Source: Candidatus Poribacteria bacterium
GTDB lineage: Bacteria > Poribacteria > WGA-4E > WGA-3G
DNA length: 64,000 bases
Direction: 5' to 3'
Assembly (NCBI GenBank): GCA_009841255.1
Contig: VXMD01000068.1
Coordinates: 1-64,000, forward strand
Of this stretch, positions 1 to 64,000 are shown piece after piece. How positions within the stretch are numbered: position 1 is the first letter of the stretch; every line of letters begins with the position of its first letter. The position numbers and the translations under genes are program-made. Under the pieces are notes generated by a model that made no database searches, was not told where the DNA came from, and was given only the letters and a program-made list of their open reading frames with translations.

Positions 1-136
1 GACCTCTATTGATGAAATTCTAAAAGTGTATCATTAATTACGGGCTTTACTATAACATATTGGATCCCCCTTTAATGCTATTTTACGGTATGAACGTTTT
101 TCATTCACGGGTGCGTAAAGTTTTTGTTATTTCTTC

Positions 137-165
137 AACCCCATAGGGGGGACATCTCTGTAGAA
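137..165. repeat. Palindromic element, TCTATAGACAT family
   Basis: A short hairpin of the ACCCC-AT-AGGGG type is followed by a degenerate ACATCTCTGTAGAA end. It matches the elements at 9753, 16443, 34025, 52341 and 52719. The rest of positions 1-268 shows no gene; it is the region downstream of the minus-strand gene that ends at 269. Confidence 0.55.
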
Positions 166-268
166 TTATGATCCCCTTTTATAATGAATGATACCGTCTC
201 GCGCCAAAAAGGGTGCATCAGATGAAAAATTTGGATTTTCAGGTGCCAGAATTGGCATTGGGTAGGTT

Positions 269-1078
269 CTATTGTTCCGATTCCTGCGCTTCAGGTTCAG
301 GACGTGTGAGGATCCACTCATGGAAGGCTGCCATATCCGCAAAAAACGATCGCATGAGCGCGAATTCACCCGGAGCAGCGATTGCGCACCACAAAAGACC
401 TTTTTGTTCCCCGTGTATCTCTAAGCGTTCACGCCACGCTTCCTTGAAGACGTTGTTGTCCTCTGTCATGAATATAGAGGACATGCCGATTTGGACAATT
501 TGGATGTGCAAGCCGTCTATCTCTGAATTGCTCTCCATTAAGGGCTCTATGAGGTGTGTTTGATGGAGTTCATTGAGTTCTTTCAGATTGTCCCGCGGAT
601 CTTCAATAGTGGTTCCCCATTCTCGGACGATGAAATAGTAATCCGTCCAGACGTCTAATTCTGCATCGCCTTTATCCGTTCCAAGCGTGGTTTTGATTCT
701 GGCGCGTGCGATAGTTTTCATGTTTTCTGTCGGCACTGCATCGACGTATGCCCGAAAGTCTTCGTAATCCTTTCCTTCCTGTGCCTTTAGATACGTTAGA
801 TAGGGTTCGCTCGACAAGACCGCTTCTAAATCGTTTGGGGTTTCGGAGGCTTGGGTTTCATCTCTGATTTCAAGGAGGTGAGATAGAAGTTTTTGCTGCT
901 CGTCCATCAAGGGTTCACGGGCGGACATTCTTAAGGCGCGCCTGTGTTGCGCGTGCTTATCGGCTAACTGTTCCATTTCCGACATCATTTTACCGAACCA
1001 CGGGACGACAAAGACGATACCGACAACGAGAAGGGCGACGCCTATACCGATAAGAATCAGAAAGACCGGTTTTTTCAT
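269..1078 (-). CDS. Membrane-anchored protein of the A family (lipoprotein-like)
   Basis: Unrecognised 269-aa protein. The start is the ATG at 1078, preceded by AAAAGGGG; the longer reading to 1180 would overlap the promoter. One hydrophobic N-terminal segment (about residues 4-26) ends in a phenylalanine/lysine boundary and lacks a lipobox cysteine, so it is probably an uncleaved anchor with the rest in the periplasm. The C-terminal block (HG-x3-GLLWxA-x2-P, then F-x4-F-x2-W) and the YLTYL block match the lipoproteins at 4514, 18046 and 37272, with a similar length (266-275 aa), so it is a diverged fourth member. It lies 91 bp downstream of the TonB receptor gene. Function unknown. Confidence 0.75.
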   Translation of the reverse strand: MKKPVFLILIGIGVALLVVGIVFVVPWFGKMMSEMEQLADKHAQHRRALRMSAREPLMDEQQKLLSHLLEIRDETQASETPNDLEAVLSSEPYLTYLKAQEGKDYEDFRAYVDAVPTENMKTIARARIKTTLGTDKGDAELDVWTDYYFIVREWGTTIEDPRDNLKELNELHQTHLIEPLMESNSEIDGLHIQIVQIGMSSIFMTEDNNVFKEAWRERLEIHGEQKGLLWCAIAAPGEFALMRSFFADMAAFHEWILTRPEPEAQESEQ

Positions 1079-1112
1079 TTGAAACCCCTTTTCTGCTGAA
1101 TATGATAACTGC

Positions 1113-1141
1113 ATGATAGCATCTTTTACGGTCGGTTTCAA
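1113..1141 (-). promoter_or_regulatory. Putative sigma70-type promoter of the gene at 269-1078
   Basis: On the minus strand TTGAAA (1136-1141) and TATCAT (1113-1118) are separated by exactly 17 bp, and the SD and ATG follow about 35 bp later. It sits in the gap behind the TonB receptor gene, so the small gene may be transcribed on its own. Confidence 0.5.
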
Positions 1142-1169
1142 CCTTTTAAGAGAATCATTACCGCCTACT

Positions 1170-3869
1170 TTAAAATTCATATATGATGCCGAGGGAGAAG
1201 GTAAAGGGGAATTGGGGGATCTCCAGGGATTCGTTAACTTCTATATCAAGTGCTTCCGTGTCGGTCTCAAACTCTGCCGTTTCAATAGCCTCCGCGAATT
1301 TATCAGCAACTCTTAATCTTATCTTATTTCGTTTATTGTAGGCGTTTAAAATTTCAGTGAACGCCGTCACTGGGAGTCCCCAAAATGTGCTTTTGTACTT
1401 AAAACGGAGGTCTAAGCGGTGATACGCTGGAAACTCAGTCGGAAAAATTGCGCCCGCAACATCGGAAATGAGTGGATGCATACCTACCGTCACAGGATCC
1501 TGGATCATAATCAGGGAACTTAAAGGAACCGCAGTGGTCCCGCTGGAATATTGCCACTTCGCACCGATCTCTGTTTTTGTTGTTGGGCTGTAATTGGCGA
1601 CGATGCTGACGATATGTGTGTTATCAAAGAGGAACGGCGTGTAGGCAGCGTCGGGGGTCTCGCGCCGCGCGGCGTGGGTATAAGCATAGGAGAGCCATCC
1701 GAAGAATCTTTCGCTCACACGGTGCCGCAGAAATATCTCCGCACCACTCACAAACCCTGTCCCTTGATTGAAATAACCTGTTGTAACCGCATCGTCTGAG
1801 TCATCAAAAAACGCGTCAAGATTGACGGATCTCGTAACCAATTTCTGCATGTCTTTATAATACACCGCGAGTTTGAGTTCCGTTTGTGCAGACAATTCAT
1901 GTTCCAATTCCATGATGTAATGCTCGGTCACGCTGGATTTTAGGTCTCGGTTTCCATCCGCCTTTAGCACCTGATATGCCAGGGGGCTCCGTTCATATCT
2001 ACCGTAGGCAAACCGGAGTGTAGAAGTCGTCGGCAGCGTGAAACTCAGACTGCCGCGGGGCTGAAGTGAAAGTTCCTCTGTTAGATTGAGATAGTCGAGT
2101 CGCACACCAAGGGCGATCGATAAAAATGAAAGCGGATCATAGCGAGCCTGGAGGTACCCCTCGGCACGCCGAAATGGGTAACTAAATTCGTCAAACTTCC
2201 GTATCCATGACGGTTCCGCCTCCGCTTCAAAATCTATGATTTCTGGAGACGCTGTATGTGTTCGGCTTTTAGATGGATTAAAGGCGAGAAGAAATCCTGG
2301 TTCCAATTGAAACTTCGGTGTTAACTTGTAGGACACGTCTTCGCGGAGGGTATACATGGGTGTGTTGATCGTTAGGTTGTAGATGAATCCGTCATTCTCA
2401 GTTTTACCGTTTTGAGGTGTGGCACTGCCGAAGTTGATATTGAGAAAATTGTGGGAACGCGTCAGAGAGAGGTAGGACGTGAGTTTGTCAGTGAAATGGG
2501 AGCGGAGGTGAATACCTTCCGCCTCAAACCCGTTTTTGAAGTAAGCGGAAAAATCAGTTGCCTCCTCGAGGTCTTCTGATCCAACGTCGGAGAAGTCAAA
2601 GCGATCTGTCGCTCCTAAGCCGTTGAGCGTCAGGTGGTGCTTTGGCGTCAGTTGATATGCGAATTTCAGTTGATAGCTTGACCATTGGGGAAATGTCCCA
2701 TCAAGGAAGAGTCCTAAAATGAGATGAAGGGTGGTAAATCGCCCCGCAAAAGAGGCATATCCCTTGTCTCCGATTCTGGTTTCAACGAAACCGGAGGGCG
2801 ATAAAATGTTCAGGTCGATCACGCCTGCCCAGTTCTTTTTCAAGCGTTCCCGCGAACGGATGTCAATCACCGATTGCGAATCCAATCCGAATTCAGCACC
2901 GTAGCCACCGGCGTAGATATGGATATCTTCAATGCTGTCCGAGTTAATCGTTGAGATAAGGCCCCCAAAGTGGAACGGGTAACCGAGCGGTGTTCTATCG
3001 AGATAGAGGAGTGTCTCTCCGGGTGCACTCCCCCGGATATAGAGGATGCCAAAAATATCGTTGGGAATACCGATGCTCGGCAGCGTCGTGAGTCCTTTAA
3101 GGGCATCACGTCCGGTACCGGGAATCCGGATTAGATCGCTACCGCGAATTTCTTTGCGACTCATCGTTGGGGGAAGACGTTGACCCTCTACAACAACCGT
3201 TTCAAGTCTTATCCCTGTGCCGAGGTATATCTTTAACTGCGTGGTCCCACCTGCTGTTACCGCTACTGTGGTGGTCGTCGGTATCTTGTGTGTTGGGTGT
3301 GTAATTGACAGCGTATAAGTCCCAGGAACGAGGGCCATAAACCGAAAGTTTCCAGATGCATCTGTTCTGCCAGAGGCATCAATTTCGATGAAACGGACCT
3401 CTGCCGCAGCAAGCGGTTTTCCCGTTGTTTGGCTGTAGACGTACCCGTCTATATCTCCGCTATCGGTGATGTTGATAAATGGAACCGCGACGCCAGGGTA
3501 GAACCTCCCGCGGAGTGTCTCACCTGCTCGGATCTCAATCGGAATTTCTGTGGCGGTATTGTGAGTCGGATGGGATATGGACAGTGTATATGTTCCGATG
3601 GGGATTTCGGTAAAGCGAAACGTTCCGTCTTTACCGGTTTTTTGCTGCTGACCGGTTTCAACAATGTGCACCTCCGCTTCAATCAAGGGAGCATCGGTAT
3701 CGCGTTGGTAGGCAGTGCCTTCTATATCACCTGTGCGAGGAAACACTCGCTGCCAGATACTACTTTTCGTTTTCGGGGTCAGGTTTTCTTCAGAACTGTC
3801 CGTTCCAGCGGAAACAGAGAACGACATCATGAGCAGAACACACAAAGTAGAACATAAGCAAAATTTCAT
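1170..3869 (-). CDS. TonB-dependent outer-membrane receptor with two N-terminal carboxypeptidase-regulatory-like domains
   Basis: 899-aa outer-membrane transporter. The start chosen is the ATG at 3869, which gives a clear signal peptide ending SVSAG; GGAGG lies about 13 nt upstream. After the signal come two tandem carboxypeptidase-regulatory-like beta-sandwich repeats (each with an IEGTAY/IDGYVY opening and a GTYTLSI-HPTH segment, about residues 45-225), then a plug domain (VVEGQRL, RIPGTGRDALKGL, YIRGSAPGETLLYLD) and a beta-barrel ending in aromatic F (YEF). Such receptors import a ligand with energy from TonB-ExbBD, none of which is in the window. The substrate cannot be told. Two regulatory-like repeats in front of the plug recall the SusC-like and FecA-type extended receptors, but no SusD partner is adjacent. 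Confidence 0.9.
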   Translation of the reverse strand: MKFCLCSTLCVLLMMSFSVSAGTDSSEENLTPKTKSSIWQRVFPRTGDIEGTAYQRDTDAPLIEAEVHIVETGQQQKTGKDGTFRFTEIPIGTYTLSISHPTHNTATEIPIEIRAGETLRGRFYPGVAVPFINITDSGDIDGYVYSQTTGKPLAAAEVRFIEIDASGRTDASGNFRFMALVPGTYTLSITHPTHKIPTTTTVAVTAGGTTQLKIYLGTGIRLETVVVEGQRLPPTMSRKEIRGSDLIRIPGTGRDALKGLTTLPSIGIPNDIFGILYIRGSAPGETLLYLDRTPLGYPFHFGGLISTINSDSIEDIHIYAGGYGAEFGLDSQSVIDIRSRERLKKNWAGVIDLNILSPSGFVETRIGDKGYASFAGRFTTLHLILGLFLDGTFPQWSSYQLKFAYQLTPKHHLTLNGLGATDRFDFSDVGSEDLEEATDFSAYFKNGFEAEGIHLRSHFTDKLTSYLSLTRSHNFLNINFGSATPQNGKTENDGFIYNLTINTPMYTLREDVSYKLTPKFQLEPGFLLAFNPSKSRTHTASPEIIDFEAEAEPSWIRKFDEFSYPFRRAEGYLQARYDPLSFLSIALGVRLDYLNLTEELSLQPRGSLSFTLPTTSTLRFAYGRYERSPLAYQVLKADGNRDLKSSVTEHYIMELEHELSAQTELKLAVYYKDMQKLVTRSVNLDAFFDDSDDAVTTGYFNQGTGFVSGAEIFLRHRVSERFFGWLSYAYTHAARRETPDAAYTPFLFDNTHIVSIVANYSPTTKTEIGAKWQYSSGTTAVPLSSLIMIQDPVTVGMHPLISDVAGAIFPTEFPAYHRLDLRFKYKSTFWGLPVTAFTEILNAYNKRNKIRLRVADKFAEAIETAEFETDTEALDIEVNESLEIPQFPFTFSLGIIYEF

Positions 3870-4065
3870 GAAAAGGCTTGGACCTCCACGTGGGACCTGA
3901 ATTGTAGGTTTTAACGCTCGATTAGAGGATCCAGTTGACACAGAGATCGCGTTTATCAACGGGACACAAAACAGCCAAGCCTATAAGGAATCTTTCAATT
4001 CCCATAATGGATCGGCTGTAATGGTAGAACGGAAATTTATTTTTTTGTCTTCTTTTCAACCCAGG

Positions 4066-4503
4066 TTAATCTTTTTGCAACCAGAGGGTTAGCATCATCG
4101 CACCGGCGCCGATGACAGTCATGCTTGGGTAATACCACCACAGGAATCGGTTGCGTTTTTTCTCAATGGCTTTTCTTTCCTTTTGGATCTTCGCAATCGC
4201 TCTTTTCCCCTTTTCAAGGGAGGCAGGATCGTCGTTGAGCAACATCCAACGTTGAACGAACAATTCGTCCTCAGTTAGTTTACGAATCTCTGCATCCCAG
4301 TTGTCTAAAGGCGTTAGCCAGTATCCAAAGGAGGTAACGCTGATTACAACGAGGGTTGGGAGCCCGATGAGAGGTCTACTTTTTTCATGCGTGGATGAAT
4401 CGTTCTTTTCTTTCGTTGGTGTAGCGACTGAGACATCTGCCAAGAGGATGGCAAATATTAAAGCGCAGATGAGTGTGAGACGTGATGCAAAGGGTAATGT
4501 CAT
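4066..4503 (-). CDS. Small bitopic protein, B family
   Basis: Unrecognised 145-aa protein starting with ATG at 4503, 10 bp after the lipoprotein gene at 4514. A signal peptide (residues 1-27, cut near VAT) is followed by a second hydrophobic segment around GLPTLVVISVTSFGYWLTPLD, a charged helix rich in Lys/Glu (about 85-125) and a C-terminal membrane span. The central part (YWLTPLD-W, DELFVQRWMLLN-DP-SLEK, IQKER-AIEKKRNRF-WYYP) is nearly the same as in the protein at 18890, which also follows an A-family lipoprotein. The repeated A-B gene order suggests a complex of the two at the cell envelope. Function unknown. Confidence 0.75.
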   Translation of the reverse strand: MTLPFASRLTLICALIFAILLADVSVATPTKEKNDSSTHEKSRPLIGLPTLVVISVTSFGYWLTPLDNWDAEIRKLTEDELFVQRWMLLNDDPASLEKGKRAIAKIQKERKAIEKKRNRFLWWYYPSMTVIGAGAMMLTLWLQKD

Positions 4504-4513
4504 GATTTCTCTC

Positions 4514-5314
4514 CTATGGATTTTGTTGAAAAAAGATACCTTTAGTCCATCTTAGAAACACATTCGTATTCGTGAAATTATTGAGGATTTCTGCGGTTAG
4601 CGCAGGGTTGCGCACGGCGAGCCATAAAAGCCCATCATCTTTTCCATGTTGCGCAAACTGTTCGTCTATTAAGCGGGCATCTTCTTTTTCAGTTTCCTTG
4701 ACGAAGTTTTCAAGGGTGGCGAAGAATTCTTTTCCTTGATTTGGGTTTGGTAGATGCATTTCCATCCAAGCCTTCGTTGGAGCGTCCTCAAGAACTGATA
4801 GTTTTTTTTCGAGTACAGCCAGTATTGCCTTGATGATGTTTTCTTCGTTCCCCTCATGTATCATCTGATATAGTATTACGTTTGCACAGCGATACTTCAA
4901 AGTTATCTGATGGGCAATGACTAGGTCTTCTGCGTTGGGCTTATTGATAAATTCCTTCAAAAAAGGTTTGTATCTTTCCGGGTCAGGTTCTGCTACATCC
5001 AGGTACTCTGTCAATGTTTTAAATGGCTTCTTTGTTCTATATTCTTCGGTAAGAAAGTCCAAATATGTTTTAGAAGTTGTCACCTCACTGAGCTTTGTGA
5101 AGTCTGCATCAAAAATGGGTCGTGGAAATAACGTTTTAAGTTTCCTGAACGTGTCTTCAGGTGTGGGTTTGAGGGGTATAGGTTCGGCGATAAGGGTTCC
5201 GGACGCCGTGTCTATTTCTTCCGTTATGTCATTGTCTGGGTCCTCTGAGCAGCCCAACAATTGAAAAGCAATCGCGAGAAGTATAAAAGCTGTGAAACGT
5301 AGAGAATGCTGCAT
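4514..5314 (-). CDS. Lipoprotein, A family
   Basis: Unrecognised 266-aa protein starting with ATG at 5314. The signal peptide ends in the lipobox LLGC with Cys22, so it should be lipid-anchored. It is clearly paralogous to the proteins at 18046 and 37272: shared blocks are PTPE-TF-KL---FP--I-D-DF--L--VTTSK-YLDFL, the YKPFLKEFI segment and the C-terminal GLLWLA--NPALT---LN-FT-T-VF-RW. The protein is predicted to be mainly helical. It is followed by the B-family gene 10 bp away, the same order as at 18046-19303. No small secreted peptide gene is visible upstream of this copy, unlike the other two cassettes. Confidence 0.8.
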   Translation of the reverse strand: MQHSLRFTAFILLAIAFQLLGCSEDPDNDITEEIDTASGTLIAEPIPLKPTPEDTFRKLKTLFPRPIFDADFTKLSEVTTSKTYLDFLTEEYRTKKPFKTLTEYLDVAEPDPERYKPFLKEFINKPNAEDLVIAHQITLKYRCANVILYQMIHEGNEENIIKAILAVLEKKLSVLEDAPTKAWMEMHLPNPNQGKEFFATLENFVKETEKEDARLIDEQFAQHGKDDGLLWLAVRNPALTAEILNNFTNTNVFLRWTKGIFFQQNP

Positions 5315-5417
5315 TGTTTGTCCCTTTTGTGTTATCGGTAATAGATGTTTGGTGCCGTATGGACAAGCACGGATACCTGTTCATATGTGGTGAATTCTAA
5401 AAATAAATAGACCACTT

Positions 5418-5445
5418 GTAGGGGCATCCCTTGTGGATGCCCAAA
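5418..5445. repeat. GTAGGGG hairpin element
   Basis: A perfect 8-bp stem GGGCATCC/GGATGCCC with a 5-nt loop (5422-5442) begins with GTAGGGG. It belongs to the same family as the hairpins at 38160, 40269 and 47302. It lies between the S55 peptidase gene and the lipoprotein gene; on the minus strand it is not followed by a T-tract. Confidence 0.6.
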
Positions 5446-5469
5446 ATCTACCATAATAGGATTCTGAGA

Positions 5470-6543
5470 TTATTCCAAGCCTTCTATTGGCAGTCCACCG
5501 TTTCCTATGTCTCCTACTTTAATGGTGATCTGTTCCTCTTTAGACCCTGTCACGATAAAGCCCTCACCGAGTTCCCCTACAATCGCAGGATATAGGTCTT
5601 TGCTTATCATCCCGATCGGGGTTCCATACGCCGAGACTGATTTCGTTGAGAGGACCAAACGTGACAGGATCCCGTGTGTTACGGCTCGGTATATCGGTAA
5701 TGCCGACTTTCCGTCAGCCAAAAAAGGATGACCGAACGCCACGAATTTATCCTCATATACCTGTGTTACCGTCCCGAAGCCAATGAGGTTTGTAACATCC
5801 CCTGTGACGACGGCGGCACCGATCATATCTCCTGCAGAGAGTTGTGTTGTCGCACCTACTGGCGGTGCTGCAGGGGCACCCCCGATATCGCCAAACATTT
5901 CAACGAAATTGAATTTTGAATTGGAGAGATGTGAAGAAAGTTCTGGAATCCTGTGGGGCTGAATCCCAGTAATCACCATAGGTGTTTTAACAGGTCCATA
6001 CAAGGCATTAATCGCCAGGGCGGGTGCCCCAGGTGCCCCCTCTTCCTCTAAAAACTCACCCAATGTTGGGTGTTCGATAGCCGTTTCCATATAATCAATC
6101 GGTGTGACCAAGAACCGATACGGCGGTTTACTATACGAATACGCGAAGGCAAGCGCACCCATAACACGTCCCGGGGGACCGACCGGACTGCCCGACATGC
6201 CTGCCGCAATCTCTGCGGATTCATCAATCAGTTCGCACTCATAGACAGGGGTTCCAAAGGGACCGTTGTCTCGAACGGATCGAAGTCGCGCCTGAAGGAT
6301 AACTTTACTGGTGCCTTCAAGCACGGTAATGAGTTCCAGGGGCGTCTTACTCGCCAGTTTCCGGACTTCATCCTCGTACATATTCTCCAGGACAACGTCT
6401 CCGACAAAACGTGGGGCGTTAAGAACTCCTGTTGAATTGTCTGTTATGGGGTTTTCAGACTGTGTTTGCTGTTCATCGGGAGAACAGCTGAGTTGGCAGA
6501 GTATTGCGAGGGTGATACCTGCAAAGACAAGAACACGTTTCAC
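5470..6543 (-). CDS. SpoIVB-type S55 peptidase-like lipoprotein
   Basis: 357-aa secreted lipoprotein starting at a GTG (6543) with GGAGG 7 nt upstream. The lipobox cysteine is Cys20 (LSC). The S55 signature GMSGSPV is at residues 115-121 (nucleophile probably Ser117), followed by a VMGALAFAYS strand and FLVTPIDYME. A second conserved block GHPFL is at 271-275, with the YGTPIGMI segment after it. In SpoIVB the GH motif comes before GMSGSP; here the order is reversed. S55 peptidases such as SpoIVB cleave membrane regulators; SpoIVB triggers sigma-K processing in sporulating Bacillus. This gene begins 35 bp behind a membrane-tethered sigma factor gene (6579-9524), which suggests, but does not prove, that the tether or its partner is the substrate. 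Confidence 0.75.
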   Translation of the reverse strand: MKRVLVFAGITLAILCQLSCSPDEQQTQSENPITDNSTGVLNAPRFVGDVVLENMYEDEVRKLASKTPLELITVLEGTSKVILQARLRSVRDNGPFGTPVYECELIDESAEIAAGMSGSPVGPPGRVMGALAFAYSYSKPPYRFLVTPIDYMETAIEHPTLGEFLEEEGAPGAPALAINALYGPVKTPMVITGIQPHRIPELSSHLSNSKFNFVEMFGDIGGAPAAPPVGATTQLSAGDMIGAAVVTGDVTNLIGFGTVTQVYEDKFVAFGHPFLADGKSALPIYRAVTHGILSRLVLSTKSVSAYGTPIGMISKDLYPAIVGELGEGFIVTGSKEEQITIKVGDIGNGGLPIEGLE

Positions 6544-6578
6544 TTTGATTCCTCCAAAGACAGAGATGTTATGTAAGG

Positions 6579-9524
6579 TTAGTAGTTTTCTGCTTCAAGC
6601 GAGACCTGAAACATCCCGCGTTTTTCTGTCACAGCGTAGAGTTTGTTGCCATTGATAACGAGAGAGAGAACACTATCTGGCACTTCAGGTGATATCTGTT
6701 TCCATTCACTACGACGATTCAATTGATAGGCACCTTCATTTCCAGCACCATAGACCGTGGTGCCGGACACAGCAATTCGATCTATAATGGTATGCATCCC
6801 GGTCTTATCGGTGATCGCTCGCCAGTATTCACCCGTTTCTGAGGTCAAGACCCCTGCGTCTGTAGCGACATATACTGTTGGACCCGCAAAGACGATCTCT
6901 TTAAAGTGCTTGAAGCGCAGCGGCAAGTTTGAAGTCAGGTCTTTCCATGTGTTGCCACTATCAAACGATTGAAAAAGATGTCCGTCCCGTTTTCCGACAT
7001 AGACGGTCTCTTTTGAGACAGCCAGTGCGATATTTTTCTGGTTCTCTTTCACAGCATCGTCATAATTATCAGGAAACGGAGTCTTATCTATCAATCCGGT
7101 GTTGAACCATTCTAACTCGCCGCGTTTCCAGCGGAAAATCCGCCTCTTATATTCCATATAAAATGTCTCGCCGCTCACTGCGAACTCCGCAGAGAACCTT
7201 TCGAGTTGTCGAGTTGCATCTGCCATACCTATTATGTCCATTACGAAGAGGCTTTCACCGAAAGTAGCAGGTCCTTGGATGGGGACTAACACGTCGCCGC
7301 TCGCAGAGAGACGGAAAAGGCGAACTTCATTTTGTGCGTCGAATGCTGCTGAGATGCCGTAAAGTACGCCGTCAGAGATCGCTAATTTTGCGGAAATCAA
7401 GAGATCCGTAGGTGGGGTTATGTCTGGCGGTTCTAACGCAAGTTCTGCGGAATTCACAGAAAGGGTTTTCCAGGATTTTCCGTTATCAGCGGATTTGGCG
7501 ATACCAAAGCCGGTATTTGCGTAGAGTGCGTTTTTGAATGCTACAAGGTCAAACACTTTGGTGCCTACCATCCCTTTCGTAAATGGGTGCCATGACTGAC
7601 CCCCATCGGTTGAACGGATCAATCCGTCGCGGATTCCAACTTTGAAGAATGTATTTTCGTCCATTGTTAATGTAGGGAACATACTGAAGGCCATCGCATT
7701 CATCAATGCATTCAGATCAGACGTGTCAAATCCGAAGTCTGTCCACGTTTTCCCGCCATCCGTTGAGCGGAATGTGGTGACGCCTAAGGCTAACAGCGTC
7801 TCTCCAGCCGCCAAAACTTTAACACCAGGTGATATTTTCATTGTAAACGAAGTGCTTTTCGGTGTTAACTCCGTCCACGTGTCGCCCAAGTCGGTCGAGT
7901 GGAAGATCTCCCACGAACTTGGGTTGTCACTGCTCATAACTTGACCGATGTACGCCCCAACGCCTTCAGGCGTGTTTAATTGCGAAAGATCGGGACCTGT
8001 CCCGACATAGAGGTTGTTTTTAGAAACTGCCAAGGAATGGATGGCTTTGGTGGTATCCACCGGCAATTTTTCCCACACTCCTGCGCGTGAACGGTAGAGG
8101 CCGTGGTTCATGCCTACAAACACAGTGTTTTCGATAGCAATAAGTGTAAGAATATGAGTGTTTTCATTGACGATCCCATCGTTCGTCGGAGTCCACTGTT
8201 TACCTCCGTTTTCGGATCGGAACAGCTGATTCTCGAGCGCAAGGTAGAGTCCGTGATCCGTTATCGCGAGTCCGACCGGGGTTCCTTTTGGGCGCGTGCC
8301 GAGTGACTTCCAATTCTCGTCGCTATCGGTTGAAGCCCACACCTCATCAGTGGATACAAGATAGAGGGTGCCGTTTCGTTCTGCCATGGGTTTACAGTTG
8401 TGGGCTGTGGAAGTCTCTGGAGGCAATGGACTCACGAGGGTCCATTCAGACACATTGGGTGCTAATCTATAAATACCGCTCGGGGAAGCGGTGTAGATAT
8501 CCCTTGTGGAACTGAGGAGTAATCCCGAGACTGTTCCGCCTTCTGGACCATTTGCTTGTATCCACTGCTGTTTTGTTGATGGAAGTGTTTCCTGCTCTAC
8601 CTGCGCGACGGCAAGCATAACAGGCTCGGAAACTTGGGGTCCCGCACCTTTACTTTTACCGGTGGTATCGAAACGTCCGGCTTGGTTCCGTAAATCCAGT
8701 TTTGCTTGTGTGTCAAGGACAACAGGGACATCGATGATTTCAACAGTGGTTTCTGATCTGGCGTTCAGATTATACGGCTTCTGAAAATGGGCGAGGTATT
8801 GCGACCCGACACCGATTATGAGAAAGATAAAGATGGCTGTTGCGGCAGAGATTGCCCAAGGTATTAAGGGTTTACTGTTCGTAGGCGGTGCCGGTTTTAT
8901 GTTAGCAATCTGTTTTACAATGTTTTCAGTAAAAGCCATAGGTAGATCTACACTGCCAAGCGTTTCGCTCACCAAATCTTCTTGCGCCTTTAAACGATTC
9001 CGTGCACGCTGGAGACGGCTTTTAACTGTGTTTGGAGACACGCCTAAAAATTCACTGATCGCTTTATATGTCATTTCTCCAAGGTAGTGAAGTGTCACGA
9101 CGGTGCGTTCGCTCTCCGGCAATTTTTCTAAAAGACTTCTGACGTGTTCTTGACGATGTTCGACGGAGGCGGCCTCACGTTGTTCGTCTTCGTAGTGACG
9201 GTAGGAGGATTCTTCGATCTCCTCTCCGCTGGTGGTTTCCAAGGATTCCATTGAGGGCTTCTGCTTTCGATGCCAGTCGATACAGATCCGATCAGCGATC
9301 ACATAGAGCCAGCCAGCGAACTGGTTCGGATTCTTTAACGTCGCGAGTTTCTGGTAGGCTTTGAGGAAGGCGTCTTGTGTGAGTTCCTCGGCGATATGGA
9401 AGTCCCCGACCTTCCGCCAAGTGAGGGCGTGAACACTTTTCTGATATTTTTTTAACAGTGTGGTGAAGGCGTTCTCATCGCCTGTCAGGAATTGATTGAC
9501 CAATTGGGCATCTTCGTTTTTCAT
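6579..9524 (-). CDS. Membrane-tethered ECF sigma factor fused to an Asp-box beta-propeller
   Basis: 981 aa from the ATG at 9524 (GGGAG upstream). Residues about 10-82 are sigma region 2 (AEELTQDAFLKAYQKL, FAGWLYVIA), about 125-178 are region 4 with a helix-turn-helix (LPESERTVVTLHYLGEM, AISEFLGVSPNTVKSRLQRAR). A single membrane span lies at about 221-243. The remaining 700 residues contain at least seven Asp-box motifs of the form S-x-D-x-G-x-x-W (for example STDGGKTW, STDGGQSW, SADNGKSW, SFDSGNTW), typical of sialidase, VPS10 or Ycf48-like propellers. The expected topology puts sigma in the cytoplasm and the propeller outside the inner membrane, as a one-protein sensor. A paralogue is at 9866. 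The S55 peptidase gene follows within 35 bp. Most ECF factors are about 180 aa and use a separate anti-sigma. Confidence 0.88.
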   Translation of the reverse strand: MKNEDAQLVNQFLTGDENAFTTLLKKYQKSVHALTWRKVGDFHIAEELTQDAFLKAYQKLATLKNPNQFAGWLYVIADRICIDWHRKQKPSMESLETTSGEEIEESSYRHYEDEQREAASVEHRQEHVRSLLEKLPESERTVVTLHYLGEMTYKAISEFLGVSPNTVKSRLQRARNRLKAQEDLVSETLGSVDLPMAFTENIVKQIANIKPAPPTNSKPLIPWAISAATAIFIFLIIGVGSQYLAHFQKPYNLNARSETTVEIIDVPVVLDTQAKLDLRNQAGRFDTTGKSKGAGPQVSEPVMLAVAQVEQETLPSTKQQWIQANGPEGGTVSGLLLSSTRDIYTASPSGIYRLAPNVSEWTLVSPLPPETSTAHNCKPMAERNGTLYLVSTDEVWASTDSDENWKSLGTRPKGTPVGLAITDHGLYLALENQLFRSENGGKQWTPTNDGIVNENTHILTLIAIENTVFVGMNHGLYRSRAGVWEKLPVDTTKAIHSLAVSKNNLYVGTGPDLSQLNTPEGVGAYIGQVMSSDNPSSWEIFHSTDLGDTWTELTPKSTSFTMKISPGVKVLAAGETLLALGVTTFRSTDGGKTWTDFGFDTSDLNALMNAMAFSMFPTLTMDENTFFKVGIRDGLIRSTDGGQSWHPFTKGMVGTKVFDLVAFKNALYANTGFGIAKSADNGKSWKTLSVNSAELALEPPDITPPTDLLISAKLAISDGVLYGISAAFDAQNEVRLFRLSASGDVLVPIQGPATFGESLFVMDIIGMADATRQLERFSAEFAVSGETFYMEYKRRIFRWKRGELEWFNTGLIDKTPFPDNYDDAVKENQKNIALAVSKETVYVGKRDGHLFQSFDSGNTWKDLTSNLPLRFKHFKEIVFAGPTVYVATDAGVLTSETGEYWRAITDKTGMHTIIDRIAVSGTTVYGAGNEGAYQLNRRSEWKQISPEVPDSVLSLVINGNKLYAVTEKRGMFQVSLEAENY

Positions 9525-9553
9525 CAAGTGTCTCCCGGGTGACTTAAACGTGC

Positions 9554-9572
9554 GCGTTTTTAACGCGCGAGT
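9554..9572 (-). promoter_or_regulatory. Inverted repeat in the leader of the sigma-propeller gene
   Basis: GCGCGTT-ttt-AACGCGC forms a 7-bp perfect stem about 30 bp before the start codon. The paralogous gene has a similar inverted repeat at the same place (12828-12844). It could be an operator or an RNA hairpin in the 5' leader. Confidence 0.4.
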
Positions 9573-9596
9573 CTCAGACTGCTGTTACTAATTAAT

Positions 9597-9624
9597 GACG
9601 AGATTTAAAGAACAGAAGGGTGCA
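9597..9624 (-). promoter_or_regulatory. Putative ECF-type promoter of the sigma-propeller gene
   Basis: On the minus strand TGCACCCTT (9616-9624) is followed after 15 bp by CGTCATTAAT, with the core CGTC at 9597-9600. The same pair with the same spacing precedes the paralogous sigma-propeller gene (12868-12895). AACC/CACC at -35 and CGTC at -10 are the form expected for ECF sigma factors, so autoregulation is likely. The rest of 9525-9865 (341 bp) holds AT-rich sequence and one palindromic repeat (9753-9780); no gene is seen. Confidence 0.5.
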
Positions 9625-9752
9625 TAACGAGAAAAAATTAGAGAAATTATATCATAATTACGCTGAAATATTTTTTTTATATGACACAAGTTGCTACCGA
9701 ATAGGTCTTGAGCGTTTAAACGCAGATTTTTCAGAGAAAAGCATCTCTTCAT

Positions 9753-9780
9753 ACCCCGTAGGGGTGCTATGTCTACAGAG
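9753..9780. repeat. Palindromic element, TCTATAGACAT family
   Basis: The hairpin ACCCC-gta-GGGGT is followed by GCTATGTCTACAGA. It lies between the two sigma-propeller genes. Confidence 0.65.
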
Positions 9781-9865
9781 ATTTAAAATAAAAAGAGAGT
9801 GGTAATTCTGTTGGTAAAATCACCACTCTATTGGAGACACGTCGAGAGAATCGTTGCTCAAACGC

Positions 9866-12796
9866 CTATTGTTCTTTATTCAGAGAGACATGGAACATCC
9901 CGCGATGTTCGGTCACGATATAGAGTCCATAATTATTAATCACGAAAGCCTTGACCCTATCGGGCACTTCTGGTGTGATCTGTTCCCATTCATCTCGATT
10001 GTTCAGTCGATAAACCCCCTCATCACCAACACCGTAGACTGTTGTGGTATCCACAGCCATCCGATCAATGAGAGGGTGTGTGCCTGCCGTATCGGTGATC
10101 GCTCGCCAATGTTTACCGTCTTCTGAGGTCAAGACACCCGCGTCGGTCGCAACATAGACTGTTGAACCCGCAAAGATTATCTCTTTGAAACGCTCAAAAC
10201 GCAGCGGTAGGTTTGCAGTCACATCTTTCCATGTAACACCACTGTCAAACGATTGGAATAGGATTCCATCGCGTTTTCCAACATAGACGGTCTCTTCTGA
10301 AACAGCAAGCTTGAAACTCCACATAGAATCATCACTGAAATCAGAGCGTTTGCTCGTATCTGTCAATCCGGTGTTAAACCATTTTGATTCACCGCGTTTC
10401 CATCGAAGAAGTTGCCGCATGTGTTCCACATAGAATGTATCACTGCTGACTGAAAACGCACCGAGTCCAAACATAAATCGTTCGAATTGGAACATTTTAT
10501 TCATCCAATCCTTTATATCTCTAGTGGAAGGGACTTCCTCAAGGGCGGGGACCCCTTGGATGGGAACTAATACGTTCCCATTTGCAGAGAGGCGGAAGAT
10601 GTGCAGTTTATACTCGAGGACTGAATCGGGTGAGGCCACATAAAGCGCACCCTCGGCGGTTGCGAATTTTGGGGAAATCAGAGGGGTGTCTGTCTCTTCT
10701 TGTTTTAGTGTGAGTTCACCAGAACTCACGGTGAGTTTGTTCCATGACGCGCCACCATCACTGGATTTGGAAACGCCCTGAGAGATTCTCGTGTAAAGCG
10801 TATCCTTGAACCCCACTAAGTTGGACATGCCCGCGCTTACGAGCCCATCCGTAAATGGATGCCACGATTCACCACCATCAGTTGAGCGTGTAAGCCCAGA
10901 AATGCTGTCTCTGAAAATAGTATTTTCATCCATCGCTACACTGGGAAATATAGTGGGTGTGACGATACTGGAGTTGAAACCAAATTCTGTCCATGTTTTT
11001 CCGGCATCGGTTGAGCGGAAGCTCAACATATCTAACACCAAAACGGCGTTTCCAGCTACCAAGACTTTAACACCCGATGAAACTCTCATCATGTGAGATT
11101 TACTTGTCGGTGTTATATTGGTCCACGACTCACCTAAATCGGTTGAATGGAAAACTTCCCATCTGGGTCCGGTATCGTTCATCATCTCTGCTATAAGCTC
11201 ATCTATCTTCGCTTTCCTACCTTCAGGGGTTTCCATCTGAGATTTCGCTAGAGAAAGATCAGAACCCGTTCCGACATAGAGATCGTTTCCAGAGACTGCC
11301 AAAGAACGAATGGCTTTCGTGGTATCTATCGACAATTTCTTCGATGTGTCTGAATGCAGGCGGTAGAGTCCTTTGTTCGTGCCGACAAATACCGTGTTTT
11401 CAATAGCAACTATCGCATTAATACCGCTGTCTGCTATTTCATTGTTGAGCGGGCTCCACTCTTTACCTCCATTTGTTGACCGGAAGATGCCTTCGCCAGC
11501 TCGAAGCCCGAGGTACAAGGCGTCATCCGTTATCGCCAATCCAAGGGCGCGCCCCTTTGGACGTCCACCGAGTTTTCTCCATGTTTCGCCTCTATCTTTT
11601 GAAGTGAACACACCGTTAGAAAAGACGAGATAGAGCGTACCATTTCGTTCTGCTATCCGTATGCCGTCCCTGTCTACAGACGCCTCTGGAGGGACTGAAT
11701 TAACGAGCGTCCAGGCGGGGGCATCTGGTGCTAATCTGTAGATACCGATTTTCGAAGTCGCATAGACATCCCCCCACGAACTGACTATTAAGCCCGATAC
11801 TGAGGCTTCTTCTTGTGGACCGCTTGCCTGTATCCACTGCTGTTCTGTTGATGGACGCGTCTCCTTTTCTACCTGCGCGGCGGCAAGCATAACAGGTTCC
11901 GAAACTTGCGGACCGGTGCCACTGCTCTTCCCGGTGGTATCGAAACGTCCGGATTGGTTCCGTAGATCAGGTTTCGCTTGTGTATCCAAGACAATAGGGG
12001 CATCAATAATTTCAACCGTGATTTCCGATTGTGCGTTCAGGTTATACGGTTTCTGGAAGCGAGAAAGGTATTGAGACCCTGTACCTATTATGAGAAAGAT
12101 AAAGATGGCTGTTGCGGCAGAAATTGCCCACGGCAGGAGCGGTTTGCTACTGGTAGGAGATATTGGTTGGAGTTCAGCGGTTTTCTTCAGAATATTCTCG
12201 GTGAGGTCGGCAGGCAATTGTACGCTGCCAAGGGTTTCCTGAATCATGGTTTCTTGCTCCTTTAAACGGTTCCGAGCCCGTTGGAGACGGCTCTTGATTG
12301 TGTTTACTGAGACACCTAAGAACTTACTTATTTCCTTCGTTGTCATTTCCCCGAGATAGTGGAGTGTCACGACGGTGCGTTCGCTCTCGGGGAGTTTCTC
12401 TAAGAGACTTCTGATGTACCTTTGACGGTGTTCCGTAGAGGCTTCCTCACGCTGTTCATCTTCGTAGTGCCGATAAGATGACATGTCTATCTCCTCTTCA
12501 CTCGTAGTTTCTAAGGATTCCATCTGGGACTTCTGCTTTCGGTGCCAGGCGATACAGAGTCTGTCGGCAATCACATAGAGCCAGCCAGCGAACTGGTTCG
12601 GGTTCTTCAGCGTCCCAAGTTTCTGGTATGCCTTGAGGAAGGCGTCCTGCGTAAGTTCCTCAGCAGTATGGAAATCGCCGACCTTCCGCCATGCGAGGGC
12701 GTGGACGCTCTTCTGGTATTTTTTTACCAGTGTGGTGAAGGCACCCTCGTCCCCTGACAGGAATCGGTTAACCAGTTGGGCATCTTCGTTTTTCAT
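9866..12796 (-). CDS. Membrane-tethered ECF sigma factor fused to an Asp-box beta-propeller (second paralogue)
   Basis: 976 aa from the ATG at 12796 (GGAGAG upstream); longer readings are not needed. The layout matches the neighbour at 6579: sigma region 2 (about 10-82), region 4 helix-turn-helix (ISKFLGVSVNTIKSRLQRAR, about 155-175), one membrane span near 221-243, and a propeller with at least seven Asp boxes (SKDRGETW, STNGGKEW, STDLGESW, STDAGKTW, STDGGESW, SSDGGASW, SFDSGVTW). The sigma part is much more conserved between the paralogues than parts of the propeller, which is what different ligands but similar promoters would produce. Two intact copies argue against an assembly artefact or frameshift fusion. 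No anti-sigma gene is adjacent. Confidence 0.88.
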   Translation of the reverse strand: MKNEDAQLVNRFLSGDEGAFTTLVKKYQKSVHALAWRKVGDFHTAEELTQDAFLKAYQKLGTLKNPNQFAGWLYVIADRLCIAWHRKQKSQMESLETTSEEEIDMSSYRHYEDEQREEASTEHRQRYIRSLLEKLPESERTVVTLHYLGEMTTKEISKFLGVSVNTIKSRLQRARNRLKEQETMIQETLGSVQLPADLTENILKKTAELQPISPTSSKPLLPWAISAATAIFIFLIIGTGSQYLSRFQKPYNLNAQSEITVEIIDAPIVLDTQAKPDLRNQSGRFDTTGKSSGTGPQVSEPVMLAAAQVEKETRPSTEQQWIQASGPQEEASVSGLIVSSWGDVYATSKIGIYRLAPDAPAWTLVNSVPPEASVDRDGIRIAERNGTLYLVFSNGVFTSKDRGETWRKLGGRPKGRALGLAITDDALYLGLRAGEGIFRSTNGGKEWSPLNNEIADSGINAIVAIENTVFVGTNKGLYRLHSDTSKKLSIDTTKAIRSLAVSGNDLYVGTGSDLSLAKSQMETPEGRKAKIDELIAEMMNDTGPRWEVFHSTDLGESWTNITPTSKSHMMRVSSGVKVLVAGNAVLVLDMLSFRSTDAGKTWTEFGFNSSIVTPTIFPSVAMDENTIFRDSISGLTRSTDGGESWHPFTDGLVSAGMSNLVGFKDTLYTRISQGVSKSSDGGASWNKLTVSSGELTLKQEETDTPLISPKFATAEGALYVASPDSVLEYKLHIFRLSANGNVLVPIQGVPALEEVPSTRDIKDWMNKMFQFERFMFGLGAFSVSSDTFYVEHMRQLLRWKRGESKWFNTGLTDTSKRSDFSDDSMWSFKLAVSEETVYVGKRDGILFQSFDSGVTWKDVTANLPLRFERFKEIIFAGSTVYVATDAGVLTSEDGKHWRAITDTAGTHPLIDRMAVDTTTVYGVGDEGVYRLNNRDEWEQITPEVPDRVKAFVINNYGLYIVTEHRGMFHVSLNKEQ

Positions 12797-12827
12797 CAAG
12801 TCTCTCCAAAATGAGTTGAGCATGCGT

Positions 12828-12844
12828 ATTTTTAATGCGCGACT
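12828..12844 (-). promoter_or_regulatory. Inverted repeat in the leader of the second sigma-propeller gene
   Basis: GCGTATT-ttt-AATGCGC is a near-perfect inverted repeat at the position equivalent to 9554-9572. One base pair is exchanged in both arms relative to the paralogue and one becomes a mismatch or wobble. Confidence 0.35.
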
Positions 12845-12867
12845 CTCGAACTGCTGTTACTATTAAT

Positions 12868-12895
12868 GACGCGATTTAAAGAGGCAAAGGTTGCA
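12868..12895 (-). promoter_or_regulatory. Putative ECF-type promoter of the second sigma-propeller gene
   Basis: On the minus strand TGCAACCTT (12887-12895) is followed after 15 bp by CGTCATTAAT (core CGTC at 12868-12871). Sequence around it (CTCTTTAAATC before -10, AGTAACAGCAGT after it) is also shared with the paralogue's upstream region. The predicted leader is about 65 nt. Confidence 0.5.
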
Positions 12896-12925
12896 TAGCG
12901 AGAAAAAATATGAAAAATGTTTCAC

Positions 12926-12954
12926 TTGACATAACATAGAAAAATCCGTATATT
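12926..12954 (+). promoter_or_regulatory. Sigma70-type promoter of the MOSC-nagB operon
   Basis: TTGACA (12926-12931) and TATATT (12949-12954) are 17 bp apart. The predicted transcription start (about 12961) is only a few nt before the ATG at 12965, and no SD is present, so the message is probably leaderless or nearly so. Confidence 0.65.
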
Positions 12955-12964
12955 AAAGCATATC

Positions 12965-13606
12965 ATGAAGCTCTTATCTATAAACGTCTCAAAACCGAAG
13001 CCTATTCAATACGGCGGCAAGACCATCCGAACCGGAATTTTCAAGGAACCGGTATCAGACACCGTCATGCTCAGAGAGAAGAACATCGACGGTGATGGAC
13101 AGGGCGATCTGCGGGTGCATGGCGGTACCTATAAAGCCATCTACGGCTATCCCTTTGAACATTACGCCCACTGGCAGCAGGCATTACAAAGAGACAACTT
13201 GACCTACGGGCAGTTCGGCGAAAATCTCACGGTTGAAGGTCTGCTGGAAACGTCAGTTCATATTGGCGATGTCTTTCAGATAGGTTCAACAGTAAAATTG
13301 CAGATTACACAGCCGCGCGTGCCCTGTTTTAAGCTCGCATACAAGATGGAACTGCCGGAGTTCCCTAAACAGTTTTTAGAGAGTCGGCGCGTCGGCTTCT
13401 ATTTCCGGGTGCTTGAGGAAGGCGAAATCAGGGCTGGTGATATCATCACACGCATTGAGAGTGCCTCGGAATCGATGAGCATTACGGAGATACTCAACCT
13501 ACGCTATTTTGATACGGACAACCGCGAGAAAATCGCACGAGCCAGAAAATTGCCTGCTCTTTCGCCGAGTTGGAAACGGGACTTTACAAAAATTTTATCA
13601 AAATGA
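12965..13606 (+). CDS. MOSC domain protein, YiiM-like
   Basis: 213-aa cytoplasmic protein. MOSC domains carry or transfer sulfur and molybdenum-cofactor-linked groups through a conserved cysteine; here that residue is in RVPCFKLAYKM. Other family marks are DGDGQGDLRVHGG near residue 45, the GQFGENLTVEGL motif and the RVGFYFRVLEEG segment. Length agrees with YiiM-type proteins, which detoxify N-hydroxylated bases; that substrate is not established for this one. The stop overlaps the start of nagB (ATGA), so the two are translated together. The start has no SD and lies next to the promoter. Confidence 0.8.
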   Translation: MKLLSINVSKPKPIQYGGKTIRTGIFKEPVSDTVMLREKNIDGDGQGDLRVHGGTYKAIYGYPFEHYAHWQQALQRDNLTYGQFGENLTVEGLLETSVHIGDVFQIGSTVKLQITQPRVPCFKLAYKMELPEFPKQFLESRRVGFYFRVLEEGEIRAGDIITRIESASESMSITEILNLRYFDTDNREKIARARKLPALSPSWKRDFTKILSK

Positions 13607-14334
13607 ATATCTTTAAAGCAACAACCAAACGTGAAGCGAGCGAAGCCGCGGCACATCTCGCAAGTCGAAAGCTTCGCGAGGCATTGGATGCAAATGGACA
13701 TGCCAGTTTCATCGTGGCAACAGGGGCGTCGCAATTTGACTTCCTTGCCGCACTCACTGCCGATGAAACGATTGAGTGGAACAACACGACGATGTTTCAT
13801 CTGGACGAGTACATCGGTATTCCTGAGACGCATCCCGCCAGTTTTCGCAAGTATCTCCGAGAACGTCTCGTGGACATTGTTCACCCCGGAACGGTCCATT
13901 TCCTGGATGGGGAAGCGGACGAATCGCAAGCCGAGTGTGATAGACTCAATCGGATTATCTCGCAACATCAGATTGACGTGGCGTTCGTAGGTATCGGTGA
14001 GAACGGACATCTCGCCTTCAACGATCCACCGGCGGATTTTGAGACAGAGGATCCGTATATCTTGGTCGAATTAGATGAAGCATGCCGACTCCAGCAGGTC
14101 GGTGAGGGGTGGTTCGCTGGAATTGATGACGTGCCGACCCAAGCAGTTTCAATGTCCATTCGCCAAATCATGAAGGCGAAAGCGATCGTTTGCACTGTGC
14201 CAGATGAGCGGAAAGCGGAGGCAGTACGGGACTGCTTATACGGCGAGATAACGCCGATGCACCCCGCTTCGATTTTACAGACGCATCCAGATTGTGCGGT
14301 ATTTTTGGACGCTGGGTCGGCATCTTTGTTGTAG
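13603..14334 (+). CDS. nagB: Glucosamine-6-phosphate deaminase/isomerase family
   Basis: 243-aa cytoplasmic sugar-phosphate isomerase family protein. The ATG at 13603 overlaps the MOSC stop codon. It has the family motifs: phosphate-binding TGASQFDFL, the DEYIGI loop with the catalytic aspartate (HLDEYIG), GIGENGHLAFNDPP with the active-site histidine, and the C-terminal KAxAIVCTVPDERKAEAV. It would turn glucosamine-6-phosphate into fructose-6-phosphate and ammonia. The position equivalent to E. coli Asp141 is Asn, as in Bacillus-type enzymes. A partial nagA is at the other end of the window. Close relatives such as 6-phosphogluconolactonase-like proteins cannot be excluded, but the motifs favour NagB. 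Confidence 0.8.
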   Translation: MNIFKATTKREASEAAAHLASRKLREALDANGHASFIVATGASQFDFLAALTADETIEWNNTTMFHLDEYIGIPETHPASFRKYLRERLVDIVHPGTVHFLDGEADESQAECDRLNRIISQHQIDVAFVGIGENGHLAFNDPPADFETEDPYILVELDEACRLQQVGEGWFAGIDDVPTQAVSMSIRQIMKAKAIVCTVPDERKAEAVRDCLYGEITPMHPASILQTHPDCAVFLDAGSASLL

Positions 14335-14361
14335 GATACGGATGGAAACCACGCTAAAAGA

Positions 14362-15090
14362 CTAATGTAAGGCTTTAATCTGTCCCCAGGTGACAGCGAG
14401 TTTGTCTTGTGACGCGACATCAAAAGGAATCTGACCGAGGGCATAGAGGATTGAGCGGTGGATGAGTTCCCATCCATCGTCTGTTACCTGTTCCCATCCC
14501 GTCGAGTGGGGCCAGATGTTAACGTGGCGTGCTTTCGTTGTGCCCTTCAGTAGTTTTGCCCCTTCTTCGTAGACAGAGATAGCCACGAGATCATCGTTGT
14601 CGGCTCGCACGGCTAATATGTCAATATCGCCTTCAAATCCGCTGCACGTCATGAGTGCTATCGCGGGTTTACTAACTGTGATGTCGCCCTTAAAACCTTC
14701 CATTATTGGATGCTCGGCATCAACGACAGTTAGGTCGTCGCCTGGATCGGAATTGAATGTGCCGTCTGCCGCAAATCCCATGTCGTCGTATGTCCACGTC
14801 TCTGCGTTGACGACTGGAACTGTTGAATCTTTGTAAGCACCCAGAATATTCGCGCTGGAAGTTGATTCCGAAATGAAGACAAAATCTATACCTGCCAGAT
14901 CAACAGGATGCTTTGCCAAATGCTGATGCGGTTCAACGACATAGCCCCACTCTTCGAGATGTTCTATAAGAGGAATGTCCTTCGGATCGGGTTCGCCCGA
15001 GCCAACGAGGACAAGTTTTTCACCCTCAGCGATAACCGAACTTACAGCAAAGAGTAGCATGAGAATCGATAGGAAAAAGTGGCGATACAT
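14362..15090 (-). CDS. Secreted protein of unknown function
   Basis: 242 aa with ATG at 15090 and AAGGAGG upstream. A signal peptide (cut near VIAEG, residue 21-22) indicates export. The body begins with a KLVLVGSGEPD strand-turn and alternates strands and helices (VDLAGIDFVFISES, VPVVNAETWTYDD, HPIMEGF, ALMTCSGF, RHVNIWPHSTGWEQVTDDGW), which suggests an amidotransferase/ThuA-like Rossmann fold, but I see no catalytic triad I can name. It is convergent with nagB (27-bp gap) and divergent from the oxidoreductase at 15320. Confidence 0.6.
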   Translation of the reverse strand: MYRHFFLSILMLLFAVSSVIAEGEKLVLVGSGEPDPKDIPLIEHLEEWGYVVEPHQHLAKHPVDLAGIDFVFISESTSSANILGAYKDSTVPVVNAETWTYDDMGFAADGTFNSDPGDDLTVVDAEHPIMEGFKGDITVSKPAIALMTCSGFEGDIDILAVRADNDDLVAISVYEEGAKLLKGTTKARHVNIWPHSTGWEQVTDDGWELIHRSILYALGQIPFDVASQDKLAVTWGQIKALH

Positions 15091-15319
15091 GAGAAGAATT
15101 TCCTCCTTTTGAGTTGGTTTTAGGGTATGGAGACACCTGCAGACGGTTGCTTACAACTACGCAGTGTGTAGCAGATACTTCCAAGGAATTTGATTGAATT
15201 CGGATATATTCTATAAGACTACACGAGCACTGTCAAGCTTTTTGATTTAGTGATACGTCATGCTTCGAAGTCGCTCCTATAGTGTGTTCAAACTGAGTTT
15301 ATAGAAATGGAGGGTGTGG

Positions 15320-16375
15320 ATGAAAGATGCAATCAGAGTTGGGATCATTGGTGTTGGTGGGACAATCGGCAGCACGACCGCTATTCTTGCCGCAGAGCCG
15401 AACGTGGAACTCGTCGCTTTGGCAGACCCGGATCCTACCCGCAGGCAAAGGGTCTTGGATGGGATTAAGGGGGTCCGCGTTTTTGACGATTATCGGCAGA
15501 TGTTCTATGCCTGCGATTTAGATGCCGTCTGCATTGGGCTTCCGACGTGGATGCACGCCCCTGTCTCACAGGAAGCGGTGCAGCTTGGATTACATGTACT
15601 CTGCGAAAAACCCCCTTCAAATGATGCGGCGGAGTTAATGCCGGTCACCCAACTCGCAGCAACCAAAGGGCTTGTTTATATGTTTGTCCGTCAATCGCGG
15701 TTCACATCCCAGTTGATGGAGGGGCGCAGGCTCGTGCAGGCTGGAGAACTCGGTGACGTCTATTACGCGGAAACTCGATGGATACGCACACGCTGGTGTT
15801 CTGCCCGCGGATGGCGGCACGACAAAGCGAAGGGTGGTGGGGTCCTCCTGGATCTCGGTATTCATGCCATTGACAACGTTTGGTTTATGATGGGCAATCC
15901 GCGTCCCACAGAGGTCATGGCTGGGATGTATTGCACTTTCTCCGATCTCGCGCCACCTGAGCAAATCTACACCGCAGATGATGCTGCGTGTGGGTTTGTG
16001 CGATTTGAGAACGGCTGCACCCTACATTTTGCTGTCGCGTTTTCGCTGAATACCACAAATCGACAGGCACCGGCAGAAGGAAGCGATCTGGTCAAAAGCG
16101 AGACGCAGGAGTTCCAACTTTATGGCACGAAGGCAGGGCTCGAAAGTGGGAAACTACTGGTGGGGACACCGGACGGCGTTAAAGTCAAACCTATAAAAGC
16201 ACCGCCACAAAAGGCGGATGATATAACGCTCCAGGCGCGGGAATTCATTCGGGCAATTCAAGAGGGCGATGAACCCCTTAATTCCGGTTCACAGGCAGTG
16301 ATGCTGATGCAAATGCTCGATGCAGCGATGAAATCCAGCGAAATCGGCAGTGCCGTTGCAATTCAGGGATTCTAA
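15320..16375 (+). CDS. Gfo/Idh/MocA family NAD(P)-dependent oxidoreductase
   Basis: 351 aa from the ATG at 15320 (GGAGGG 6 nt upstream; a GTG two codons earlier overlaps the SD). The N-terminal Rossmann domain carries GIIGVGGTIGST, then ALADPDP for the cofactor ribose, and the EKP catalytic motif (LCEKPPSNDAAEL, about residue 99). The C-terminal domain has GGGVLLDLGIHAIDN with the family's Asp-x3-His pair. Members oxidise or reduce sugars and cyclitols in the cytoplasm; the substrate is not predictable. The gene stands alone, divergent from the secreted protein gene. Confidence 0.85.
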   Translation: MKDAIRVGIIGVGGTIGSTTAILAAEPNVELVALADPDPTRRQRVLDGIKGVRVFDDYRQMFYACDLDAVCIGLPTWMHAPVSQEAVQLGLHVLCEKPPSNDAAELMPVTQLAATKGLVYMFVRQSRFTSQLMEGRRLVQAGELGDVYYAETRWIRTRWCSARGWRHDKAKGGGVLLDLGIHAIDNVWFMMGNPRPTEVMAGMYCTFSDLAPPEQIYTADDAACGFVRFENGCTLHFAVAFSLNTTNRQAPAEGSDLVKSETQEFQLYGTKAGLESGKLLVGTPDGVKVKPIKAPPQKADDITLQAREFIRAIQEGDEPLNSGSQAVMLMQMLDAAMKSSEIGSAVAIQGF

Positions 16376-16442
16376 TTTTCCTCTTTTAAGGTGTTTTGCT
16401 TGGGTATTTCTGCGGATTTTAATAGGGTTTTCAGACTTTTTT

Positions 16443-16472
16443 CCACCCCGTAGGGGTGGTATGTCTATAGAA
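16443..16472. repeat. Palindromic element, TCTATAGACAT family
   Basis: The hairpin CCACCCC-gta-GGGGTGG is followed by TATGTCTATAGAA. A second copy follows at 16494. Confidence 0.7.
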
Positions 16473-16493
16473 AACGGTATGTTTAGGTCCACT

Positions 16494-16516
16494 GCACTCC
16501 GTAGGAGTGCTATGTC
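16494..16516. repeat. Palindromic element, TCTATAGACAT family
   Basis: The hairpin GCACTCC-gta-GGAGTGC is followed by TATGTC. It ends about 45 bp before the dioxygenase start codon, so it would be in its 5' leader. Confidence 0.65.
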
Positions 16517-16563
16517 AAACAAATGGCAACTTAGGTATCTCTACAAGAAGACGGAGATTTGCA

Positions 16564-17466
16564 ATGTCTACACAACGCAATTCGAAAGCACCTCAGCAAG
16601 GCGAACTCACACCCCAGCAGAAGCAACAATTTCACGACGACGGCTTTCTATTCGTCCGAAACGTGCTGCCGAACCAGGCACTTCAGCCGTTGATTGATGA
16701 GTTAGCACAGTTGGTTGATGAAGGCACGCAGGCGGCAGTCAAGCATGGGATCCTTGATCCTTCGGATACTTATAACGACGAGCCGTTTGAAACGAGATTG
16801 GCACGCGTCTCAAAGGCGTGTTCCGATCCAAACTGGATTTGGAGCAACTATTTCCGGGATCAGAAAATCCGAACCGCTGGGATGTTCACGCTCAGAACAG
16901 CACCCACGCTCCTCGATGTCGTTGGCTCTCTCATCGGTGAGGAGATTTTTGCTCATCCACAGTTTAATTACCGTGCCAAATTGCCAGAACAAGCGATTAC
17001 TGTCATCCCATGGCATCAAGATTTGGCGTATCTCATCCCGGAAGAAGCGGGTGATACATTGGTTGTGAATGTCTGGCTTCCGCTCATTCGGGCGACCGAA
17101 GAAAACGGATGCATGCAAGTCATCCGCGGTTCACATCGCTACGACCTGATTGCGCACAACTACCAGGATCAGACCCCTGGGCATACAGGAGGTAGAGGTA
17201 TCAGCGATGCGGAGTTGCCACCCGGTGATGTCGTTACCGCTGAACTTGAAGCGGGAGATGTTTTGCTGACGAGTGAGCGGGTCGTCCACCGTGGACTTCC
17301 GAACCGTTCCGACACAGTGCGTTGGAGTGTGGATACGCGCTATAGCCAAATCGGGTTGCCAACGGGTCGCGAAAATGTTCCCGGTTTCATCGCTCGAAGT
17401 CGGTTAAATCCTGAAAGTATCGCCATGTCCCATCACGACTGGAATTCGCAGTTCACATCGAACTAA
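16564..17466 (+). CDS. Phytanoyl-CoA dioxygenase (PhyH) family Fe(II)/2-oxoglutarate oxygenase
   Basis: 300 aa from the ATG at 16564 (CGGAG 8 nt upstream). The double-stranded beta-helix shows the iron ligands in IPWHQDLAYL (His-x-Asp) and VVHRGLPNRSD (distal His), and a 2-oxoglutarate-binding arginine candidate a few residues later (RWSVDTRYS). The N-terminus has the usual QQFHDDGFLFVRNVL opening. Bacterial PhyH-like enzymes hydroxylate very diverse small molecules, so a phytanoyl substrate should not be assumed. A second member is at 32324 with low similarity outside the motifs. A strong SD and a 15-codon ORF follow the stop (17475). Confidence 0.88.
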   Translation: MSTQRNSKAPQQGELTPQQKQQFHDDGFLFVRNVLPNQALQPLIDELAQLVDEGTQAAVKHGILDPSDTYNDEPFETRLARVSKACSDPNWIWSNYFRDQKIRTAGMFTLRTAPTLLDVVGSLIGEEIFAHPQFNYRAKLPEQAITVIPWHQDLAYLIPEEAGDTLVVNVWLPLIRATEENGCMQVIRGSHRYDLIAHNYQDQTPGHTGGRGISDAELPPGDVVTAELEAGDVLLTSERVVHRGLPNRSDTVRWSVDTRYSQIGLPTGRENVPGFIARSRLNPESIAMSHHDWNSQFTSN

Positions 17467-17545
17467 GGAGAAATGATGCAGGACTTTGAAAATCCCTATT
17501 CTCAAGTTCAAAACTACTAATTGCCGAAAAAATTTCCAATTTTTC

Positions 17546-17574
17546 TTTACTATTTTTGTCGAATATGTTATTAT
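17546..17574 (+). promoter_or_regulatory. Putative promoter of the Cys-rich peptide cassette
   Basis: TTTACT (17546-17551) and TATTAT (17569-17574) are 17 bp apart in an AT-rich stretch. The leader to the ATG at 17673 would be about 90 nt. Confidence 0.4.
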
Positions 17575-17672
17575 TCCTCTATTGAGGATTATCGGTAGTT
17601 TCTACATCATCATTTAACCTAAATCTTTTGTTTCGTCCCTAACGACGGACGACAGAACAGAGAGGAAACAAA

Positions 17673-17909
17673 ATGAAGACAATCATTGTGAAAAGTATTG
17701 CTCTCGTGCTCATTCTTACCTTTGGATTGATCCTACTGCCACAACAGGCAGAAGCAGGAGTGGCGTGTTGGCTCGCAAGAGCAGCTTGCGCTGCAGCAGC
17801 TGCAGGTGCGGCCGCGACGTGTGCAACGTTTGGACCGGGTCCAGCTTGCGCAGCAGCTGTCATAGCCGCAGGATACGTTTGTGCACAAATTGATAATCAC
17901 TGCGACTGA
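17673..17909 (+). CDS. Small secreted Ala/Cys-rich peptide, bacteriocin-like
   Basis: 78 aa with GAGG before the ATG. A textbook signal peptide (28 residues, cut after AEA) leaves a 50-residue mature peptide with six cysteines, about two fifths alanine and a central GPGP turn. The two Ala-rich halves (residues 1-22 and 30-42 of the mature form) should form hydrophobic helices held by up to three disulfides. This resembles secreted Cys-rich peptides such as halocin C8-type or other bacteriocins in general design only; I cannot show homology. A terminator-like hairpin directly after the stop separates it from the downstream A-B-C-D genes, a layout in which the peptide message would be the most abundant. 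Structural roles in the envelope are also possible. Confidence 0.65.
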   Translation: MKTIIVKSIALVLILTFGLILLPQQAEAGVACWLARAACAAAAAGAAATCATFGPGPACAAAVIAAGYVCAQIDNHCD

Positions 17910-17938
17910 AATAAGCATTGAGCAAGGATACATGTATG

Positions 17939-17987
17939 ACTTTCTCGGTTTCGATGTAGTTTTACAACAAACCGAGAAAGTTTTCTT
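17939..17987 (+). terminator. Intrinsic terminator or attenuator after the Cys-rich peptide gene
   Basis: A perfect 13-bp stem (17939-17951 with 17969-17981, arms ACTTTCTCGGTTT and its complement) has a 17-nt loop and is followed by TTTTCTT. It lies 30 bp behind the peptide stop and about 60 bp before the next gene, so it probably lets only part of the transcripts continue. Confidence 0.75.
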
Positions 17988-18045
17988 AGATGTTTAAGGA
18001 GAATGTATTGTGTTTCCTCTCCAAAGTTTAAGGGGTTTCTTTCAA

Positions 18046-18873
18046 ATGAGAATGAATTCCATAATTTATCTTTTCGCTATTCCTGTTTTTATGGTAACAC
18101 ATATATCAGGATGTACGGACACCGAAGAGCTAAACCAGTTCATTGGGAATACGGCGATCGCTGAGGAAACAGAAGTCGCATCCGTAGCCAGTAAGCCCAC
18201 ACCTGAAATCACTTTCGCAAAACTGCGGCAGGAATTTCCTGATGAAATTTTGGATAAAGACTTCAACACGCTAAAAAAAGTGACGACTTCTAAAAACTAC
18301 TTGGATTTTCTTGTCCAGACTTATCCTGCGGTGGTTCCCTTTGAAACCTTGGATGGGTTTCTTCACGTTGCCCCTCCGCCCCCCAAAAAATACGAGCCTT
18401 TTTTGAAGGAATTTATCGCAACACCTACCGAAAAAGATGTAACTAACATTCATCACATGTTTTTAACCTATCGGCACTTGAATGCAGAAATGCACCAAAT
18501 AACTCACGAGGGCGATATTTTAGGGACAGCTAACCTTATTTTTAAAAGGGTGGAAGTTGTTCAAAAAGATCCCATCAAGACATGGATGGCGGACCGTTTG
18601 GCTGATCTGGATCAAAAGTCACTTCAGAAGTTCTTCACTGATTTTGAAAATTTCGTTATTGAAACCGAAAAGATGGATGCCCGGCAGATACAGGAACTAT
18701 TTGAGACATACGGGAAAGAGGAAGGGCTTTTATGGCTCGCGATTCTTGAACCCGCACTCACCGGACAAGTCCTCAATGACTTTACCGATACAGAAGTTTT
18801 TTTCAAGTGGGTTAAAGGGGAATTCTTTTTAGAGAATCCGATTATTCCGCTCAACCTACCAATACCTCAGTAA
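18046..18873 (+). CDS. Lipoprotein, A family
   Basis: 275 aa if the ATG at 18046 is used; this gives a compact signal peptide with a lipobox-like ISGC (Cys23). A GTG at 18010 with AAGGAG 8 nt before it is the alternative. The sequence is a close paralogue of the protein at 4514 throughout (KPTPE-TF-KL---FP--I-D-DF, TTSK-YLDFL, Y-PFLKEFI, GLLWLA--EPALTG-VLNDFTDTEVFFKW) and of 37272 more distantly. It sits between the Cys-rich peptide and a B-family gene. If the peptide is a toxin, this lipoprotein is a candidate immunity or export factor; that is only a hypothesis. Confidence 0.78.
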   Translation: MRMNSIIYLFAIPVFMVTHISGCTDTEELNQFIGNTAIAEETEVASVASKPTPEITFAKLRQEFPDEILDKDFNTLKKVTTSKNYLDFLVQTYPAVVPFETLDGFLHVAPPPPKKYEPFLKEFIATPTEKDVTNIHHMFLTYRHLNAEMHQITHEGDILGTANLIFKRVEVVQKDPIKTWMADRLADLDQKSLQKFFTDFENFVIETEKMDARQIQELFETYGKEEGLLWLAILEPALTGQVLNDFTDTEVFFKWVKGEFFLENPIIPLNLPIPQ

Positions 18874-18889
18874 AGATTGGAGAACCTTC

Positions 18890-19303
18890 ATGTCCTTACC
18901 CAAAACCAGACATATTGTGTGTGTATGTATCCTAATCCTTGCAGTTTTGTTCGGAAATATTCCTCCGACCAATGCAGACTCCAACATTTCTTTTTTCAAC
19001 AGCGATTTTATCATTGCCATGGGAGTGGGTTTCATTGGATACTATCTGACCCCACTGGATGACTGGCAAGCGAAGATTCACAAACTCAAACAAGACGAAT
19101 TGTTCGTCCAACGTTGGATGCTGCTCAACAACGATCCTACCTCCCTTGAAAAAGCGGAAAGAGCCATAGAGAATATCCAAAAAGAAAGAGAAGCCATAGA
19201 GAAAAAACGCAACCGATTTCGATTGTGGTATTATCCTGCCATTACGATAGTTGGGACGAGCGTGCTAATGTTAGCCGGGTGGATTTTTGGAGGCTCTTCA
19301 TGA
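18890..19303 (+). CDS. Small bitopic protein, B family
   Basis: 137 aa with GGAG before the ATG. The protein has a signal-like N-terminal segment (residues 7-27, TNA), a second hydrophobic stretch near FIIAMGVGFIGYYLTPLDDW, a long charged helix (KAERAIENIQKEREAIEKKRNRF) and a final membrane span (IVGTSVLMLAGWIF). It is a clear paralogue of the protein at 4066 (about two thirds of central residues identical by eye), and both follow an A-family lipoprotein. Its stop overlaps the next start (ATGA), so it is co-translated with the C-family gene. Confidence 0.78.
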   Translation: MSLPKTRHIVCVCILILAVLFGNIPPTNADSNISFFNSDFIIAMGVGFIGYYLTPLDDWQAKIHKLKQDELFVQRWMLLNNDPTSLEKAERAIENIQKEREAIEKKRNRFRLWYYPAITIVGTSVLMLAGWIFGGSS

Positions 19304-20403
19304 TACAGAAATTATGGATTCACCTTCGTCAGCAGGTAGACGCTAATCTTCCGATACTCAACCGATTTCTTACCGTCTCCCTCATTCTCACGATCATAGG
19401 GGTTGGTGTGTTTTGGGTTATCCTTCAACGCGAGAATGATGTTCGTTCCACAAAATTCGCTAATCCGGAAAAATTATCTTCCGAATCTGACAGTGTAGAA
19501 GCCCTAAAACCTACTACAGCGTCTCGTGTTAAAGAAATGATGACATCCGTTTTCACGGAGGAAGAACTGACCTTATCAGAGAACCAACAACTTTTACAGA
19601 TTCTTGATAGCTCACAGTTTCAGAATTTTTTGGAGACCAATCCGAACACCTTGGGCAATTTTTTTCATTTTTTTCAGTCACAAGGGATTGAAACTGAGAA
19701 AAATGCAGTTTTTGAAAAATTCCACCAAAAGTTTAAACAGCAGTTTCCTGCGGAAACAGTGGCCTCCATTGAGCACCAGATGCGGCAGATGCTTTCTAAT
19801 CTTTTGGCGGAAAGTGGCCTTGGAGCAGAAACCGCCGGAAACAGAGAGGATACCGAGAAATTTGATCAAGTGCTTGAAACGTTTCTATCAGAATCAGAAA
19901 ACGTGACGTGGATGATGAATCATTTTCAAGGAGACTATATGGCATTTGGGCACTGGGTTATGGATGTTCTTCAAAATCCGGCACCAGTATTCCCAGTAAC
20001 ATCTCCGTTTGTTGATATGAACGACGTATCTTCTCCTATGCCAAAGGGATCCTCAGGACCGGAGGGCACTTACACGCCTGCCATAGTACCACAGGAAGAT
20101 GCACCGATACCAAGCACAGAACGTCCTGCTGTATTTGAACTCAAAGTCCCTGGACAAAGTGATTTTGAAGCAGAGAATACGGCACCTTCGACGGTTGAAA
20201 TACCAGAACTGCCAGAACTTCCCTCCGAAGAACATCTAAAAACCGCGCTAAGCGAGCAATTCTCAGTAGAACGTTTCAATCGTGCGATACAAACCTTGAA
20301 TCGTTATGGTCCTAAAGAAGGACTTCGCCGGCTTAAGGTATCAGACCCGGAAGCTGCTACACGCATTGAGAGCATCCTTCTCAGTCCACAGGAGAACAAG
20401 TAA
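19300..20403 (+). CDS. Membrane-anchored protein, C family
   Basis: 367 aa; the ATG at 19300 overlaps the upstream stop and has GGAGG 8 nt before it. A short cytoplasmic N-terminus is followed by one membrane span (about 24-44), a helical acidic region and a Pro/Glu-rich linker (about 250-315). The C-terminal 65 residues (L-TALSEQFSVERFNRAIQTLNRYGPKEGLRRLKVSDPEAA, given here with gaps) match the C-terminus of the protein at 38354 (FTSERLTRALEILERYGLEDG, then HLKEADPEIA). That second copy is also in a cassette with an A-family lipoprotein. Function unknown. Confidence 0.72.
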   Translation: MIQKLWIHLRQQVDANLPILNRFLTVSLILTIIGVGVFWVILQRENDVRSTKFANPEKLSSESDSVEALKPTTASRVKEMMTSVFTEEELTLSENQQLLQILDSSQFQNFLETNPNTLGNFFHFFQSQGIETEKNAVFEKFHQKFKQQFPAETVASIEHQMRQMLSNLLAESGLGAETAGNREDTEKFDQVLETFLSESENVTWMMNHFQGDYMAFGHWVMDVLQNPAPVFPVTSPFVDMNDVSSPMPKGSSGPEGTYTPAIVPQEDAPIPSTERPAVFELKVPGQSDFEAENTAPSTVEIPELPELPSEEHLKTALSEQFSVERFNRAIQTLNRYGPKEGLRRLKVSDPEAATRIESILLSPQENK

Positions 20404-20715
20404 ATGCCAAAAAAGCATATCTTCTACGGCATTGCTGCGCTTGCAGTCACTGGAATTCTTGTAGGCGTTATTGGTTACGCAACTAATATGCGCAAGATGC
20501 CTGTCTCTAAACAACAAATTCCGGATGTCGAAAGCGCAACCACAGCTCCCTCTCCTGTAGCGAAGAAGAAATCTTGTGGATGCTGTACTGATCGGATGAC
20601 GCGGTTGAGAGAACAGATTCACAAAGCGCGCAACCGCAGCCCGGCCGCGCAAGAAACTCAGGAAACTCCCAAATCCACGAAAGAAACAATAGCCGTTTCT
20701 GAGCGAAAACCTTAA
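20404..20715 (+). CDS. Small membrane protein with a CGCC motif
   Basis: 103 aa; the ATG directly follows the upstream stop and GGAGA lies before it. One N-terminal span (about 6-26) is followed by a hydrophilic tail with the motif KKKSCGCCTDRM and a Lys/Arg- and Glu-rich end. Three clustered cysteines could bind a metal or form disulfides. No relative occurs elsewhere in the window. It closes the cassette 17673-20715. Confidence 0.6.
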   Translation: MPKKHIFYGIAALAVTGILVGVIGYATNMRKMPVSKQQIPDVESATTAPSPVAKKKSCGCCTDRMTRLREQIHKARNRSPAAQETQETPKSTKETIAVSERKP

Positions 20716-20956
20716 AGGCTTGTATGTAATAGATGAATCCAAAACCAAATCACAAGATGTCGTAAGGTTATCTATCGTAGATGATGGAACATATTAGATT
20801 AACGTCAGTTTGATAAAAGTGGGATGTCGGGTTTCGCTACTGCTATTTAGACGAAAAGGGTCTTGAAAAACGGCATATTGGTCCAACTCGTCCAGTTTTT
20901 CGTGTGTATTTACCACTCTACCCGACCTACAGATTTATTTTCAAACTCACGTTAGA

Positions 20957-21985
20957 TTAAGCATCTCCAAACTTTTTCCGAAACAGCGATACCGTATCGT
21001 GATCCGGGTGATTCGGCAGTTCAGCAGGTGCCGCCCACTCTTCGTCAACCTCCGTTAATTTCACAGGTTTGCCATCGTTTTCCAGAACCGATTTCCAACC
21101 TGCGAGGAAGACGTTCGTCTTATGTAAAATCTGGTCAAACGCCTGTGGCATTTCGTTATGGAGTGCCATGTTCTGGAACGCCCAAATTGTCGGCACCCAG
21201 ATCTCTGTTTTGTCGAACGGATAGCCGGTGCCGGTGTGGATTCTGAAATTCTCGCCCCCGTAAGTTTCCTGTGTATGAATCTGCACTGTTCCCCACGAAC
21301 CCCCCACTTGATGGAGCGTCCCATAGAATTGACGACCGTCGTTGTCAACATGCTCGAAGGTCAGGACACCCGGTGGACTGTGCCAACTCTCCGTTTGATA
21401 TGCGACCGACACAACCGGATTTCCCGCCTCCGCAACCGCCTTGCAGACCATGTAAAGCCCATGGATGCCATGCGTGGGATAGTCATCAAACGAGTTCGTC
21501 GCTGTGTAGCAGATGATCTGTTTATCGCTTGCCCACGCCTTGGCGCGTGAGATAGCATTGTTGTGCTCATGGCTCGATGGTGCCAGAATGGTCGCACCAT
21601 GCTTTTGCGCCAGTTCAATCATCTGCCGTGCTTTCGCGAGGGAGTTCGCAAACGGACGGTTGATAAGGTTCGGCAAGCCTGCTTCGAGATACGGTTCATG
21701 GAGGATGTGGTTCCATGGGTGGTTATAGTAGCCACCGGAGATGATACCGTCTACCTTCCCCACCATATCGTCAAAATTCTTGACGACTTCGCAACCGTAA
21801 GGTTCAGCAACCGCTTTCGCCTTTTCGTATTCAATATCCCAACAGTGCGTGATCCGCATTCCCGTAAACGGTGTGTCTTTTTCGCCGGGGCGCGGGTTGA
21901 TGTGAGGTGCCCACAACGGCATGTGTGAATAGGAGTCTACGTTCAGAAATCCGACACGGAAAGGTTCAGCGTTAGATGCTTGCAT
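20957..21985 (-). CDS. Gfo/Idh/MocA-like protein lacking the usual cofactor and EKP motifs
   Basis: 342 aa with AAGGAG before the ATG. The fold resembles Gfo/Idh/MocA proteins: an N-terminal alpha/beta domain (VGFLNVDSYSHMPLW, then EVVKNFDDMVGKVDGIISGGYYNHPW) and a larger C-terminal domain. The glycine-rich GxGxxG loop is not recognisable and the EKP lysine position reads NRPFANSLAKA. It may therefore bind a different cofactor or act as a non-catalytic partner. It is followed in the opposite sense of the map by a true Gfo/Idh enzyme and a TIM-barrel protein, which form one minus-strand gene group (24535 to 20957). The 20716-20956 gap holds no gene. Confidence 0.65.
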   Translation of the reverse strand: MQASNAEPFRVGFLNVDSYSHMPLWAPHINPRPGEKDTPFTGMRITHCWDIEYEKAKAVAEPYGCEVVKNFDDMVGKVDGIISGGYYNHPWNHILHEPYLEAGLPNLINRPFANSLAKARQMIELAQKHGATILAPSSHEHNNAISRAKAWASDKQIICYTATNSFDDYPTHGIHGLYMVCKAVAEAGNPVVSVAYQTESWHSPPGVLTFEHVDNDGRQFYGTLHQVGGSWGTVQIHTQETYGGENFRIHTGTGYPFDKTEIWVPTIWAFQNMALHNEMPQAFDQILHKTNVFLAGWKSVLENDGKPVKLTEVDEEWAAPAELPNHPDHDTVSLFRKKFGDA

Positions 21986-22011
21986 AACTATCTCCTTTTC
22001 TTAGGATTTTC

Positions 22012-22146
22012 GGTTATCAGTTTTTAGTTGTCAGTTAATTTCGTGGTAGTTGCAAAATGCAGTCACACTACACAGAACTCTTAACTGACGACTCTCACTG
22101 TGAGGCAAACTGAAAGGATTGCGTAGCAACCCGTACTGATAACTTT
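22012..22146. repeat. CAGTTATCAG-type intergenic inverted repeat
   Basis: The sequence starts with GGTTATCAG-TTTTTAGTTGTCAGTT and ends with complementary CTTAACTGACGACT and ACTGATAAC blocks. It separates two Gfo/Idh genes. Similar elements are at 32022, 42281, 45298, 47833, 55868 and 57619. Confidence 0.5.
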
Positions 22147-22148
22147 TC

Positions 22149-23309
22149 TCACATTGAGACCCATGTCGAGCCGTTCTCACAAGACGCAACCGCTTTGTAG
22201 ATGAACTGCATACCGCGCAATCCGTCATAGACTGTTGGGAAATCATAGTCTTCGGTTTTCATGAGATCGCCGTCAATGTATCGGCGGATGGCGTCGACAA
22301 CACCGACGTAAATTGTCGCAAACGCTTCCAGGTACCCTTCCGGATGCCCGGTCGGGATGCGTGCGCCTGCTGCCGCGGCTTCAGAGAGGTAGCCCTGACC
22401 ACGGGTCAACGTCTGTCTCGGTTCACCATAGCGATAGAGTTCAAGATAGTTCGGATTCTCTTGCGCCCATTTCACTGCGCCCTGTTCAGCGTAAACGCGG
22501 AGTGTGAGTCCATTTTCTTCCCCGGTGGCAACCTGACTTATGCTTAAAACGCCTTTACCGCCACCTTTGAAACGGAGCAAGGCGTTGACGTCCTCATCCA
22601 GTACTCTGTCGGGAAGGAACGTACTCTTATCAGCACAGAGTTCAACGATCGGATCGCCAGTGACGTATTCAAGTAGGTTCACGCAGTGTGTGCCGACATC
22701 ACCCATCGTGCCACCGATCCCTGATTGCACTGGATCCACACGCCATGCGGCTTGTTTCTGACCGAGCTTCTCGTGCGGGACCATCAGGAAGTCTTGGAGG
22801 TATTCGACAATGACCTTACGAATTTGTCCCATCGAGCCTTCAGCGAACAACGCTCGCGCATGCCGTACGAGCGGATGCCCCGTATAATTGTGTGTCAATG
22901 CAAAGACAAGCCCCGAATCCTCGACGAGTTGGACAAGTGCCTCTGCTTCATCGAGACTGTAAGTCATCGGTTTATCGCAGACGACATGAAAACCCGCGTC
23001 CAAAAACGTCTTGGCGATCTCAAAGTGCGAGATATTTGGCGTGACGATGCTTACAAAGTCGATCCGTTCATTTTCAGGGCGCGCCGCTTCGGCTGCTGCC
23101 ATGTCTGCGTAACTGCTGTAGCAGCGATTTGGATCGAGATACAACTCTGCACCGGTGACTCGTGTATTTTCTGGGTCGCGTGAGAAACACCCAGCGACGA
23201 CTTCAATTTGCTGGTCGAGTGTGGCAGCGATTCGATGGACACCGCCAATAAACGCGCCCTGTCCGCCACCGACCATACCCATTCGTAATTTCCGATTCCA
23301 AGATTCCAT
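22149..23309 (-). CDS. Gfo/Idh/MocA family NAD(P)-dependent oxidoreductase
   Basis: 386 aa with GGAG before the ATG. The N-terminal Rossmann domain contains MGMVGGGQGAFIGGVHR, and the catalytic lysine is in the CDKPMTYSLDEAEALV version of the EKP motif. The second domain has GGTMGDVGTHCVNLLEYV, the family Asp-x3-His pair. Its length and GGGxGAFIG form resemble enzymes of inositol and levoglucosan-type sugar oxidation. With the TIM-barrel isomerase upstream it probably forms a pathway for a modified sugar or cyclitol, for which the exact compound cannot be read from sequence. Confidence 0.86.
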   Translation of the reverse strand: MESWNRKLRMGMVGGGQGAFIGGVHRIAATLDQQIEVVAGCFSRDPENTRVTGAELYLDPNRCYSSYADMAAAEAARPENERIDFVSIVTPNISHFEIAKTFLDAGFHVVCDKPMTYSLDEAEALVQLVEDSGLVFALTHNYTGHPLVRHARALFAEGSMGQIRKVIVEYLQDFLMVPHEKLGQKQAAWRVDPVQSGIGGTMGDVGTHCVNLLEYVTGDPIVELCADKSTFLPDRVLDEDVNALLRFKGGGKGVLSISQVATGEENGLTLRVYAEQGAVKWAQENPNYLELYRYGEPRQTLTRGQGYLSEAAAAGARIPTGHPEGYLEAFATIYVGVVDAIRRYIDGDLMKTEDYDFPTVYDGLRGMQFIYKAVASCENGSTWVSM

Positions 23310-23375
23310 AATGTTTTACTCCAATTCAGTTGTCGGTTCTCAGTTCTCAGTTAAAAGGTTTTTGTTAAACCGAAG

Positions 23376-23488
23376 CGTGTAATCCGTAACGAAGTGGAGG
23401 GTTTTTTGCTTGGGCGTTTCCCCTAGATATACGGAAAGGTGCTTCAAAGTTCAAACCTGCTTCACCGAACCGCAAGGTAAGATTAAAG
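23376..23488 (+). repeat. CCGCAAGG dispersed element
   Basis: The element runs from GTAATCCGTAACGAAGTGGAGGG to ACCGAACCGCAAGG and then TAAGATTAAA. The terminal TTA gives the stop codon (23483-23485) of the TIM-barrel gene on the other strand. Related copies are at 32219, 34200 and 54948; partial ones at 40939 and 48515. Confidence 0.6.
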
Positions 23489-24535
23489 ATTCAAGCCGAG
23501 GATATCCCGATTCCGTGCCGTGTCGGTTTCTCCACCTGCGAAGTCATCAAAGGCGACGTCGGTCGTTTCGATGATGTGTTTAGCGATAAACGGCGCGCCT
23601 TCTGCCGCACCTTGCTCCGGACTTTTGACACAGCATTCCCATTCCAGTACCGCCCAACTCTCATAACCCGCTTCAGTAAGGAGTGTGAACACCTGTGTGA
23701 AATCTACCTGTCCATCGCCGAGTGAACGGAATCGTCCAGCACGTCCAGCCCATGACTGATAGCCGCCGTAAACCCCGACCCGACCTGTCGGACGGAATTC
23801 AGCATCTTTAACGTGGAATCCCTTGATGCGTTCGCTGTAGAGGCGAATGAAGTCGATATAGTCGAGTTGTTGAAGCAGGAAATGGCTTGGATCATAATTG
23901 AGACAAGCGGCGGGGTGGTTGTCCGTATAATCTAAGAACATCTCGTAGGTCGCACCGTCGTAAATATCCGAACCCGGGTGGAGTTCGTAGGCGAAGACTT
24001 GACCGTTATCGTGTGCCAGATCCAGAAGTGGGAGCCAGCGTGCGGCGAGTTCTTTGAACGCCTCTTCAATAATTCCGTCGGGACGTTGGGGCCACGGATA
24101 AACGGTATGCCACGCGAAGCCACCCGAGAGCACAGGGATAACATCGAGTCCCATGTTCACCGAAGCGTGGATACATTTCGTCAATTCGTCTGCTGCCCAC
24201 GCCGTCCTTTCCGCGCCACGCAAACCGGGTGGATGGAACGCCTCAAACATAACTTCATACGCCGGATGCACAGCCAAGACCTGTCCAGCGAGATAACCTG
24301 CGACCTCTGTCGCTTCAAGTCCTATCTCCTTGAGCGTCCCTTTGAATTCGTCGCAATAGGTCTTGGATTCGGCGGCTTTTCCGATGTCAATGACGCGATC
24401 GTCCCAATTTGGAATTTGGACACCTTTGTACCCCAAGCCCGCAACCCATTTTCCGATATTTTCCATCGTGTCGTATGGTGCCTCGTCCCGCATGAATTGG
24501 GCGAGGAAGATAGCTGGACCTTTGATTTTCGGCAT
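23483..24535 (-). CDS. Sugar phosphate isomerase/epimerase family TIM-barrel protein
   Basis: 350-aa xylose-isomerase-like TIM barrel. Metal-ligand candidates appear at the ends of the strands: YELHPGSD (Glu), NYDPSHF (Asp/His), GFHVKDAEF (His/Asp) and VLEWECC (Glu). This family interconverts or cleaves keto-sugars and cyclitols with a divalent metal in the cytoplasm. It is the first gene of the minus-strand group with the two Gfo/Idh proteins, a pairing typical of inositol-like and 3-keto-glycoside catabolism. The stop codon is provided by a dispersed repeat. Confidence 0.85.
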   Translation of the reverse strand: MPKIKGPAIFLAQFMRDEAPYDTMENIGKWVAGLGYKGVQIPNWDDRVIDIGKAAESKTYCDEFKGTLKEIGLEATEVAGYLAGQVLAVHPAYEVMFEAFHPPGLRGAERTAWAADELTKCIHASVNMGLDVIPVLSGGFAWHTVYPWPQRPDGIIEEAFKELAARWLPLLDLAHDNGQVFAYELHPGSDIYDGATYEMFLDYTDNHPAACLNYDPSHFLLQQLDYIDFIRLYSERIKGFHVKDAEFRPTGRVGVYGGYQSWAGRAGRFRSLGDGQVDFTQVFTLLTEAGYESWAVLEWECCVKSPEQGAAEGAPFIAKHIIETTDVAFDDFAGGETDTARNRDILGLNL

Positions 24536-24839
24536 TATTCCTGTTGCTCCTGTATTTGTGTATAAACCCTAACTATGTAAGAGATGTGAGTTTGGTCTTT
24601 GTCTTCGTCTTTGTAACGTGTGTCCGCAAGTCTGAAACAAAGTGGAAAGCGGAGGATAGAAAAAGATCGTCATTGCGTTCGCTTCGTTGTTTAACGTTTA
24701 GCGAATTATTAAAAAGACTCGGTTTCAAATCGGCGAAAAATAATTACCAAATCACCATAAACTTTGGGTATAATATATAAAAGTCCGTGTGCAATGTCAA
24801 GGGTTTTGGAGGCAGTTCAGTTTCGTGAAAGGGAAAAGT

Positions 24840-25685
24840 GTGGAACAACCTATCTATGGATTGACGGTTCGCGGGGTAACGAAACATTTTCATCGGCCCA
24901 AGCGGACGAATGGTAAACTGCGTTTTCATCAGAGGTTTCAGCATATATTCAAGCGCGAGAAGGAAGTCATCCGCGCAGTTGACGACATCTCCTTGGAGGT
25001 AAATATCGGAGAGATCTACGGTATTCTCGGTGCGAACGGCTCGGGAAAGTCGACGCTGATTCGTCTTATTTCGACGCTGCTCCTGCCCGATGCTGGAAGT
25101 ATCCACGTCTTCGGGGACGATGTTGTGACAAATAGCCTGAAGGTGAGACAGGTAATGAACCGCGTTTCTGTTGAAGCCTCCTTCTTTAAACGTCTCTCTT
25201 CGCAAGAGAACCTGATTTACGCCGCCCGTCTCTATGGGATCTCGGCTCCCGAAGCCGAACGGAAATCGAAGCAAATTTTGGAAAGGCTCGGTTTTGATGC
25301 AGATCGGATGAACGAGGAGATGGAGCATCTCTCCCGCGGGATGCAACAGAAAGTCGCCATCGCACGTGCCTTACTCACCACGCCCATGCTTCTCTTGCTC
25401 GATGAACCGACGACAGGGCTTGATCCGAAATCTAAGCGTGATGTGCAAGCGTTTATTGAGGAGATCCGTCAAGAACGGAACGCTGTTATTGTACTAACGA
25501 CACACGATATGACGGAGGCAGAGCGGTTGTGCGACAAAATTGCTATTATTGATAAAGGACGGTTTATCGCAGAAGGGACGGTGGAGGAACTTATTGCTGA
25601 TGCACCCTCACAAAACGGGGTACCCGCGACGTTGGAGGACGTATTTATTGCGCTAACGGGTAAAGGGATTGAGGAGGAAGAGTAG
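24840..25685 (+). CDS. ABC transporter ATP-binding protein (ABC-2 type exporter)
   Basis: 281 aa from a GTG at 24840 (AAAGGG 6 nt upstream); a GTG at 24825 with GGAGG 12 nt before it is equally possible. It has Walker A GANGSGKST, signature LSRGMQQKVAIARA, Walker B LLLLDEP and the H-loop TTHDM. The insertion before the first strand (HRPKRTNGKLRFHQRF) is common in NatA/DrrA-like exporters of this group. It would power the permease encoded 40 bp downstream. A TATAAT box lies at 24769-24774, but its -35 is poor. Confidence 0.9.
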   Translation: MEQPIYGLTVRGVTKHFHRPKRTNGKLRFHQRFQHIFKREKEVIRAVDDISLEVNIGEIYGILGANGSGKSTLIRLISTLLLPDAGSIHVFGDDVVTNSLKVRQVMNRVSVEASFFKRLSSQENLIYAARLYGISAPEAERKSKQILERLGFDADRMNEEMEHLSRGMQQKVAIARALLTTPMLLLLDEPTTGLDPKSKRDVQAFIEEIRQERNAVIVLTTHDMTEAERLCDKIAIIDKGRFIAEGTVEELIADAPSQNGVPATLEDVFIALTGKGIEEEE

Positions 25686-25725
25686 TTTGTAAAGCAAGTT
25701 TTGGCTTGCAAACTATGCGAAAAAA

Positions 25726-26532
25726 ATGCTGAATCTTGTTCGGGAAACGATTGTTTCTTACGCCTTCATTGAACGGAACTTCAATCTGCTGAAGCGATAT
25801 CTGAGCTGGGAAATCCTCTTTTTCAGCTATTCCATCGTCAATGCACTCACGATCGGCTTAATTATGGTAGGACGGGGTAGCAGTGAAGATGTGCTTTACC
25901 TCGTCATTGGTGCGTTAATTTGGGGATTCCTCTCGGTTATGATGCGTGAGGTGAGCGATGCGATTACATGGGAGAGATGGGAGGGGACGATTGAATATAC
26001 CTTTATGGCACCGATCTACCGCATCACACATCTTGTGGGTTCTTGTCTCTTCGCGATTCTGTACGGGTTGCTGCGCACCGCTTTAGTTTTGGCGATAATG
26101 CCGCTCTTCTTTGGAGAACACATCGACTTAGGCAACGCGAATTGGCTAACGCTGGTGGTCACTGTGCTTATCTCCAGTCTCTCTTTCATCGGGATCGGTC
26201 TGATGGCGGCGATCTTTCCTTTACTCTCACCGGAGAAGGGACAAGCCGCAACGGGGATTATTCAGTCGATGCTGCTTTTAGTCTCCGGTATCTACTATGA
26301 AATCGACGTGTTACCGACGTGGCTTCAACCGATTTCCCAAATTTCGCCTGCCACGTATACACTCAGATCGATTCGGGCGGCGATGCTGGAGAACGCATCC
26401 GTTGAAAGCCAACTGGGCAATCTGTCTTTGCTACTCGTCATTGGTGTCCTACTCATTCCACTTGGATTTTGGGTGTTCCATTTGGGTGAAAAGTACGCCA
26501 AACGTGTGGGTAGGTTAAAAAGGAGCGGGTAA
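25726..26532 (+). CDS. ABC-2 type transporter permease
   Basis: 268 aa with about six membrane spans (LFFSYSIVNALTIGLIMVG, LVIGALIWGFLSVMM, LVGSCLFAILYGLLRTALVLAIM, LTLVVTVLISSLSFIGIGLMAA, IIQSMLLLVSGIYYEI and a C-terminal span; each given as a core). The EIDVLPTWLQPISQISPATY motif before the last span is typical of the ABC2 membrane family. It pairs with the ATPase at 24840 as an exporter of unknown substrate in the inner membrane. Confidence 0.85.
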   Translation: MLNLVRETIVSYAFIERNFNLLKRYLSWEILFFSYSIVNALTIGLIMVGRGSSEDVLYLVIGALIWGFLSVMMREVSDAITWERWEGTIEYTFMAPIYRITHLVGSCLFAILYGLLRTALVLAIMPLFFGEHIDLGNANWLTLVVTVLISSLSFIGIGLMAAIFPLLSPEKGQAATGIIQSMLLLVSGIYYEIDVLPTWLQPISQISPATYTLRSIRAAMLENASVESQLGNLSLLLVIGVLLIPLGFWVFHLGEKYAKRVGRLKRSG

Positions 26533-26590
26533 TGTAAAAAGGAAGGGAAGGATGGAAGTTCTTCTTCCACACTTCCAATCTTCCGAATTC

Positions 26591-26615
26591 TACAAGGAAA
26601 GGAAAATTAAAAAAA
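26591..26615 (+). repeat. Partial CCGCAAGG element end
   Basis: CAAGGAAAGGAAAATTAAAAAA directly precedes the tricorn gene start and resembles the right end of the CCGCAAGG elements, especially the copy before 32324. Its AAGG is the only SD candidate of this gene. In front of it (26535-26585) is a GGAAG/CTTCC-rich inverted repeat. Confidence 0.35.
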
Positions 26616-26618
26616 TTG

Positions 26619-29600
26619 ATGTCAGGATATTATAGATTCCCAACAATTTGTCAGGATACCATTGTTTTTGTATGTGAAGATGATTTGTGGACGGTTTCGG
26701 TCGAAGGTGGGTTTGCGAGACGGCTTACGTCGAATCTCGGTACAGCGAGTTCTCCACGCGTGTCGCCCGATGGTGAACTGCTTGCGTTCACGGGACGTGA
26801 AGAGGGTCCGTCGGAGGTTTACGTCATGCCTGCGCTCGGTGGCGAAGCGAAACGGCTCACGTATCAAGGGAGCAACGCTACTATTGTCGACTGGGATGCT
26901 GATAGCAAGACGATTCTCTATTCCAGTAATGCGGGGTTGGCATTTGATCCGTGGATATGGACAATCTCTGCGGAGGGGGGCGAACCACAACGTCTATCTT
27001 ACGGTCCTGCGAACCATATTGATTTCAGCGGTGATGGCGTCGTCCTCGGTAGGTTGACCCGTGAACCTGCGCGCTGGAAACGTTACCGCGGCGGCACTGC
27101 AGGACAAATCTGGATTGACCCGGAAGGGGATGGACAATTTCAACAGCTCGCACCCGTAGATAGTAATTTCACGACACCGATGTGGATCGGTGAACGTATC
27201 TATTTTATTTCTGACCATGAAGGTGTTGGCAATATCTATTCCTGCCTGCCTACCGGTGAAGACATTCAACGTCACACGCATCAGGATACCTACTACTGTC
27301 GTTCTGCTCAGACAGACGGCACGCGTATTGTTTACCATGCCGGTGCCGATCTGTTTGTTTATGAAATCGGGAGCGACACTGAAACCCGTGTTGATGTTGA
27401 ATTCCGAAGCCCGCGGACCCAGCGACAGCGAAAGTTTGTCAGTCCATCGTACTACCTACAAGACTATGCCCCGACCCCAGACGGTCACGCCTTGGCGGTG
27501 ACGGTCCGAGGGAAACCCTTTACAATGGCGAATTGGGAAGGTGCAGTTCTCCAGCACGGTGCGCGCAACGGAACACGCTACCGCTTTACGGAGTGGCTTA
27601 ACGATGGTAAGCGACTCGTCACGCTCTCCGATGCTCAGGGCGAAGAGGCACTTGATATCCATACAAGAGATGGAAGTGCTGAGGTCGTTCGGCTTGACGC
27701 TCTGGACATTGGACATGTTCGCCAACTCACCGTCGCTCCGCAAACCGAAGGCGATGAGAAGGATCAGTTGCTGCTTATCAATAATCGTCTTGAACTTTTG
27801 CACGTCGATTTGGAGACACAAGAGCTGCGGGTGCTTGACAAAGGGCATTATCAGAATATCCGAGATGTGGCGTGGTCGCCTGATGGTAAATGGTGTGCAT
27901 ATAGTTTTGCATCTACAGAAACCACCCGCTCCATCAAACTCTGCGAGATTGAGACGGGTGAGACGTGGTTCGTCACGGATCCAGAATTCAACGATTTCGG
28001 TCCGGCGTGGGATCCAGAGGGGAAATATCTCTATTTTCTTTCCTATCGTGAGTTCAATCCGGTCTACGATGCGCTCCACTTTGATCTTGGATTTCCTACG
28101 GCGATGCGTCCGTTGTTGGTGACTTTGCAAAGGACCTTGGGCAATCCGTTCATTCCTGAACCACGCCCGCTTGAGGAGGAGAAGGAAGATGAGGATGAAG
28201 CAGAGGAGGGACAGGATAACGAGGATAAGGCATCTGACGAGACGTCTGAACAAAAGGCGGAAAAACGCATCACGATAGATGTGGAAGGCATTACGCAGCG
28301 CGTCGTCGCCTTCCCGTATCCGCATGGACGTTATGGGCAGATCGCTGGTATTGAGGGCAAAGCGATGTTTACGGTGTTTCCGGTACAAGATACACCCCCA
28401 GACGATGAGGATAGCAGACCGAGAGGTGTGCTCCACGCCTACGACTTCAAGGAACAGAAAAAGGAGACGCTTGTCTCTGGGATTAATGATTTTCAACTTT
28501 CGCGTGATGCGAAAACGCTCGTCTATTCCACTGGAAATCGATTGCGCGTTATCAAGGCGGGCAAAAAAGTTGAAGGGGAATCCAAGTCTGGGAACCGGAG
28601 TGGTCCGAGTCGACAGACCGGTTGGATCGACCTGAGTCGTGTCAAAACCGCCGTCGTTCCGACAGCGGAGTGGCATCAGATGTATCGGGAGGCGTGGCGG
28701 CTTCAACGGGATTACTTCTGGACGGAAGATATGTCGGATGTGGATTGGGAGCATGTGTATCAACGCTATCTGCCGCTTCTTGAACGAATCGCAACGCGCG
28801 GTGAATTTTCGGATTTGATGTGGGAGATGCAGGGGGAACTCGGCACCTCGCATGCGTATGAAATGGGTGGGGATTATCGGAATTCACCGAATTATGCGCA
28901 AGGGTTTCTCGGTGCGGATTTTGCTTACGATGCGGAGCGTAATGGGTATCGCATCACACATATCCCGCGCGGTGATGGCTGGGAGGCGACGAAGGATTCG
29001 CCGCTGAATGCCCCTGGGATTAATATCCGTGAAGGCGATATTTTGCTTGCTATTGCCGGACAGCGTGTCAGTGAAACGGTTTCACCCGGTGAACTGCTTG
29101 TGAGTCTCGCGAATCAGGAGGTTCAAGCGACATTCCGAAGTGCGGACGATGGTGAGGAACGCGTCGTCACGCTCAAAGTACTACGAAGTGAAAGCGAGCT
29201 TCGGTATCGAGAATGGGTGTCCAAAAATCGGCGGTATGTCCATGAAAAAACGGAAGGTAAGGTCGGGTATGTGCATATTCCTGATATGGGACGGCGTGGA
29301 TATGCGGAATTTCACCGCGGTTTCCTCGCCGAGGTGAGTTATCCTGCTCTGTTGGTCGATGTGCGCTACAATGGCGGTGGGCATGTTTCGCAACTGCTCT
29401 TAGAGAAGTTATCTCGCCGGCGTATTGGATATGACGTTCCGCGTTGGGGGACACCGCATCCGTATCCAGATGCTTCCGTTTTAGGTCCCATGGTGGCTGT
29501 CACGAACGAGAACGCGGGTTCGGATGGTGATATTTTCTCGCACTGTTTCAAATTGATGGAACTGGGATTGCTCATCGGCAAGCGGACGTGGGGTGGTGTT

Positions 29601-29879
29601 ATCGGTATCTCACCGCATCAGGCGTTTGTGGATAGAGGTGGCACAACGCAACCGGAGTATTCTTTCTGGTTCGTCGATGTTGGCTGGAGCGTTGAGAACT
29701 ACGGGACTGACCCGGATATAGAGGTGGATTATCGTCCGCAGGATTACGCGACAGAAGGCGACCCGCAGCTGGACCGCGCGATACAAGAACTCCTCCGACA
29801 GATGGAGGAGAATCCGCCCGAAGTTCCCGATTTCAGTGAGCGTCCGCGTTTGACCTTGCCCACGCTGCCGAAGGCATGA
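26619..29879 (+). CDS. Tricorn-type protease homologue (S41 family)
   Basis: 1086 aa. The N-terminal half has WD40/PD40-like propeller repeats (for example SSPRVSPDGELLAFTGREEG, VAWSPDGKWCAYSF), an acidic insertion at about 515-545 (EEEKEDEDEAEEGQ), a second propeller, a helical C1 domain, a PDZ domain (NIREGDILLAIAGQRV) and the C2 catalytic domain. Catalytic candidates line up with archaeal tricorn: His745 in GTSHAY, Ser968 in NENAGSDGD and Glu1026 in WSVENYGTDPD. Tricorn degrades oligopeptides released by the proteasome or other proteases in the cytoplasm; no signal peptide is seen here, which agrees. ATG at 26619 follows a TTG that also could start. Confidence 0.92.
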   Translation: MSGYYRFPTICQDTIVFVCEDDLWTVSVEGGFARRLTSNLGTASSPRVSPDGELLAFTGREEGPSEVYVMPALGGEAKRLTYQGSNATIVDWDADSKTILYSSNAGLAFDPWIWTISAEGGEPQRLSYGPANHIDFSGDGVVLGRLTREPARWKRYRGGTAGQIWIDPEGDGQFQQLAPVDSNFTTPMWIGERIYFISDHEGVGNIYSCLPTGEDIQRHTHQDTYYCRSAQTDGTRIVYHAGADLFVYEIGSDTETRVDVEFRSPRTQRQRKFVSPSYYLQDYAPTPDGHALAVTVRGKPFTMANWEGAVLQHGARNGTRYRFTEWLNDGKRLVTLSDAQGEEALDIHTRDGSAEVVRLDALDIGHVRQLTVAPQTEGDEKDQLLLINNRLELLHVDLETQELRVLDKGHYQNIRDVAWSPDGKWCAYSFASTETTRSIKLCEIETGETWFVTDPEFNDFGPAWDPEGKYLYFLSYREFNPVYDALHFDLGFPTAMRPLLVTLQRTLGNPFIPEPRPLEEEKEDEDEAEEGQDNEDKASDETSEQKAEKRITIDVEGITQRVVAFPYPHGRYGQIAGIEGKAMFTVFPVQDTPPDDEDSRPRGVLHAYDFKEQKKETLVSGINDFQLSRDAKTLVYSTGNRLRVIKAGKKVEGESKSGNRSGPSRQTGWIDLSRVKTAVVPTAEWHQMYREAWRLQRDYFWTEDMSDVDWEHVYQRYLPLLERIATRGEFSDLMWEMQGELGTSHAYEMGGDYRNSPNYAQGFLGADFAYDAERNGYRITHIPRGDGWEATKDSPLNAPGINIREGDILLAIAGQRVSETVSPGELLVSLANQEVQATFRSADDGEERVVTLKVLRSESELRYREWVSKNRRYVHEKTEGKVGYVHIPDMGRRGYAEFHRGFLAEVSYPALLVDVRYNGGGHVSQLLLEKLSRRRIGYDVPRWGTPHPYPDASVLGPMVAVTNENAGSDGDIFSHCFKLMELGLLIGKRTWGGVIGISPHQAFVDRGGTTQPEYSFWFVDVGWSVENYGTDPDIEVDYRPQDYATEGDPQLDRAIQELLRQMEENPPEVPDFSERPRLTLPTLPKA

Positions 29880-29939
29880 TATGATAAAGGTTGTTTGCAA
29901 AGTCGAAACTGATAATTTAAGAAGAAAGACAAGAGACAC

Positions 29940-31142
29940 ATGCGTATACTCTGTGCGAACGTAGGGAGTACCTCGTTCAAATACCAAATTATTGATATGG
30001 AGACTACGACCTCTCTCGTTAAGGGAGGCGTGGAACGTATCGGCAATTCACCGTCTGCATTTACACATGCGGTGCCGGGGAAACCGTCCCGCGAGGGCGA
30101 AATTGATGCTCCAACGCATACCGCGGCGATTGCGCACGCGATGCGTCTAATCACTGATGCCGAGGTCGGCTGCCTGGAAGACTGGGGACAATTGGACGGT
30201 GTCGGGTTCAAAACGATTCTTGCTAGAGGATATTGGCGTTCCGCACGGATCACCGAAGATGTAATAACCGCGCTGGAGACATCCACACCGCTCGCGCCGA
30301 TGCATAACCCTGCCTATATCGCTTCTATCTGTGCCTTTCAGGAGTTGCTTCCGACAACCCCGCTCGTCGCAGTCTTTGAGACTTGGTTTCATCAGACGAT
30401 CCCGGATTACGCCGCTGAATTCGGTGTGCCTCGCTTCTGGGTAGAACAGCACGACATCCGTCGTTACGGCTATCACGGGGCTTCGCACCGATACATCTCT
30501 GAACGCGTGCCGCAGTTGCTTGGAAGGGAAACAGGGGACGGGTTAAGTATTATCTCTTGCCATCTCGGTGGCAGTTCATCCCTCTGTGCCATCAAAGACG
30601 GAGAATCTATTGATACGTCAATGGGAACGTCTACACAATATGGGATGATTCAGTCTACCCGTTGCGGCGAGTTAGATGCGTTTGCAGTGCTATATATGAT
30701 CGACACAGAGGGATTTTCTACCGATGAGATTCGTCGTCAGTTGGTTGAGGATTCTGGATTGAAAGGGATCTCTGGCACGAGCGGTGATATGCGTGATATA
30801 GAGGCGGCGATTGATGCTGGCAACGATGATGCCCGATTGGCACTGGAGACTTACGTCTACGGTGTGAAAAAATATATCGGTGCGTATATCGCTGCGCTTG
30901 GGGGCGTGGATGTGATCGCTTTTGCGGGGGGGATCGGCGAGAAAAGCCCAATCACGCGAGCGAAAATCTGTGAGGGACTTGAGTGGTGTGATATTCGCTT
31001 AGATGCTTTGAAGAATGCGCAGTTGACTGGCGAAGTAGATCTCTCAGCGGCTAACAGTCGTGCCAAAATTCTGGTTGTTGCTACGAATGAGGAGTGGATT
31101 GTCTCACGTGAGACGGCGCGGGTTCTCAAAGAATGCGGTTGA
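29940..31142 (+). CDS. Acetate kinase family protein with altered active-site loop
   Basis: 400-aa ASKHA-fold phosphotransferase. It keeps NVGSTSFKYQ (phosphate 1), LAPMHNPAY, GYHGASHRYI, SCHLGGSSSLCAIKDGESIDTSMG (shown in part), FAGGIGEKS and TNEEWIVSRET. In ordinary acetate kinase the substrate-pocket motif HGGERF follows AVGHRVV; here the aligned stretch is LARGYWRS. The Asp of the VFDTAFHQT motif is Glu (VFETWFHQT). It may use another carboxylate or a phospho-transfer partner. No phosphotransacetylase gene is near. It lies 60 bp behind the tricorn gene on the same strand. Confidence 0.82.
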   Translation: MRILCANVGSTSFKYQIIDMETTTSLVKGGVERIGNSPSAFTHAVPGKPSREGEIDAPTHTAAIAHAMRLITDAEVGCLEDWGQLDGVGFKTILARGYWRSARITEDVITALETSTPLAPMHNPAYIASICAFQELLPTTPLVAVFETWFHQTIPDYAAEFGVPRFWVEQHDIRRYGYHGASHRYISERVPQLLGRETGDGLSIISCHLGGSSSLCAIKDGESIDTSMGTSTQYGMIQSTRCGELDAFAVLYMIDTEGFSTDEIRRQLVEDSGLKGISGTSGDMRDIEAAIDAGNDDARLALETYVYGVKKYIGAYIAALGGVDVIAFAGGIGEKSPITRAKICEGLEWCDIRLDALKNAQLTGEVDLSAANSRAKILVVATNEEWIVSRETARVLKECG

Positions 31143-31149
31143 CGATCAC

Positions 31150-31944
31150 TCACATCAAGTATTCTCGTTCCCGAAAAATGCGAATGGCGAGCCACAGTAG
31201 CACCGTTGTCAATATGAAAATTACCAGAAGTGCGACCCATGTTGACGGTGGCGATGCTCCCAAGACGTCATTGAAATCGCTTCGGGGTAATTTATAGCGT
31301 GGAAATAGCGTAAAAAGATAGTGTGATATAGAGAGCCTCTTGATTCCCGTTGCCATAATTGGAGCTGTAGTGATAGTTTCCCATCCCATTAAATATAGCA
31401 GCCCCCACAGTACTGGATTTTTGAATTTAGCTGCTAGCGTGGCAGCGAGTGCCCCGTAAATTAACAGTGCTAATGCCATTGAAGCGGTGTAACGTAGGCT
31501 CATACCCAACTGGAAAAGCACACCGTTCTGTAGTTTCGGGTGTGTTATCATAATACCGGTCAGAATTAAATGCGATATTCCGATAAGCGTAACAGTCCCG
31601 ACGAGATACGCGGCGAATTTGCTAAGGAGAATCGTCGATTTGCGGAGCGGGCGCATCTGAAGATACGTCAAACCTTTTCCGTCGATTTCATCTGAGATGA
31701 TCGCAGTGCCGTAGAAAATTGCGGATAGGTTCACCAAGAGTCCGTAAAGTGCCAATGTTATCTGTGGGATAAACCGGTTGACACTCCCACCGCCTCGTGC
31801 TATGAACCGAAATGTGAGTGCTATACCAAGGGATAGCAGGCATCCGAGCAGAATCAGGACGGTGCGTCGACTCCAAAACATTTGGCGAAGTGTCACTTTA
31901 AAGAGTGAAAAATAGGCAGGAAAAGAATTTGTGTTGAGAGCCAT
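31150..31944 (-). CDS. Orphan ABC-2 type permease
   Basis: 264 aa with about six hydrophobic spans (VLILLGCLLSLGIALTF, ITLALYGLLVNLSAIFYGTAI, YLVGTVTLIGISHLILTGIM, SMALALLIYGALAATLA, a Trp-rich span and VALLVIFILTTVLLWLAI). The segment SDEIDGKGLTYLQMRPL between spans is typical of ABC-2 family permeases. No ATPase gene is adjacent; the one at 24840 already has a partner. It converges with the acetate kinase gene (7-bp gap). Confidence 0.72.
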   Translation of the reverse strand: MALNTNSFPAYFSLFKVTLRQMFWSRRTVLILLGCLLSLGIALTFRFIARGGGSVNRFIPQITLALYGLLVNLSAIFYGTAIISDEIDGKGLTYLQMRPLRKSTILLSKFAAYLVGTVTLIGISHLILTGIMITHPKLQNGVLFQLGMSLRYTASMALALLIYGALAATLAAKFKNPVLWGLLYLMGWETITTAPIMATGIKRLSISHYLFTLFPRYKLPRSDFNDVLGASPPSTWVALLVIFILTTVLLWLAIRIFREREYLM

Positions 31945-32218
31945 CTATAACCTTTCTGCGGATAAGAGTCTTAGATAATATTAGCATTAATTTTCGGGTT
32001 TCGCAAGTTTCTTTAGAGTTATAGTTGTTGGTAATCAGCCATCAGCAGTTAGGAGAATAGTTTCGGCAATCAGCAGTTTGCAAAATTATGGTAAAATATG
32101 CTATCATAGCGTATCAATATGAGATTTTCTGGTGCTTAGTCTAAGAGTGCCAGCCTATGATGAAATGGAGGTGGACTCTATGCAGAGGCACGTGTAGGGT
32201 TAGCCATGATTCACAGGA
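31945..32218. other. Intergenic region with repeats and a possible promoter
   Basis: No gene is seen between 31945 and 32323. It contains a CAGTTATCAG-type repeat (32022-32082), TTGCAA (32078-32083) and TATCAT (32102-32107) 18 bp apart as a candidate plus-strand promoter, a partial left end of a CCGCAAGG element (about 32157-32185), and the full element at 32219. Confidence 0.4.
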
Positions 32219-32306
32219 CGTAGCCCGTAATGTAATGGAGGGCGGGTTTAACGAAGGGACTTGATAGTTCTAACGCACTTCATTTCTCCGCAAGGTATGA
32301 TTAAAA
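32219..32306 (+). repeat. CCGCAAGG dispersed element
   Basis: It starts CGTAGCCCGTAATGTAATGG, continues AGGGCGGG and ends CCGCAAGGTATGATTAAA about 88 bp later. It directly precedes the dioxygenase start codon and probably forms part of its leader. Confidence 0.65.
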
Positions 32307-32323
32307 AAAGGAAAATTAAAAAA

Positions 32324-33175
32324 ATGAATCAGCACGATTTCACTGTCACCGATTCAGAGATTAATTTTTTCAAGACGTTCGGTTATCTCAGTTTCCCGCA
32401 ACTGATGGCGGATCGGATTACCGCAATTCAGGACGCTTTTGAAGCGGTCTGGAAGGAGAGAGGCGGGGGACATAATGGTAGACCGCATGAAGGCACTGCA
32501 CGCTCCTGCATTGTGCCGTTCATCGATCAAAGCGAAGAGTTGTCATCATTGTTGGATGACCCACGAATTTTAGGGATCGCCAAAGTGTTGCTGGGTGATG
32601 ATTTCAACTACATGGGCAGCGACGGGAATTTCTACGTCGGCGATACGGGGTGGCACTCAGATGGTGGGCATAAGTTGGAAGATCCGATGCACATCAAGAT
32701 CGCGTTCTATCTCGATCCGCTGACTCGCGATACGGGCGCGCTTCGCGTTATTCCGGGAAGCCATCTCTTTGGTGATAACTATGCAGATGCACTCTCTAAA
32801 CAGGCTGGAAAGAGTCAAGACTTCTGGGAAATACACGGTAAGGATGTCCCCGCAACGGTCTTTGAGACAACCCCCGGCGATCTGGTCCTGTTTAACCATA
32901 ACACCAAGCATGCAGCGTTTGGTGGTGGCACACGGCGACGTATGTTTACCATGAATCTCTGTCAACGATATCCTGATGATAAACTCGATGCGCTGCAAGC
33001 CTATATCGCTGGGGCTTCGCGTTTCTGGATCGATCGGAAGTATGGCCCGAAGATGATAGGGACAGCAACCTCGGAACGGTGGGTACATCTTGAACAGGTA
33101 CGGGCAAACGATGGGCATCTCGCTGAACTCTCGCGCCAAGCACAAGAGCGGATGAGTGAGCCTTCACGCGGATAA
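32324..33175 (+). CDS. Phytanoyl-CoA dioxygenase (PhyH) family oxygenase
   Basis: 283 aa from the ATG at 32324 (AAGGAAAA upstream; an in-frame ATG at 32297 within the repeat is the alternative). Iron ligands are GWHSDGGHKL (His-x-Asp) and the distal His in HNTKHAAFGGG, with a following arginine-rich RRRMFTMN strand. The TGALRVIPGSHLFG segment is a family hallmark. The substrate is unknown. The last 12 bp overlap the end of the isomerase gene on the other strand. Confidence 0.87.
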   Translation: MNQHDFTVTDSEINFFKTFGYLSFPQLMADRITAIQDAFEAVWKERGGGHNGRPHEGTARSCIVPFIDQSEELSSLLDDPRILGIAKVLLGDDFNYMGSDGNFYVGDTGWHSDGGHKLEDPMHIKIAFYLDPLTRDTGALRVIPGSHLFGDNYADALSKQAGKSQDFWEIHGKDVPATVFETTPGDLVLFNHNTKHAAFGGGTRRRMFTMNLCQRYPDDKLDALQAYIAGASRFWIDRKYGPKMIGTATSERWVHLEQVRANDGHLAELSRQAQERMSEPSRG

Positions 33176-33994
33176 TGCGTGTTCCCACGTGTCTCGAACA
33201 TACGCGATGGATTGCGTGAAGCCTTCCTGTCCTGAACGACTGGCTTCCTCGAGGCTAAGCCAACTGTTGTAACCTGTGTGTCTCATGCGCGAAAAAATTT
33301 GCGGGATCGGTGAGGCACCAGTGCCGACGCGGACGGGTTCGAATACCCTAATTGCTCGCAGATCGAAGATATGTAGCACGACGATCCGTTGGATGACTTT
33401 CTCCAGAAGTGCGAGGACATCTTCACCGAGGACGAGCGGGTTCGCAGTGTCGAAGCAGACACCGAGGGGTGTATCGGCAAGCGCATCTAAGATTTCTAAG
33501 AAAATCTCTGTCGGTTGTGAGAAATCCCAGTAATCCCAAGGCGCGCCTTTGGTATGATTCTCGTATGCGAGGGTGATACCGTGCTTTTCCGCTTCGTCAA
33601 GGGCACGACGGAATCCGTCTGTCACCCAACGCACGCCTGCTTCGCGTTCAGTGTCGGGGTGGTTTTGTCCGGCTGTCACCCGAATAAATTTTACCCCCAA
33701 CGCTTTTGCCAGTCCGATGTCTGCCTTCAGGTCGGTTAACTCCTGTGTGCGTTGCGCTGCATCGGGATGTGTGAAATCGCAGTAACAGGCGATCATACAC
33801 GCCTCTATGTTGAACTTTTCGAGGGCAGCGCGTGTGTTATTTATCGTTTCTGTGTCGCGTTTTGGAAAGAATTTGATACTGAAATCGACTGCATCCAGCC
33901 CTAATTCCGCACCGAGCTGAATCCAATCAGCGACGGTGCTTTTTTCTGTGAAAATGTCGTCATAAAGAGAGACGGGGAGGCAACTGAGTTTCAT
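33164..33994 (-). CDS. Sugar phosphate isomerase/epimerase family TIM-barrel protein
   Basis: 276 aa with AAGGG before the ATG. Metal-binding residues at the strand ends are seen in LAYENHTKG (Glu), VCFDTANPL (Asp), VVLHIFDLR (His) and WLSLEEASR (Glu). Length agrees with hydroxypyruvate isomerase and 3-dehydroshikimate dehydratase-like members, but the reaction cannot be assigned. Its stop overlaps the convergent dioxygenase gene by 12 bp; a sharing of pathway is possible but unproved. Confidence 0.85.
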   Translation of the reverse strand: MKLSCLPVSLYDDIFTEKSTVADWIQLGAELGLDAVDFSIKFFPKRDTETINNTRAALEKFNIEACMIACYCDFTHPDAAQRTQELTDLKADIGLAKALGVKFIRVTAGQNHPDTEREAGVRWVTDGFRRALDEAEKHGITLAYENHTKGAPWDYWDFSQPTEIFLEILDALADTPLGVCFDTANPLVLGEDVLALLEKVIQRIVVLHIFDLRAIRVFEPVRVGTGASPIPQIFSRMRHTGYNSWLSLEEASRSGQEGFTQSIAYVRDTWEHALSA

Positions 33995-34024
33995 TGTGTA
34001 TTTCCCTTTGGTGGTCTAAAACAT

Positions 34025-34053
34025 TCTATAGACATAGCACTCCGCTGGAGTGC
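34025..34053. repeat. Palindromic element, TCTATAGACAT family
   Basis: TCTATAGACATA is followed by the hairpin GCACTCC-gct-GGAGTGC. Confidence 0.7.
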
Positions 34054-34074
34054 AGTTATTTAAAAATACCATTT

Positions 34075-34103
34075 TCTATAGACATATTGCTCCACTGGAG
34101 CAA
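34075..34103. repeat. Palindromic element, TCTATAGACAT family
   Basis: TCTATAGACATA is followed by the hairpin TTGCTCC-act-GGAGCAA, 50 bp from and in the same orientation as the copy at 34025. Confidence 0.7.
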
Positions 34104-34199
34104 AGAGGTATAGTTTTCAGAAACATGGATTTCACGCTGCTTCAACGTGCCTGACTGATAATTGTCCAAACTTTGGTAAAATTAAAAATTGTCCAGAGC

Positions 34200-34288
34200 A
34201 CGTAGCTCGTAATGAAATGGAGAGCGGATATACGGAGAGGGAGATGAATGTCTACGATCCATCTGACCGAACCGCAAGGAAAAATTAA
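34200..34288 (+). repeat. CCGCAAGG dispersed element
   Basis: It starts CGTAGCTCGTAATGAAATGG and ends ACCGAACCGCAAGGAAAAAT then TAAA, about 89 bp. The TTA at 34285-34287 is the stop codon of the membrane protein gene on the other strand, so the element forms the 3' end of that gene. Confidence 0.65.
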
Positions 34289-36246
34289 AACATGAAACGG
34301 TACATAGGGCGTTCTAAGGTGATACCGATGAGGGTCCAGATGGCGCCGAGTAGAAATTCGCCAATCACCAAACCTATGAAAAACGGCATCGCGCGCCGAT
34401 AGGTGCGGAGCCCACCTGTCTGGAAGAGAATCGCTTTTATCCCCCACGACAAGAAGATTGAGAACCAATACCAACTCGTATTCCAAAAACTAAGTGACAA
34501 GGCATAGCCTGCGGGATGGAAGGGCCACCAGATGAACCGGCGGCGTAGCATCATAAGAAGCGTTGTTAAGGCAATCGCGCCACCAGAAGCGGAAACCGCG
34601 CCGACATCTATGGATTGTGGGTTAATGAGCCACTGTTTCAGTTGTTCGTAGGTCCAGCGGCATTGTGCCTGTTCACCATAGACGGCTGCACCGTAGTGAT
34701 AACCTTGTGCGTAGTATGCCCATGCCGATGAAATTGTCCCGACGATGGTCACCAAGATGATGGCAACGATAAAGCGGTTGTGCGATAGCCCGCGGACCTG
34801 TGCTACCTTGAAACCCTCCAACATAATCGGCATCGGATGCGAACGATAGGATCGGTTGAAACCGTGAAACATACTAAACGTGGTTAATCCCTCTGCACCA
34901 ATGCGGCGGGTGCCGAGAAACGAGACAAGGACTTTATCCGGTCGCCACGGCACATCGTGTGCCGGAGGTCCAACTTCAGCACGAATACGGGTAATGGCAA
35001 TCGCTAACGCGAAGAAGAGCGTAAAATAGCCGAGAATGCTGAAGATCGGTGTGCCTGTGCTTTTGAAAAACACAAGGATGAAGATGCCGCCGAGTATTAA
35101 CCCGATAATCGCGTATCGGATGTGTGCTGAAGGTGTATCCAGTGTGTCGGGTTTCCCATTACTGCCTCGGAAGGCGTTTTTCACCTGTCGCGCGATAAAT
35201 TTTCGGGTGAGCCATATTGCAGAGATGCCTAAGCAGAACCATGCCCCAAACGATTGTGCATCGAGAAATGGGAATCCCGGAAGGTGTCCGATGCCTGCCA
35301 TGGTGCCCCAGACACGCGTCATTTTGTGGAAGAGATAGAAAAACCAGATAGAGAACGAGAGCTCCAACGGAATGAAAAAACTCATCCCGATAGCGAACGG
35401 ATAGACGGCAATGGGCAGTCTACCGATGGCGTTCAGTGGCTTTGTCTGAAAATACTGTCCTAAATTGTAGAGACTCCCTCCTAATCCCGGCACGACTGGA
35501 AATAGAAAGTGGAGACCGTTCAGAAGGTTTATCCCGCCTGCGAGCACAGCTCCTAACAGAAATAGCCGATTGCTCAGGAGGACACGTCCCCCGTTTTCCG
35601 TCAAATGAAGTGGAATCTGAATGACAGGGTAGCTGAGTTTTTCGTGGTTCACCCATTGGTGTCGAATGAGGATCGTGATGCAGAGCATCATACATGTTAG
35701 CACGATAATGAGGGCAGACCACCAGAGCACAGGAGGCATCCAGAGTTGTAGGTGTTGAGCAGTGTGGAGTGAGTCGTCCCCTTGATAAAAGGTTGCCAGC
35801 ACGTTCCGTTCTTTGATGGTCAGCCAATCGGGCATGTGCCGAAGGAACAGTTCACCCCATTCATTCTCAGGACTCGCGAACCAGATGGGATACGTGAGCA
35901 GGGGCCATAGTATCTGGAGGGTATCGTGTCCAGCGAGGGAGGAGGCGATGGATACGAGTAGGTAGACCACCATTAACTCGGCATCGGTGAGGCTCGCATT
36001 TTTCCCGATGGCTCGGAGTAAAGGGTTTACCGCCATCAAGATGAGCACAACAAAAATGACGTTGAAGTAAACCGTGGAGACAGTCGGAAAACTCTGACCT
36101 GTACCATAACCGCTGGGACCCCAGTTGATCATGAGCCAGTAGGAGTTTGGGATGGTGATGAGGAGTGCGAGGAGGACAGCGCGAATGCTGACTTTTGGCG
36201 AAGCTTGCGGGTTTCCAAAACTTGCTCTACGAAAGTTATTTGGCAT
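34285..36246 (-). CDS. Large polytopic membrane protein (DUF6785/OPT-like)
   Basis: 653 aa from the ATG at 36246, chosen because it lies 5 bp after the stop of the cytochrome gene; the longer frame would overlap that gene by about 115 bp. About 12-14 hydrophobic segments are seen, with a conserved-looking TRIRAEVGPPAHDVPW loop and a GLTTFSMFHGFNRSYRSHPMP motif. These features recall DUF6785/DUF6784 proteins of Planctomycetes and Poribacteria, which may be related to oligopeptide transporters; I infer this from memory of the family only. It probably works with the multihaem cytochrome encoded immediately upstream. Confidence 0.7.
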   Translation of the reverse strand: MPNNFRRASFGNPQASPKVSIRAVLLALLITIPNSYWLMINWGPSGYGTGQSFPTVSTVYFNVIFVVLILMAVNPLLRAIGKNASLTDAELMVVYLLVSIASSLAGHDTLQILWPLLTYPIWFASPENEWGELFLRHMPDWLTIKERNVLATFYQGDDSLHTAQHLQLWMPPVLWWSALIIVLTCMMLCITILIRHQWVNHEKLSYPVIQIPLHLTENGGRVLLSNRLFLLGAVLAGGINLLNGLHFLFPVVPGLGGSLYNLGQYFQTKPLNAIGRLPIAVYPFAIGMSFFIPLELSFSIWFFYLFHKMTRVWGTMAGIGHLPGFPFLDAQSFGAWFCLGISAIWLTRKFIARQVKNAFRGSNGKPDTLDTPSAHIRYAIIGLILGGIFILVFFKSTGTPIFSILGYFTLFFALAIAITRIRAEVGPPAHDVPWRPDKVLVSFLGTRRIGAEGLTTFSMFHGFNRSYRSHPMPIMLEGFKVAQVRGLSHNRFIVAIILVTIVGTISSAWAYYAQGYHYGAAVYGEQAQCRWTYEQLKQWLINPQSIDVGAVSASGGAIALTTLLMMLRRRFIWWPFHPAGYALSLSFWNTSWYWFSIFLSWGIKAILFQTGGLRTYRRAMPFFIGLVIGEFLLGAIWTLIGITLERPMYRFMF

Positions 36247-36250
36247 ATTT

Positions 36251-37156
36251 TTACCGGTGCGGCGCGTATTCCCAATCGAAACGTTGTCGTCCATAACGCG
36301 TGCCATCAATTTCAGTCTGGTGGCAGACGAGGCATCTATGAGCCTCGGTGACACCGTGTAACTCATGCACTAACTGAATTTCTTCTGTGTTATGCACATG
36401 GCATTTAAGACAGGTGTAACTCCCGTAATCGGTATCGGCATAAATAGCAATCTGATCTGCTACCTTCAGCACATGATAGGTGCGATTGTTTTTAGTATCT
36501 GTGATTGTCCATGCGTTTCCTGTTTCTTTGATAGCAACAGGAGAGGTTTCAGGTACCCTGCTATCATTTTGTAAGAACCAAAAGTGCAAGTCTTCAGGAA
36601 TGGTCTCTGACGTATCCAAATCTTGAGGAAACGTTGTGCTGACATGGAACAGGAGGCGTTCGGGGGTATGGCATCTCGCACACGGCACATCGTGAACCGA
36701 CGTGAGTGGGAAAAATTCGTCGTGCTCTAATTTTTTCTGTCCATGGAATACGATGCTGATGAGTAGGATCGGTGCGAGAATCAGATGGCATCGGAGCAGA
36801 ATTCGGCGCGCACCACGAGATGTCAGACTCACAGCGATGCCAGTGCCTAAATTCGACAAGGCAAGTAGGAACGTAAGCCATGAATGCCACGCCAGCGGTT
36901 GGAATGCAGAATGCAATAGCACCAAACATAAGCCTAACGCGGCGAGTCGTTGATGGTATTTGAGCCATGTCTGCCGATTGCCCCATCGAATCCAGCGACT
37001 TCGCAGGAGGTAAAGACTCGCAATGGCGATGGCGATCGCACCGATGATGCTGATGGTGTGTCTCGCTTCACCGAAACTGCCTGCTTGCCATATACATAGA
37101 CCTGAAATAACAGCGGCACCGATGATACCGTGTCCGATTTGAATGAAAACTCTCAT
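36251..37156 (-). CDS. Membrane-bound triheme c-type cytochrome
   Basis: 301 aa. The N-terminal part has four membrane spans with histidines suitable for b-type haem (His68, His82, His124, His138). The exported C-terminal part carries three CxxCH c-haem sites: CARCH (159-163), CLKCH (249-253) and CLVCH (275-279). It should pass electrons across the inner membrane, like NapC/ferric-reductase-like or multihaem quinol-linked proteins. No cytochrome maturation or terminal oxidoreductase gene is nearby. It is the first gene of the pair with 34285-36246. Confidence 0.78.
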   Translation of the reverse strand: MRVFIQIGHGIIGAAVISGLCIWQAGSFGEARHTISIIGAIAIAIASLYLLRSRWIRWGNRQTWLKYHQRLAALGLCLVLLHSAFQPLAWHSWLTFLLALSNLGTGIAVSLTSRGARRILLRCHLILAPILLISIVFHGQKKLEHDEFFPLTSVHDVPCARCHTPERLLFHVSTTFPQDLDTSETIPEDLHFWFLQNDSRVPETSPVAIKETGNAWTITDTKNNRTYHVLKVADQIAIYADTDYGSYTCLKCHVHNTEEIQLVHELHGVTEAHRCLVCHQTEIDGTRYGRQRFDWEYAPHR

Positions 37157-37271
37157 AACCTCAGTTTAGCATGAAACCGGAGGGGGGTCAATGAAAAAGA
37201 TTTAGGTGTGAGACACAACGGTGGCTTTATAGGGAAATGGATATTGACTTAGACGATAGGGACTTCTATGG

Positions 37272-38087
37272 CTAATTTTCCTGTTTTTCTGGATCTACCC
37301 AACGAAGAAAATCAGCGGTACCGAAAGGTTCCATGAAAGTGTTAAGGATAATCCAAAATATTATCGGTTCTTGAATTGAGAGCCAGATTAATCCGTCGTC
37401 TGGCCCGTGCTGGTTGAAGAGTTCTCGTGTTTTTTCGTAGACAGTGTCATTCGCAGTTTTCGCAAATGCAACATAGGCATCAAAAAAATCATGAGTTTTT
37501 TGACCTTTTAACCCGCGGAACCATTCTTGGACTGTCTCAGATCCATACGTCTTGTCTCTTGCCTCTTGTATGTGTGAAGGTAAGAGGGGTGTCCGAGCAA
37601 AAATATGAACCGGGAAAAGACTAAGTTTACCCCGGATATCAAGTATTTGTTGAAAAATGATGACCTTGTGAAGAGCGATTATATCCGTATCATCAATAAC
37701 TATATGTTTCAGGTGTTGCTTCAAAATCGAATGGAGGTGATCCGTGGATTTCGAAGGTGTTGTGTCAAGAAGTTCACCAAAGTTTTCAAAAGGGTTCCCC
37801 GGCTTAAAAACTCGAAAGAGAAATGTCAAATAAGTATCTGAATGTGCAAGAACTCGGAATGTTTTAAAGTCCTCATCTAAAATCGGAGGTGGAAACTCCT
37901 CTTGAAGTCTAGAAAATGTTCTTTCTTCCAAGTTTGCGATAGACTCAGAACTCACAATAGCATTCGATCTTGTTTCCTCAGAAGTCATTAGCATATCGTC
38001 TGACGGCTCTGTACATCCGGAAAGTAGCAAAATGCTGAGGCATAGAAATCTTGTGAATTGTTGGCATATGTAGATTTCATAAGTCAT
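37272..38087 (-). CDS. Lipoprotein, A family
   Basis: 271 aa with AAGGA before the ATG. The lipobox is LLSGC (Cys25). It is a diverged paralogue of the lipoproteins at 4514 and 18046: FSRLQEEFPPPILDEDFKTF (given up to 20 residues), YLTFLFRVF, L--ILKQHL and a C-terminal HGPDDGLIWLSIQEP with LNTF---F-RW. It is the last gene of the cassette 40107 to 37272, after a secreted protein and a C-family protein, and 266 bp from the C-family gene. Confidence 0.75.
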   Translation of the reverse strand: MTYEIYICQQFTRFLCLSILLLSGCTEPSDDMLMTSEETRSNAIVSSESIANLEERTFSRLQEEFPPPILDEDFKTFRVLAHSDTYLTFLFRVFKPGNPFENFGELLDTTPSKSTDHLHSILKQHLKHIVIDDTDIIALHKVIIFQQILDIRGKLSLFPVHIFARTPLLPSHIQEARDKTYGSETVQEWFRGLKGQKTHDFFDAYVAFAKTANDTVYEKTRELFNQHGPDDGLIWLSIQEPIIFWIILNTFMEPFGTADFLRWVDPEKQEN

Positions 38088-38159
38088 AAGAATGTGTCCT
38101 TACGATGAGGATATCCCTCGTTTATAGTAAAACCCATAATTAATGGGACATTTGACAGC

Positions 38160-38182
38160 GGGCGAGGTCCCCTCGCCCCTAC
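38160..38182. repeat. GTAGGGG hairpin element
   Basis: GGGCGAGG-tcc-CCTCGCCC (8-bp perfect stem) followed by CTAC. It lies in the 266-bp gap between the C-family and A-family genes (38088-38353), which otherwise shows no gene. Confidence 0.65.
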
Positions 38183-38353
38183 GAGGTGAGGCAGGCATAT
38201 CGGAGCGTTGAAATGTCTTTTTAATTCTAAACTTTACGATAAATGCTGACTGAAAATCCACCTTGACGACCATCACCACAAGCAGTTGTTTAATATTATA
38301 CAACATTCTGCAGAAAAGGTGAAAGTCTTGCGTCATAGCAAGATTTCTGCCTG

Positions 38354-39661
38354 TCAATCGTGGATCTTGGATCGTTTATCCATTAAAAAATTTTCAACCT
38401 GTTGCGCGATTTCCGGATCTGCTTCTTTGAGATGGTAGATGCCATCTTCAAGTCCGTAGCGTTCTAAGATTTCAAGTGCGCGGGTCAAGCGTTCAGAGGT
38501 AAACTGTTTGGGCAGTTGTGTGTTTATACGTTCTGCACTCATAAGTTCAGAAGTTTCAAGCATAAACTGTTTTTCAAAATCCGGTTTCAATTCCGTAAGA
38601 CGTAATAAACCTTGGGGTGTTATCTCTGTTTCTTTAGGACTCGGGCGGTTTCTTTCATCTCCCGAAGGTTGTATCTCTTTGAACCGTTCGGTGGTCGTAA
38701 ACGAATTGGGGTCCCTTTCATTTGGAATGTATCCGGGATCGCTTATGGGCGTGGCATTCCCATCGGTGTTCAGAGAATCTAAGACATTCGCGTTATATTG
38801 CGGGAAGAAAGTGCCTTTCCAGCCTTTGGCGCGGAGTGCTGGCTCCAACCACGGCGGCGGGGTCCAACCCTCTGGTGGTATCCATCCATCAGGAGGTAAA
38901 GTTAATTCCTTGATTATATCTTCACGCGAGATAGGCGGCGGTGCCTGAGCAAGGTGTTTTCCGTTTTCATCGATATAGATAACTTCGTAACCTTCGGGCT
39001 CAACTCCCTTATAGAGAAGATGAAACTCTTGGGTCTCATCAAGCGATTCGCCAAAAAACGTTGCTCCAGTCCCTACTCTTGTAACGTAGACTCTTCCAGA
39101 CTTAGAAGGCAGAAAGATGCTTTTTCCTGGACCGATAAAGAGCCCACCGGATATAGTCGGATCCTCTTGTGTAGCGGCCCGGACTTGTTGGTACTCCCAA
39201 ATTTTTCTGTCTGTATAGGCAGCTTTAAATGTTTCCCAATCAGTAGTAGGCGGAATTCCAAAAATATCAGAATTCCACATTTCAGGTTGGTTTTCAAGTC
39301 TAACTAATGCCCTTCGTGCTACCATATACCCAGAATAATCGTTATAATTTTCTATCACAATACCTTTCTCAAGAAGCATCTCAAGCCATTCGGATTGTGG
39401 ATACTTTTCATCTACCACTGGATCTCTTGCTATTTTTCCAAATGATTCGAGAAGTTCCTCAATAGTTTGAGAATTCTGGTATGTTTTTGGAATGATAATA
39501 TCAGATTCAGGGAGTGTTTTTTCCTTTGACACCTCTAAACTGGAGTGGATTGGAAGGCTGTTTCTTAAGTATGATTGTGGGTTCGTTTTGATACTAAAAA
39601 AAACAACAAGCCCAATAATTATTGAAAGAATGAGCACCCGAATTACAGTTTTTCGTATCAT
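38354..39661 (-). CDS. Membrane-anchored protein, C family
   Basis: 435 aa from the ATG at 39661 with AAAGGAGG upstream; the longer frame runs into the upstream gene. One N-terminal membrane span (about 6-25) is followed by a large extracytoplasmic part with a Pro/Trp-rich stretch (LPPDGWIPPEGWTPPPW) around residue 270. The C-terminal about 60 residues (FTSERLTRALEILERYGLEDG, HLKEADPEIAQQVENFL) match the C-terminus of the protein at 19300. The middle parts are not alike. Both occur in a cassette with an A-family lipoprotein and a small secreted protein. Function unknown. Confidence 0.72.
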   Translation of the reverse strand: MIRKTVIRVLILSIIIGLVVFFSIKTNPQSYLRNSLPIHSSLEVSKEKTLPESDIIIPKTYQNSQTIEELLESFGKIARDPVVDEKYPQSEWLEMLLEKGIVIENYNDYSGYMVARRALVRLENQPEMWNSDIFGIPPTTDWETFKAAYTDRKIWEYQQVRAATQEDPTISGGLFIGPGKSIFLPSKSGRVYVTRVGTGATFFGESLDETQEFHLLYKGVEPEGYEVIYIDENGKHLAQAPPPISREDIIKELTLPPDGWIPPEGWTPPPWLEPALRAKGWKGTFFPQYNANVLDSLNTDGNATPISDPGYIPNERDPNSFTTTERFKEIQPSGDERNRPSPKETEITPQGLLRLTELKPDFEKQFMLETSELMSAERINTQLPKQFTSERLTRALEILERYGLEDGIYHLKEADPEIAQQVENFLMDKRSKIHD

Positions 39662-39679
39662 TTTTCCTCCTTTAAATGA

Positions 39680-39702
39680 GGGATAGGTCGCAAACCTATC
39701 CC
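39680..39702 (-). promoter_or_regulatory. Intercistronic hairpin between the secreted protein and C-family genes
   Basis: A perfect 9-bp stem GGGATAGGT/ACCTATCCC with a 5-nt loop lies between the stop of the first gene (39718) and the SD of the second. No T-tract follows, so it may protect the upstream message or modulate translation rather than terminate. Confidence 0.55.
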
Positions 39703-39717
39703 TTTTGGATGAAATCA

Positions 39718-40107
39718 TCAATAGATCAAATATCTAGATGTTGGATCGGTCCAAGCCCTTTTCGTCTGGTCCCATGGGTTTGTTGAGGCGCGAACTTTGA
39801 ATTCTTGAGTTGTACCATTGGCATCTTCTCCAGATTCGTGAGTGAGGTTTGCCCAGAGGGTTGCGGGATGACCATAGGTATTTCCATGGGCAGTAACACG
39901 CGCAACCCCATCTCCACTATAGTAACCCGGCAGTGCACAAGCATTATATCTAACATCTAAGCCTGCAGAGACTTTGTAATCTCCTACACCCGTCCATGGA
40001 ACAACAAAAACATCCCAAAAACAGTGTCCTTGAGTTTTTTGGACAGTGCTGCCGAGTCCGAAAAATATGAAAAAAATAAGGGTTCCAAAGATCATTCTGG
40101 TTTTCAT
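39718..40107 (-). CDS. Small secreted protein, unrecognised
   Basis: 129 aa with AAGGAG 6 nt before the ATG. A signal peptide (cut probably after TQG, residue 27) leaves about 100 residues with two cysteines (HCFWD and NACALPG), which could form one disulfide. The mature part looks beta-rich: GVGDYKVSAGLDVRYNA, GVARVTAHGNTYGHPATLW, EFKVRASTNPWD. It is the first gene of a cassette with a C-family and an A-family protein, the same place that the Cys-rich peptide has in the other cassette. Secreted effector, adhesive or bacteriocin-like roles are all open. Confidence 0.6.
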   Translation of the reverse strand: MKTRMIFGTLIFFIFFGLGSTVQKTQGHCFWDVFVVPWTGVGDYKVSAGLDVRYNACALPGYYSGDGVARVTAHGNTYGHPATLWANLTHESGEDANGTTQEFKVRASTNPWDQTKRAWTDPTSRYLIY

Positions 40108-40252
40108 TTGTTTTTCTCCTTTGTTTACAGAACGGTTAATTTCTTCAATAAAGATTGAAGGGAAGATTCTCAGATGTAGTGTCCCCTTCTTAGGGCAAAT
40201 TTTGTTATGCCAATGATGGAGGTAGATGTAAACTTTTTTTAAGAGTCTCTCG

Positions 40253-40268
40253 TATAATATGTTATAAT
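40253..40268 (+). promoter_or_regulatory. Possible promoter -10 region of the Tyr-rich lipoprotein gene
   Basis: Two TATAAT boxes (40253-40258 and 40263-40268) lie in tandem. TTAAGA 18 bp before the second could be a weak -35. The GTAGGGG hairpin begins right after it and would be in the leader. Confidence 0.4.
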
Positions 40269-40295
40269 GTAGGGGCGAGGTGACCTCGTCCCTAC
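40269..40295 (+). repeat. GTAGGGG hairpin element
   Basis: GTAGGGGCGAGG-tga-CCTCGTCCCTAC, a 12-bp stem with one G-T pair. It lies between the TATAAT boxes and the SD of the Tyr-rich lipoprotein gene. The remainder of 40108-40252 shows no gene. Confidence 0.7.
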
Positions 40296-40322
40296 GCGGA
40301 TCAATCTAAAGGAGAAAAAGAC

Positions 40323-40934
40323 ATGAAGTTGCAGTTAACTTTCATACTATTGTTGTTTTTGGCGATGACGGCATTTGCCGGGTGTTATACGCAACTCGGT
40401 TATCAAGAACATGGCTGGCAAGCCCATGTTGGAAGCGCATCTTCAGATTTCGATCGGAAATACCATAGGGTTTTGGAGAAAGAGGAAACGGAAGATCACG
40501 CTGAAGCGGAATCGGAAGAATTGGAGCCAGAGCATACCGATGCTGAGGCGTCGGAAGGTTATTACGGACGGCGGAAGTATACCCGCCGCGAAACGTACGC
40601 TTATCCACGCGGGTACTACGACACCTATTGGGGAGCTTACGCACCGTATCCATATCGCTATTACGTGCCCGTTAGGTTTCCGTATTATTCACATCCTTGG
40701 TTTTACAGATACGGGTATTACGGTTACGCGCCCTACTACCGCTATTATCCATATACGAACGTCTATCGGCGATATTACGGTCAGAGTCGATATGTACCAC
40801 TTTCACGGCGGGCTTATAACAAAAGGGATTTGCGGCTTGAAAATCGGCGTTCTCGGAGTTCACGCGGTGTGACTTCACCCAAGTCGAAATCAGAACGACC
40901 GCAACGACGCATAAGAAATCGAAACGAAAGGTAG
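40323..40934 (+). CDS. Tyr/Arg-rich lipoprotein
   Basis: 203 aa with AAAGGAG before the ATG. The lipobox is FAGC (Cys21). After an acidic stretch (about 55-80, rich in Glu) there is a region of about 75 residues in which roughly a third are tyrosine, often in YY pairs (GYYDTYWGAY, YYRYYPYT), then a basic Arg/Ser tail. Low-complexity Tyr-rich surface proteins can act in adhesion or cross-linking by dityrosine; that is only a suggestion. It is followed by the outer-membrane protein gene 63 bp away. Confidence 0.7.
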   Translation: MKLQLTFILLLFLAMTAFAGCYTQLGYQEHGWQAHVGSASSDFDRKYHRVLEKEETEDHAEAESEELEPEHTDAEASEGYYGRRKYTRRETYAYPRGYYDTYWGAYAPYPYRYYVPVRFPYYSHPWFYRYGYYGYAPYYRYYPYTNVYRRYYGQSRYVPLSRRAYNKRDLRLENRRSRSSRGVTSPKSKSERPQRRIRNRNER

Positions 40935-40938
40935 AAGA

Positions 40939-40980
40939 ATGGCGGGTCTACGGAAACAAACCGCAAGAAAAAATTAAAGG
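40939..40980 (+). repeat. Shortened CCGCAAGG element
   Basis: ATGGCGGGTCTACGG is followed closely by AACCGCAAGAAAAAATTAAA, that is, the two conserved parts of the element without the middle. It lies just before the SD of the outer-membrane protein gene. Confidence 0.45.
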
Positions 40981-40997
40981 ATGGAGGAATCAGAACG

Positions 40998-42278
40998 ATG
41001 AGACGAACAATGTATACTATCTTGATTTTCTTATTTGCCGTGGTGTTCTGGACGGCTGTCAGTGTAGCGCAAGTAGAAGAGATGGCGATCGGAAATACGT
41101 TCGGTGTCGGTGCCCGGACGATGGGAATGGGGGGTGCCTCGCTTGCACTGGCTGATGATTTCACAGCGCTCTATTGGAATCCGGCAGGGATGGCACAGAT
41201 TCAAAAGTTTGAGTTGTTTAGTAGTTTTTCACATAACACGGCAAGTACGGAAGCATATTTCGCTGGTGATGAGATCACGGGAACAACCCGCTCGCGGATG
41301 CGTCCGAATTCGATCGGGTTTGTCTATCCATTCCATGCGCGGCAGGGAGGTTGGGCGATCGCGTTTGGCTACAATCGTCCACAGAATTTTGACTATCAGA
41401 CTGCAATTCAGGGGATTGACCCGAGTTCAGATACTGAATTCAGTGGATTGGCTGTTGACGAGACTGATGTGAACAGTGGCGGTATTGGGATTTGGAGTTT
41501 CGGTACAAGCGTGTACGTTTCAAAACGCGTTCTCATTGGGGGTTCATTGGATTTCTGGCAAGGTAATAGTCTGAATGAGTTGGATACGACAGCGACGGAT
41601 CTGTTGAAGGTGGATAGCGAGTTGTCGCGTTTCAGATACGATGACGAAATTGACAGGGAGTACTCAGGTTTGGGGGCGCGCATAGGACTCTTGGCACACC
41701 TCACGGATGCTGTTAGCGTTGGTTTAACCCTTGTCACCCCTATTGAGTTAGGAGTTGATGAACTCTGGTATCAATCGACTCGGGCAGTTTATGATGACGG
41801 AGAAGAGATATCAGATTCTGTAAGTGGGGCGCAAGCGTTTGATATTGAGAGACCCTTTGAAATTGGAACGGGAGTTGCTGTGAAATTATTTAACAAGCAA
41901 TTAATTTTGGCAGGGGATGTCCAACTCACGGATTGGACGCAGACTCGCTACGATCCAGCACCGGCAGAGGATATTTCGCACGATAATTTTGAAGAGTTCT
42001 ATGCCACAACGCTTCAGGCACGGCTTGGTGTGGAGTATAGGATACCTACTATTGGTACACATGTCCGTTTGGGGTATTTTCGGGATACGATTCCTTTCAC
42101 CGATGCTGAGGTTAACAACGCACGTGATTTCTTAACAGCAGGTGTAGGGAAGATCTTTGAAGATTCACTGAAGTTTGATGTGGGGTATATGCTGGGAACT
42201 TGGGAGCGGAGCAGGAATGAATTAACCACGGAACGGCTTACACATCGGGTGTTTGTATCTGCTGCGTATCGGTTCTAA
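40998..42278 (+). CDS. Outer-membrane protein, PorV/OmpP1-FadL-like
   Basis: 426 aa with GGAGG 11 nt before the ATG. A signal peptide (cut near VAQ) is followed by GARTMGMGGASLALADDFTALYWNPAGMA (core shown in part: GMGGASLALADD and WNPAGMA), the typical N-terminal plug signature of the PorV/OmpP1/FadL barrels. The sequence then alternates beta strands and ends in YRF. Such proteins transport hydrophobic compounds or assist surface attachment of secreted proteins. No type IX secretion gene is in the window. It converges with rplQ across a repeat-filled gap. Confidence 0.82.
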   Translation: MRRTMYTILIFLFAVVFWTAVSVAQVEEMAIGNTFGVGARTMGMGGASLALADDFTALYWNPAGMAQIQKFELFSSFSHNTASTEAYFAGDEITGTTRSRMRPNSIGFVYPFHARQGGWAIAFGYNRPQNFDYQTAIQGIDPSSDTEFSGLAVDETDVNSGGIGIWSFGTSVYVSKRVLIGGSLDFWQGNSLNELDTTATDLLKVDSELSRFRYDDEIDREYSGLGARIGLLAHLTDAVSVGLTLVTPIELGVDELWYQSTRAVYDDGEEISDSVSGAQAFDIERPFEIGTGVAVKLFNKQLILAGDVQLTDWTQTRYDPAPAEDISHDNFEEFYATTLQARLGVEYRIPTIGTHVRLGYFRDTIPFTDAEVNNARDFLTAGVGKIFEDSLKFDVGYMLGTWERSRNELTTERLTHRVFVSAAYRF

Positions 42279-42280
42279 TC

Positions 42281-42406
42281 GTTATCGGTTCGCCTGCTGC
42301 GCAGGCTTTCAGTTATCAGTTCGCCTGCTGCGCAGGCTTTCAGTTAGGAGGTTTTCGTTTGACAAATTCCTCTTGTAACTGATAACTGATAACTGACAAC
42401 TGATAC
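42281..42406. repeat. Tandem 31-bp repeat and CAGTTATCAG inverted repeat
   Basis: Two 31-bp units (42281-42311 and 42312-42342) differ at one base and each contains the hairpin GCCTGC-tgc-GCAGGC. They are followed by AGGAGGTTTTCGTTTGACAA and then by TAACTGATAACTGATAACTG, which pairs with the GTTATCAGTT parts. It separates the convergent outer-membrane protein and rplQ genes and may serve as a two-way terminator. Confidence 0.6.
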
Positions 42407-42409
42407 CTA

Positions 42410-42814
42410 TTAAACCAATTGAATGTAGCCCATTTGTGCACCGTCGCCTTTTCGGAGTTCACCGCGTATGATACGTGTATATCCGCCGCTTCGGTCTTGA
42501 TACCGCGGTCCGATGTCCTCGAACAGTTTGCGCAGGATGGCGTGTTTGTCGAGTCCGCTTCCTTCTTCGCCTCTTCTGGGTGTGTAATGCAGATTGGTCC
42601 CATAGAGCATTTTTGCGGCTTGTCGGCGTGCGGGTAAGTCTCCGCGTTTGGCGAGCGTAATTAACTTTTCAGCGACACGCCGAAGTTCTTTACACTTTGG
42701 TAATGTTGTCCGAATTTGTTCGTGTTCAAATAGGGCGGTGGCTTGGTTGCGGAAAAGTGCTTTTCGATGGCTTGTCGTTCGTCCCAATTTCCGCCCACGT
42801 TTTCTGTGACGCAT
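42410..42814 (-). CDS. rplQ: 50S ribosomal protein L17
   Basis: 134 aa. It binds 23S rRNA near the exit tunnel. The start [13 protein letters not shown] is canonical and the second of two adjacent ATG codons (42814) has the better SD spacing from GGAGG. The conserved [16 protein letters not shown] and [14 protein letters not shown] segments are present. The C-terminal end ([17 protein letters not shown]) is typical. It is the last gene of the cluster, after rpoA, as in most bacteria. Confidence 0.96.
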
Positions 42815-42847
42815 CATCTTCCTCCATTTACGCGTTGTCGTGAAGAA

Positions 42848-43882
42848 TTACACAGGGGGTTGCAAAGGTGCTTGTGTGAGGTCTTCTTCACCGATATCCG
42901 CGTCATCTAAATCGTCCAAATCCATTCCGAGGGTAAGTCCCATGTTGGCGAGTTGCTCTTTGATTTCATTTAGCGATGTTCGCCCAAAGTTCTTATATTC
43001 CAACATATCCTTTTCCTCTTTTGTGACGAGTTCTCGTATAGTTTTGATATTTGCCGTTTCGAGGCAATTGCTGGCGCGGACCGAGAGTTCAAGTTCAGAG
43101 ACGGGCTTGGCGAGGTATCGATTGCGCCGGAGTTTTGCCTCATCAATCTCAGGTTCCGGTTCAACGTAGCTTTCATCGAATTCTGTAAAGATCTCGAGTT
43201 GTTGCAGCAGAATGTTGGCAGCGCGTGTGACAGCTTCCTTTGCCGTGATAGTTGCATCCGTCCAGACTTCGAGGTTGAGTTTATCGAAATTAGTCATATC
43301 ACCGACGCGGGTTTCTTCTACCCAAAAGTTCACTTTCTCAACGGGTGAAAATTTTGCATCGACTGGGATCAATCCGATTTCGTGTCCTGTCTCTCTATGG
43401 TCTTCGGCGAGGGAATATCCTCTGCCTGTCTGCGCGTGAATTTCTATGTCCAGTCCTTCGCATTCATAGAGTGTTGCGACATGCTGGTCAGGGTTTATAA
43501 TCTCGACGAATGCGTTAGAGCGGATGTCAGCTGCTGTAATTTCGCCGGACCCGTCCGCTTTCAATGTCAGTTGTATCGGATCGTCGGTTGCGATACTGAG
43601 CCGGATCTCTTTGAGGTTGAGGATAATCTGTACGACGTCTTCCACGACGCCAGGAATCGTAGCGTATTCATGCTTTACTTGCTCAATTTGAACGGCTGTA
43701 ATCGCCGCGCCTTTAATTGAGGAGAGGAGGACTCGGCGTAACGAGTTGCCGAGGGTTGTTCCGAATCCGCGCTCAAAAGGTTCGGCGGTATACTTTGCGT
43801 AATTAGGGCGTAAGGTATCTGTATCAGTTATCAACCGATCGGGCATTTCCAGCTCGGACCTTATCATCGATTTCTCCCTCAT
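42848..43882 (-). CDS. rpoA: DNA-directed RNA polymerase subunit alpha
   Basis: 344 aa from the ATG at 43882 (GGAGG upstream). The N-terminal domain for dimerisation and assembly has ERGFGTTLGNSLRRVLLSS and the LNLKEIRL segment. The C-terminal domain, which binds UP elements and activators, contains ELELSVRASNCLETANIKTI and LEYKNFGRTSLNEIKEQL, with a short acidic tail. Length is normal (about 315-345). It lies between rpsD and rplQ. Confidence 0.97.
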   Translation of the reverse strand: MREKSMIRSELEMPDRLITDTDTLRPNYAKYTAEPFERGFGTTLGNSLRRVLLSSIKGAAITAVQIEQVKHEYATIPGVVEDVVQIILNLKEIRLSIATDDPIQLTLKADGSGEITAADIRSNAFVEIINPDQHVATLYECEGLDIEIHAQTGRGYSLAEDHRETGHEIGLIPVDAKFSPVEKVNFWVEETRVGDMTNFDKLNLEVWTDATITAKEAVTRAANILLQQLEIFTEFDESYVEPEPEIDEAKLRRNRYLAKPVSELELSVRASNCLETANIKTIRELVTKEEKDMLEYKNFGRTSLNEIKEQLANMGLTLGMDLDDLDDADIGEEDLTQAPLQPPV

Positions 43883-43899
43883 CGATTTCCTCCTATAAG

Positions 43900-43929
43900 A
43901 TTATAAATTAAGTGTTAAAATACGGACAA
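43900..43929 (-). promoter_or_regulatory. Possible promoter of rpoA-rplQ
   Basis: On the minus strand TTGTCC (43924-43929) and TATAAT (43900-43905) are 18 bp apart, just before the rpoA SD. The 241-bp gap 43883-44123 is the longest inside the spc-alpha part and holds another TATAAT near 43971 and remains of a CAGTTATCAG-type repeat, but no gene. Confidence 0.4.
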
Positions 43930-44123
43930 ACTGAGTAGTAGCGTGCACGGACTCTTAATTTTGTACCTGTATTATATTTTTTAACATCCCCAAAATAGGC
44001 GCCGGTTGTCCGGGCAGATTGTCGTTAAACAAAATCCTTTCAGCATCAGTAACAAGAGGTTTTTGTAACTTTCAAATCCGTCTTTTAACTGAAAACTATA
44101 ACGCCCAAGTATAGGGGATGTGT

Positions 44124-44759
44124 CTATCGGGAGTAAAGTTCAATGATGAGTTGCGTTTCAAGGTCGATGGCGATTTGCTCTACCACGGGTGCTCCTTGAA
44201 CACGCCCTTCTGCTTTATCTGTATCGATTTCCAACCATTCAGGTGCGCCGCGATGCTGTGCGTATTCTAACGCTTCTTGAATCGTCGCGAGGTTCCGGCT
44301 CCGTTCACGAGGTGTGATGACATCGCCAACTTTCACGATGTAAGATGGGATATTAACCCGCTTGCCGTTGACGGTGAAGTGGTTGTGCTTCACGAGTTGA
44401 CGCGCCTGATTTCGGGAGGTGGCGAACCCGAGTCGGTAAACGACATTGTCTAACCTGCGTTCAAGGAAACTAATTAAATTCTCGCCAGCGATACCTGTTT
44501 GACGTGCTGCTTTGAAGTAATAGTTCCGGAATTGTTTTTCAAAAACACCATAAGTGCGTTTGACTTTCTGCTTTGCGCGCAGCTGTCGTCGAAAATTGTC
44601 GGCGCGACTTCTACGTGGCGGGGTCTGACCATGTTCGCCAGGCGGGTAGCTGCGACGTTCAAAAGAACATTTAGGTCCATTGCATCGACGCCCTTTCAGA
44701 AAGAGTTTTTCACCCTCCCGTCGGCATAATTTACAGACTGAATCTAAATATCTACTCAT
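44124..44759 (-). CDS. rpsD: 30S ribosomal protein S4, zinc-binding form
   Basis: 211 aa; the ATG at 44759 has GGAGAGGG upstream and gives the canonical MSRYLDSVCKLCRREG start. S4 begins 16S rRNA assembly. The N-terminal zinc site CKLC...C-x4-C (CNGPKC) is complete. The S4 RNA-binding domain is LERRLDNVVYRLGFATSR and QARQLVKHNHFTVNG. An inverted repeat fills the gap to rpsK. Confidence 0.96.
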   Translation of the reverse strand: MSRYLDSVCKLCRREGEKLFLKGRRCNGPKCSFERRSYPPGEHGQTPPRRSRADNFRRQLRAKQKVKRTYGVFEKQFRNYYFKAARQTGIAGENLISFLERRLDNVVYRLGFATSRNQARQLVKHNHFTVNGKRVNIPSYIVKVGDVITPRERSRNLATIQEALEYAQHRGAPEWLEIDTDKAEGRVQGAPVVEQIAIDLETQLIIELYSR

Positions 44760-44780
44760 TCCCTCTCCTTGTATGTGAAT

Positions 44781-44834
44781 TTGACCCGCAACTCGTGCTT
44801 TTAAGTCTCGTATCGGAGGCGAGTTGTGGGTCAA
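44781..44834 (-). repeat. 15-bp inverted-repeat element, copy 1
   Basis: Arms TTGACCCGCAACTCG (44781-44795) and CGAGTTGTGGGTCAA (44820-44834) pair fully with one G-T pair. The 24-nt loop is homologous to that of copies 2 (45235) and 3 (51148). It fills the rpsK-rpsD gap. Confidence 0.7.
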
Positions 44835-44835
44835 C

Positions 44836-45207
44836 TTAAACCCGTCGTCTTTTGGGCGGACGACAGCCATTGTGTGGGATAGGAGTCACGTCCTTCATTA
44901 AAGTAATTTCGAGTCCGGCTGCAGCAAGTGCTCGTATAGAAGATTCTCTCCCGGATCCGGGTCCTTTGACTCTAACCTCCACGCGTTTCATGCCGTGATC
45001 CATTGCTCTGCGCGCGCATGCTTCCGCTGTCTGTTGTGCAGCAAAAGGCGTTGACTTCCGTGAGCCTGTGAAAGTCATCCCAGCGTTCGCCCAAGCAACA
45101 GTGTTTCCATTTAAGTCTGTTATCGTAATGATTGTATTGTTGAAGGTAGCTTGTATGTGTGCGATACCTTCGGGAACGTTCTTGCGTTCTCGTCTTCTTC
45201 CACGCAA
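44836..45207 (-). CDS. rpsK: 30S ribosomal protein S11
   Basis: 123 aa starting at a TTG (45207) with AAAGGAG 8 nt upstream; there is no in-frame ATG nearby. S11 lines the mRNA exit site of the platform. Hallmarks: [22 protein letters not shown] (core), [10 protein letters not shown] and the C-terminal [18 protein letters not shown]. It lies between rpsM and rpsD as usual. Confidence 0.96.
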
Positions 45208-45234
45208 AACGGTTCTCCTTTCTTATCTATGGTT

Positions 45235-45287
45235 TTAACCATCAACTCGTGCTTTAACATTTATAACGGAGTCGAGTTGATGGTTAA
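45235..45287 (-). repeat. 15-bp inverted-repeat element, copy 2
   Basis: Perfect arms TTAACCATCAACTCG (45235-45249) and CGAGTTGATGGTTAA (45273-45287). On the minus strand the loop has CTCCG-TAT/GTTAAAGCA elements shared with copy 1. It lies between rpsM and rpsK. Confidence 0.7.
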
Positions 45288-45297
45288 GGTTATCAAT

Positions 45298-45384
45298 GGT
45301 TATCAGTTGTTAGTTGTCAGTTGTCGGTTAAGAAGTTTTCGTTTAACGAAACCTCTTGTAACCGATAACCGAAGACCGATAACT
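45298..45384. repeat. CAGTTATCAG-type long inverted repeat
   Basis: GGTTATCAGTTGTTAGTTG and the following TCAGTTGTCGGTT pair with AACCGATAACC and GACCGATAAC at the far end; the centre is itself a hairpin around TTTCGTTTAACGAAA. It follows the covarying element in the same rpsM-rpsK gap. Confidence 0.65.
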
Positions 45385-45398
45385 TTAACCATTTCTCA

Positions 45399-45791
45399 TT
45401 AGCCGCCTTTGCGTGCTGCTTCTTTGGCTTTTCTACCAACAGAGATGGTGCGTGCCTTTCCTTTACGGGTGCGAGCGTTTGTATTCGTGCGCTGCCCGCG
45501 AACAGGTAACTGCCGACGGTGTCGCAGCCCACGATAGCTATTGATGTCCATCAGTCGTTTTATGTTCTGATCGATTTCACGGCGCAAATCACCTTCAATC
45601 TTGTACTCTTGGACTTTGTCTCGGAGTTGACCGATCTCGTTTTCGGCGAGGCTGTCAACTTTTTTACCGGGATCAAGATCCAGATCGGTTACAATTTGCA
45701 CTGCAGTGTAACGACCGATGCCATAAATTGCCGTCAAGGCAATATCTACTCGTTTGTTCCGGGGTAAGTCGACCCCTGCGATCCTTGCCAT
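45399..45791 (-). CDS. rpsM: 30S ribosomal protein S13
   Basis: 130 aa, ATG start. S13 contacts the P-site tRNA and the bridge to the 50S subunit. Seen: [32 protein letters not shown], the [25 protein letters not shown] core (shown in part as [16 protein letters not shown]). The C-terminal tail is basic. It follows rpmJ by 15 bp. Confidence 0.96.
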
Positions 45792-45806
45792 GGGTTTTCT
45801 CCTCTT

Positions 45807-45923
45807 TTAGCCTTGGCGCTGTTTGTGCTTCGGATTTGAAGGACAAATGACGCGGACGATCCCTTTTCGCTTAATAATTTTACACTGGTTACACATCTTT
45901 TTAACAGAAGGTCTAACTTTCAT
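45807..45923 (-). CDS. rpmJ: 50S ribosomal protein L36, zinc-binding form
   Basis: 38 aa, ATG at 45923. The sequence begins [20 protein letters not shown] and ends NPKHKQRQG. The zinc ligands Cys-x2-Cys, Cys and His are all present, so this is the zinc form. infA, which often precedes it, is not here; secY ends 25 bp upstream. Confidence 0.95.
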
Positions 45924-45948
45924 AATGTCCTCTTTGAGATGAACGCGC

Positions 45949-47280
45949 TTAACGCCGCCTGCCTCTGAGTTTTCGATCTTTTAGGAATCCTTCGTAATGG
46001 CGAACTGTTAAATAGGATTCGATTTGTGACACTGTATCTAACACGACACCCACAACGATCAAGATAGAAGCACCTTCCACCATGTTTCCAATATTGAGTT
46101 GACTTGTAATAATAATCGGAATCACAGCAATAGCAGCGAGAAAGATTGCGCCTGGGAGCGTAATGCGTGTAAGCGTGGTGTTGATGTAATCCGCTGTCTG
46201 TTTACCTGCTCGTATACCGGGAATAAAACCCCCGTATTTCTGTAAGTCCTCTGCCATTTGGATTGGATTGATTTGCACAGCTGTGTAGAAATAGGTGAAA
46301 CCGATAATTAATAACGCGTAGACGCTGAGGTACAACGGTGTTCCCGGAGCAATGAGTGCTTCCACACCTGTTACCCATCCCCAGTCTCGTGGTAGAAAAC
46401 CGAGGACAGTTGGTGGGAACTGGATCAGTGTCACGGCAAAGATGATTGGAATCATACCGGCTGCGTTAACGCGGAGTGGCAGATGTGTTGATTGTCCACC
46501 CATCACTCTTCGTCCGCGAATCTGCCTGCCGTATTGTACCGGAATCTTCCGAACAGAAAGTGTGATAAACACGGTGCCCATAACGGCTACAACAACGAGA
46601 CCGACCAGAAGCGCGAGTTGCAGAATTCCGAACTCCGGTCTTGTCACGAGGTTGTTGAAAACAGTTGTGACACCGCCAGGCAATCCAGCAATAATACCAA
46701 CTGTAATAATTAATGAAATGCCTTGTCCAATACCGCGTTCTGTGATCTGTTCACCCAACCACATAACAAAGGAGGTTCCAGCGGTGAGTGTAATAACGAC
46801 AAGGAAGTGCCACCAGAGGTCGGGATTTCTCACGATTTCGCCTGTTTGCCCGGTTATGTTTTCTGGGTTCCGCAGGACGATGCTAATCGTTATCCCCTGA
46901 ATGATACTGAGGATAACCGTTCCGTATCGAGTATACTGCGTAATTTTCTTCCGACCGTCAGGTTCTTTGGAGAGTTTCTCCAATGAAGGCACAATGACGG
47001 CGAGGAGTTGCATAATGATTGAGGCACTGATATAGGGTTGTATGCCAAGCGCGAAAATAGTCATCTGACTAAACGCACCGCCAGAAAACAGGTCGATGAA
47101 TCCGATGACATTCCCACCACGCTCCATGAGTTGCTGAAAAAAAGCTTCGAGTGCTTGGTCATCAATACCTGGAAGTGTGATGTGTGCACCGAGGCGGTAA
47201 ACAATCAAGAGCAACGCTGTAAACATGATGCGTTTCCGCAATTCGGGTATTTTAAAAGCGTTTTGAACTGCCTTAATCAC
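45949..47280 (-). CDS. secY: Preprotein translocase subunit SecY
   Basis: 443 aa from a GTG (47280) with AGGAGG 11 nt upstream. SecY is the channel of the Sec pathway in the inner membrane. Ten membrane spans can be traced; the marks are [27 protein letters not shown], and [11 protein letters not shown] in the C-terminal loop. adk and map, usual neighbours of secY, are missing. Confidence 0.96.
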
Positions 47281-47301
47281 TTATTTCTTTTCCTCCTGTA
47301 C

Positions 47302-47325
47302 GGGCTGGGTTACCCAGCCCCTACG
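47302..47325. repeat. GTAGGGG hairpin element
   Basis: GGGCTGGGT-t-ACCCAGCCC (9-bp perfect stem) followed by CTAC. It lies between rplO and the SD of secY. Confidence 0.65.
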
Positions 47326-47329
47326 ATGC

Positions 47330-47806
47330 TTAAGCAGGATCATTAGCGTTTGCATGCATCCCGAGGACCTCGGTTGTGCCGCCTTTGGATTCAATTTTCT
47401 GGACTGCAGATTTTGAAAAGCGATGTGCCTGGACTTTCAACTGTTTTTCGAGTTCACCGTCGCCGAGTATTTTTATCAGGGCGTTTTTCCGTTTGATGAT
47501 TCCTGCTTCACGAAGGACTTCAGGACTGACAACCGCGGCATCTTCAAAAATATTGAGGGTCTCTACGTTGATGATATCGTACTCCAATCGTTTGTGTCCA
47601 GTTCGCCGCGGTCCGCGCTTGGGGAGGCGTCGAACCAGGGGCATCTGTCCACCTTCAAACCAGGCGGGGATTGAAGCACCAGACCGGGATTTTTGACCCT
47701 TGTGCCCACGCCCGCAGGTACCGCCCCAGCCTGAGGCGTTGCCTCTGCCTACCCGCTTTCTTGAGCGGTTCGCGCCCGGGGCAGGTTTAAGTTCATTCAG
47801 TTTCAT
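47330..47806 (-). CDS. rplO: 50S ribosomal protein L15
   Basis: 158 aa, ATG start. L15 organises 23S rRNA in the large subunit. The N-terminal glycine-rich region (RKRVGRGNASGWGGTCGRGHKGQKSR in part) and the central GGQMPLVRRLPKRG motif are canonical. L30 (rpmD), which often lies between rpsE and rplO, is absent: the gap of 99 bp is too short for it. Confidence 0.96.
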   Translation of the reverse strand: MKLNELKPAPGANRSRKRVGRGNASGWGGTCGRGHKGQKSRSGASIPAWFEGGQMPLVRRLPKRGPRRTGHKRLEYDIINVETLNIFEDAAVVSPEVLREAGIIKRKNALIKILGDGELEKQLKVQAHRFSKSAVQKIESKGGTTEVLGMHANANDPA

Positions 47807-47832
47807 CAGGATTTACTCCATTCCTTATGGAA

Positions 47833-47903
47833 TAGTTTTCAGTTATGAGTTAAAGAGGACTCCGATTTAACCAACTCCCCTCTTAACTGACGACTGACAA
47901 CTC
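47833..47903. repeat. CAGTTATCAG-type inverted repeat
   Basis: GTTTTCAGTTATGAGTTAAAGAGG pairs in parts with CCTCTTAACTGACGACTGAC (first given in part). It fills the rpsE-rplO gap. Confidence 0.5.
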
Positions 47904-47905
47904 GT

Positions 47906-48418
47906 TTAGCGTTTCTTGAGCAGTTCTTCGACGGGCATGTCTCGTAATCGAGCGACTTCATTAACATCTTTGAGGTTCTTTAATCCAAGCATGGTAGCTT
48001 CAGCGATATTTTTCACATTCCGAGAGGAAAGACATTTTGTCAGGGCATCTCGAACGCCTGCGAATTCAAGGATAGCACGCGTCGCATTTCCTGCAATAAT
48101 ACCTGTTCCGGGGCTTGCGGGTTTGAGCAAGACTTTGGCGGATTTGAATTCGCTGATGATCTCATGTGGGAGTGTACCGTTGGTGATAGGGACCCGAATC
48201 AGGTTTTTTCGGGCATCTGCGAAACTTTTTCGGAGCGCACCAGCGACTTCGCTTGCGCTACCAAACCCGATACCAACAATACCATCGCGATTTCCGACAA
48301 CCGTGAGTGAGTTAAAACTGGGGGTTCGTCGCCCCTTACCAACTCGCATTACACGGTTGATCGTAATCATGCGTTCCTCAAATTCATAGTCATCAGGGTT
48401 GATTTTATCTTTCAGCAT
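47906..48418 (-). CDS. rpsE: 30S ribosomal protein S5
   Basis: 170 aa, ATG start. S5 guards the mRNA entry and decoding fidelity. The double-stranded RNA-binding part has FEERMITINRVMRVGKGRR and FNSLTVVGNRDG, and the C-terminal part has VLLKPASPGTGIIAG and AVLDFAGVRD-like AILEFAGVRDALTK. Length is normal. Confidence 0.96.
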   Translation of the reverse strand: MLKDKINPDDYEFEERMITINRVMRVGKGRRTPSFNSLTVVGNRDGIVGIGFGSASEVAGALRKSFADARKNLIRVPITNGTLPHEIISEFKSAKVLLKPASPGTGIIAGNATRAILEFAGVRDALTKCLSSRNVKNIAEATMLGLKNLKDVNEVARLRDMPVEELLKKR

Positions 48419-48514
48419 ATTTTAAGTTATGGCCTCCTGGGCCTTGCTCCATTTCGTTTCGTGAGAGTTTCTGGTGAGGTTCCTATTTATCTCTAAAAAG
48501 GGATACGGGTCCAC

Positions 48515-48572
48515 TGAAACCCGTCCGAAATATAATGGAGGGCAGAGCAGAAACTTAATAGTTAAAAAGATT
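48515..48572 (+). repeat. Partial CCGCAAGG element
   Basis: CCCGTCCGAAATATAATGGAGGGC matches the left part of the dispersed element; the right end is reduced to GTTAAAAAGATTA, whose TTA is the rplR stop codon. A reversed fragment of the left part lies at 48446-48465. These fill the rplR-rpsE gap (48419-48570). Confidence 0.45.
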
Positions 48573-48939
48573 AGAACTTTAATCCTTCCGCCTTCGCAGC
48601 TTCAGCAAGGGCTTTTATGCGCCCGTGGTAGAGATGTCCACCCCGGTCAAAAACAACTATCTCAATTTCCTTCTGCTTGGCTTTTTGTGCGATGAGCGCA
48701 CCAACGCTTTCTGCTGCCTTAACATTTCCACCGTTTGAGAGGTTCTCTTTCAGTTCGGCGGATAAGGTAGAGGCTTCGGCAACCGTCACGCCAAGTTCAT
48801 CATTAATGAGTTGCGCATAAATATGTTTTGAGCTTCGAAAAACAGAGAGCCTCGGTCTGTCTCCAGTGCCGCTAATTTTTTGGCGGACTCGCTTGCGGCG
48901 CCGTAAATGGCCCATCCGTTTCTTTTTTGTAAGTACCAA
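48571..48939 (-). CDS. rplR: 50S ribosomal protein L18
   Basis: 122 aa starting at a TTG (48939) with AAAGGAG 5 nt before it; the longer frame would run through rplF. L18 binds 5S rRNA. Seen: [31 protein letters not shown] (in part: [15 protein letters not shown]), [14 protein letters not shown] and [18 protein letters not shown]. Confidence 0.94.
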
Positions 48940-49003
48940 GGGATCTCCTTTCCTTATCACTGTAGGCACGCTTCTATTTGCCAGCGCGCGAATTCTAACA
49001 AAG

Positions 49004-49573
49004 TTAGCCAGCAGCTGCTTTTCCTTCCTTATCTCGGACGCGTTCGCCTTCGTAACGGATACCTTTACACGGTTTATAAATCTCCGGTTTCTTGATTTGG
49101 CGAATAGAAGCTGCCACTTGTCCGACCAATTGTTTATCGATGCCACTGACAACAACGGGTGTATGTGTCTGACCATCTACTGTTTCAGTGGGTTCAACAC
49201 TCAGTGTTACTCCGTCAGGTGGAGCGTAAGTAACGGAATGCGAATAGCCAACATCGAGAACCAAATTATTCTCACGATTGACTTCAGCACGATAACCTGT
49301 ACCGACGACTCGTAGTTTTTTCTCAAAGCCTTCTGAAACGCCGGTGATCATATTGGCGATAAGGCTGCGCGCCAGTCCATGCAGGGCTTTTTGCTGTTTG
49401 AGTTCACTCGTTCTTTCGACGGTTAGGACGTTTTCCTCAAGCATCGCATTGATCCCGTCTGGAAGTTTCCAGTTGAGACTTCCTTTCGGCCCGTCTACCT
49501 GCACGTCGCTGTTGTTTAAAGCAACTTGCACCTTGTCGGGCACTGGAATCGGTTTTAGTCCAATACGTGACAT
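49004..49573 (-). CDS. rplF: 50S ribosomal protein L6
   Basis: 189 aa from the ATG at 49573 (GGGAGA upstream), giving the canonical [16 protein letters not shown]6 lies near the factor-binding site. It has [10 protein letters not shown], the [11 protein letters not shown] motif, GTGYRAEV and the C-terminal [15 protein letters not shown]. Confidence 0.96.
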
Positions 49574-49656
49574 TCTGTTTCTCCCGTCAGGCGACAAAAA
49601 TGAAAACGCAAACATTTTCATCTTTTCTTCCTGCGTTGAGCGTCATCAGCAAGATG

Positions 49657-50058
49657 TTACCAGACGTAACAAAGAACTTCGCCGCCGATTTTCTCCTGCC
49701 GGCATTGTGGGGTCGTTTTGAGTCCGTTAGATGTTGACAAAATAGCGACTCCGAGTCCTCCGTAAACCCGTGGTAGATTATCGGATTTGGCGTAAACTCT
49801 CCTGCCGGGTTTGCTGATACGTCTTAGGTTTGTGATGACCTTCTCTTTTTTTGTGTTTCCGTATTTCAAGTAGATTCTTAAAATCCCCTGTTTCCCATCT
49901 TCGATTAAACGATAATTCCTAACGAAGCCTTCTTCCGCCAAGATACGTGCGATCTCAGCTTTGACTTTTGAAGAGGGGATTTCGACGCGTTCATGTCCTG
50001 CCATGTTGGCATTGCGGATACGGGTTAGCATATCGGCAATCGGATCGGTCATCGACAT
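49657..50058 (-). CDS. rpsH: 30S ribosomal protein S8
   Basis: 133 aa, ATG at 50058 with AAGGAG 8 nt before it. S8 binds the central domain of 16S rRNA. Seen: [56 protein letters not shown] and the C-terminal [13 protein letters not shown] with EVLCYVW. Confidence 0.96.
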
Positions 50059-50146
50059 GAAAGATTCTCCTTATTTTTCTCTCGTTTTTGAATAGTTGTT
50101 GTGTCTGTCATGTTTGTGTGTAGATATGGACAACTCATCTGGTCTT

Positions 50147-50332
50147 TTACCAACTCGCCTTTCGGACCCCGGGGATTTTACCGGCACGTGCAAAGAGACG
50201 GAAACAGATACGACACAACTCAAACTTACGAAGATACCCGCGCGACCTTCCGCAACTTTTACAACGACTGTATTGCCGGGTTTGGAACCGCGGGGTTCTT
50301 TTCTGTTTGGCAATCCATGATTTACTTGCCAA
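50147..50332 (-). CDS. rpsN: 30S ribosomal protein S14, zinc-binding type Z
   Basis: 61 aa starting at a TTG (50332) with GGAG 9 nt upstream. The zinc site is CKSCGR...CRIC, the short form of S14. End [10 protein letters not shown] is canonical. Order rplE-rpsN-rpsH is the usual one. Confidence 0.95.
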
Positions 50333-50443
50333 TCTGGATACTCCTTTTTTTATTTACCCGTAATATCTACGGGAGTTGAAGGTGAGTTGCTCGTAAAGGA
50401 TGCATGCGGGATCTTTTTACTCTGGTTTAGTGGGATACCGCAT

Positions 50444-51007
50444 CTATCTCCGGAAAGGCATGCCTAAAAGTCTTAGCAACTCGTGACCTTCTTCGTCAGT
50501 TGGGGCGGTGGTAACAATGGTTACGTTCAGCCCGCGAATATCGTTAACCTGGTCGTAATCAATCTCGGGAAAGATTAACTGTTCCGTGAGTCCCAGAGAA
50601 TAGTTGCCGCGACCGTCAAAAGCGTCGGGAGATATCCCACGGAAGTCCCGAATTTGGGGGAGTACGACGTTGATTAATCGATTGAGAAATTCATACATCC
50701 TTTGTTTCCGCAGTGTGACCTTACATCCGATCGCCATGCCGGGCGTGCGTCCTAACTTGGATGGACCTCTGATTTTGAAGGCAGAGATGGATTTTTTGGC
50801 ACGGGTAATCACCGCGCGTTGACCCGCAATAAGTGTCAGTTCTTCTACGGCATCGTCCAATGCACTTGGATTCTGAACTGCTATACCAACACCGATATTC
50901 AGTGTAATCTTGTCAACTTTCGGAATCTGCATCACATTTTCATAATTAAAATGCTGTTGCAATGCGGGCACGACTTCCGTTTGGTAAAATTCTTTGAATG
51001 GGCTCAT
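50444..51007 (-). CDS. rplE: 50S ribosomal protein L5
   Basis: 187 aa, ATG start. L5 holds 5S rRNA and contacts the P-site tRNA. Motifs: [45 protein letters not shown], and [19 protein letters not shown]. The end ([15 protein letters not shown]) is canonical. Confidence 0.96.
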
Positions 51008-51147
51008 AAGCCTTGTATCCTATAGAGATTCCATATTCCGTAGAATGGCTGTCGGCTCTCGGAAACCATTAGCCATCAGTAAAGAGATTTTCTGGTGAAA
51101 TTACACCCTTTTTCTGGCCGCGGCGCAAGCCGCGTGTGGGCTTGCGG

Positions 51148-51201
51148 TTAACCATCTACTCGCCTCTGATACAATATCTAAAGGCACGAGTAGATGGTTA
51201 A
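51148..51201 (+). repeat. 15-bp inverted-repeat element, copy 3
   Basis: Perfect arms TTAACCATCTACTCG (51148-51162) and CGAGTAGATGGTTAA (51187-51201). Its loop matches those of copies 1 and 2 only when read on the plus strand, so it is inverted relative to the ribosomal genes. It sits in the rplX-rplE gap (51008-51269), with a further GC-rich hairpin CGCAAGC/GCTTGCG at 51124-51146. Confidence 0.7.
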
Positions 51202-51269
51202 AATGCTGAGGACTGACGACTATTTTCAATGTGCTTCTCCAGCAGTGTCTCGGAGCGTTGTGTTCCGGT

Positions 51270-51503
51270 TTAGCCATCAATCTTTTTGAGGTTAGAAACG
51301 TGTATAGTGCCTTCGCGTTCAACGATACCGCCTTGTCCTGCTTGGTTTGGACGGAGGTGGCGAATGACGATATGAACACCTTCAACGATTGCTCGCTGTT
51401 TCTTTGGAAACACCTCTAAAACGACGCCTTGTTTACCTCGGTCTTGTCCACTGAGAACTACGACTGTATCGTCCTTTTTGATGTGTAGTTTTCGTTGTGC
51501 CAC
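51270..51503 (-). CDS. rplX: 50S ribosomal protein L24
   Basis: 77 aa starting at a GTG (51503) with AGGAGG 6 nt before it; the longer frame overlaps rplN. L24 starts 50S assembly. The KOW motif KKDDTVVVLSGQDRGKQGVV is present, with HIVIRHLRPNQ after it. It is shorter than the usual 100-105 aa: the C-terminal end is GGIVEREGTIHVSNLKKIDG, so the final about 25 residues of many homologues are missing. Confidence 0.93.
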   Translation of the reverse strand: MAQRKLHIKKDDTVVVLSGQDRGKQGVVLEVFPKKQRAIVEGVHIVIRHLRPNQAGQGGIVEREGTIHVSNLKKIDG

Positions 51504-51513
51504 AATTCTCCTC

Positions 51514-51882
51514 CTAAATAACCTCGGGTGCGAGCGAGACAATCCGGGTGAACGCCTTTTCTCTAAGTTCACGTGCGACGGGTCCAAAGATTCGGGTCCC
51601 GCGCGGTTGATTCTGTGGATCAATGAGAACTGCAGCGTTCTGGTCGAATTTAATATAGGAACCGTCTGCGCGTCGATATTCTTTAGTCGTGCGGACGACA
51701 ACTGCCCGAACAACTTCACCGGCTTTTACCTGCGTATTGGGTGTTGCTTCCTTGATGCTTGCTACAATCACGTCGCCTACGCGTGCGTAGCGTCGACGGG
51801 TTCCTCCAAGCACACTAATGCACATTAACTTCCTTGCGCCGGTATTATCAGCACAGGTTAATCGAGTATATGATTGAACCAT
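51514..51882 (-). CDS. rplN: 50S ribosomal protein L14
   Basis: 122 aa from the ATG at 51882 (GGAGG upstream), the exact family length. L14 forms an intersubunit bridge. Seen: [40 protein letters not shown] and [20 protein letters not shown]. It lies 10 bp from rplX. Confidence 0.97.
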
Positions 51883-52039
51883 TTTTGTATCCTCCTCTAC
51901 CGTCTTCAAAACGGAAACCTGTTTGGAAACGTCAGAGTGGAGATGAAACCCTTTCTTCTCAAGTGCCGTCCGAACCACGGTGCTGCATCTCTCCCCCTAT
52001 CTAGGGGGTACAAGTTACGCGCGCTGTTGGTGACACTTT

Positions 52040-52315
52040 TTAATCATTTGCGGTCTGCACCGTGCTGACTATCGATTGGACCCGCCACCGTTTATGACGA
52101 CTGAGCGGGCGGGTTTCGACAACCTGCACCACGTCACCGACGTTACAACTGTTCTGTTCATCGTGAGCCAGAATCTTCTTCGTTTTCCGGACTACCTTTT
52201 TGTAAAGGGGATGTTGAAAGCGCCGAACAAGCGACACTATAACGGTTTTATCCATACTGTTACTGGTAACAAGACCTGTCCGAAATTTGCGATGTCTTCG
52301 TTTTTCCTCGCTCAA
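52040..52315 (-). CDS. rpsQ: 30S ribosomal protein S17
   Basis: 91 aa starting at a TTG (52315) with GGAGG 7 nt upstream. S17 is a primary 16S rRNA-binding protein. It has GLVTSNSMDKTVIVSLVRRF, HPLYKKVVRKTKK and DVVQVVETRPLSRHKRWRV. Confidence 0.95.
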   Translation of the reverse strand: MSEEKRRHRKFRTGLVTSNSMDKTVIVSLVRRFQHPLYKKVVRKTKKILAHDEQNSCNVGDVVQVVETRPLSRHKRWRVQSIVSTVQTAND

Positions 52316-52340
52316 CTTTATCCTCCAAACCAGTCAAATG

Positions 52341-52418
52341 CTACAGACATGACTCTCCGCTGGCGAGTTTCAAAGGAATCCCTTTTAAGCACCCCAGCGG
52401 GGTGCCCTGTCTGTAGAA
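52341..52418. repeat. 79-bp MITE-like element, copy 1
   Basis: The unit is bounded by inverted CTACAGACA and TGTCTGTAG and has two inner hairpins (CTCTCCGCTGGCGAG and CACCCCAGCGGGGTG). It is over 90 percent identical to the copy at 52719. It lies in the rpmC-rpsQ gap. Confidence 0.7.
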
Positions 52419-52493
52419 GTTTTTGAGCACACAATACAAATTTGAGGCGTCGGAATTGAGCAGTCGCCTGTAACCTGTTCCGATAGATCCGGT

Positions 52494-52682
52494 CTATTCT
52501 GAACGGAGCCGTAGGACGGTTTTCACGCGTGCGATGTCTTTCCGAATCTTACCGATGCGTGTTGTGTCCTCTTGTTGTCCTAAGATACTGCGAAATTTCT
52601 GGTTAAACAGATTCTCTTTGAGAGTTTTCAGTTCACCTTCCAATTCTTCAGTCGTTTTTCCTCGTAGTTCATCCGCTTTCAC
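52494..52682 (-). CDS. rpmC: 50S ribosomal protein L29
   Basis: 62 aa starting at a GTG (52682) with GGAGG upstream. L29 sits at the tunnel exit where targeting factors dock. Seen: MKADELRGKTTEELEGELKT and the IRKDIARVKTVLRLR end. A 79-bp palindromic element lies on either side of this gene. Confidence 0.93.
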   Translation of the reverse strand: MKADELRGKTTEELEGELKTLKENLFNQKFRSILGQQEDTTRIGKIRKDIARVKTVLRLRSE

Positions 52683-52718
52683 TTTTCCGAACCTCCATAG
52701 GTGTTGTCAAAACCGATG

Positions 52719-52797
52719 CTATAGACATAACTCTCCGCTGGCGAGTTTCAAAGGAATTCCTTTTAAGCGCCCCAACGGGGTGCCCTGTCTGTAGAAG
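52719..52797. repeat. 79-bp MITE-like element, copy 2
   Basis: Bounded by CTATAGACA and TGTCTGTAG; inner hairpins CTCTCCGCTGGCGAG and CGCCCCAACGGGGTG. It fills the rplP-rpmC gap. The few changes from copy 1 lie mostly in the loops or keep pairing. Confidence 0.7.
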
Positions 52798-52806
52798 CAG
52801 ACGAAA

Positions 52807-53220
52807 TTACTCATTCCGTGCAACGAACTTAGTCTTGATTGGCAATTTGTGGGCGGCGTATTCCATCGCCCCTTTTGCATCTTCACGCGAAACGCCGCTT
52901 AATTCATAGAGAATTCTGCCGGGTTTAACGACGGCGACCCAATGTTCAGGGGGCCCCTTCTTGCCCTTCCCCATGCGCGTTTCAGCAGGTTGTTTACTGA
53001 GTGGTTTGTGTGGAAAAATTTTAATCCAAAGTTTTCCACCTCGGCGTACATATCGCGTGATAGCGATACGTGCCGATTCAATTTGATTGCTGGTAATCCA
53101 GCCCGCTTCCATTGCTTGTAAGCCGTATTCGCCGAAGTTAATCTGTGAACCTCGAAGTGGCTTTCCACGGCGTTTGCCACGATGCACGTAGCGGCGCATC
53201 ACACGTTTCGGCATTAACAT
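52807..53220 (-). CDS. rplP: 50S ribosomal protein L16
   Basis: 137 aa from the ATG at 53220 (AAGGAGG 8 nt upstream), giving the canonical MLMPKRV start. L16 lies by the A-site tRNA. Seen: [49 protein letters not shown]-like [19 protein letters not shown] and [14 protein letters not shown]. The Arg that is hydroxylated in E. coli lies in this conserved loop. Confidence 0.96.
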
Positions 53221-53263
53221 CTTAAATGCCTCCTTAAAAATCTGCCCGCTGTTCTCTGGGCGT

Positions 53264-54067
53264 TTATGAATCGCCTCCGCTTCGACGCTGGCGGCGCCGA
53301 CCTCTGCCTCTACCCTGTTCTCCAGATTGGCGGCTACCAGAACGTCTGTCACCACGACGGCGTTCGGGGCGTTGGGAACCTGTATCCTCACGTCGTCCGG
53401 ATTGACGACGGACGGACGGTTCACCCTTCAAATTATCGGGAACACCGATAATTTCGCCTTTGAAGATCCAGGTCTTGACCCCGATTTTACCGTATGTTGT
53501 ATTTGCTTCGGTAAATCCGTAGTCAACGTTTGCTCTGAGGGTGTGGAGAGGGACACGCCCCTCAATACTGGATTCAGCACGAGCAATTTCCTTGCCGTCC
53601 AGTCTACCACTCACCATGATTTTGACTCCCAATGCCCCTGCCTGTATTGAACCAGAGATTTTCCGCCGCATTGCTTGTTTGAAGCCTGCGCGACGTTCTA
53701 TTTGTGTTGCCACGTCTTCTGATACGAGTTGGGCATCGAGTTCTGGTTCTCTAATCTCCGAGACATTGATCCGTACGGGGCATCCGACCTCTTTTTCGAG
53801 CATCTCCTGTAGTTTCTCAGCTTCTGCTCCGCGCCGACCAATCACAATACCTGGACGTGCGGTATGGATGTTAATGCTGCAACGGTCTGCTACGCGTTCG
53901 ACTTCAACACGCGAAATACCGGCACGCGCAAGTTGCTCTTTGACAAACTTCTGGATTTTAAAGTCTTCATGGAGCCATTTGGCATAATCCCGCTCGCTGT
54001 ACCACTTTGAATCCCATGTCTCAATGATTCCTAAGCGTAACCCACGCGGGTGAGTTTTTTGTCCCAC
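53264..54067 (-). CDS. rpsC: 30S ribosomal protein S3 with Arg-rich C-terminal tail
   Basis: 267 aa starting at a GTG (54067) with AGGAGG 5 nt before it. S3 forms the mRNA entry and has helicase activity with S4 and S5. The KH domain has [18 protein letters not shown]. The C-terminal domain with [20 protein letters not shown] and [13 protein letters not shown] is normal. After GVPDNLKGE there is an additional about 48-residue tail made mainly of Arg, Gly, Ser and Gln, absent from E. coli S3 (233 aa). Confidence 0.96.
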
Positions 54068-54146
54068 GCAAACCTCCTATTGAACTCTTCCCCGTTCACG
54101 ATATGTGGTGCAAGCAGTGCTATTGGTGTTTTGTAAGTGCGCGGCG

Positions 54147-54500
54147 TTACTCACCATTATCACTACTCTCCTCATCAACGACGACGGTGATATGGCTACT
54201 CCGTTTTAGGATTCTGTTCGCCATACCTCGTGCTCGGGGGCGTATCCATTTCCGCGTAATCCCTTCATCAACCCGAATCTCTTTAACGTATAGGTTTGTA
54301 GTATCGATGTTCGGATCCTGATATTGCGCGTTCGCAGCTGCTGACTGAATGAGTTTGTAAATTATAGGGGACGCGGCTTTATGCGTAAAGCGCAGCTGAC
54401 TTAACGCATCCTCAACGTACTGATTACGGACGAGATCGGCTACTAAACGCGCTTTCCGCGGTGCAACCGACGCGTTCCTAATCTTAGATCTGGCTTCCAT
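54147..54500 (-). CDS. rplV: 50S ribosomal protein L22
   Basis: 117 aa, ATG start. L22 lines the narrow part of the exit tunnel. Seen: APRKARLVADLVRNQYVEDAL, LIQSAAANAQ and the conserved loop and end KEIRVDEGITRKWIRPRARG. Normal length. Confidence 0.96.
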   Translation of the reverse strand: MEARSKIRNASVAPRKARLVADLVRNQYVEDALSQLRFTHKAASPIIYKLIQSAAANAQYQDPNIDTTNLYVKEIRVDEGITRKWIRPRARGMANRILKRSSHITVVVDEESSDNGE

Positions 54501-54627
54501 CAGTGTCTCCTAATAAAAGCATTTTTCTGGTTTCGTTGTGATTCTCGACAAGGCATTCCAAACGCACCGTTTAATAAGAAAATGGCATTTTGGAGAGCCT
54601 CAGTGGACGATGAAAGCTATCACAAAG

Positions 54628-54900
54628 TTATCTTCTACCTGCACCACCTGAGTGCGAACGGAAGGTGCGAGTTGGCGAAAATTCTCCGAGTTTGTGTCCT
54701 ACCATGTTCTCGGTTATATATACGGGAAAAAATTTTTTCCCGTTGTATATCGCCAAAGTGTGCCCTACCAACTCAGGGGTAATCATTGAACGGCGGGACC
54801 AGGTCCGCACTACCCGTTTACTGCCAGAACGTTCCATAGCGGCTATCTTCTTAGCAAGTTTCGGATCTATATAAGGTCCCTTTTTGACAGAACGCGCCAT
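54628..54900 (-). CDS. rpsS: 30S ribosomal protein S19
   Basis: 90 aa, ATG start. S19 is in the head of the 30S subunit. Seen: [54 protein letters not shown] and [13 protein letters not shown]. Confidence 0.97.
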
Positions 54901-54947
54901 TGTGCCTCTCCTATTTCTAATGTTCCTTAATGAAGCGTCACGAAAAC

Positions 54948-55032
54948 TTAGCCCGAAATGTAATGGAGGGCGACTCGTGATCGGGATCTCTCAAGGTTTT
55001 TTCCTGAAATGTATCCGCAAGGTATCATTAAA
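54948..55032 (+). repeat. CCGCAAGG dispersed element
   Basis: ACTTAGCCCGAAATGTAATGG to TATCCGCAAGGTATCATTAAA, about 85 bp. It fills the rpsS-rplB gap and ends 4 bp before the rplB stop codon. Confidence 0.65.
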
Positions 55033-55035
55033 AAA

Positions 55036-55851
55036 CTATTTCCGTTTTCCAACAATGTAGCGATTCGATTTCTTCTTCGGATTTCGGGTCTTATACCCTT
55101 TGGTCGGGACACCCCAAGGTGTGACGGGATGCCTACCACCGGAACTCTTTCCTTCGCCACCGCCGTGCGGATGATCGATCGGATTCATAGCCACACCTCT
55201 GACTTTCGGGCGTTTTCCGAGCCACCTCGAACGTCCGGCTTTACCGATAACAATCTGGCTGACGTTGCCGATCTGTCCGAGTGTCGCCATTGCTTGAACG
55301 GGCACGAGGCGAATCTCGCCTGAAGGGAGTCGGACACGGGCGTACTTTCCTTCTCTGTCAACCAACTGTGCGGCAGCGCCAGCACTCCGTACGAGTTGCC
55401 CACCTTTACCTGGACGCATCTCTATATTGTGGATTGACGATCCGAGCGGGATTTTCTCAAGGGGTAAGGCGTTCCCAGCACGGATTTCTGCATCTTCGCC
55501 TGACTGTAGCATGTCGCCAACCTGAACACCGACGGGTGCGAGAATGTAACGTTTTTCACCGTCAACATAGTGTAATAGGGCGATATGCGCGGAGCGGTTC
55601 GGATCATATTCAATTGCGGCAACTTTAGCAGGAACGCCAAACTTGTCTCGCTTGAAGTCGATGACCCGGTATCTGCGCTTATGTCCCCCACCGCGACGTC
55701 TCACAGTCATACGCCCACTGGCGTTTCGACCGGCTTTCTGTTTCGTGCCTTTGACGAGAGACTTTTCCGGTTTGCTCCGCGTAATCTCTTCAAAGGTATA
55801 TCCAGTCATGAACCGACGACTTGGAGTTATGGGTGAATAAGTTTTAGGCAC
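55036..55851 (-). CDS. rplB: 50S ribosomal protein L2
   Basis: 271 aa starting at a GTG (55851) with AAGGAA upstream. L2 is essential for subunit joining and peptidyl transfer. Seen: [36 protein letters not shown], and [18 protein letters not shown] with the conserved histidine. Normal length. Confidence 0.97.
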
Positions 55852-55867
55852 TCTGATTTCCTTTTTT

Positions 55868-55990
55868 TATAGTTGTCAGTTAAGAAGGTTCTTAATAACA
55901 ATTCACAACTTCTTGAAGTACTCCAAACTATAGGAGATTGTTACAAAAGTACCTACACTTCTTTAACCGAAGACTGATAACCGAAAACCA
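55868..55990. repeat. CAGTTATCAG-type repeat region
   Basis: TAGTTGTCAGTTAAGAAGG at one end and AACCGAAGACTGATAACCG at the other are partly complementary. It fills most of the rplB-rplW gap. Confidence 0.5.
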
Positions 55991-55993
55991 TTC

Positions 55994-56293
55994 CTATATG
56001 GTTTCAAACGCTTGGATAGTCGCCCCTTCTTTGAGGGTAATGATCGCTTTCTTCCAATGTGGTTTTCTGCCGCGTTGATAACGCAACATTTTACCTTTAG
56101 GTTTACCACGAACGCGCATTGTGCGAATTTTGAGAATATCCCCTTCAATGTCAAACAATTCTTCCGCAGCTCGGCGAATCTGTGGTTTCGTTGCTTTACG
56201 ATCCACAACGAACGCGTACTTGTTAGATTCACGGAATATCGTGCTTTTCTCCGTTATCAGCGGTTGTAATATGACCTGATATGCATCTTTCAT
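55994..56293 (-). CDS. rplW: 50S ribosomal protein L23
   Basis: 99 aa, ATG start. L23 at the tunnel exit docks trigger factor and SRP. Seen: VILQPLITEKSTIFRESNKY, FVVDRKATKPQIRRAAEELF and MRVRGKPKGKMLRYQRGRKP. It lies 5 bp from rplD. Confidence 0.96.
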   Translation of the reverse strand: MKDAYQVILQPLITEKSTIFRESNKYAFVVDRKATKPQIRRAAEELFDIEGDILKIRTMRVRGKPKGKMLRYQRGRKPHWKKAIITLKEGATIQAFETI

Positions 56294-56298
56294 CAGTT

Positions 56299-56946
56299 TT
56301 ATCCTTCTGCATCTGAACTGATATTGACAAATTTGGATTCTAACTTCTCTGCGGCGTTCTCGGTGATTATCAGGGTGTCATGCCACATCACCTGATAAAT
56401 GTTGAGGTTATTCCATGTGCAGCTGTTAACTTGTGGAATATTCCGGACAGAGAGATTAATGTTCGAGCTGTGTTCGTTGAGAACAAACAGAACTTTCCCT
56501 TCCGCATTTACCGCCTTTAACATGTTAACTATGTCTTTGGTACGGGGTTTTTCAAGCGTGAAATCTTCAACGAGAATGCACTGCTGGTTCTGGAACCTGT
56601 CTGCGAGTGCGCTGTGAAGTCCAAGGTGACGAACCCGTTTCGGGGTAGCCTGCCGGTAACTCCGCGGTTTCGGACCGAACGCTACACCGCCGTGTACTCG
56701 GATTGGCGATTTGGCGTGTCCAACACGAGCTCTCCCCGTTCCTTTTTGGCGATAAAGTTTTCTCCCACTGCCCTTCACTTCACTCCGGGTTTTAGTTGAT
56801 GCGGTGCCTTGCCTCTGATTCGCGAGGTAAGCGACAACACATTGGTGAATGACAGGACCATTCACTTCAGCATTGGTAAATGCATCGGCTAATTCCTTTT
56901 CTCGGAGAACAGCCCCGGATATGTTGTGTACGTCTAAAGTTGACAT
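56299..56946 (-). CDS. rplD: 50S ribosomal protein L4
   Basis: 215 aa, ATG start. L4 reaches into the exit tunnel. The loop has [40 protein letters not shown] and [11 protein letters not shown]. The C-terminal part is [20 protein letters not shown]. In E. coli L4 also represses the S10 operon; whether it does so here cannot be seen. Confidence 0.96.
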
Positions 56947-56961
56947 ATTTTCCTCTAACTA

Positions 56962-57600
56962 TTAAATCGGTGCTTTAGATGCCTTTTTAATCAGTAGCAA
57001 CCCGTTAGGTGGTCCCGGAACAGCTCCTTTGACCACCAATAAATTGCGATCAGGATCGGCTTGGATTACAGGTAAGTTTTGCACGGTATGCCGTTTGGCA
57101 CCGTGACGTCCCGCCATCCGTTTTCCTTTAAAGACCCGGGAGGGTGTCGCGCTTGCCCCAATGGAGCCAGGACGGCGCAAATCTTGTTCACCTCCGTGGC
57201 TTTTCTTACCACCGGCGAAGTTCCAGCGTCTCACCACACCGGAGAAACCACGTCCTTTTGAGGTGCCTGTTACATCAACGAGTTCACCTTCTGAAAAGAC
57301 GCTAGCATCGACAATACTTCCTACAGACACGTCCTCGAGGTTCTGCACCCGAAATTCCCGAAGCACAAATGCTGGATCAACGCCGGCTTTGGCGAAGTGC
57401 CCTTGTTTAGGACTATTGGTGCGGCTTTCTTTCTGTGCTCCGAAACCCAATTGAACTGCCTGATATCCATCTTTTTCTTGCGTTTTGAGTTGGACAATTG
57501 GGCAGGGACCTGCTTGGATGACGGTAACAGGTACTGCTTTACCTGAGTCCTCAAAGACCTGTGTCATACCGACTTTGCGACCGATAATTCCATTAACCAT
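56962..57600 (-). CDS. rplC: 50S ribosomal protein L3
   Basis: 212 aa, ATG start. L3 organises the peptidyl-transferase centre. Seen: [59 protein letters not shown] and [12 protein letters not shown]. The Gln in the [14 protein letters not shown] region is the methylation site in E. coli (HGS-HRxxGSIGQ). Confidence 0.96.
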
Positions 57601-57618
57601 TTTCTTTCGCCTTTTTTA

Positions 57619-57726
57619 GTAACCATCAGCCGTCAGGGCAGGTTTTCTACGAAAACCCTTTCAGCGATCAGTTGTAAAAGGTTACCATAAACCTCTTTAC
57701 TGAGTGCTGAGTGCTGAGTGCTGACC
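57619..57726. repeat. CAGTTATCAG-type repeat region
   Basis: AACCATCAGCCGTCAGG, a hairpin-like GGTTTTCTACGAAAACC, and three direct GAGTGCT units (CTGAGTGCTGAGTGCTGAGT, then GCTGACC). It fills the rpsJ-rplC gap. Confidence 0.5.
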
Positions 57727-57730
57727 ACTT

Positions 57731-58042
57731 CTAGAGAAGCGTGATTTTGACATCGACACCCGCGGGCAGGTCCAAACGCATCAAGGCATCAACAGTTTTC
57801 GGGGTCGTCTCTAAGATATCCAGCAGACGTTTATGAATCCGCATCTCAAATTGTTCACGTGATTTCTTGTCTTTAAACGTAGAACGTTGAACGGTATAGA
57901 TATGCTTTTTCGTCGGTAACGGAATAGGACCGGAGACAGCTGCCCCTGTGCGTTTCGCAGTATCTGCTATCTGCTTTGACGACAGGTCTAACAACCGATA
58001 GTCAAATGCCTTGAGCCGGATGCGAATTTTCTGATTGTCCAT
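57731..58042 (-). CDS. rpsJ: 30S ribosomal protein S10
   Basis: 103 aa, ATG start. S10 is in the 30S head and is also NusE, a partner in antitermination. Seen: [40 protein letters not shown] and [13 protein letters not shown]. It is the first gene of the S10 part; tuf ends 120 bp upstream with a terminator between them. Confidence 0.97.
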
Positions 58043-58127
58043 CTTTTCGTATCGCCTTCATCAAACAGAGAAATTTTGTTAGATTACATCTTGATGCTGA
58101 TGTAAGAAATCCTCTGTGTTGATTACT

Positions 58128-58155
58128 TAAAAAGGGCGGCGCATAAGCACCGCCC
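58128..58155 (-). terminator. Intrinsic terminator after tuf
   Basis: On the minus strand a 9-bp stem GGGCGGTGC/GCGCCGCCC (one T-G pair, 4-nt loop; 58134-58155) is followed by TTTTTAAG. It lies 8 bp behind the tuf stop, so it ends the rpsL-rpsG-fusA-tuf transcript. Confidence 0.85.
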
Positions 58156-58162
58156 AATTGTT

Positions 58163-59362
58163 TTATTCAAGGATTTTGGAGACAACACCAGCACCGACAG
58201 TCTGTCCACCTTCACGGATTGCGAATCGAAGTTGTTCTTCCATTGCGATCGGTTTAGAAAGTTTTACGGTAATCTGTGCGTTGTCGCCCGGCATGATCAT
58301 TTCGATGCCTTCTGGGAGATTCATTTCTCCTGTGACATCGGTTGTGCGGAAATAGAACTGTGGTCTGTATCCGCTAAAGAATGGATTCCAGCGTCCACCT
58401 TCCTCTTTTGTGAGGATATAGGCTTCGGCTTCAAATTCGGTATGTGGCGTAACCGTTCCCGGGATTGCCAAAACTTGTCCGCGTTCGACTTCATCACGCT
58501 CAACACCCCGCAGGAGCGCACCGAGGTTGTCGCCAGCTTGGCCTTCGTTGAGGCTTTTGTTAAACATCTCAACACCTGTAACAACGGTGTCTTGTGTTTC
58601 ACGTAACCCGACGATTTCAACGGTGTTCCCGATTTCAACAGTCCCACGTTCGACCCTACCGGTAACAACGGTTCCACGTCCGCTGATGGTGAAGATATCT
58701 TCAATCGGCATCAGGAACGGTCTATCGGTATCACGAATGGGTTCTGGGATGTATTCATCAACCGCTGCCATGAGTTCAAGAATGGGTTGACATGCGTCAT
58801 GTTCGGGGTCGCCATCAGATTCCATCGCTTCAAGCGCGGAACCCGTAATGATGGGAATGTCGTCGCCGGGGAAGTCATAATCGCTGAGCAATTCGCGAAC
58901 TTCCAATTCGACGAGTTCAAGCAATTCTTCGTCATCAACCATGTCTGCCTTATTCAGGAAGACGACGAGAGATGGCACATTCACCTGCCGTGCGAGTAGC
59001 ACGTGCTCACGCGTCTGAGGCATAGGACCGTCAGCCGCAGATACGACGAGAATTGCACCGTCCATCTGTGCCGCACCGGTAATCATATTCTTGATATAGT
59101 CGGCGTGTCCGGGGCAATCTACGTGTGCGTAGTGACGGTTCTCGGTCTCATACTCAACGTGTGCTGTGTTAATGGTAATACCACGTTCTTTCTCTTCAGG
59201 TGCCTTGTCGATTTCGTCATACTCCATGACGTAATCTGTGTCGGCAAGCTTTGAGAGCACCATCGTAATTGCTGCTGTCAGCGTTGTCTTACCGTGGTCA
59301 ACGTGACCGATTGTTCCAACATTAACGTGTGGCTTAGTCCTTTCAAATGTTGCCTTAGCCAT
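58163..59362 (-). CDS. tuf: Elongation factor Tu
   Basis: 399 aa, ATG start. EF-Tu brings aminoacyl-tRNA to the ribosome with GTP. G1 [10 protein letters not shown]2 ERGITIN, G3 DCPGHADY, G4 NKADMVDD and G5 SALEAME are all present. Domain 2 has [13 protein letters not shown]. The end [13 protein letters not shown] is canonical. It follows fusA by about 145 bp and is the last gene before the terminator. Confidence 0.98.
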
Positions 59363-59507
59363 TTTTTTTGAGCTCCACTAAAAATTTATTGTTATATTGG
59401 TTATCAGTTCGCCTGCTGCGTAGCAACCCGCACTGAAACTGTTAAAATCCTGTGCCCGCTTGTGGGAAATGAGAACACTCCGACAGTTCGGACACCTTAA
59501 CACCTAC

Positions 59508-61625
59508 CTAACGATTCGCTGATGAAATTAAGTCTTCCATCACGCTTGTTGGGACTTCGTTATAATGTGCAAACTCCATAGAGTAGTTGGCTCTACCCTG
59601 TGTGAGTGACCTAAGGGTTTTGACGTACCCAAACATTTCTGAAAGGGGAACATCAACACGAATAACTTGAATACGAGATTTCGCTTGCGTTTCAGTTTCA
59701 CGTATCTGCGAGCGCCGCGAATTCAGGTCACCTATTACTTTGCCGAGGTATTCGTCGGGGACAATAACCTCAACGTCCATAATCGGTTCAAGGAGAGTCG
59801 GGGTGCCTTTCTTCATTGCGTCTTTAAACGCCATCGAACCCGCCACAGAGAACGCCATTTCTGATGAATCCACGGCGTGGTGCGAACCGTCTACGAGTCT
59901 TACTAAGACATCAACGACTGGATAGCCAGCCAAAACGCCCGTATTCATCGCGTTCTCAATACCTTTCCGCACTGCTGGAATGTATTCTTGTGGAATGACG
60001 CCACCTTTGGTTTCGTCAATGAATTCAAAGCCGGTTCCTTTCTCAAGAGGTTCAACCTCGATCACAACGTGCCCAAATTGACCTCTACCCCCAGATTGAC
60101 GGACGAAACGCCCCACAGATTTAACCGCTTTGCGGATCGTTTCCCGATAGGCGACTTGTGGGTTACCGACATTCGCCGAGACGTTAAACTCGCGCACGAG
60201 CCTATCAACGATGATTTCGAGATGAAGTTCACCCATACCGGACAATAATGTCTGTCCTGTTTCGCTGTCCTGGTGGACTTTAAAGGTCGGGTCTTCTTCA
60301 GCGAGTTTCGAGAGAGCGAGATTCAGTTTATCAATATCAGATTGTGTTCGAGGCTCAATGGCGATGGACATCACCGGCAGGGGGAACACCATCGTTTCTA
60401 ATGTGATATGTGCCTTCGGATCACAGAGCGTATCCCCCGTTGAGAGGTCTTTTAACCCAATTGCGGCAACAATATCGCCCGCATAAACAGCTTGATGCTC
60501 TTCCCGTTTATTGGCGTGCATCTGCATTAACCGCCCAATCCGTTCGTGTTTCCCGGTTTTACTGTTGTAAACGGTATCACCTTTCTTGAGGACACCCGAA
60601 TATACACGTAGGTAAGTAAGTTTGCCAACATGCGGATCTGTCATGAGTTTAAACGCCAATGCACAGAAAGGTTCATTATTATTTGGGGGACGCGTTTCCG
60701 CTTCTTCAGTCTTTGGATGAAACCCTACCACAGGCGGCACGTCAGTGGGTGCCGGTAGATAGGAAACAATTGCATCTAAGAGGGGTTGTACGCCTTTATT
60801 TTTCAGGGCAGTTCCGCACAGAACGGGGACAACTTTTCCTACAACTACAGCGTTTCGGATGCCTGCTTTAATCTCTTCGGGTGAAGCTTCGATACCTTCA
60901 ACGTATTTAAACATGAGTTCTTCGTCATAATCGGCGATAGCCTCCAACATCCGATCGCGATATTCGATTGCCATCTCCTCCATTTCCTTGGGGATGTCTG
61001 TCTCTTGGATGACAGTGCCATCGCTACCGGCGTCTGTTCCTACGTTCCAGACCTGACCCTTCATGGAGATGAGGTCTACGATACCTGTGAATTGTTCAGC
61101 TGAACCGATTGGAAGTTGTACTGGGATCGCTGTAGCGCCGAGGCGTTCTTCCATCATTTCAACGGTGCGGAAGAAATCGGCCCCGGTTCGATCCATTTTG
61201 TTGACGAATGCGATTCGGGGTATATCGTATTTATCTGCTTGTCTCCAAACAGTTTCAGATTGAGGTTCAACCCCGCCGACTGCGCAAAAAACTGCGACTG
61301 CACCATCGAGGACGCGAAGTGAGCGTTCAACTTCGACGGTAAAGTCAATATGCCCCGGTGTATCAATGATGTTGATTTGGTGTTTTTTCCACTGACAGGT
61401 TGTTGCGGCGGCAGTAATCGTAATGCCGCGTTCCTGTTCCTGCACCATCCAATCCATGGTAGTAGTACCGTCGTCCACGTCCCCAATCCGATAAACTTTA
61501 CCGGTATAATACAGGATGCGCTCGCTGACAGTGGTCTTCCCGGCATCAATGTGTGCCATGATGCCGATATTCCGCATGTGGGGTAGTTCTAAGCGTTGAG
61601 GGTTGTGATTTTTTTTGTCCGCCAC
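59508..61625 (-). CDS. fusA: Elongation factor G
   Basis: 705 aa starting at the GTG at 61625 with GGAG 10 nt upstream; the longer frame overlaps rpsG. EF-G drives translocation. G1 [10 protein letters not shown]2 [12 protein letters not shown]3 DTPGHIDF and G4 NKMDRTGAD are seen. Domain IV has [14 protein letters not shown] and the tip loop region, and the end is [13 protein letters not shown]. This is the full-length translocase, not a tetracycline-resistance type. Confidence 0.97.
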
Positions 61626-61680
61626 GGTTGGACGACTCCTTTTGTGTGTTAACGCTCGGTTATAAGCTGTGACGCATTTT

Positions 61681-62151
61681 TTACCATCGATAGTGTGCGA
61701 AAGCTCGGTTCGCTTCTGCCATTCGATGCTGATCCATTTTCCTTCGAATTGCGCCACCTTCATTTTGCGAGGCTTCAAGTATTTCGCCTGCGAGGCGTTC
61801 TGCCATCCGTCTTTCACCACGGGCGCGAGCGGATTGGATAATCCAACTAAAAGCTAACCGCTGTTTCCGTTCTGCTTTTACATCAACAGGGACTTGATAC
61901 GTCTGGCTGCCTACACGCCTTGGTCTAATTTCCAACACCGGTTTGACGTTGTTGATTGCTTGACGGAACACGGCGAATCCATCTTCGTTCGCCCGGGATT
62001 CAATAATCTCAAAACTCTCATATAGGATCAATTGCGCCGTGCTTTTCTTTCCATCCAACATGAGGCTATTAATGAATTTTGACACCAACTTGCTATTATA
62101 TTTCGCGTCAGGATTGACATCCCGCTTGCTGATGTTTCCACGTCTCGGCAT
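61681..62151 (-). CDS. rpsG: 30S ribosomal protein S7
   Basis: 156 aa, ATG start. S7 starts assembly of the 30S head. Seen: [54 protein letters not shown] and the C-terminal [15 protein letters not shown]. Normal length (156). Confidence 0.97.
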
Positions 62152-62169
62152 CTACTCTTCCTCCGTTGT

Positions 62170-62541
62170 TTAACCCGGTTTCCGTGCGCCGTACTTTGAA
62201 CGGCCTTGGCGACGGTTATCGACACCTGCTGTATCCAACTTGCCACGAACGATATGGTAACGCACATTAGAGAGGTCTTTCACTCTCCCGCCTCGAACTA
62301 AAACGACTGAGTGCTCTTGCAAATTGTGATCGATCCCCGGAATGTAACAGGTCGCTTCGTAGCCGGAGGTGAACCTCACCCGAGCGACTTTACGCAAGGC
62401 TGAGTTCGGTTTGTTCGGCGTTACGGTTTTCACCTGTAAACAGATACCGCGCCGCTGGGGGCACTGCTCCAGTACCGGAGATTTCGTCTTTTTCCGGGAC
62501 TTTTTGCGCGGTTTTTTGATGAGCTGATTAATTGTTGGCAT
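62170..62541 (-). CDS. rpsL: 30S ribosomal protein S12 with unusual residues at streptomycin-site positions
   Basis: 123 aa from the ATG at 62541 (GGAGG upstream). S12 controls decoding accuracy. Seen: [31 protein letters not shown] and [20 protein letters not shown]. The usual [10 protein letters not shown] is [10 protein letters not shown], so residue 43 (Lys43 in E. coli counted with Met) is Asn. The usual KDLPGVRYH reads KDLSNVRYH, changing Pro91 and Gly92. The Asp that is methylthiolated in E. coli is kept. It is the first gene of the 31-gene cluster. Confidence 0.96.
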
Positions 62542-62576
62542 TTCGGACCTCCGCAATGATGTCTTTGTAAATCTCT

Positions 62577-62605
62577 GATAAAAACAAAAAAGCCCCGCGC
62601 GGGGC
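62577..62605 (-). terminator. Terminator-like hairpin in the rpsL leader
   Basis: On the minus strand GCCCCGC-GCGGGGC (62592-62605) is followed by TTTTTTGTTTTT. It lies downstream of the rpsL promoter (62712-62740) and 36 nt before the rpsL start, so it is probably an attenuator of the str operon, though it could simply be the terminator of nagA. Confidence 0.7.
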
Positions 62606-62711
62606 ATTGCAACTTCAACAAATTAACGTGGAATTTAGGTACGACGTTAGAATGTTTTCCGGATGATTGCCCCCGCTTCCAAAAAGATTGATTAGGGTTT
62701 CCAAAACTAAT

Positions 62712-62740
62712 ATTATACACAAATTTTTAGGCGATGTCAA
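62712..62740 (-). promoter_or_regulatory. Consensus sigma70-type promoter of the str operon
   Basis: On the minus strand TTGACA (62735-62740) and TATAAT (62712-62717) are exactly 17 bp apart, with an A/T-tract upstream like an UP element. The leader to rpsL would be about 165 nt. Confidence 0.85.
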
Positions 62741-62787
62741 ATTTTTTTTGAAAAAAAAGCAAAAAGCACTAAAATTCTGCGAATTTT

Positions 62788-64000
62788 CTATTTTTTTAGC
62801 AATTTTCCGCCTAAAATAACGGTTTGAACGCTCAAATTTTCGTCAACAACAACGAGATCTGCTGTTTTACCGGTTGCAATTGAACCCACCGAATCTGCAA
62901 CGCCTAAATTTCGTGCCGGTGTTAAAGTAGCCATTGTTATGGCATCTTCCAAAGAATGCCCCCAGTTGATAACGTTACGGACGCCATCCATAAGTGTAAT
63001 TGTTGCACCTGCGAGGCGTTCCGTCGGTTTTCCTACATCCAACCACATCGCTCCGTTGCGGACGTATTTCTCAGTGTTATGGGTCTCAAAAGCCGTGTCG
63101 TGTTCAGAAATTGCATCTTCATTGAGGCGATAGGCATCCAGTTCGGGGATGTATGTTGCCGAGGTGTGCCAATCTCCTGCAGGGACACCGGCGAGTTCTG
63201 TGCAATCTGTAATTAACCCGACGGCGTGAATCCCTTTTTGTGCGATGAGGTTATTCCCCCAAAAAGGGTGGACATGGTGTTCATCGACGATAAGTTCTGC
63301 GTGGATATCTGGATGGGAGAGGACTGCTTCAATTGCGCCGAGTGTGCGGTGGTGCATCCCGCTCATACCGTTGTAGGTGTGGGTGGCACGCGTCACCCCT
63401 GCGTCAATTGCGTCCATTGCTTGTTGGTATGTCGCGTTTGTATGTCCCATCGCGATCACGATGTTATTATAGGCATCTGTTCTAAAGGTCGCGAGATGCT
63501 TGATAAACTGCAAGTTTTCATCATTTTCTGGCGCGACGGAGATTACCTTTAGGGTGCCATCGGAAGCCGCCCACATCGCATGGAATTCTTCAAAATTCGG
63601 CGGTGTAATATATTTCGCGTTCTGCGCACCGTTTTTGGCGAGACTCCCGAATTTCCCTTCGACGTACGACCCTAAAATCCGAGAACCGTCTGCGATCGGT
63701 TCGTCAACGACGTGTGCAATGGCGGTTAAGGCACTGTTGATTTGTGCCATGCTTCCCGAGGAGATGCCTAACACCAATGAGGTGACACCGCTACGGACGT
63801 GCGCGCGTGCGATTGTTGCTGTGTCTTCAACTTCACCGGTCATGGTATCATAACCGCCGCCGCCGTGTACTAATCCGTCAATCAATCCCGGAATGACAAG
63901 GCATCCGGAGGCGTCGATAGTTTCGCCTGAGGGTTGCAGTGCCTCTGATGTTATCGTTGAAATTTTGTTGTCCTGAATGACGATATTTCCGTGTCCATAA
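62788..64000 (-). CDS. nagA: N-acetylglucosamine-6-phosphate deacetylase, 5' end outside the window
   Basis: At least 403 residues of an amidohydrolase; the frame is open to the right edge (YGHGNIVIQDNKIS...), so the start lies beyond 64000. Metal and substrate motifs: PGLIDGLVHGGGG (the first His of the common HxH is Leu), SYVEGKFG, AMGHTNATYQQAMDAID, THTYNGMSGMHHRTLG, LIVDEHHVHP and LITDCTELAGVPAG. NagA removes acetate from N-acetylglucosamine-6-phosphate in the cytoplasm; nagB at 13603 would act next. Some substitutions leave room for another N-acetyl-sugar phosphate. Confidence 0.83.
   Translation of the reverse strand, partial: YGHGNIVIQDNKISTITSEALQPSGETIDASGCLVIPGLIDGLVHGGGGYDTMTGEVEDTATIARAHVRSGVTSLVLGISSGSMAQINSALTAIAHVVDEPIADGSRILGSYVEGKFGSLAKNGAQNAKYITPPNFEEFHAMWAASDGTLKVISVAPENDENLQFIKHLATFRTDAYNNIVIAMGHTNATYQQAMDAIDAGVTRATHTYNGMSGMHHRTLGAIEAVLSHPDIHAELIVDEHHVHPFWGNNLIAQKGIHAVGLITDCTELAGVPAGDWHTSATYIPELDAYRLNEDAISEHDTAFETHNTEKYVRNGAMWLDVGKPTERLAGATITLMDGVRNVINWGHSLEDAITMATLTPARNLGVADSVGSIATGKTADLVVVDENLSVQTVILGGKLLKK

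Follow-up and report, generated by a model that had tools for sequence, protein, structure and literature searches.

The window analysed here is a 64-kb stretch of one contig (C68) from a 5.73-Mb, 87-contig genome of Candidatus Poribacteria, an uncultured lineage known from sponges. Two neighbouring paralogous open reading frames lie on its reverse (-) strand, gene 1 at 6579..9524 and gene 2 at 9866..12796, which encode proteins of 981 and 976 aa that are 63% identical; in this the original prediction, made from the letters of the sequence, was accurate. Lengths are counted from an ATG that is conserved in the family, and upstream TTG/ATG starts would give 982 and 985 aa. The pair adjoins nagB and MOSC genes, and the same neighbourhood occurs in seven other fetched Poribacteria loci. 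At the orthologous nagB-MOSC locus L041 there is a single copy, 87% identical to the gene 1 product, and thus we interpret the pair as a tandem duplication. All features of the two genes described below are on the same (-) strand.

Directly after gene 1 lies a gene for a SpoIVB-S55-like lipoprotein (5470-6543, -; E 1e-3), which is C-terminally truncated relative to the 626-aa homologue of L045. After it come two small exported proteins of no known family (4066-5314, -), and a second pair of these, 46-48% identical to the first, is encoded at 17998-19300 (+).

Architecture of the two proteins

The sigma part of both proteins comprises regions 2 and 4 only, without region 1.1 or region 3. Pfam Sigma70_r2 matches region 2 of gene 1 (9258..9458; 1e-13) and gene 2 (12530..12730; 4e-14), and Sigma70_r4_2 matches region 4 (8991..9143, 4e-18; 12263..12421, 3e-18), all well above cut-off; TIGR02937 is also above cut-off. 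The profile search therefore bears out the claim that sigma regions 2 and 4 are complete in both. With a profile of 47 relatives, the closest solved relative of the sigma part is SigW of B. subtilis, matched over residues 9-183 of 187 (5e-33).

Next to the membrane, on the cytoplasmic side, gene 1 encodes a helix of the LTENIMRQIA type (8904..8939; AlphaFold2 helix 197-208, modest confidence), a possible latch, and this pattern is conserved among 140 relatives. Hydropathy gives each protein the single membrane span that had been proposed, at approximately residues 222-244 in gene 1 (8796..8864; AlphaFold2 helix 227-247, low confidence) and at 12068..12136 in gene 2. The segment has a mean score of 2.1 and is present in each of the 140 relatives matched by the family model through this region. 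Beyond it follows an extracytoplasmic juxtamembrane motif (8673..8786 in gene 1, 11945..12058 in gene 2), which reads FQkPY..A.SEpTiEiidapivld..aKPdvRnQ.Gr in gene 1 and is conserved in paralogues with different ectodomains. Pfam scans found no zinc-finger (zf-HC2), FecR-type or other anti-sigma domain in either protein. Cysteines number one or two in all per protein, with a single one in the sigma part, at residue 101 of the open frame.

The remainder of each protein is an Asp-box propeller ectodomain, assigned in gene 1 (6600..8561) from Pfam, Asp-box counts, AlphaFold2 and Foldseek, and placed in gene 2 (9869..11833) by homology to gene 1. There are six Asp boxes in gene 1 and seven in gene 2, compared with about 0.1 expected from shuffled sequence, and Asp-box-type matches reach the C-terminus of both proteins. 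The prediction of seven or more boxes thus holds for gene 2 and is one too high for gene 1; similarly, the propeller domain is present, but it spans about 650 residues rather than about 700. The AlphaFold2 model of the gene 1 product is good over the propeller (strands 323 to 976, pLDDT mostly 75-94), fair over the sigma part and of low confidence over the transmembrane segment and stalk. Pfam Sortilin-Vps10 is above cut-off in both proteins and DUF6242 in the gene 1 product; BNR/PSII_BNR also match.

Outside the sigma part, the structures matched by the profile of 47 relatives are xyloglucanases, sortilin and Ycf48. Foldseek also ranks GH74 xyloglucanases first (best 2cn3, TM-score 0.46 by query and 0.60 by target, rmsd 7.8), and the heparin-sensing periplasmic domain of BT4663 appears further down with BT4673 at weaker similarity. 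Hallmarks of GH74 xyloglucanases are two tandem seven-bladed propellers and a catalytic Asp pair. As the fold resembles both GH74 and the heparin sensor, it suggests a glycan as the propeller ligand, a guess to which we give moderate weight.

Because each protein has a single transmembrane segment and its sigma domain would reside in the cytoplasm, we infer that the propeller is extracytoplasmic, as originally predicted. Two observations agree with this placement: Asp-box homologues of the same genome that are not fused start, as read by eye, with a signal peptide (L158, L159) or a lipobox (L161), and cysteine is scarce in the ectodomains (0.28% versus 0.99% in other ORFs). The positive-inside signal is weak (2.05 versus 1.59 K+R).

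A paralogous family in Poribacteria

The window pair is part of a large family. Sigma70_r2 is matched 58 times in the genome that contains the window, roughly half of these matches being in open frames of unusual length, and approximately 18-20 copies have the N-terminal sigma-linker-transmembrane module of the window pair. These share a cytoplasmic linker of the type LTENIMRQIAxxKPxPPxxKPLxPW, followed by the membrane span and an extracytoplasmic stalk, FQkPYsfeAxSEpTiEIIDAPivLDxxsKPxvRNQxGR. The ectodomains that come after this shared module vary; most are of the Asp-box type, and others are Kelch (L001), WD40 (L008), PD40 (L015), Reg_prop (L017) and AhpC/TSA, which is thioredoxin-like (L006). 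L015 has the sigma-linker-transmembrane part and lacks the stalk.

The same architecture was found in relatives throughout the genus and order. All 78 of the 78 loci kept as nearest relatives in named genomes belong to metagenome-assembled Candidatus Poribacteria, and the module is matched at E <1e-30 in 57 genomes (60 relatives searched). Each same-genus genome has from 13 to at least 40 module matches, some of which may cover the sigma part only, and other families of the order also have transmembrane versions with the same linker pattern. Family members are found on single-contig chromosomes as well. These family counts, like those for the promoter motif below, come from sequence searches together with stretches of up to 20 kb.

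In comparisons of orthologues, dN/dS is 0.06-0.07 for the sigma part, 0.02-0.13 for the stalk and 0.18-0.29 for the ectodomain; the low value in each indicates that the three are jointly under purifying selection. The many open-frame copies, their presence on single-contig chromosomes and the low dN/dS together show that the family is real beyond chance. The original prediction had excluded a chance frameshift from two adjacent copies. By computation the fusion is intact and conserved, and its retention in many relatives with a membrane span and intact sigma regions supports reading it as a one-protein transmembrane sensor. What had been presented as an unusual ECF design does have the proposed architecture, but it stands within a large set of paralogues, and membrane-fused ECF factors were already known or proposed. 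Such sensor-sigma proteins number dozens per genome, and each could probably pass an outside signal to the genes without a separate partner.

A probable shared ECF-type promoter motif

A bipartite sequence, TGCAMC(C)TTT followed by a spacer and CGTCA, precedes both genes. Under the strict pattern TGCAMC-N18-CGTCA the window holds exactly two sites, one before each gene, where 0.05 are expected: TGCACCCTTCTGTTCTTTAAATCTCGTCA at 9596..9624 (-), the predicted ECF-type promoter of gene 1, and TGCAACCTTTGCCTCTTTAAATCGCGTCA at 12867..12895 (-), that of gene 2. In their spacing and in their AAC and CGTC cores, these sites are in line with ECF promoters generally. Genome-wide there are 17 strict sites, compared with 5 for the pattern read backwards.

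The motif was spotted by eye and then tested against shuffles, the reverse complement and other ORFs. Within 250 bp upstream it occurs before 61 of 163 family genes (shuffles mean 4.3, maximum 10; reverse complement 4), which leaves approximately 60% of family genes without a match to the pattern used. At loci from the window's own genome it precedes 14 of 39 family genes and 20 of 552 other ORFs (Fisher p 1.5e-9). The testing was done partly on the sequences in which the motif was first seen, the window genes included, and the relatives and the read-backwards control are more independent. The motif is enriched in the genus where the family has expanded, and it is near the control level in the other families of the order. 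Counting of 4-mer pairs and gaps upstream of 17 family genes from the same genome returned T-rich pairs only.

A terminator-like hairpin with 14 pairs and a T tail follows gene 2 (9796..9829, -); it has the longest stem of 11 such sites found, where 6.6 are expected. As it falls between gene 2 and the predicted promoter of gene 1, the two genes may be separate transcription units. Downstream of the predicted promoter of gene 1 and ahead of its ribosome-binding site, at 9540-9580 (-), is a perfect hairpin, GCGCGTTAAAAACGCGC; a weaker one is seen in gene 2.

The presence of ECF-type promoter sites before family genes suggests that the sigma domains are probably active and autoregulated. From its position, we infer that the motif is recognised by the tethered sigma factors themselves and not by another ECF factor. 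Judged by eye from their sequences, the genes that follow strict sites encode, among others, ABC transporters, a MacB-like permease, a TonB-like protein, a STAS-domain protein, a MoxR ATPase and secreted proteins, from which we predict an envelope-type regulon. The predicted promoter makes reporter tests feasible in a laboratory host.

Proposed mechanism and alternatives

ECF sigma factors are a main bacterial route of response to the surroundings, and most of those studied are held by a separate anti-sigma protein. For the window proteins we consider it reasonably probable that each is a one-component transmembrane ECF sigma factor, held by its tether, freed by regulated proteolysis and feeding back on its own promoter. 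The cytoplasmic sigma domain would be kept off RNA polymerase by the transmembrane helix and the short conserved cytoplasmic helix, while the propeller outside would sense a ligand, with a glycan or a surface protein the likeliest candidates. Once bound, the ligand would lay the conserved stalk next to the membrane open to a site-1 protease, after which an RseP-type site-2 protease would cut the transmembrane helix and free the sigma domain. The freed domain would take RNA polymerase to TGCAMC-N18-CGTCA promoters, including, in positive feedback, that of its own gene and also those of a few envelope and transport genes.

Precedent for the release step exists in IutY of P. putida, a single polypeptide whose sigma part is set free by Prc and RseP (PMC5411451). 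The genome studied here encodes an RseP-like M50 protease of 578 aa with an HELGH motif; a site-1 protease was neither identified nor linked to the genes. The neighbouring SpoIVB-S55-like protein was considered for this role and dropped, as its match is below the Pfam cut-off, it is truncated and it lies near the family in only two fetched relatives; an S55 match above cut-off is located elsewhere. A stalk conserved across differing ectodomains is to be expected if the proteins share a protease site, and equally if they share a partner protein.

That missing link to a site-1 protease favours a different reading, in which the sigma domain stays uncut and the membrane-bound protein changes conformation or oligomeric state on ligand binding and recruits RNA polymerase, like ToxR and CadC. 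The conserved juxtamembrane helix and stalk would also fit mechanical transmission of a signal. However, ECF factors bind core RNA polymerase extensively and must depart the promoter with the enzyme, and the fused example IutY requires RseP (PMC5411451), of which a homologue is encoded here; we regard action without cleavage as fairly unlikely. Improbable, in our judgement, is a propeller that serves mainly as an enzyme or adhesin, through GH74-like hydrolysis or surface binding, with the sigma domain reporting its assembly or integrity. The top fold matches are GH74 xyloglucanases and there is an NCBIfam F510_1955 glycosylhydrolase match below cut-off, yet identity to GH74 is about 15%, without a reliable alignment over the catalytic residues, and the Kelch, WD40, PD40 and thioredoxin-like ectodomains borne on the same N-terminus fit interchangeable sensors better.

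Two further readings would remove the sigma factor or the fusion itself. The sigma domain could be degenerate, a protein adaptor or DNA-binding anchor and not an initiation factor, and with so many near-identical paralogues perhaps not all are required as sigma factors; intact regions throughout, a dN/dS of about 0.06 and an ECF-type promoter before the genes make this very improbable. There is likewise only a slim chance that the fusion is apparent, with separate sigma and propeller polypeptides arising through an internal start or an assembly error, since the ORFs are unbroken, the joint region is conserved and the same joint recurs in many relatives and assemblies, single-contig chromosomes among them. 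Release of a tethered sigma factor by proteolysis thus remains the reading that we prefer. A broader proposal, possible but not one we would call probable, is that these proteins form a new signalling class in which many sensors with swappable ectodomains share a near-identical sigma domain and promoter motif, the tether itself does the silencing, and the ECF module is also coupled to cytoplasmic proteins. If this is true, ECF fusions to DnaN, PurC and FtsZ-DnaE could couple sigma activity to many protein states.

Relation to known systems

BT4663 and BT4673 of Bacteroides thetaiotaomicron, to which the fold similarity is weak, resemble the window proteins in combining an outside propeller sensor with control of transcription in one protein. 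Their output is a histidine kinase with an AraC-type HTH and not a sigma factor, and their propellers are Reg_prop with Y_Y_Y. Among ECF factors, the membrane-fused groups known are ECF243, ECF48, ECF52 and ECF53 (PMC8999054). IutY (ECF243) shares with the window proteins a single polypeptide of ECF sigma domain, one transmembrane segment and a periplasmic part; however, its periplasmic part is an anti-sigma domain of the cell-surface-signalling type that listens to a TonB-dependent receptor, whereas the window proteins have a propeller and no FecR-type match, and its release by Prc and RseP is demonstrated where theirs is conjectural (PMC5411451).

SCO4117, an ECF52 protein of Actinobacteria, likewise joins an ECF sigma domain, a transmembrane segment and an extracytoplasmic domain, with predicted autoregulation and a proposed proteolytic release (PMC5826349). 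Its extracytoplasmic domain is a carbohydrate-binding module, whereas that of the window proteins is a GH74-like propeller with putative carbohydrate binding; in ECF52 the anti-sigma domain is a zinc finger on the cytoplasmic side and the stalk is rich in proline (PMC5826349), in contrast to the Poribacteria proteins with no zinc finger and one or two cysteines. ECF57-type factors resemble the window proteins in their C-terminal propeller-type repeats, but these WD40-like extensions are for protein interaction, and two conserved cysteines may link sigma2 and sigma4 (PMC8999054), where the window sigma parts have a single one. The absence of both a zinc finger and a FecR-type domain sets the window proteins apart from ECF52 and ECF243.

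The principle of membrane-fused ECF factors is thus already known from IutY and ECF52. New are the propeller sensors, the lack of a recognisable anti-sigma domain, the dozens of copies with swapped sensors and the probable shared promoter motif; we found no published description of propeller-tethered sigma factors of Poribacteria in the open-access literature. Dozens of single-protein ECF factors with interchangeable outside sensors appear to have arisen in this lineage. The family lends itself to tests of how a sigma factor can be silenced by a tether that has no recognisable anti-sigma domain, and of how numerous paralogous sensors have one promoter motif in common. It may also give insight into how uncultured, sponge-known bacteria read their surroundings.

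Other ECF fusions

The same genome encodes several ECF fusions to cytoplasmic proteins. On contig C24, a 1363-aa ORF (L026:4439-8527, -) joins a divergent ECF sigma domain to FtsZ and DnaE, with Pfam matches to the FtsZ GTPase and C-terminal domains and to the DnaE PHP, NTPase and finger domains. Of 12 other same-genus genomes searched, 10, single-contig chromosomes among them, match its sigma-FtsZ part in one long open frame of 1349-1758 aa, and one further same-genus genome has a shorter sigma-FtsZ frame of 564; the Pfam check of the DnaE part covers only the genome that contains the window. A normal FtsZ exists besides the fusion. A second ECF sigma-FtsZ fusion, of 418 aa and with the FtsZ GTPase domain only, is encoded at L002:12047-13300 (-), and most same-genus genomes searched have counterparts of 404-445 aa.

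Three others belong to the same ECF family as the window pair, are in frame and have no transmembrane segment. One joins an ECF sigma domain to a complete DnaN clamp with all three domains (L002:16553-18361, -; 603 aa); it is present in most same-genus genomes searched, and the clamp retains its own in-frame Met start. This fusion recalls the clamp-coupled sigma factor of phage T4 late transcription. The ECF sigma domain is fused to SAICAR synthetase (PurC) at L003:7144-8739 (+) and to an M61-type peptidase with PDZ at L007:10841-13888 (-). Additionally, at locus L174 in a genome of the same class (G057), an ECF sigma domain seems to precede a domain that was named by eye from the sequence as a DUF151-like bifunctional nuclease.
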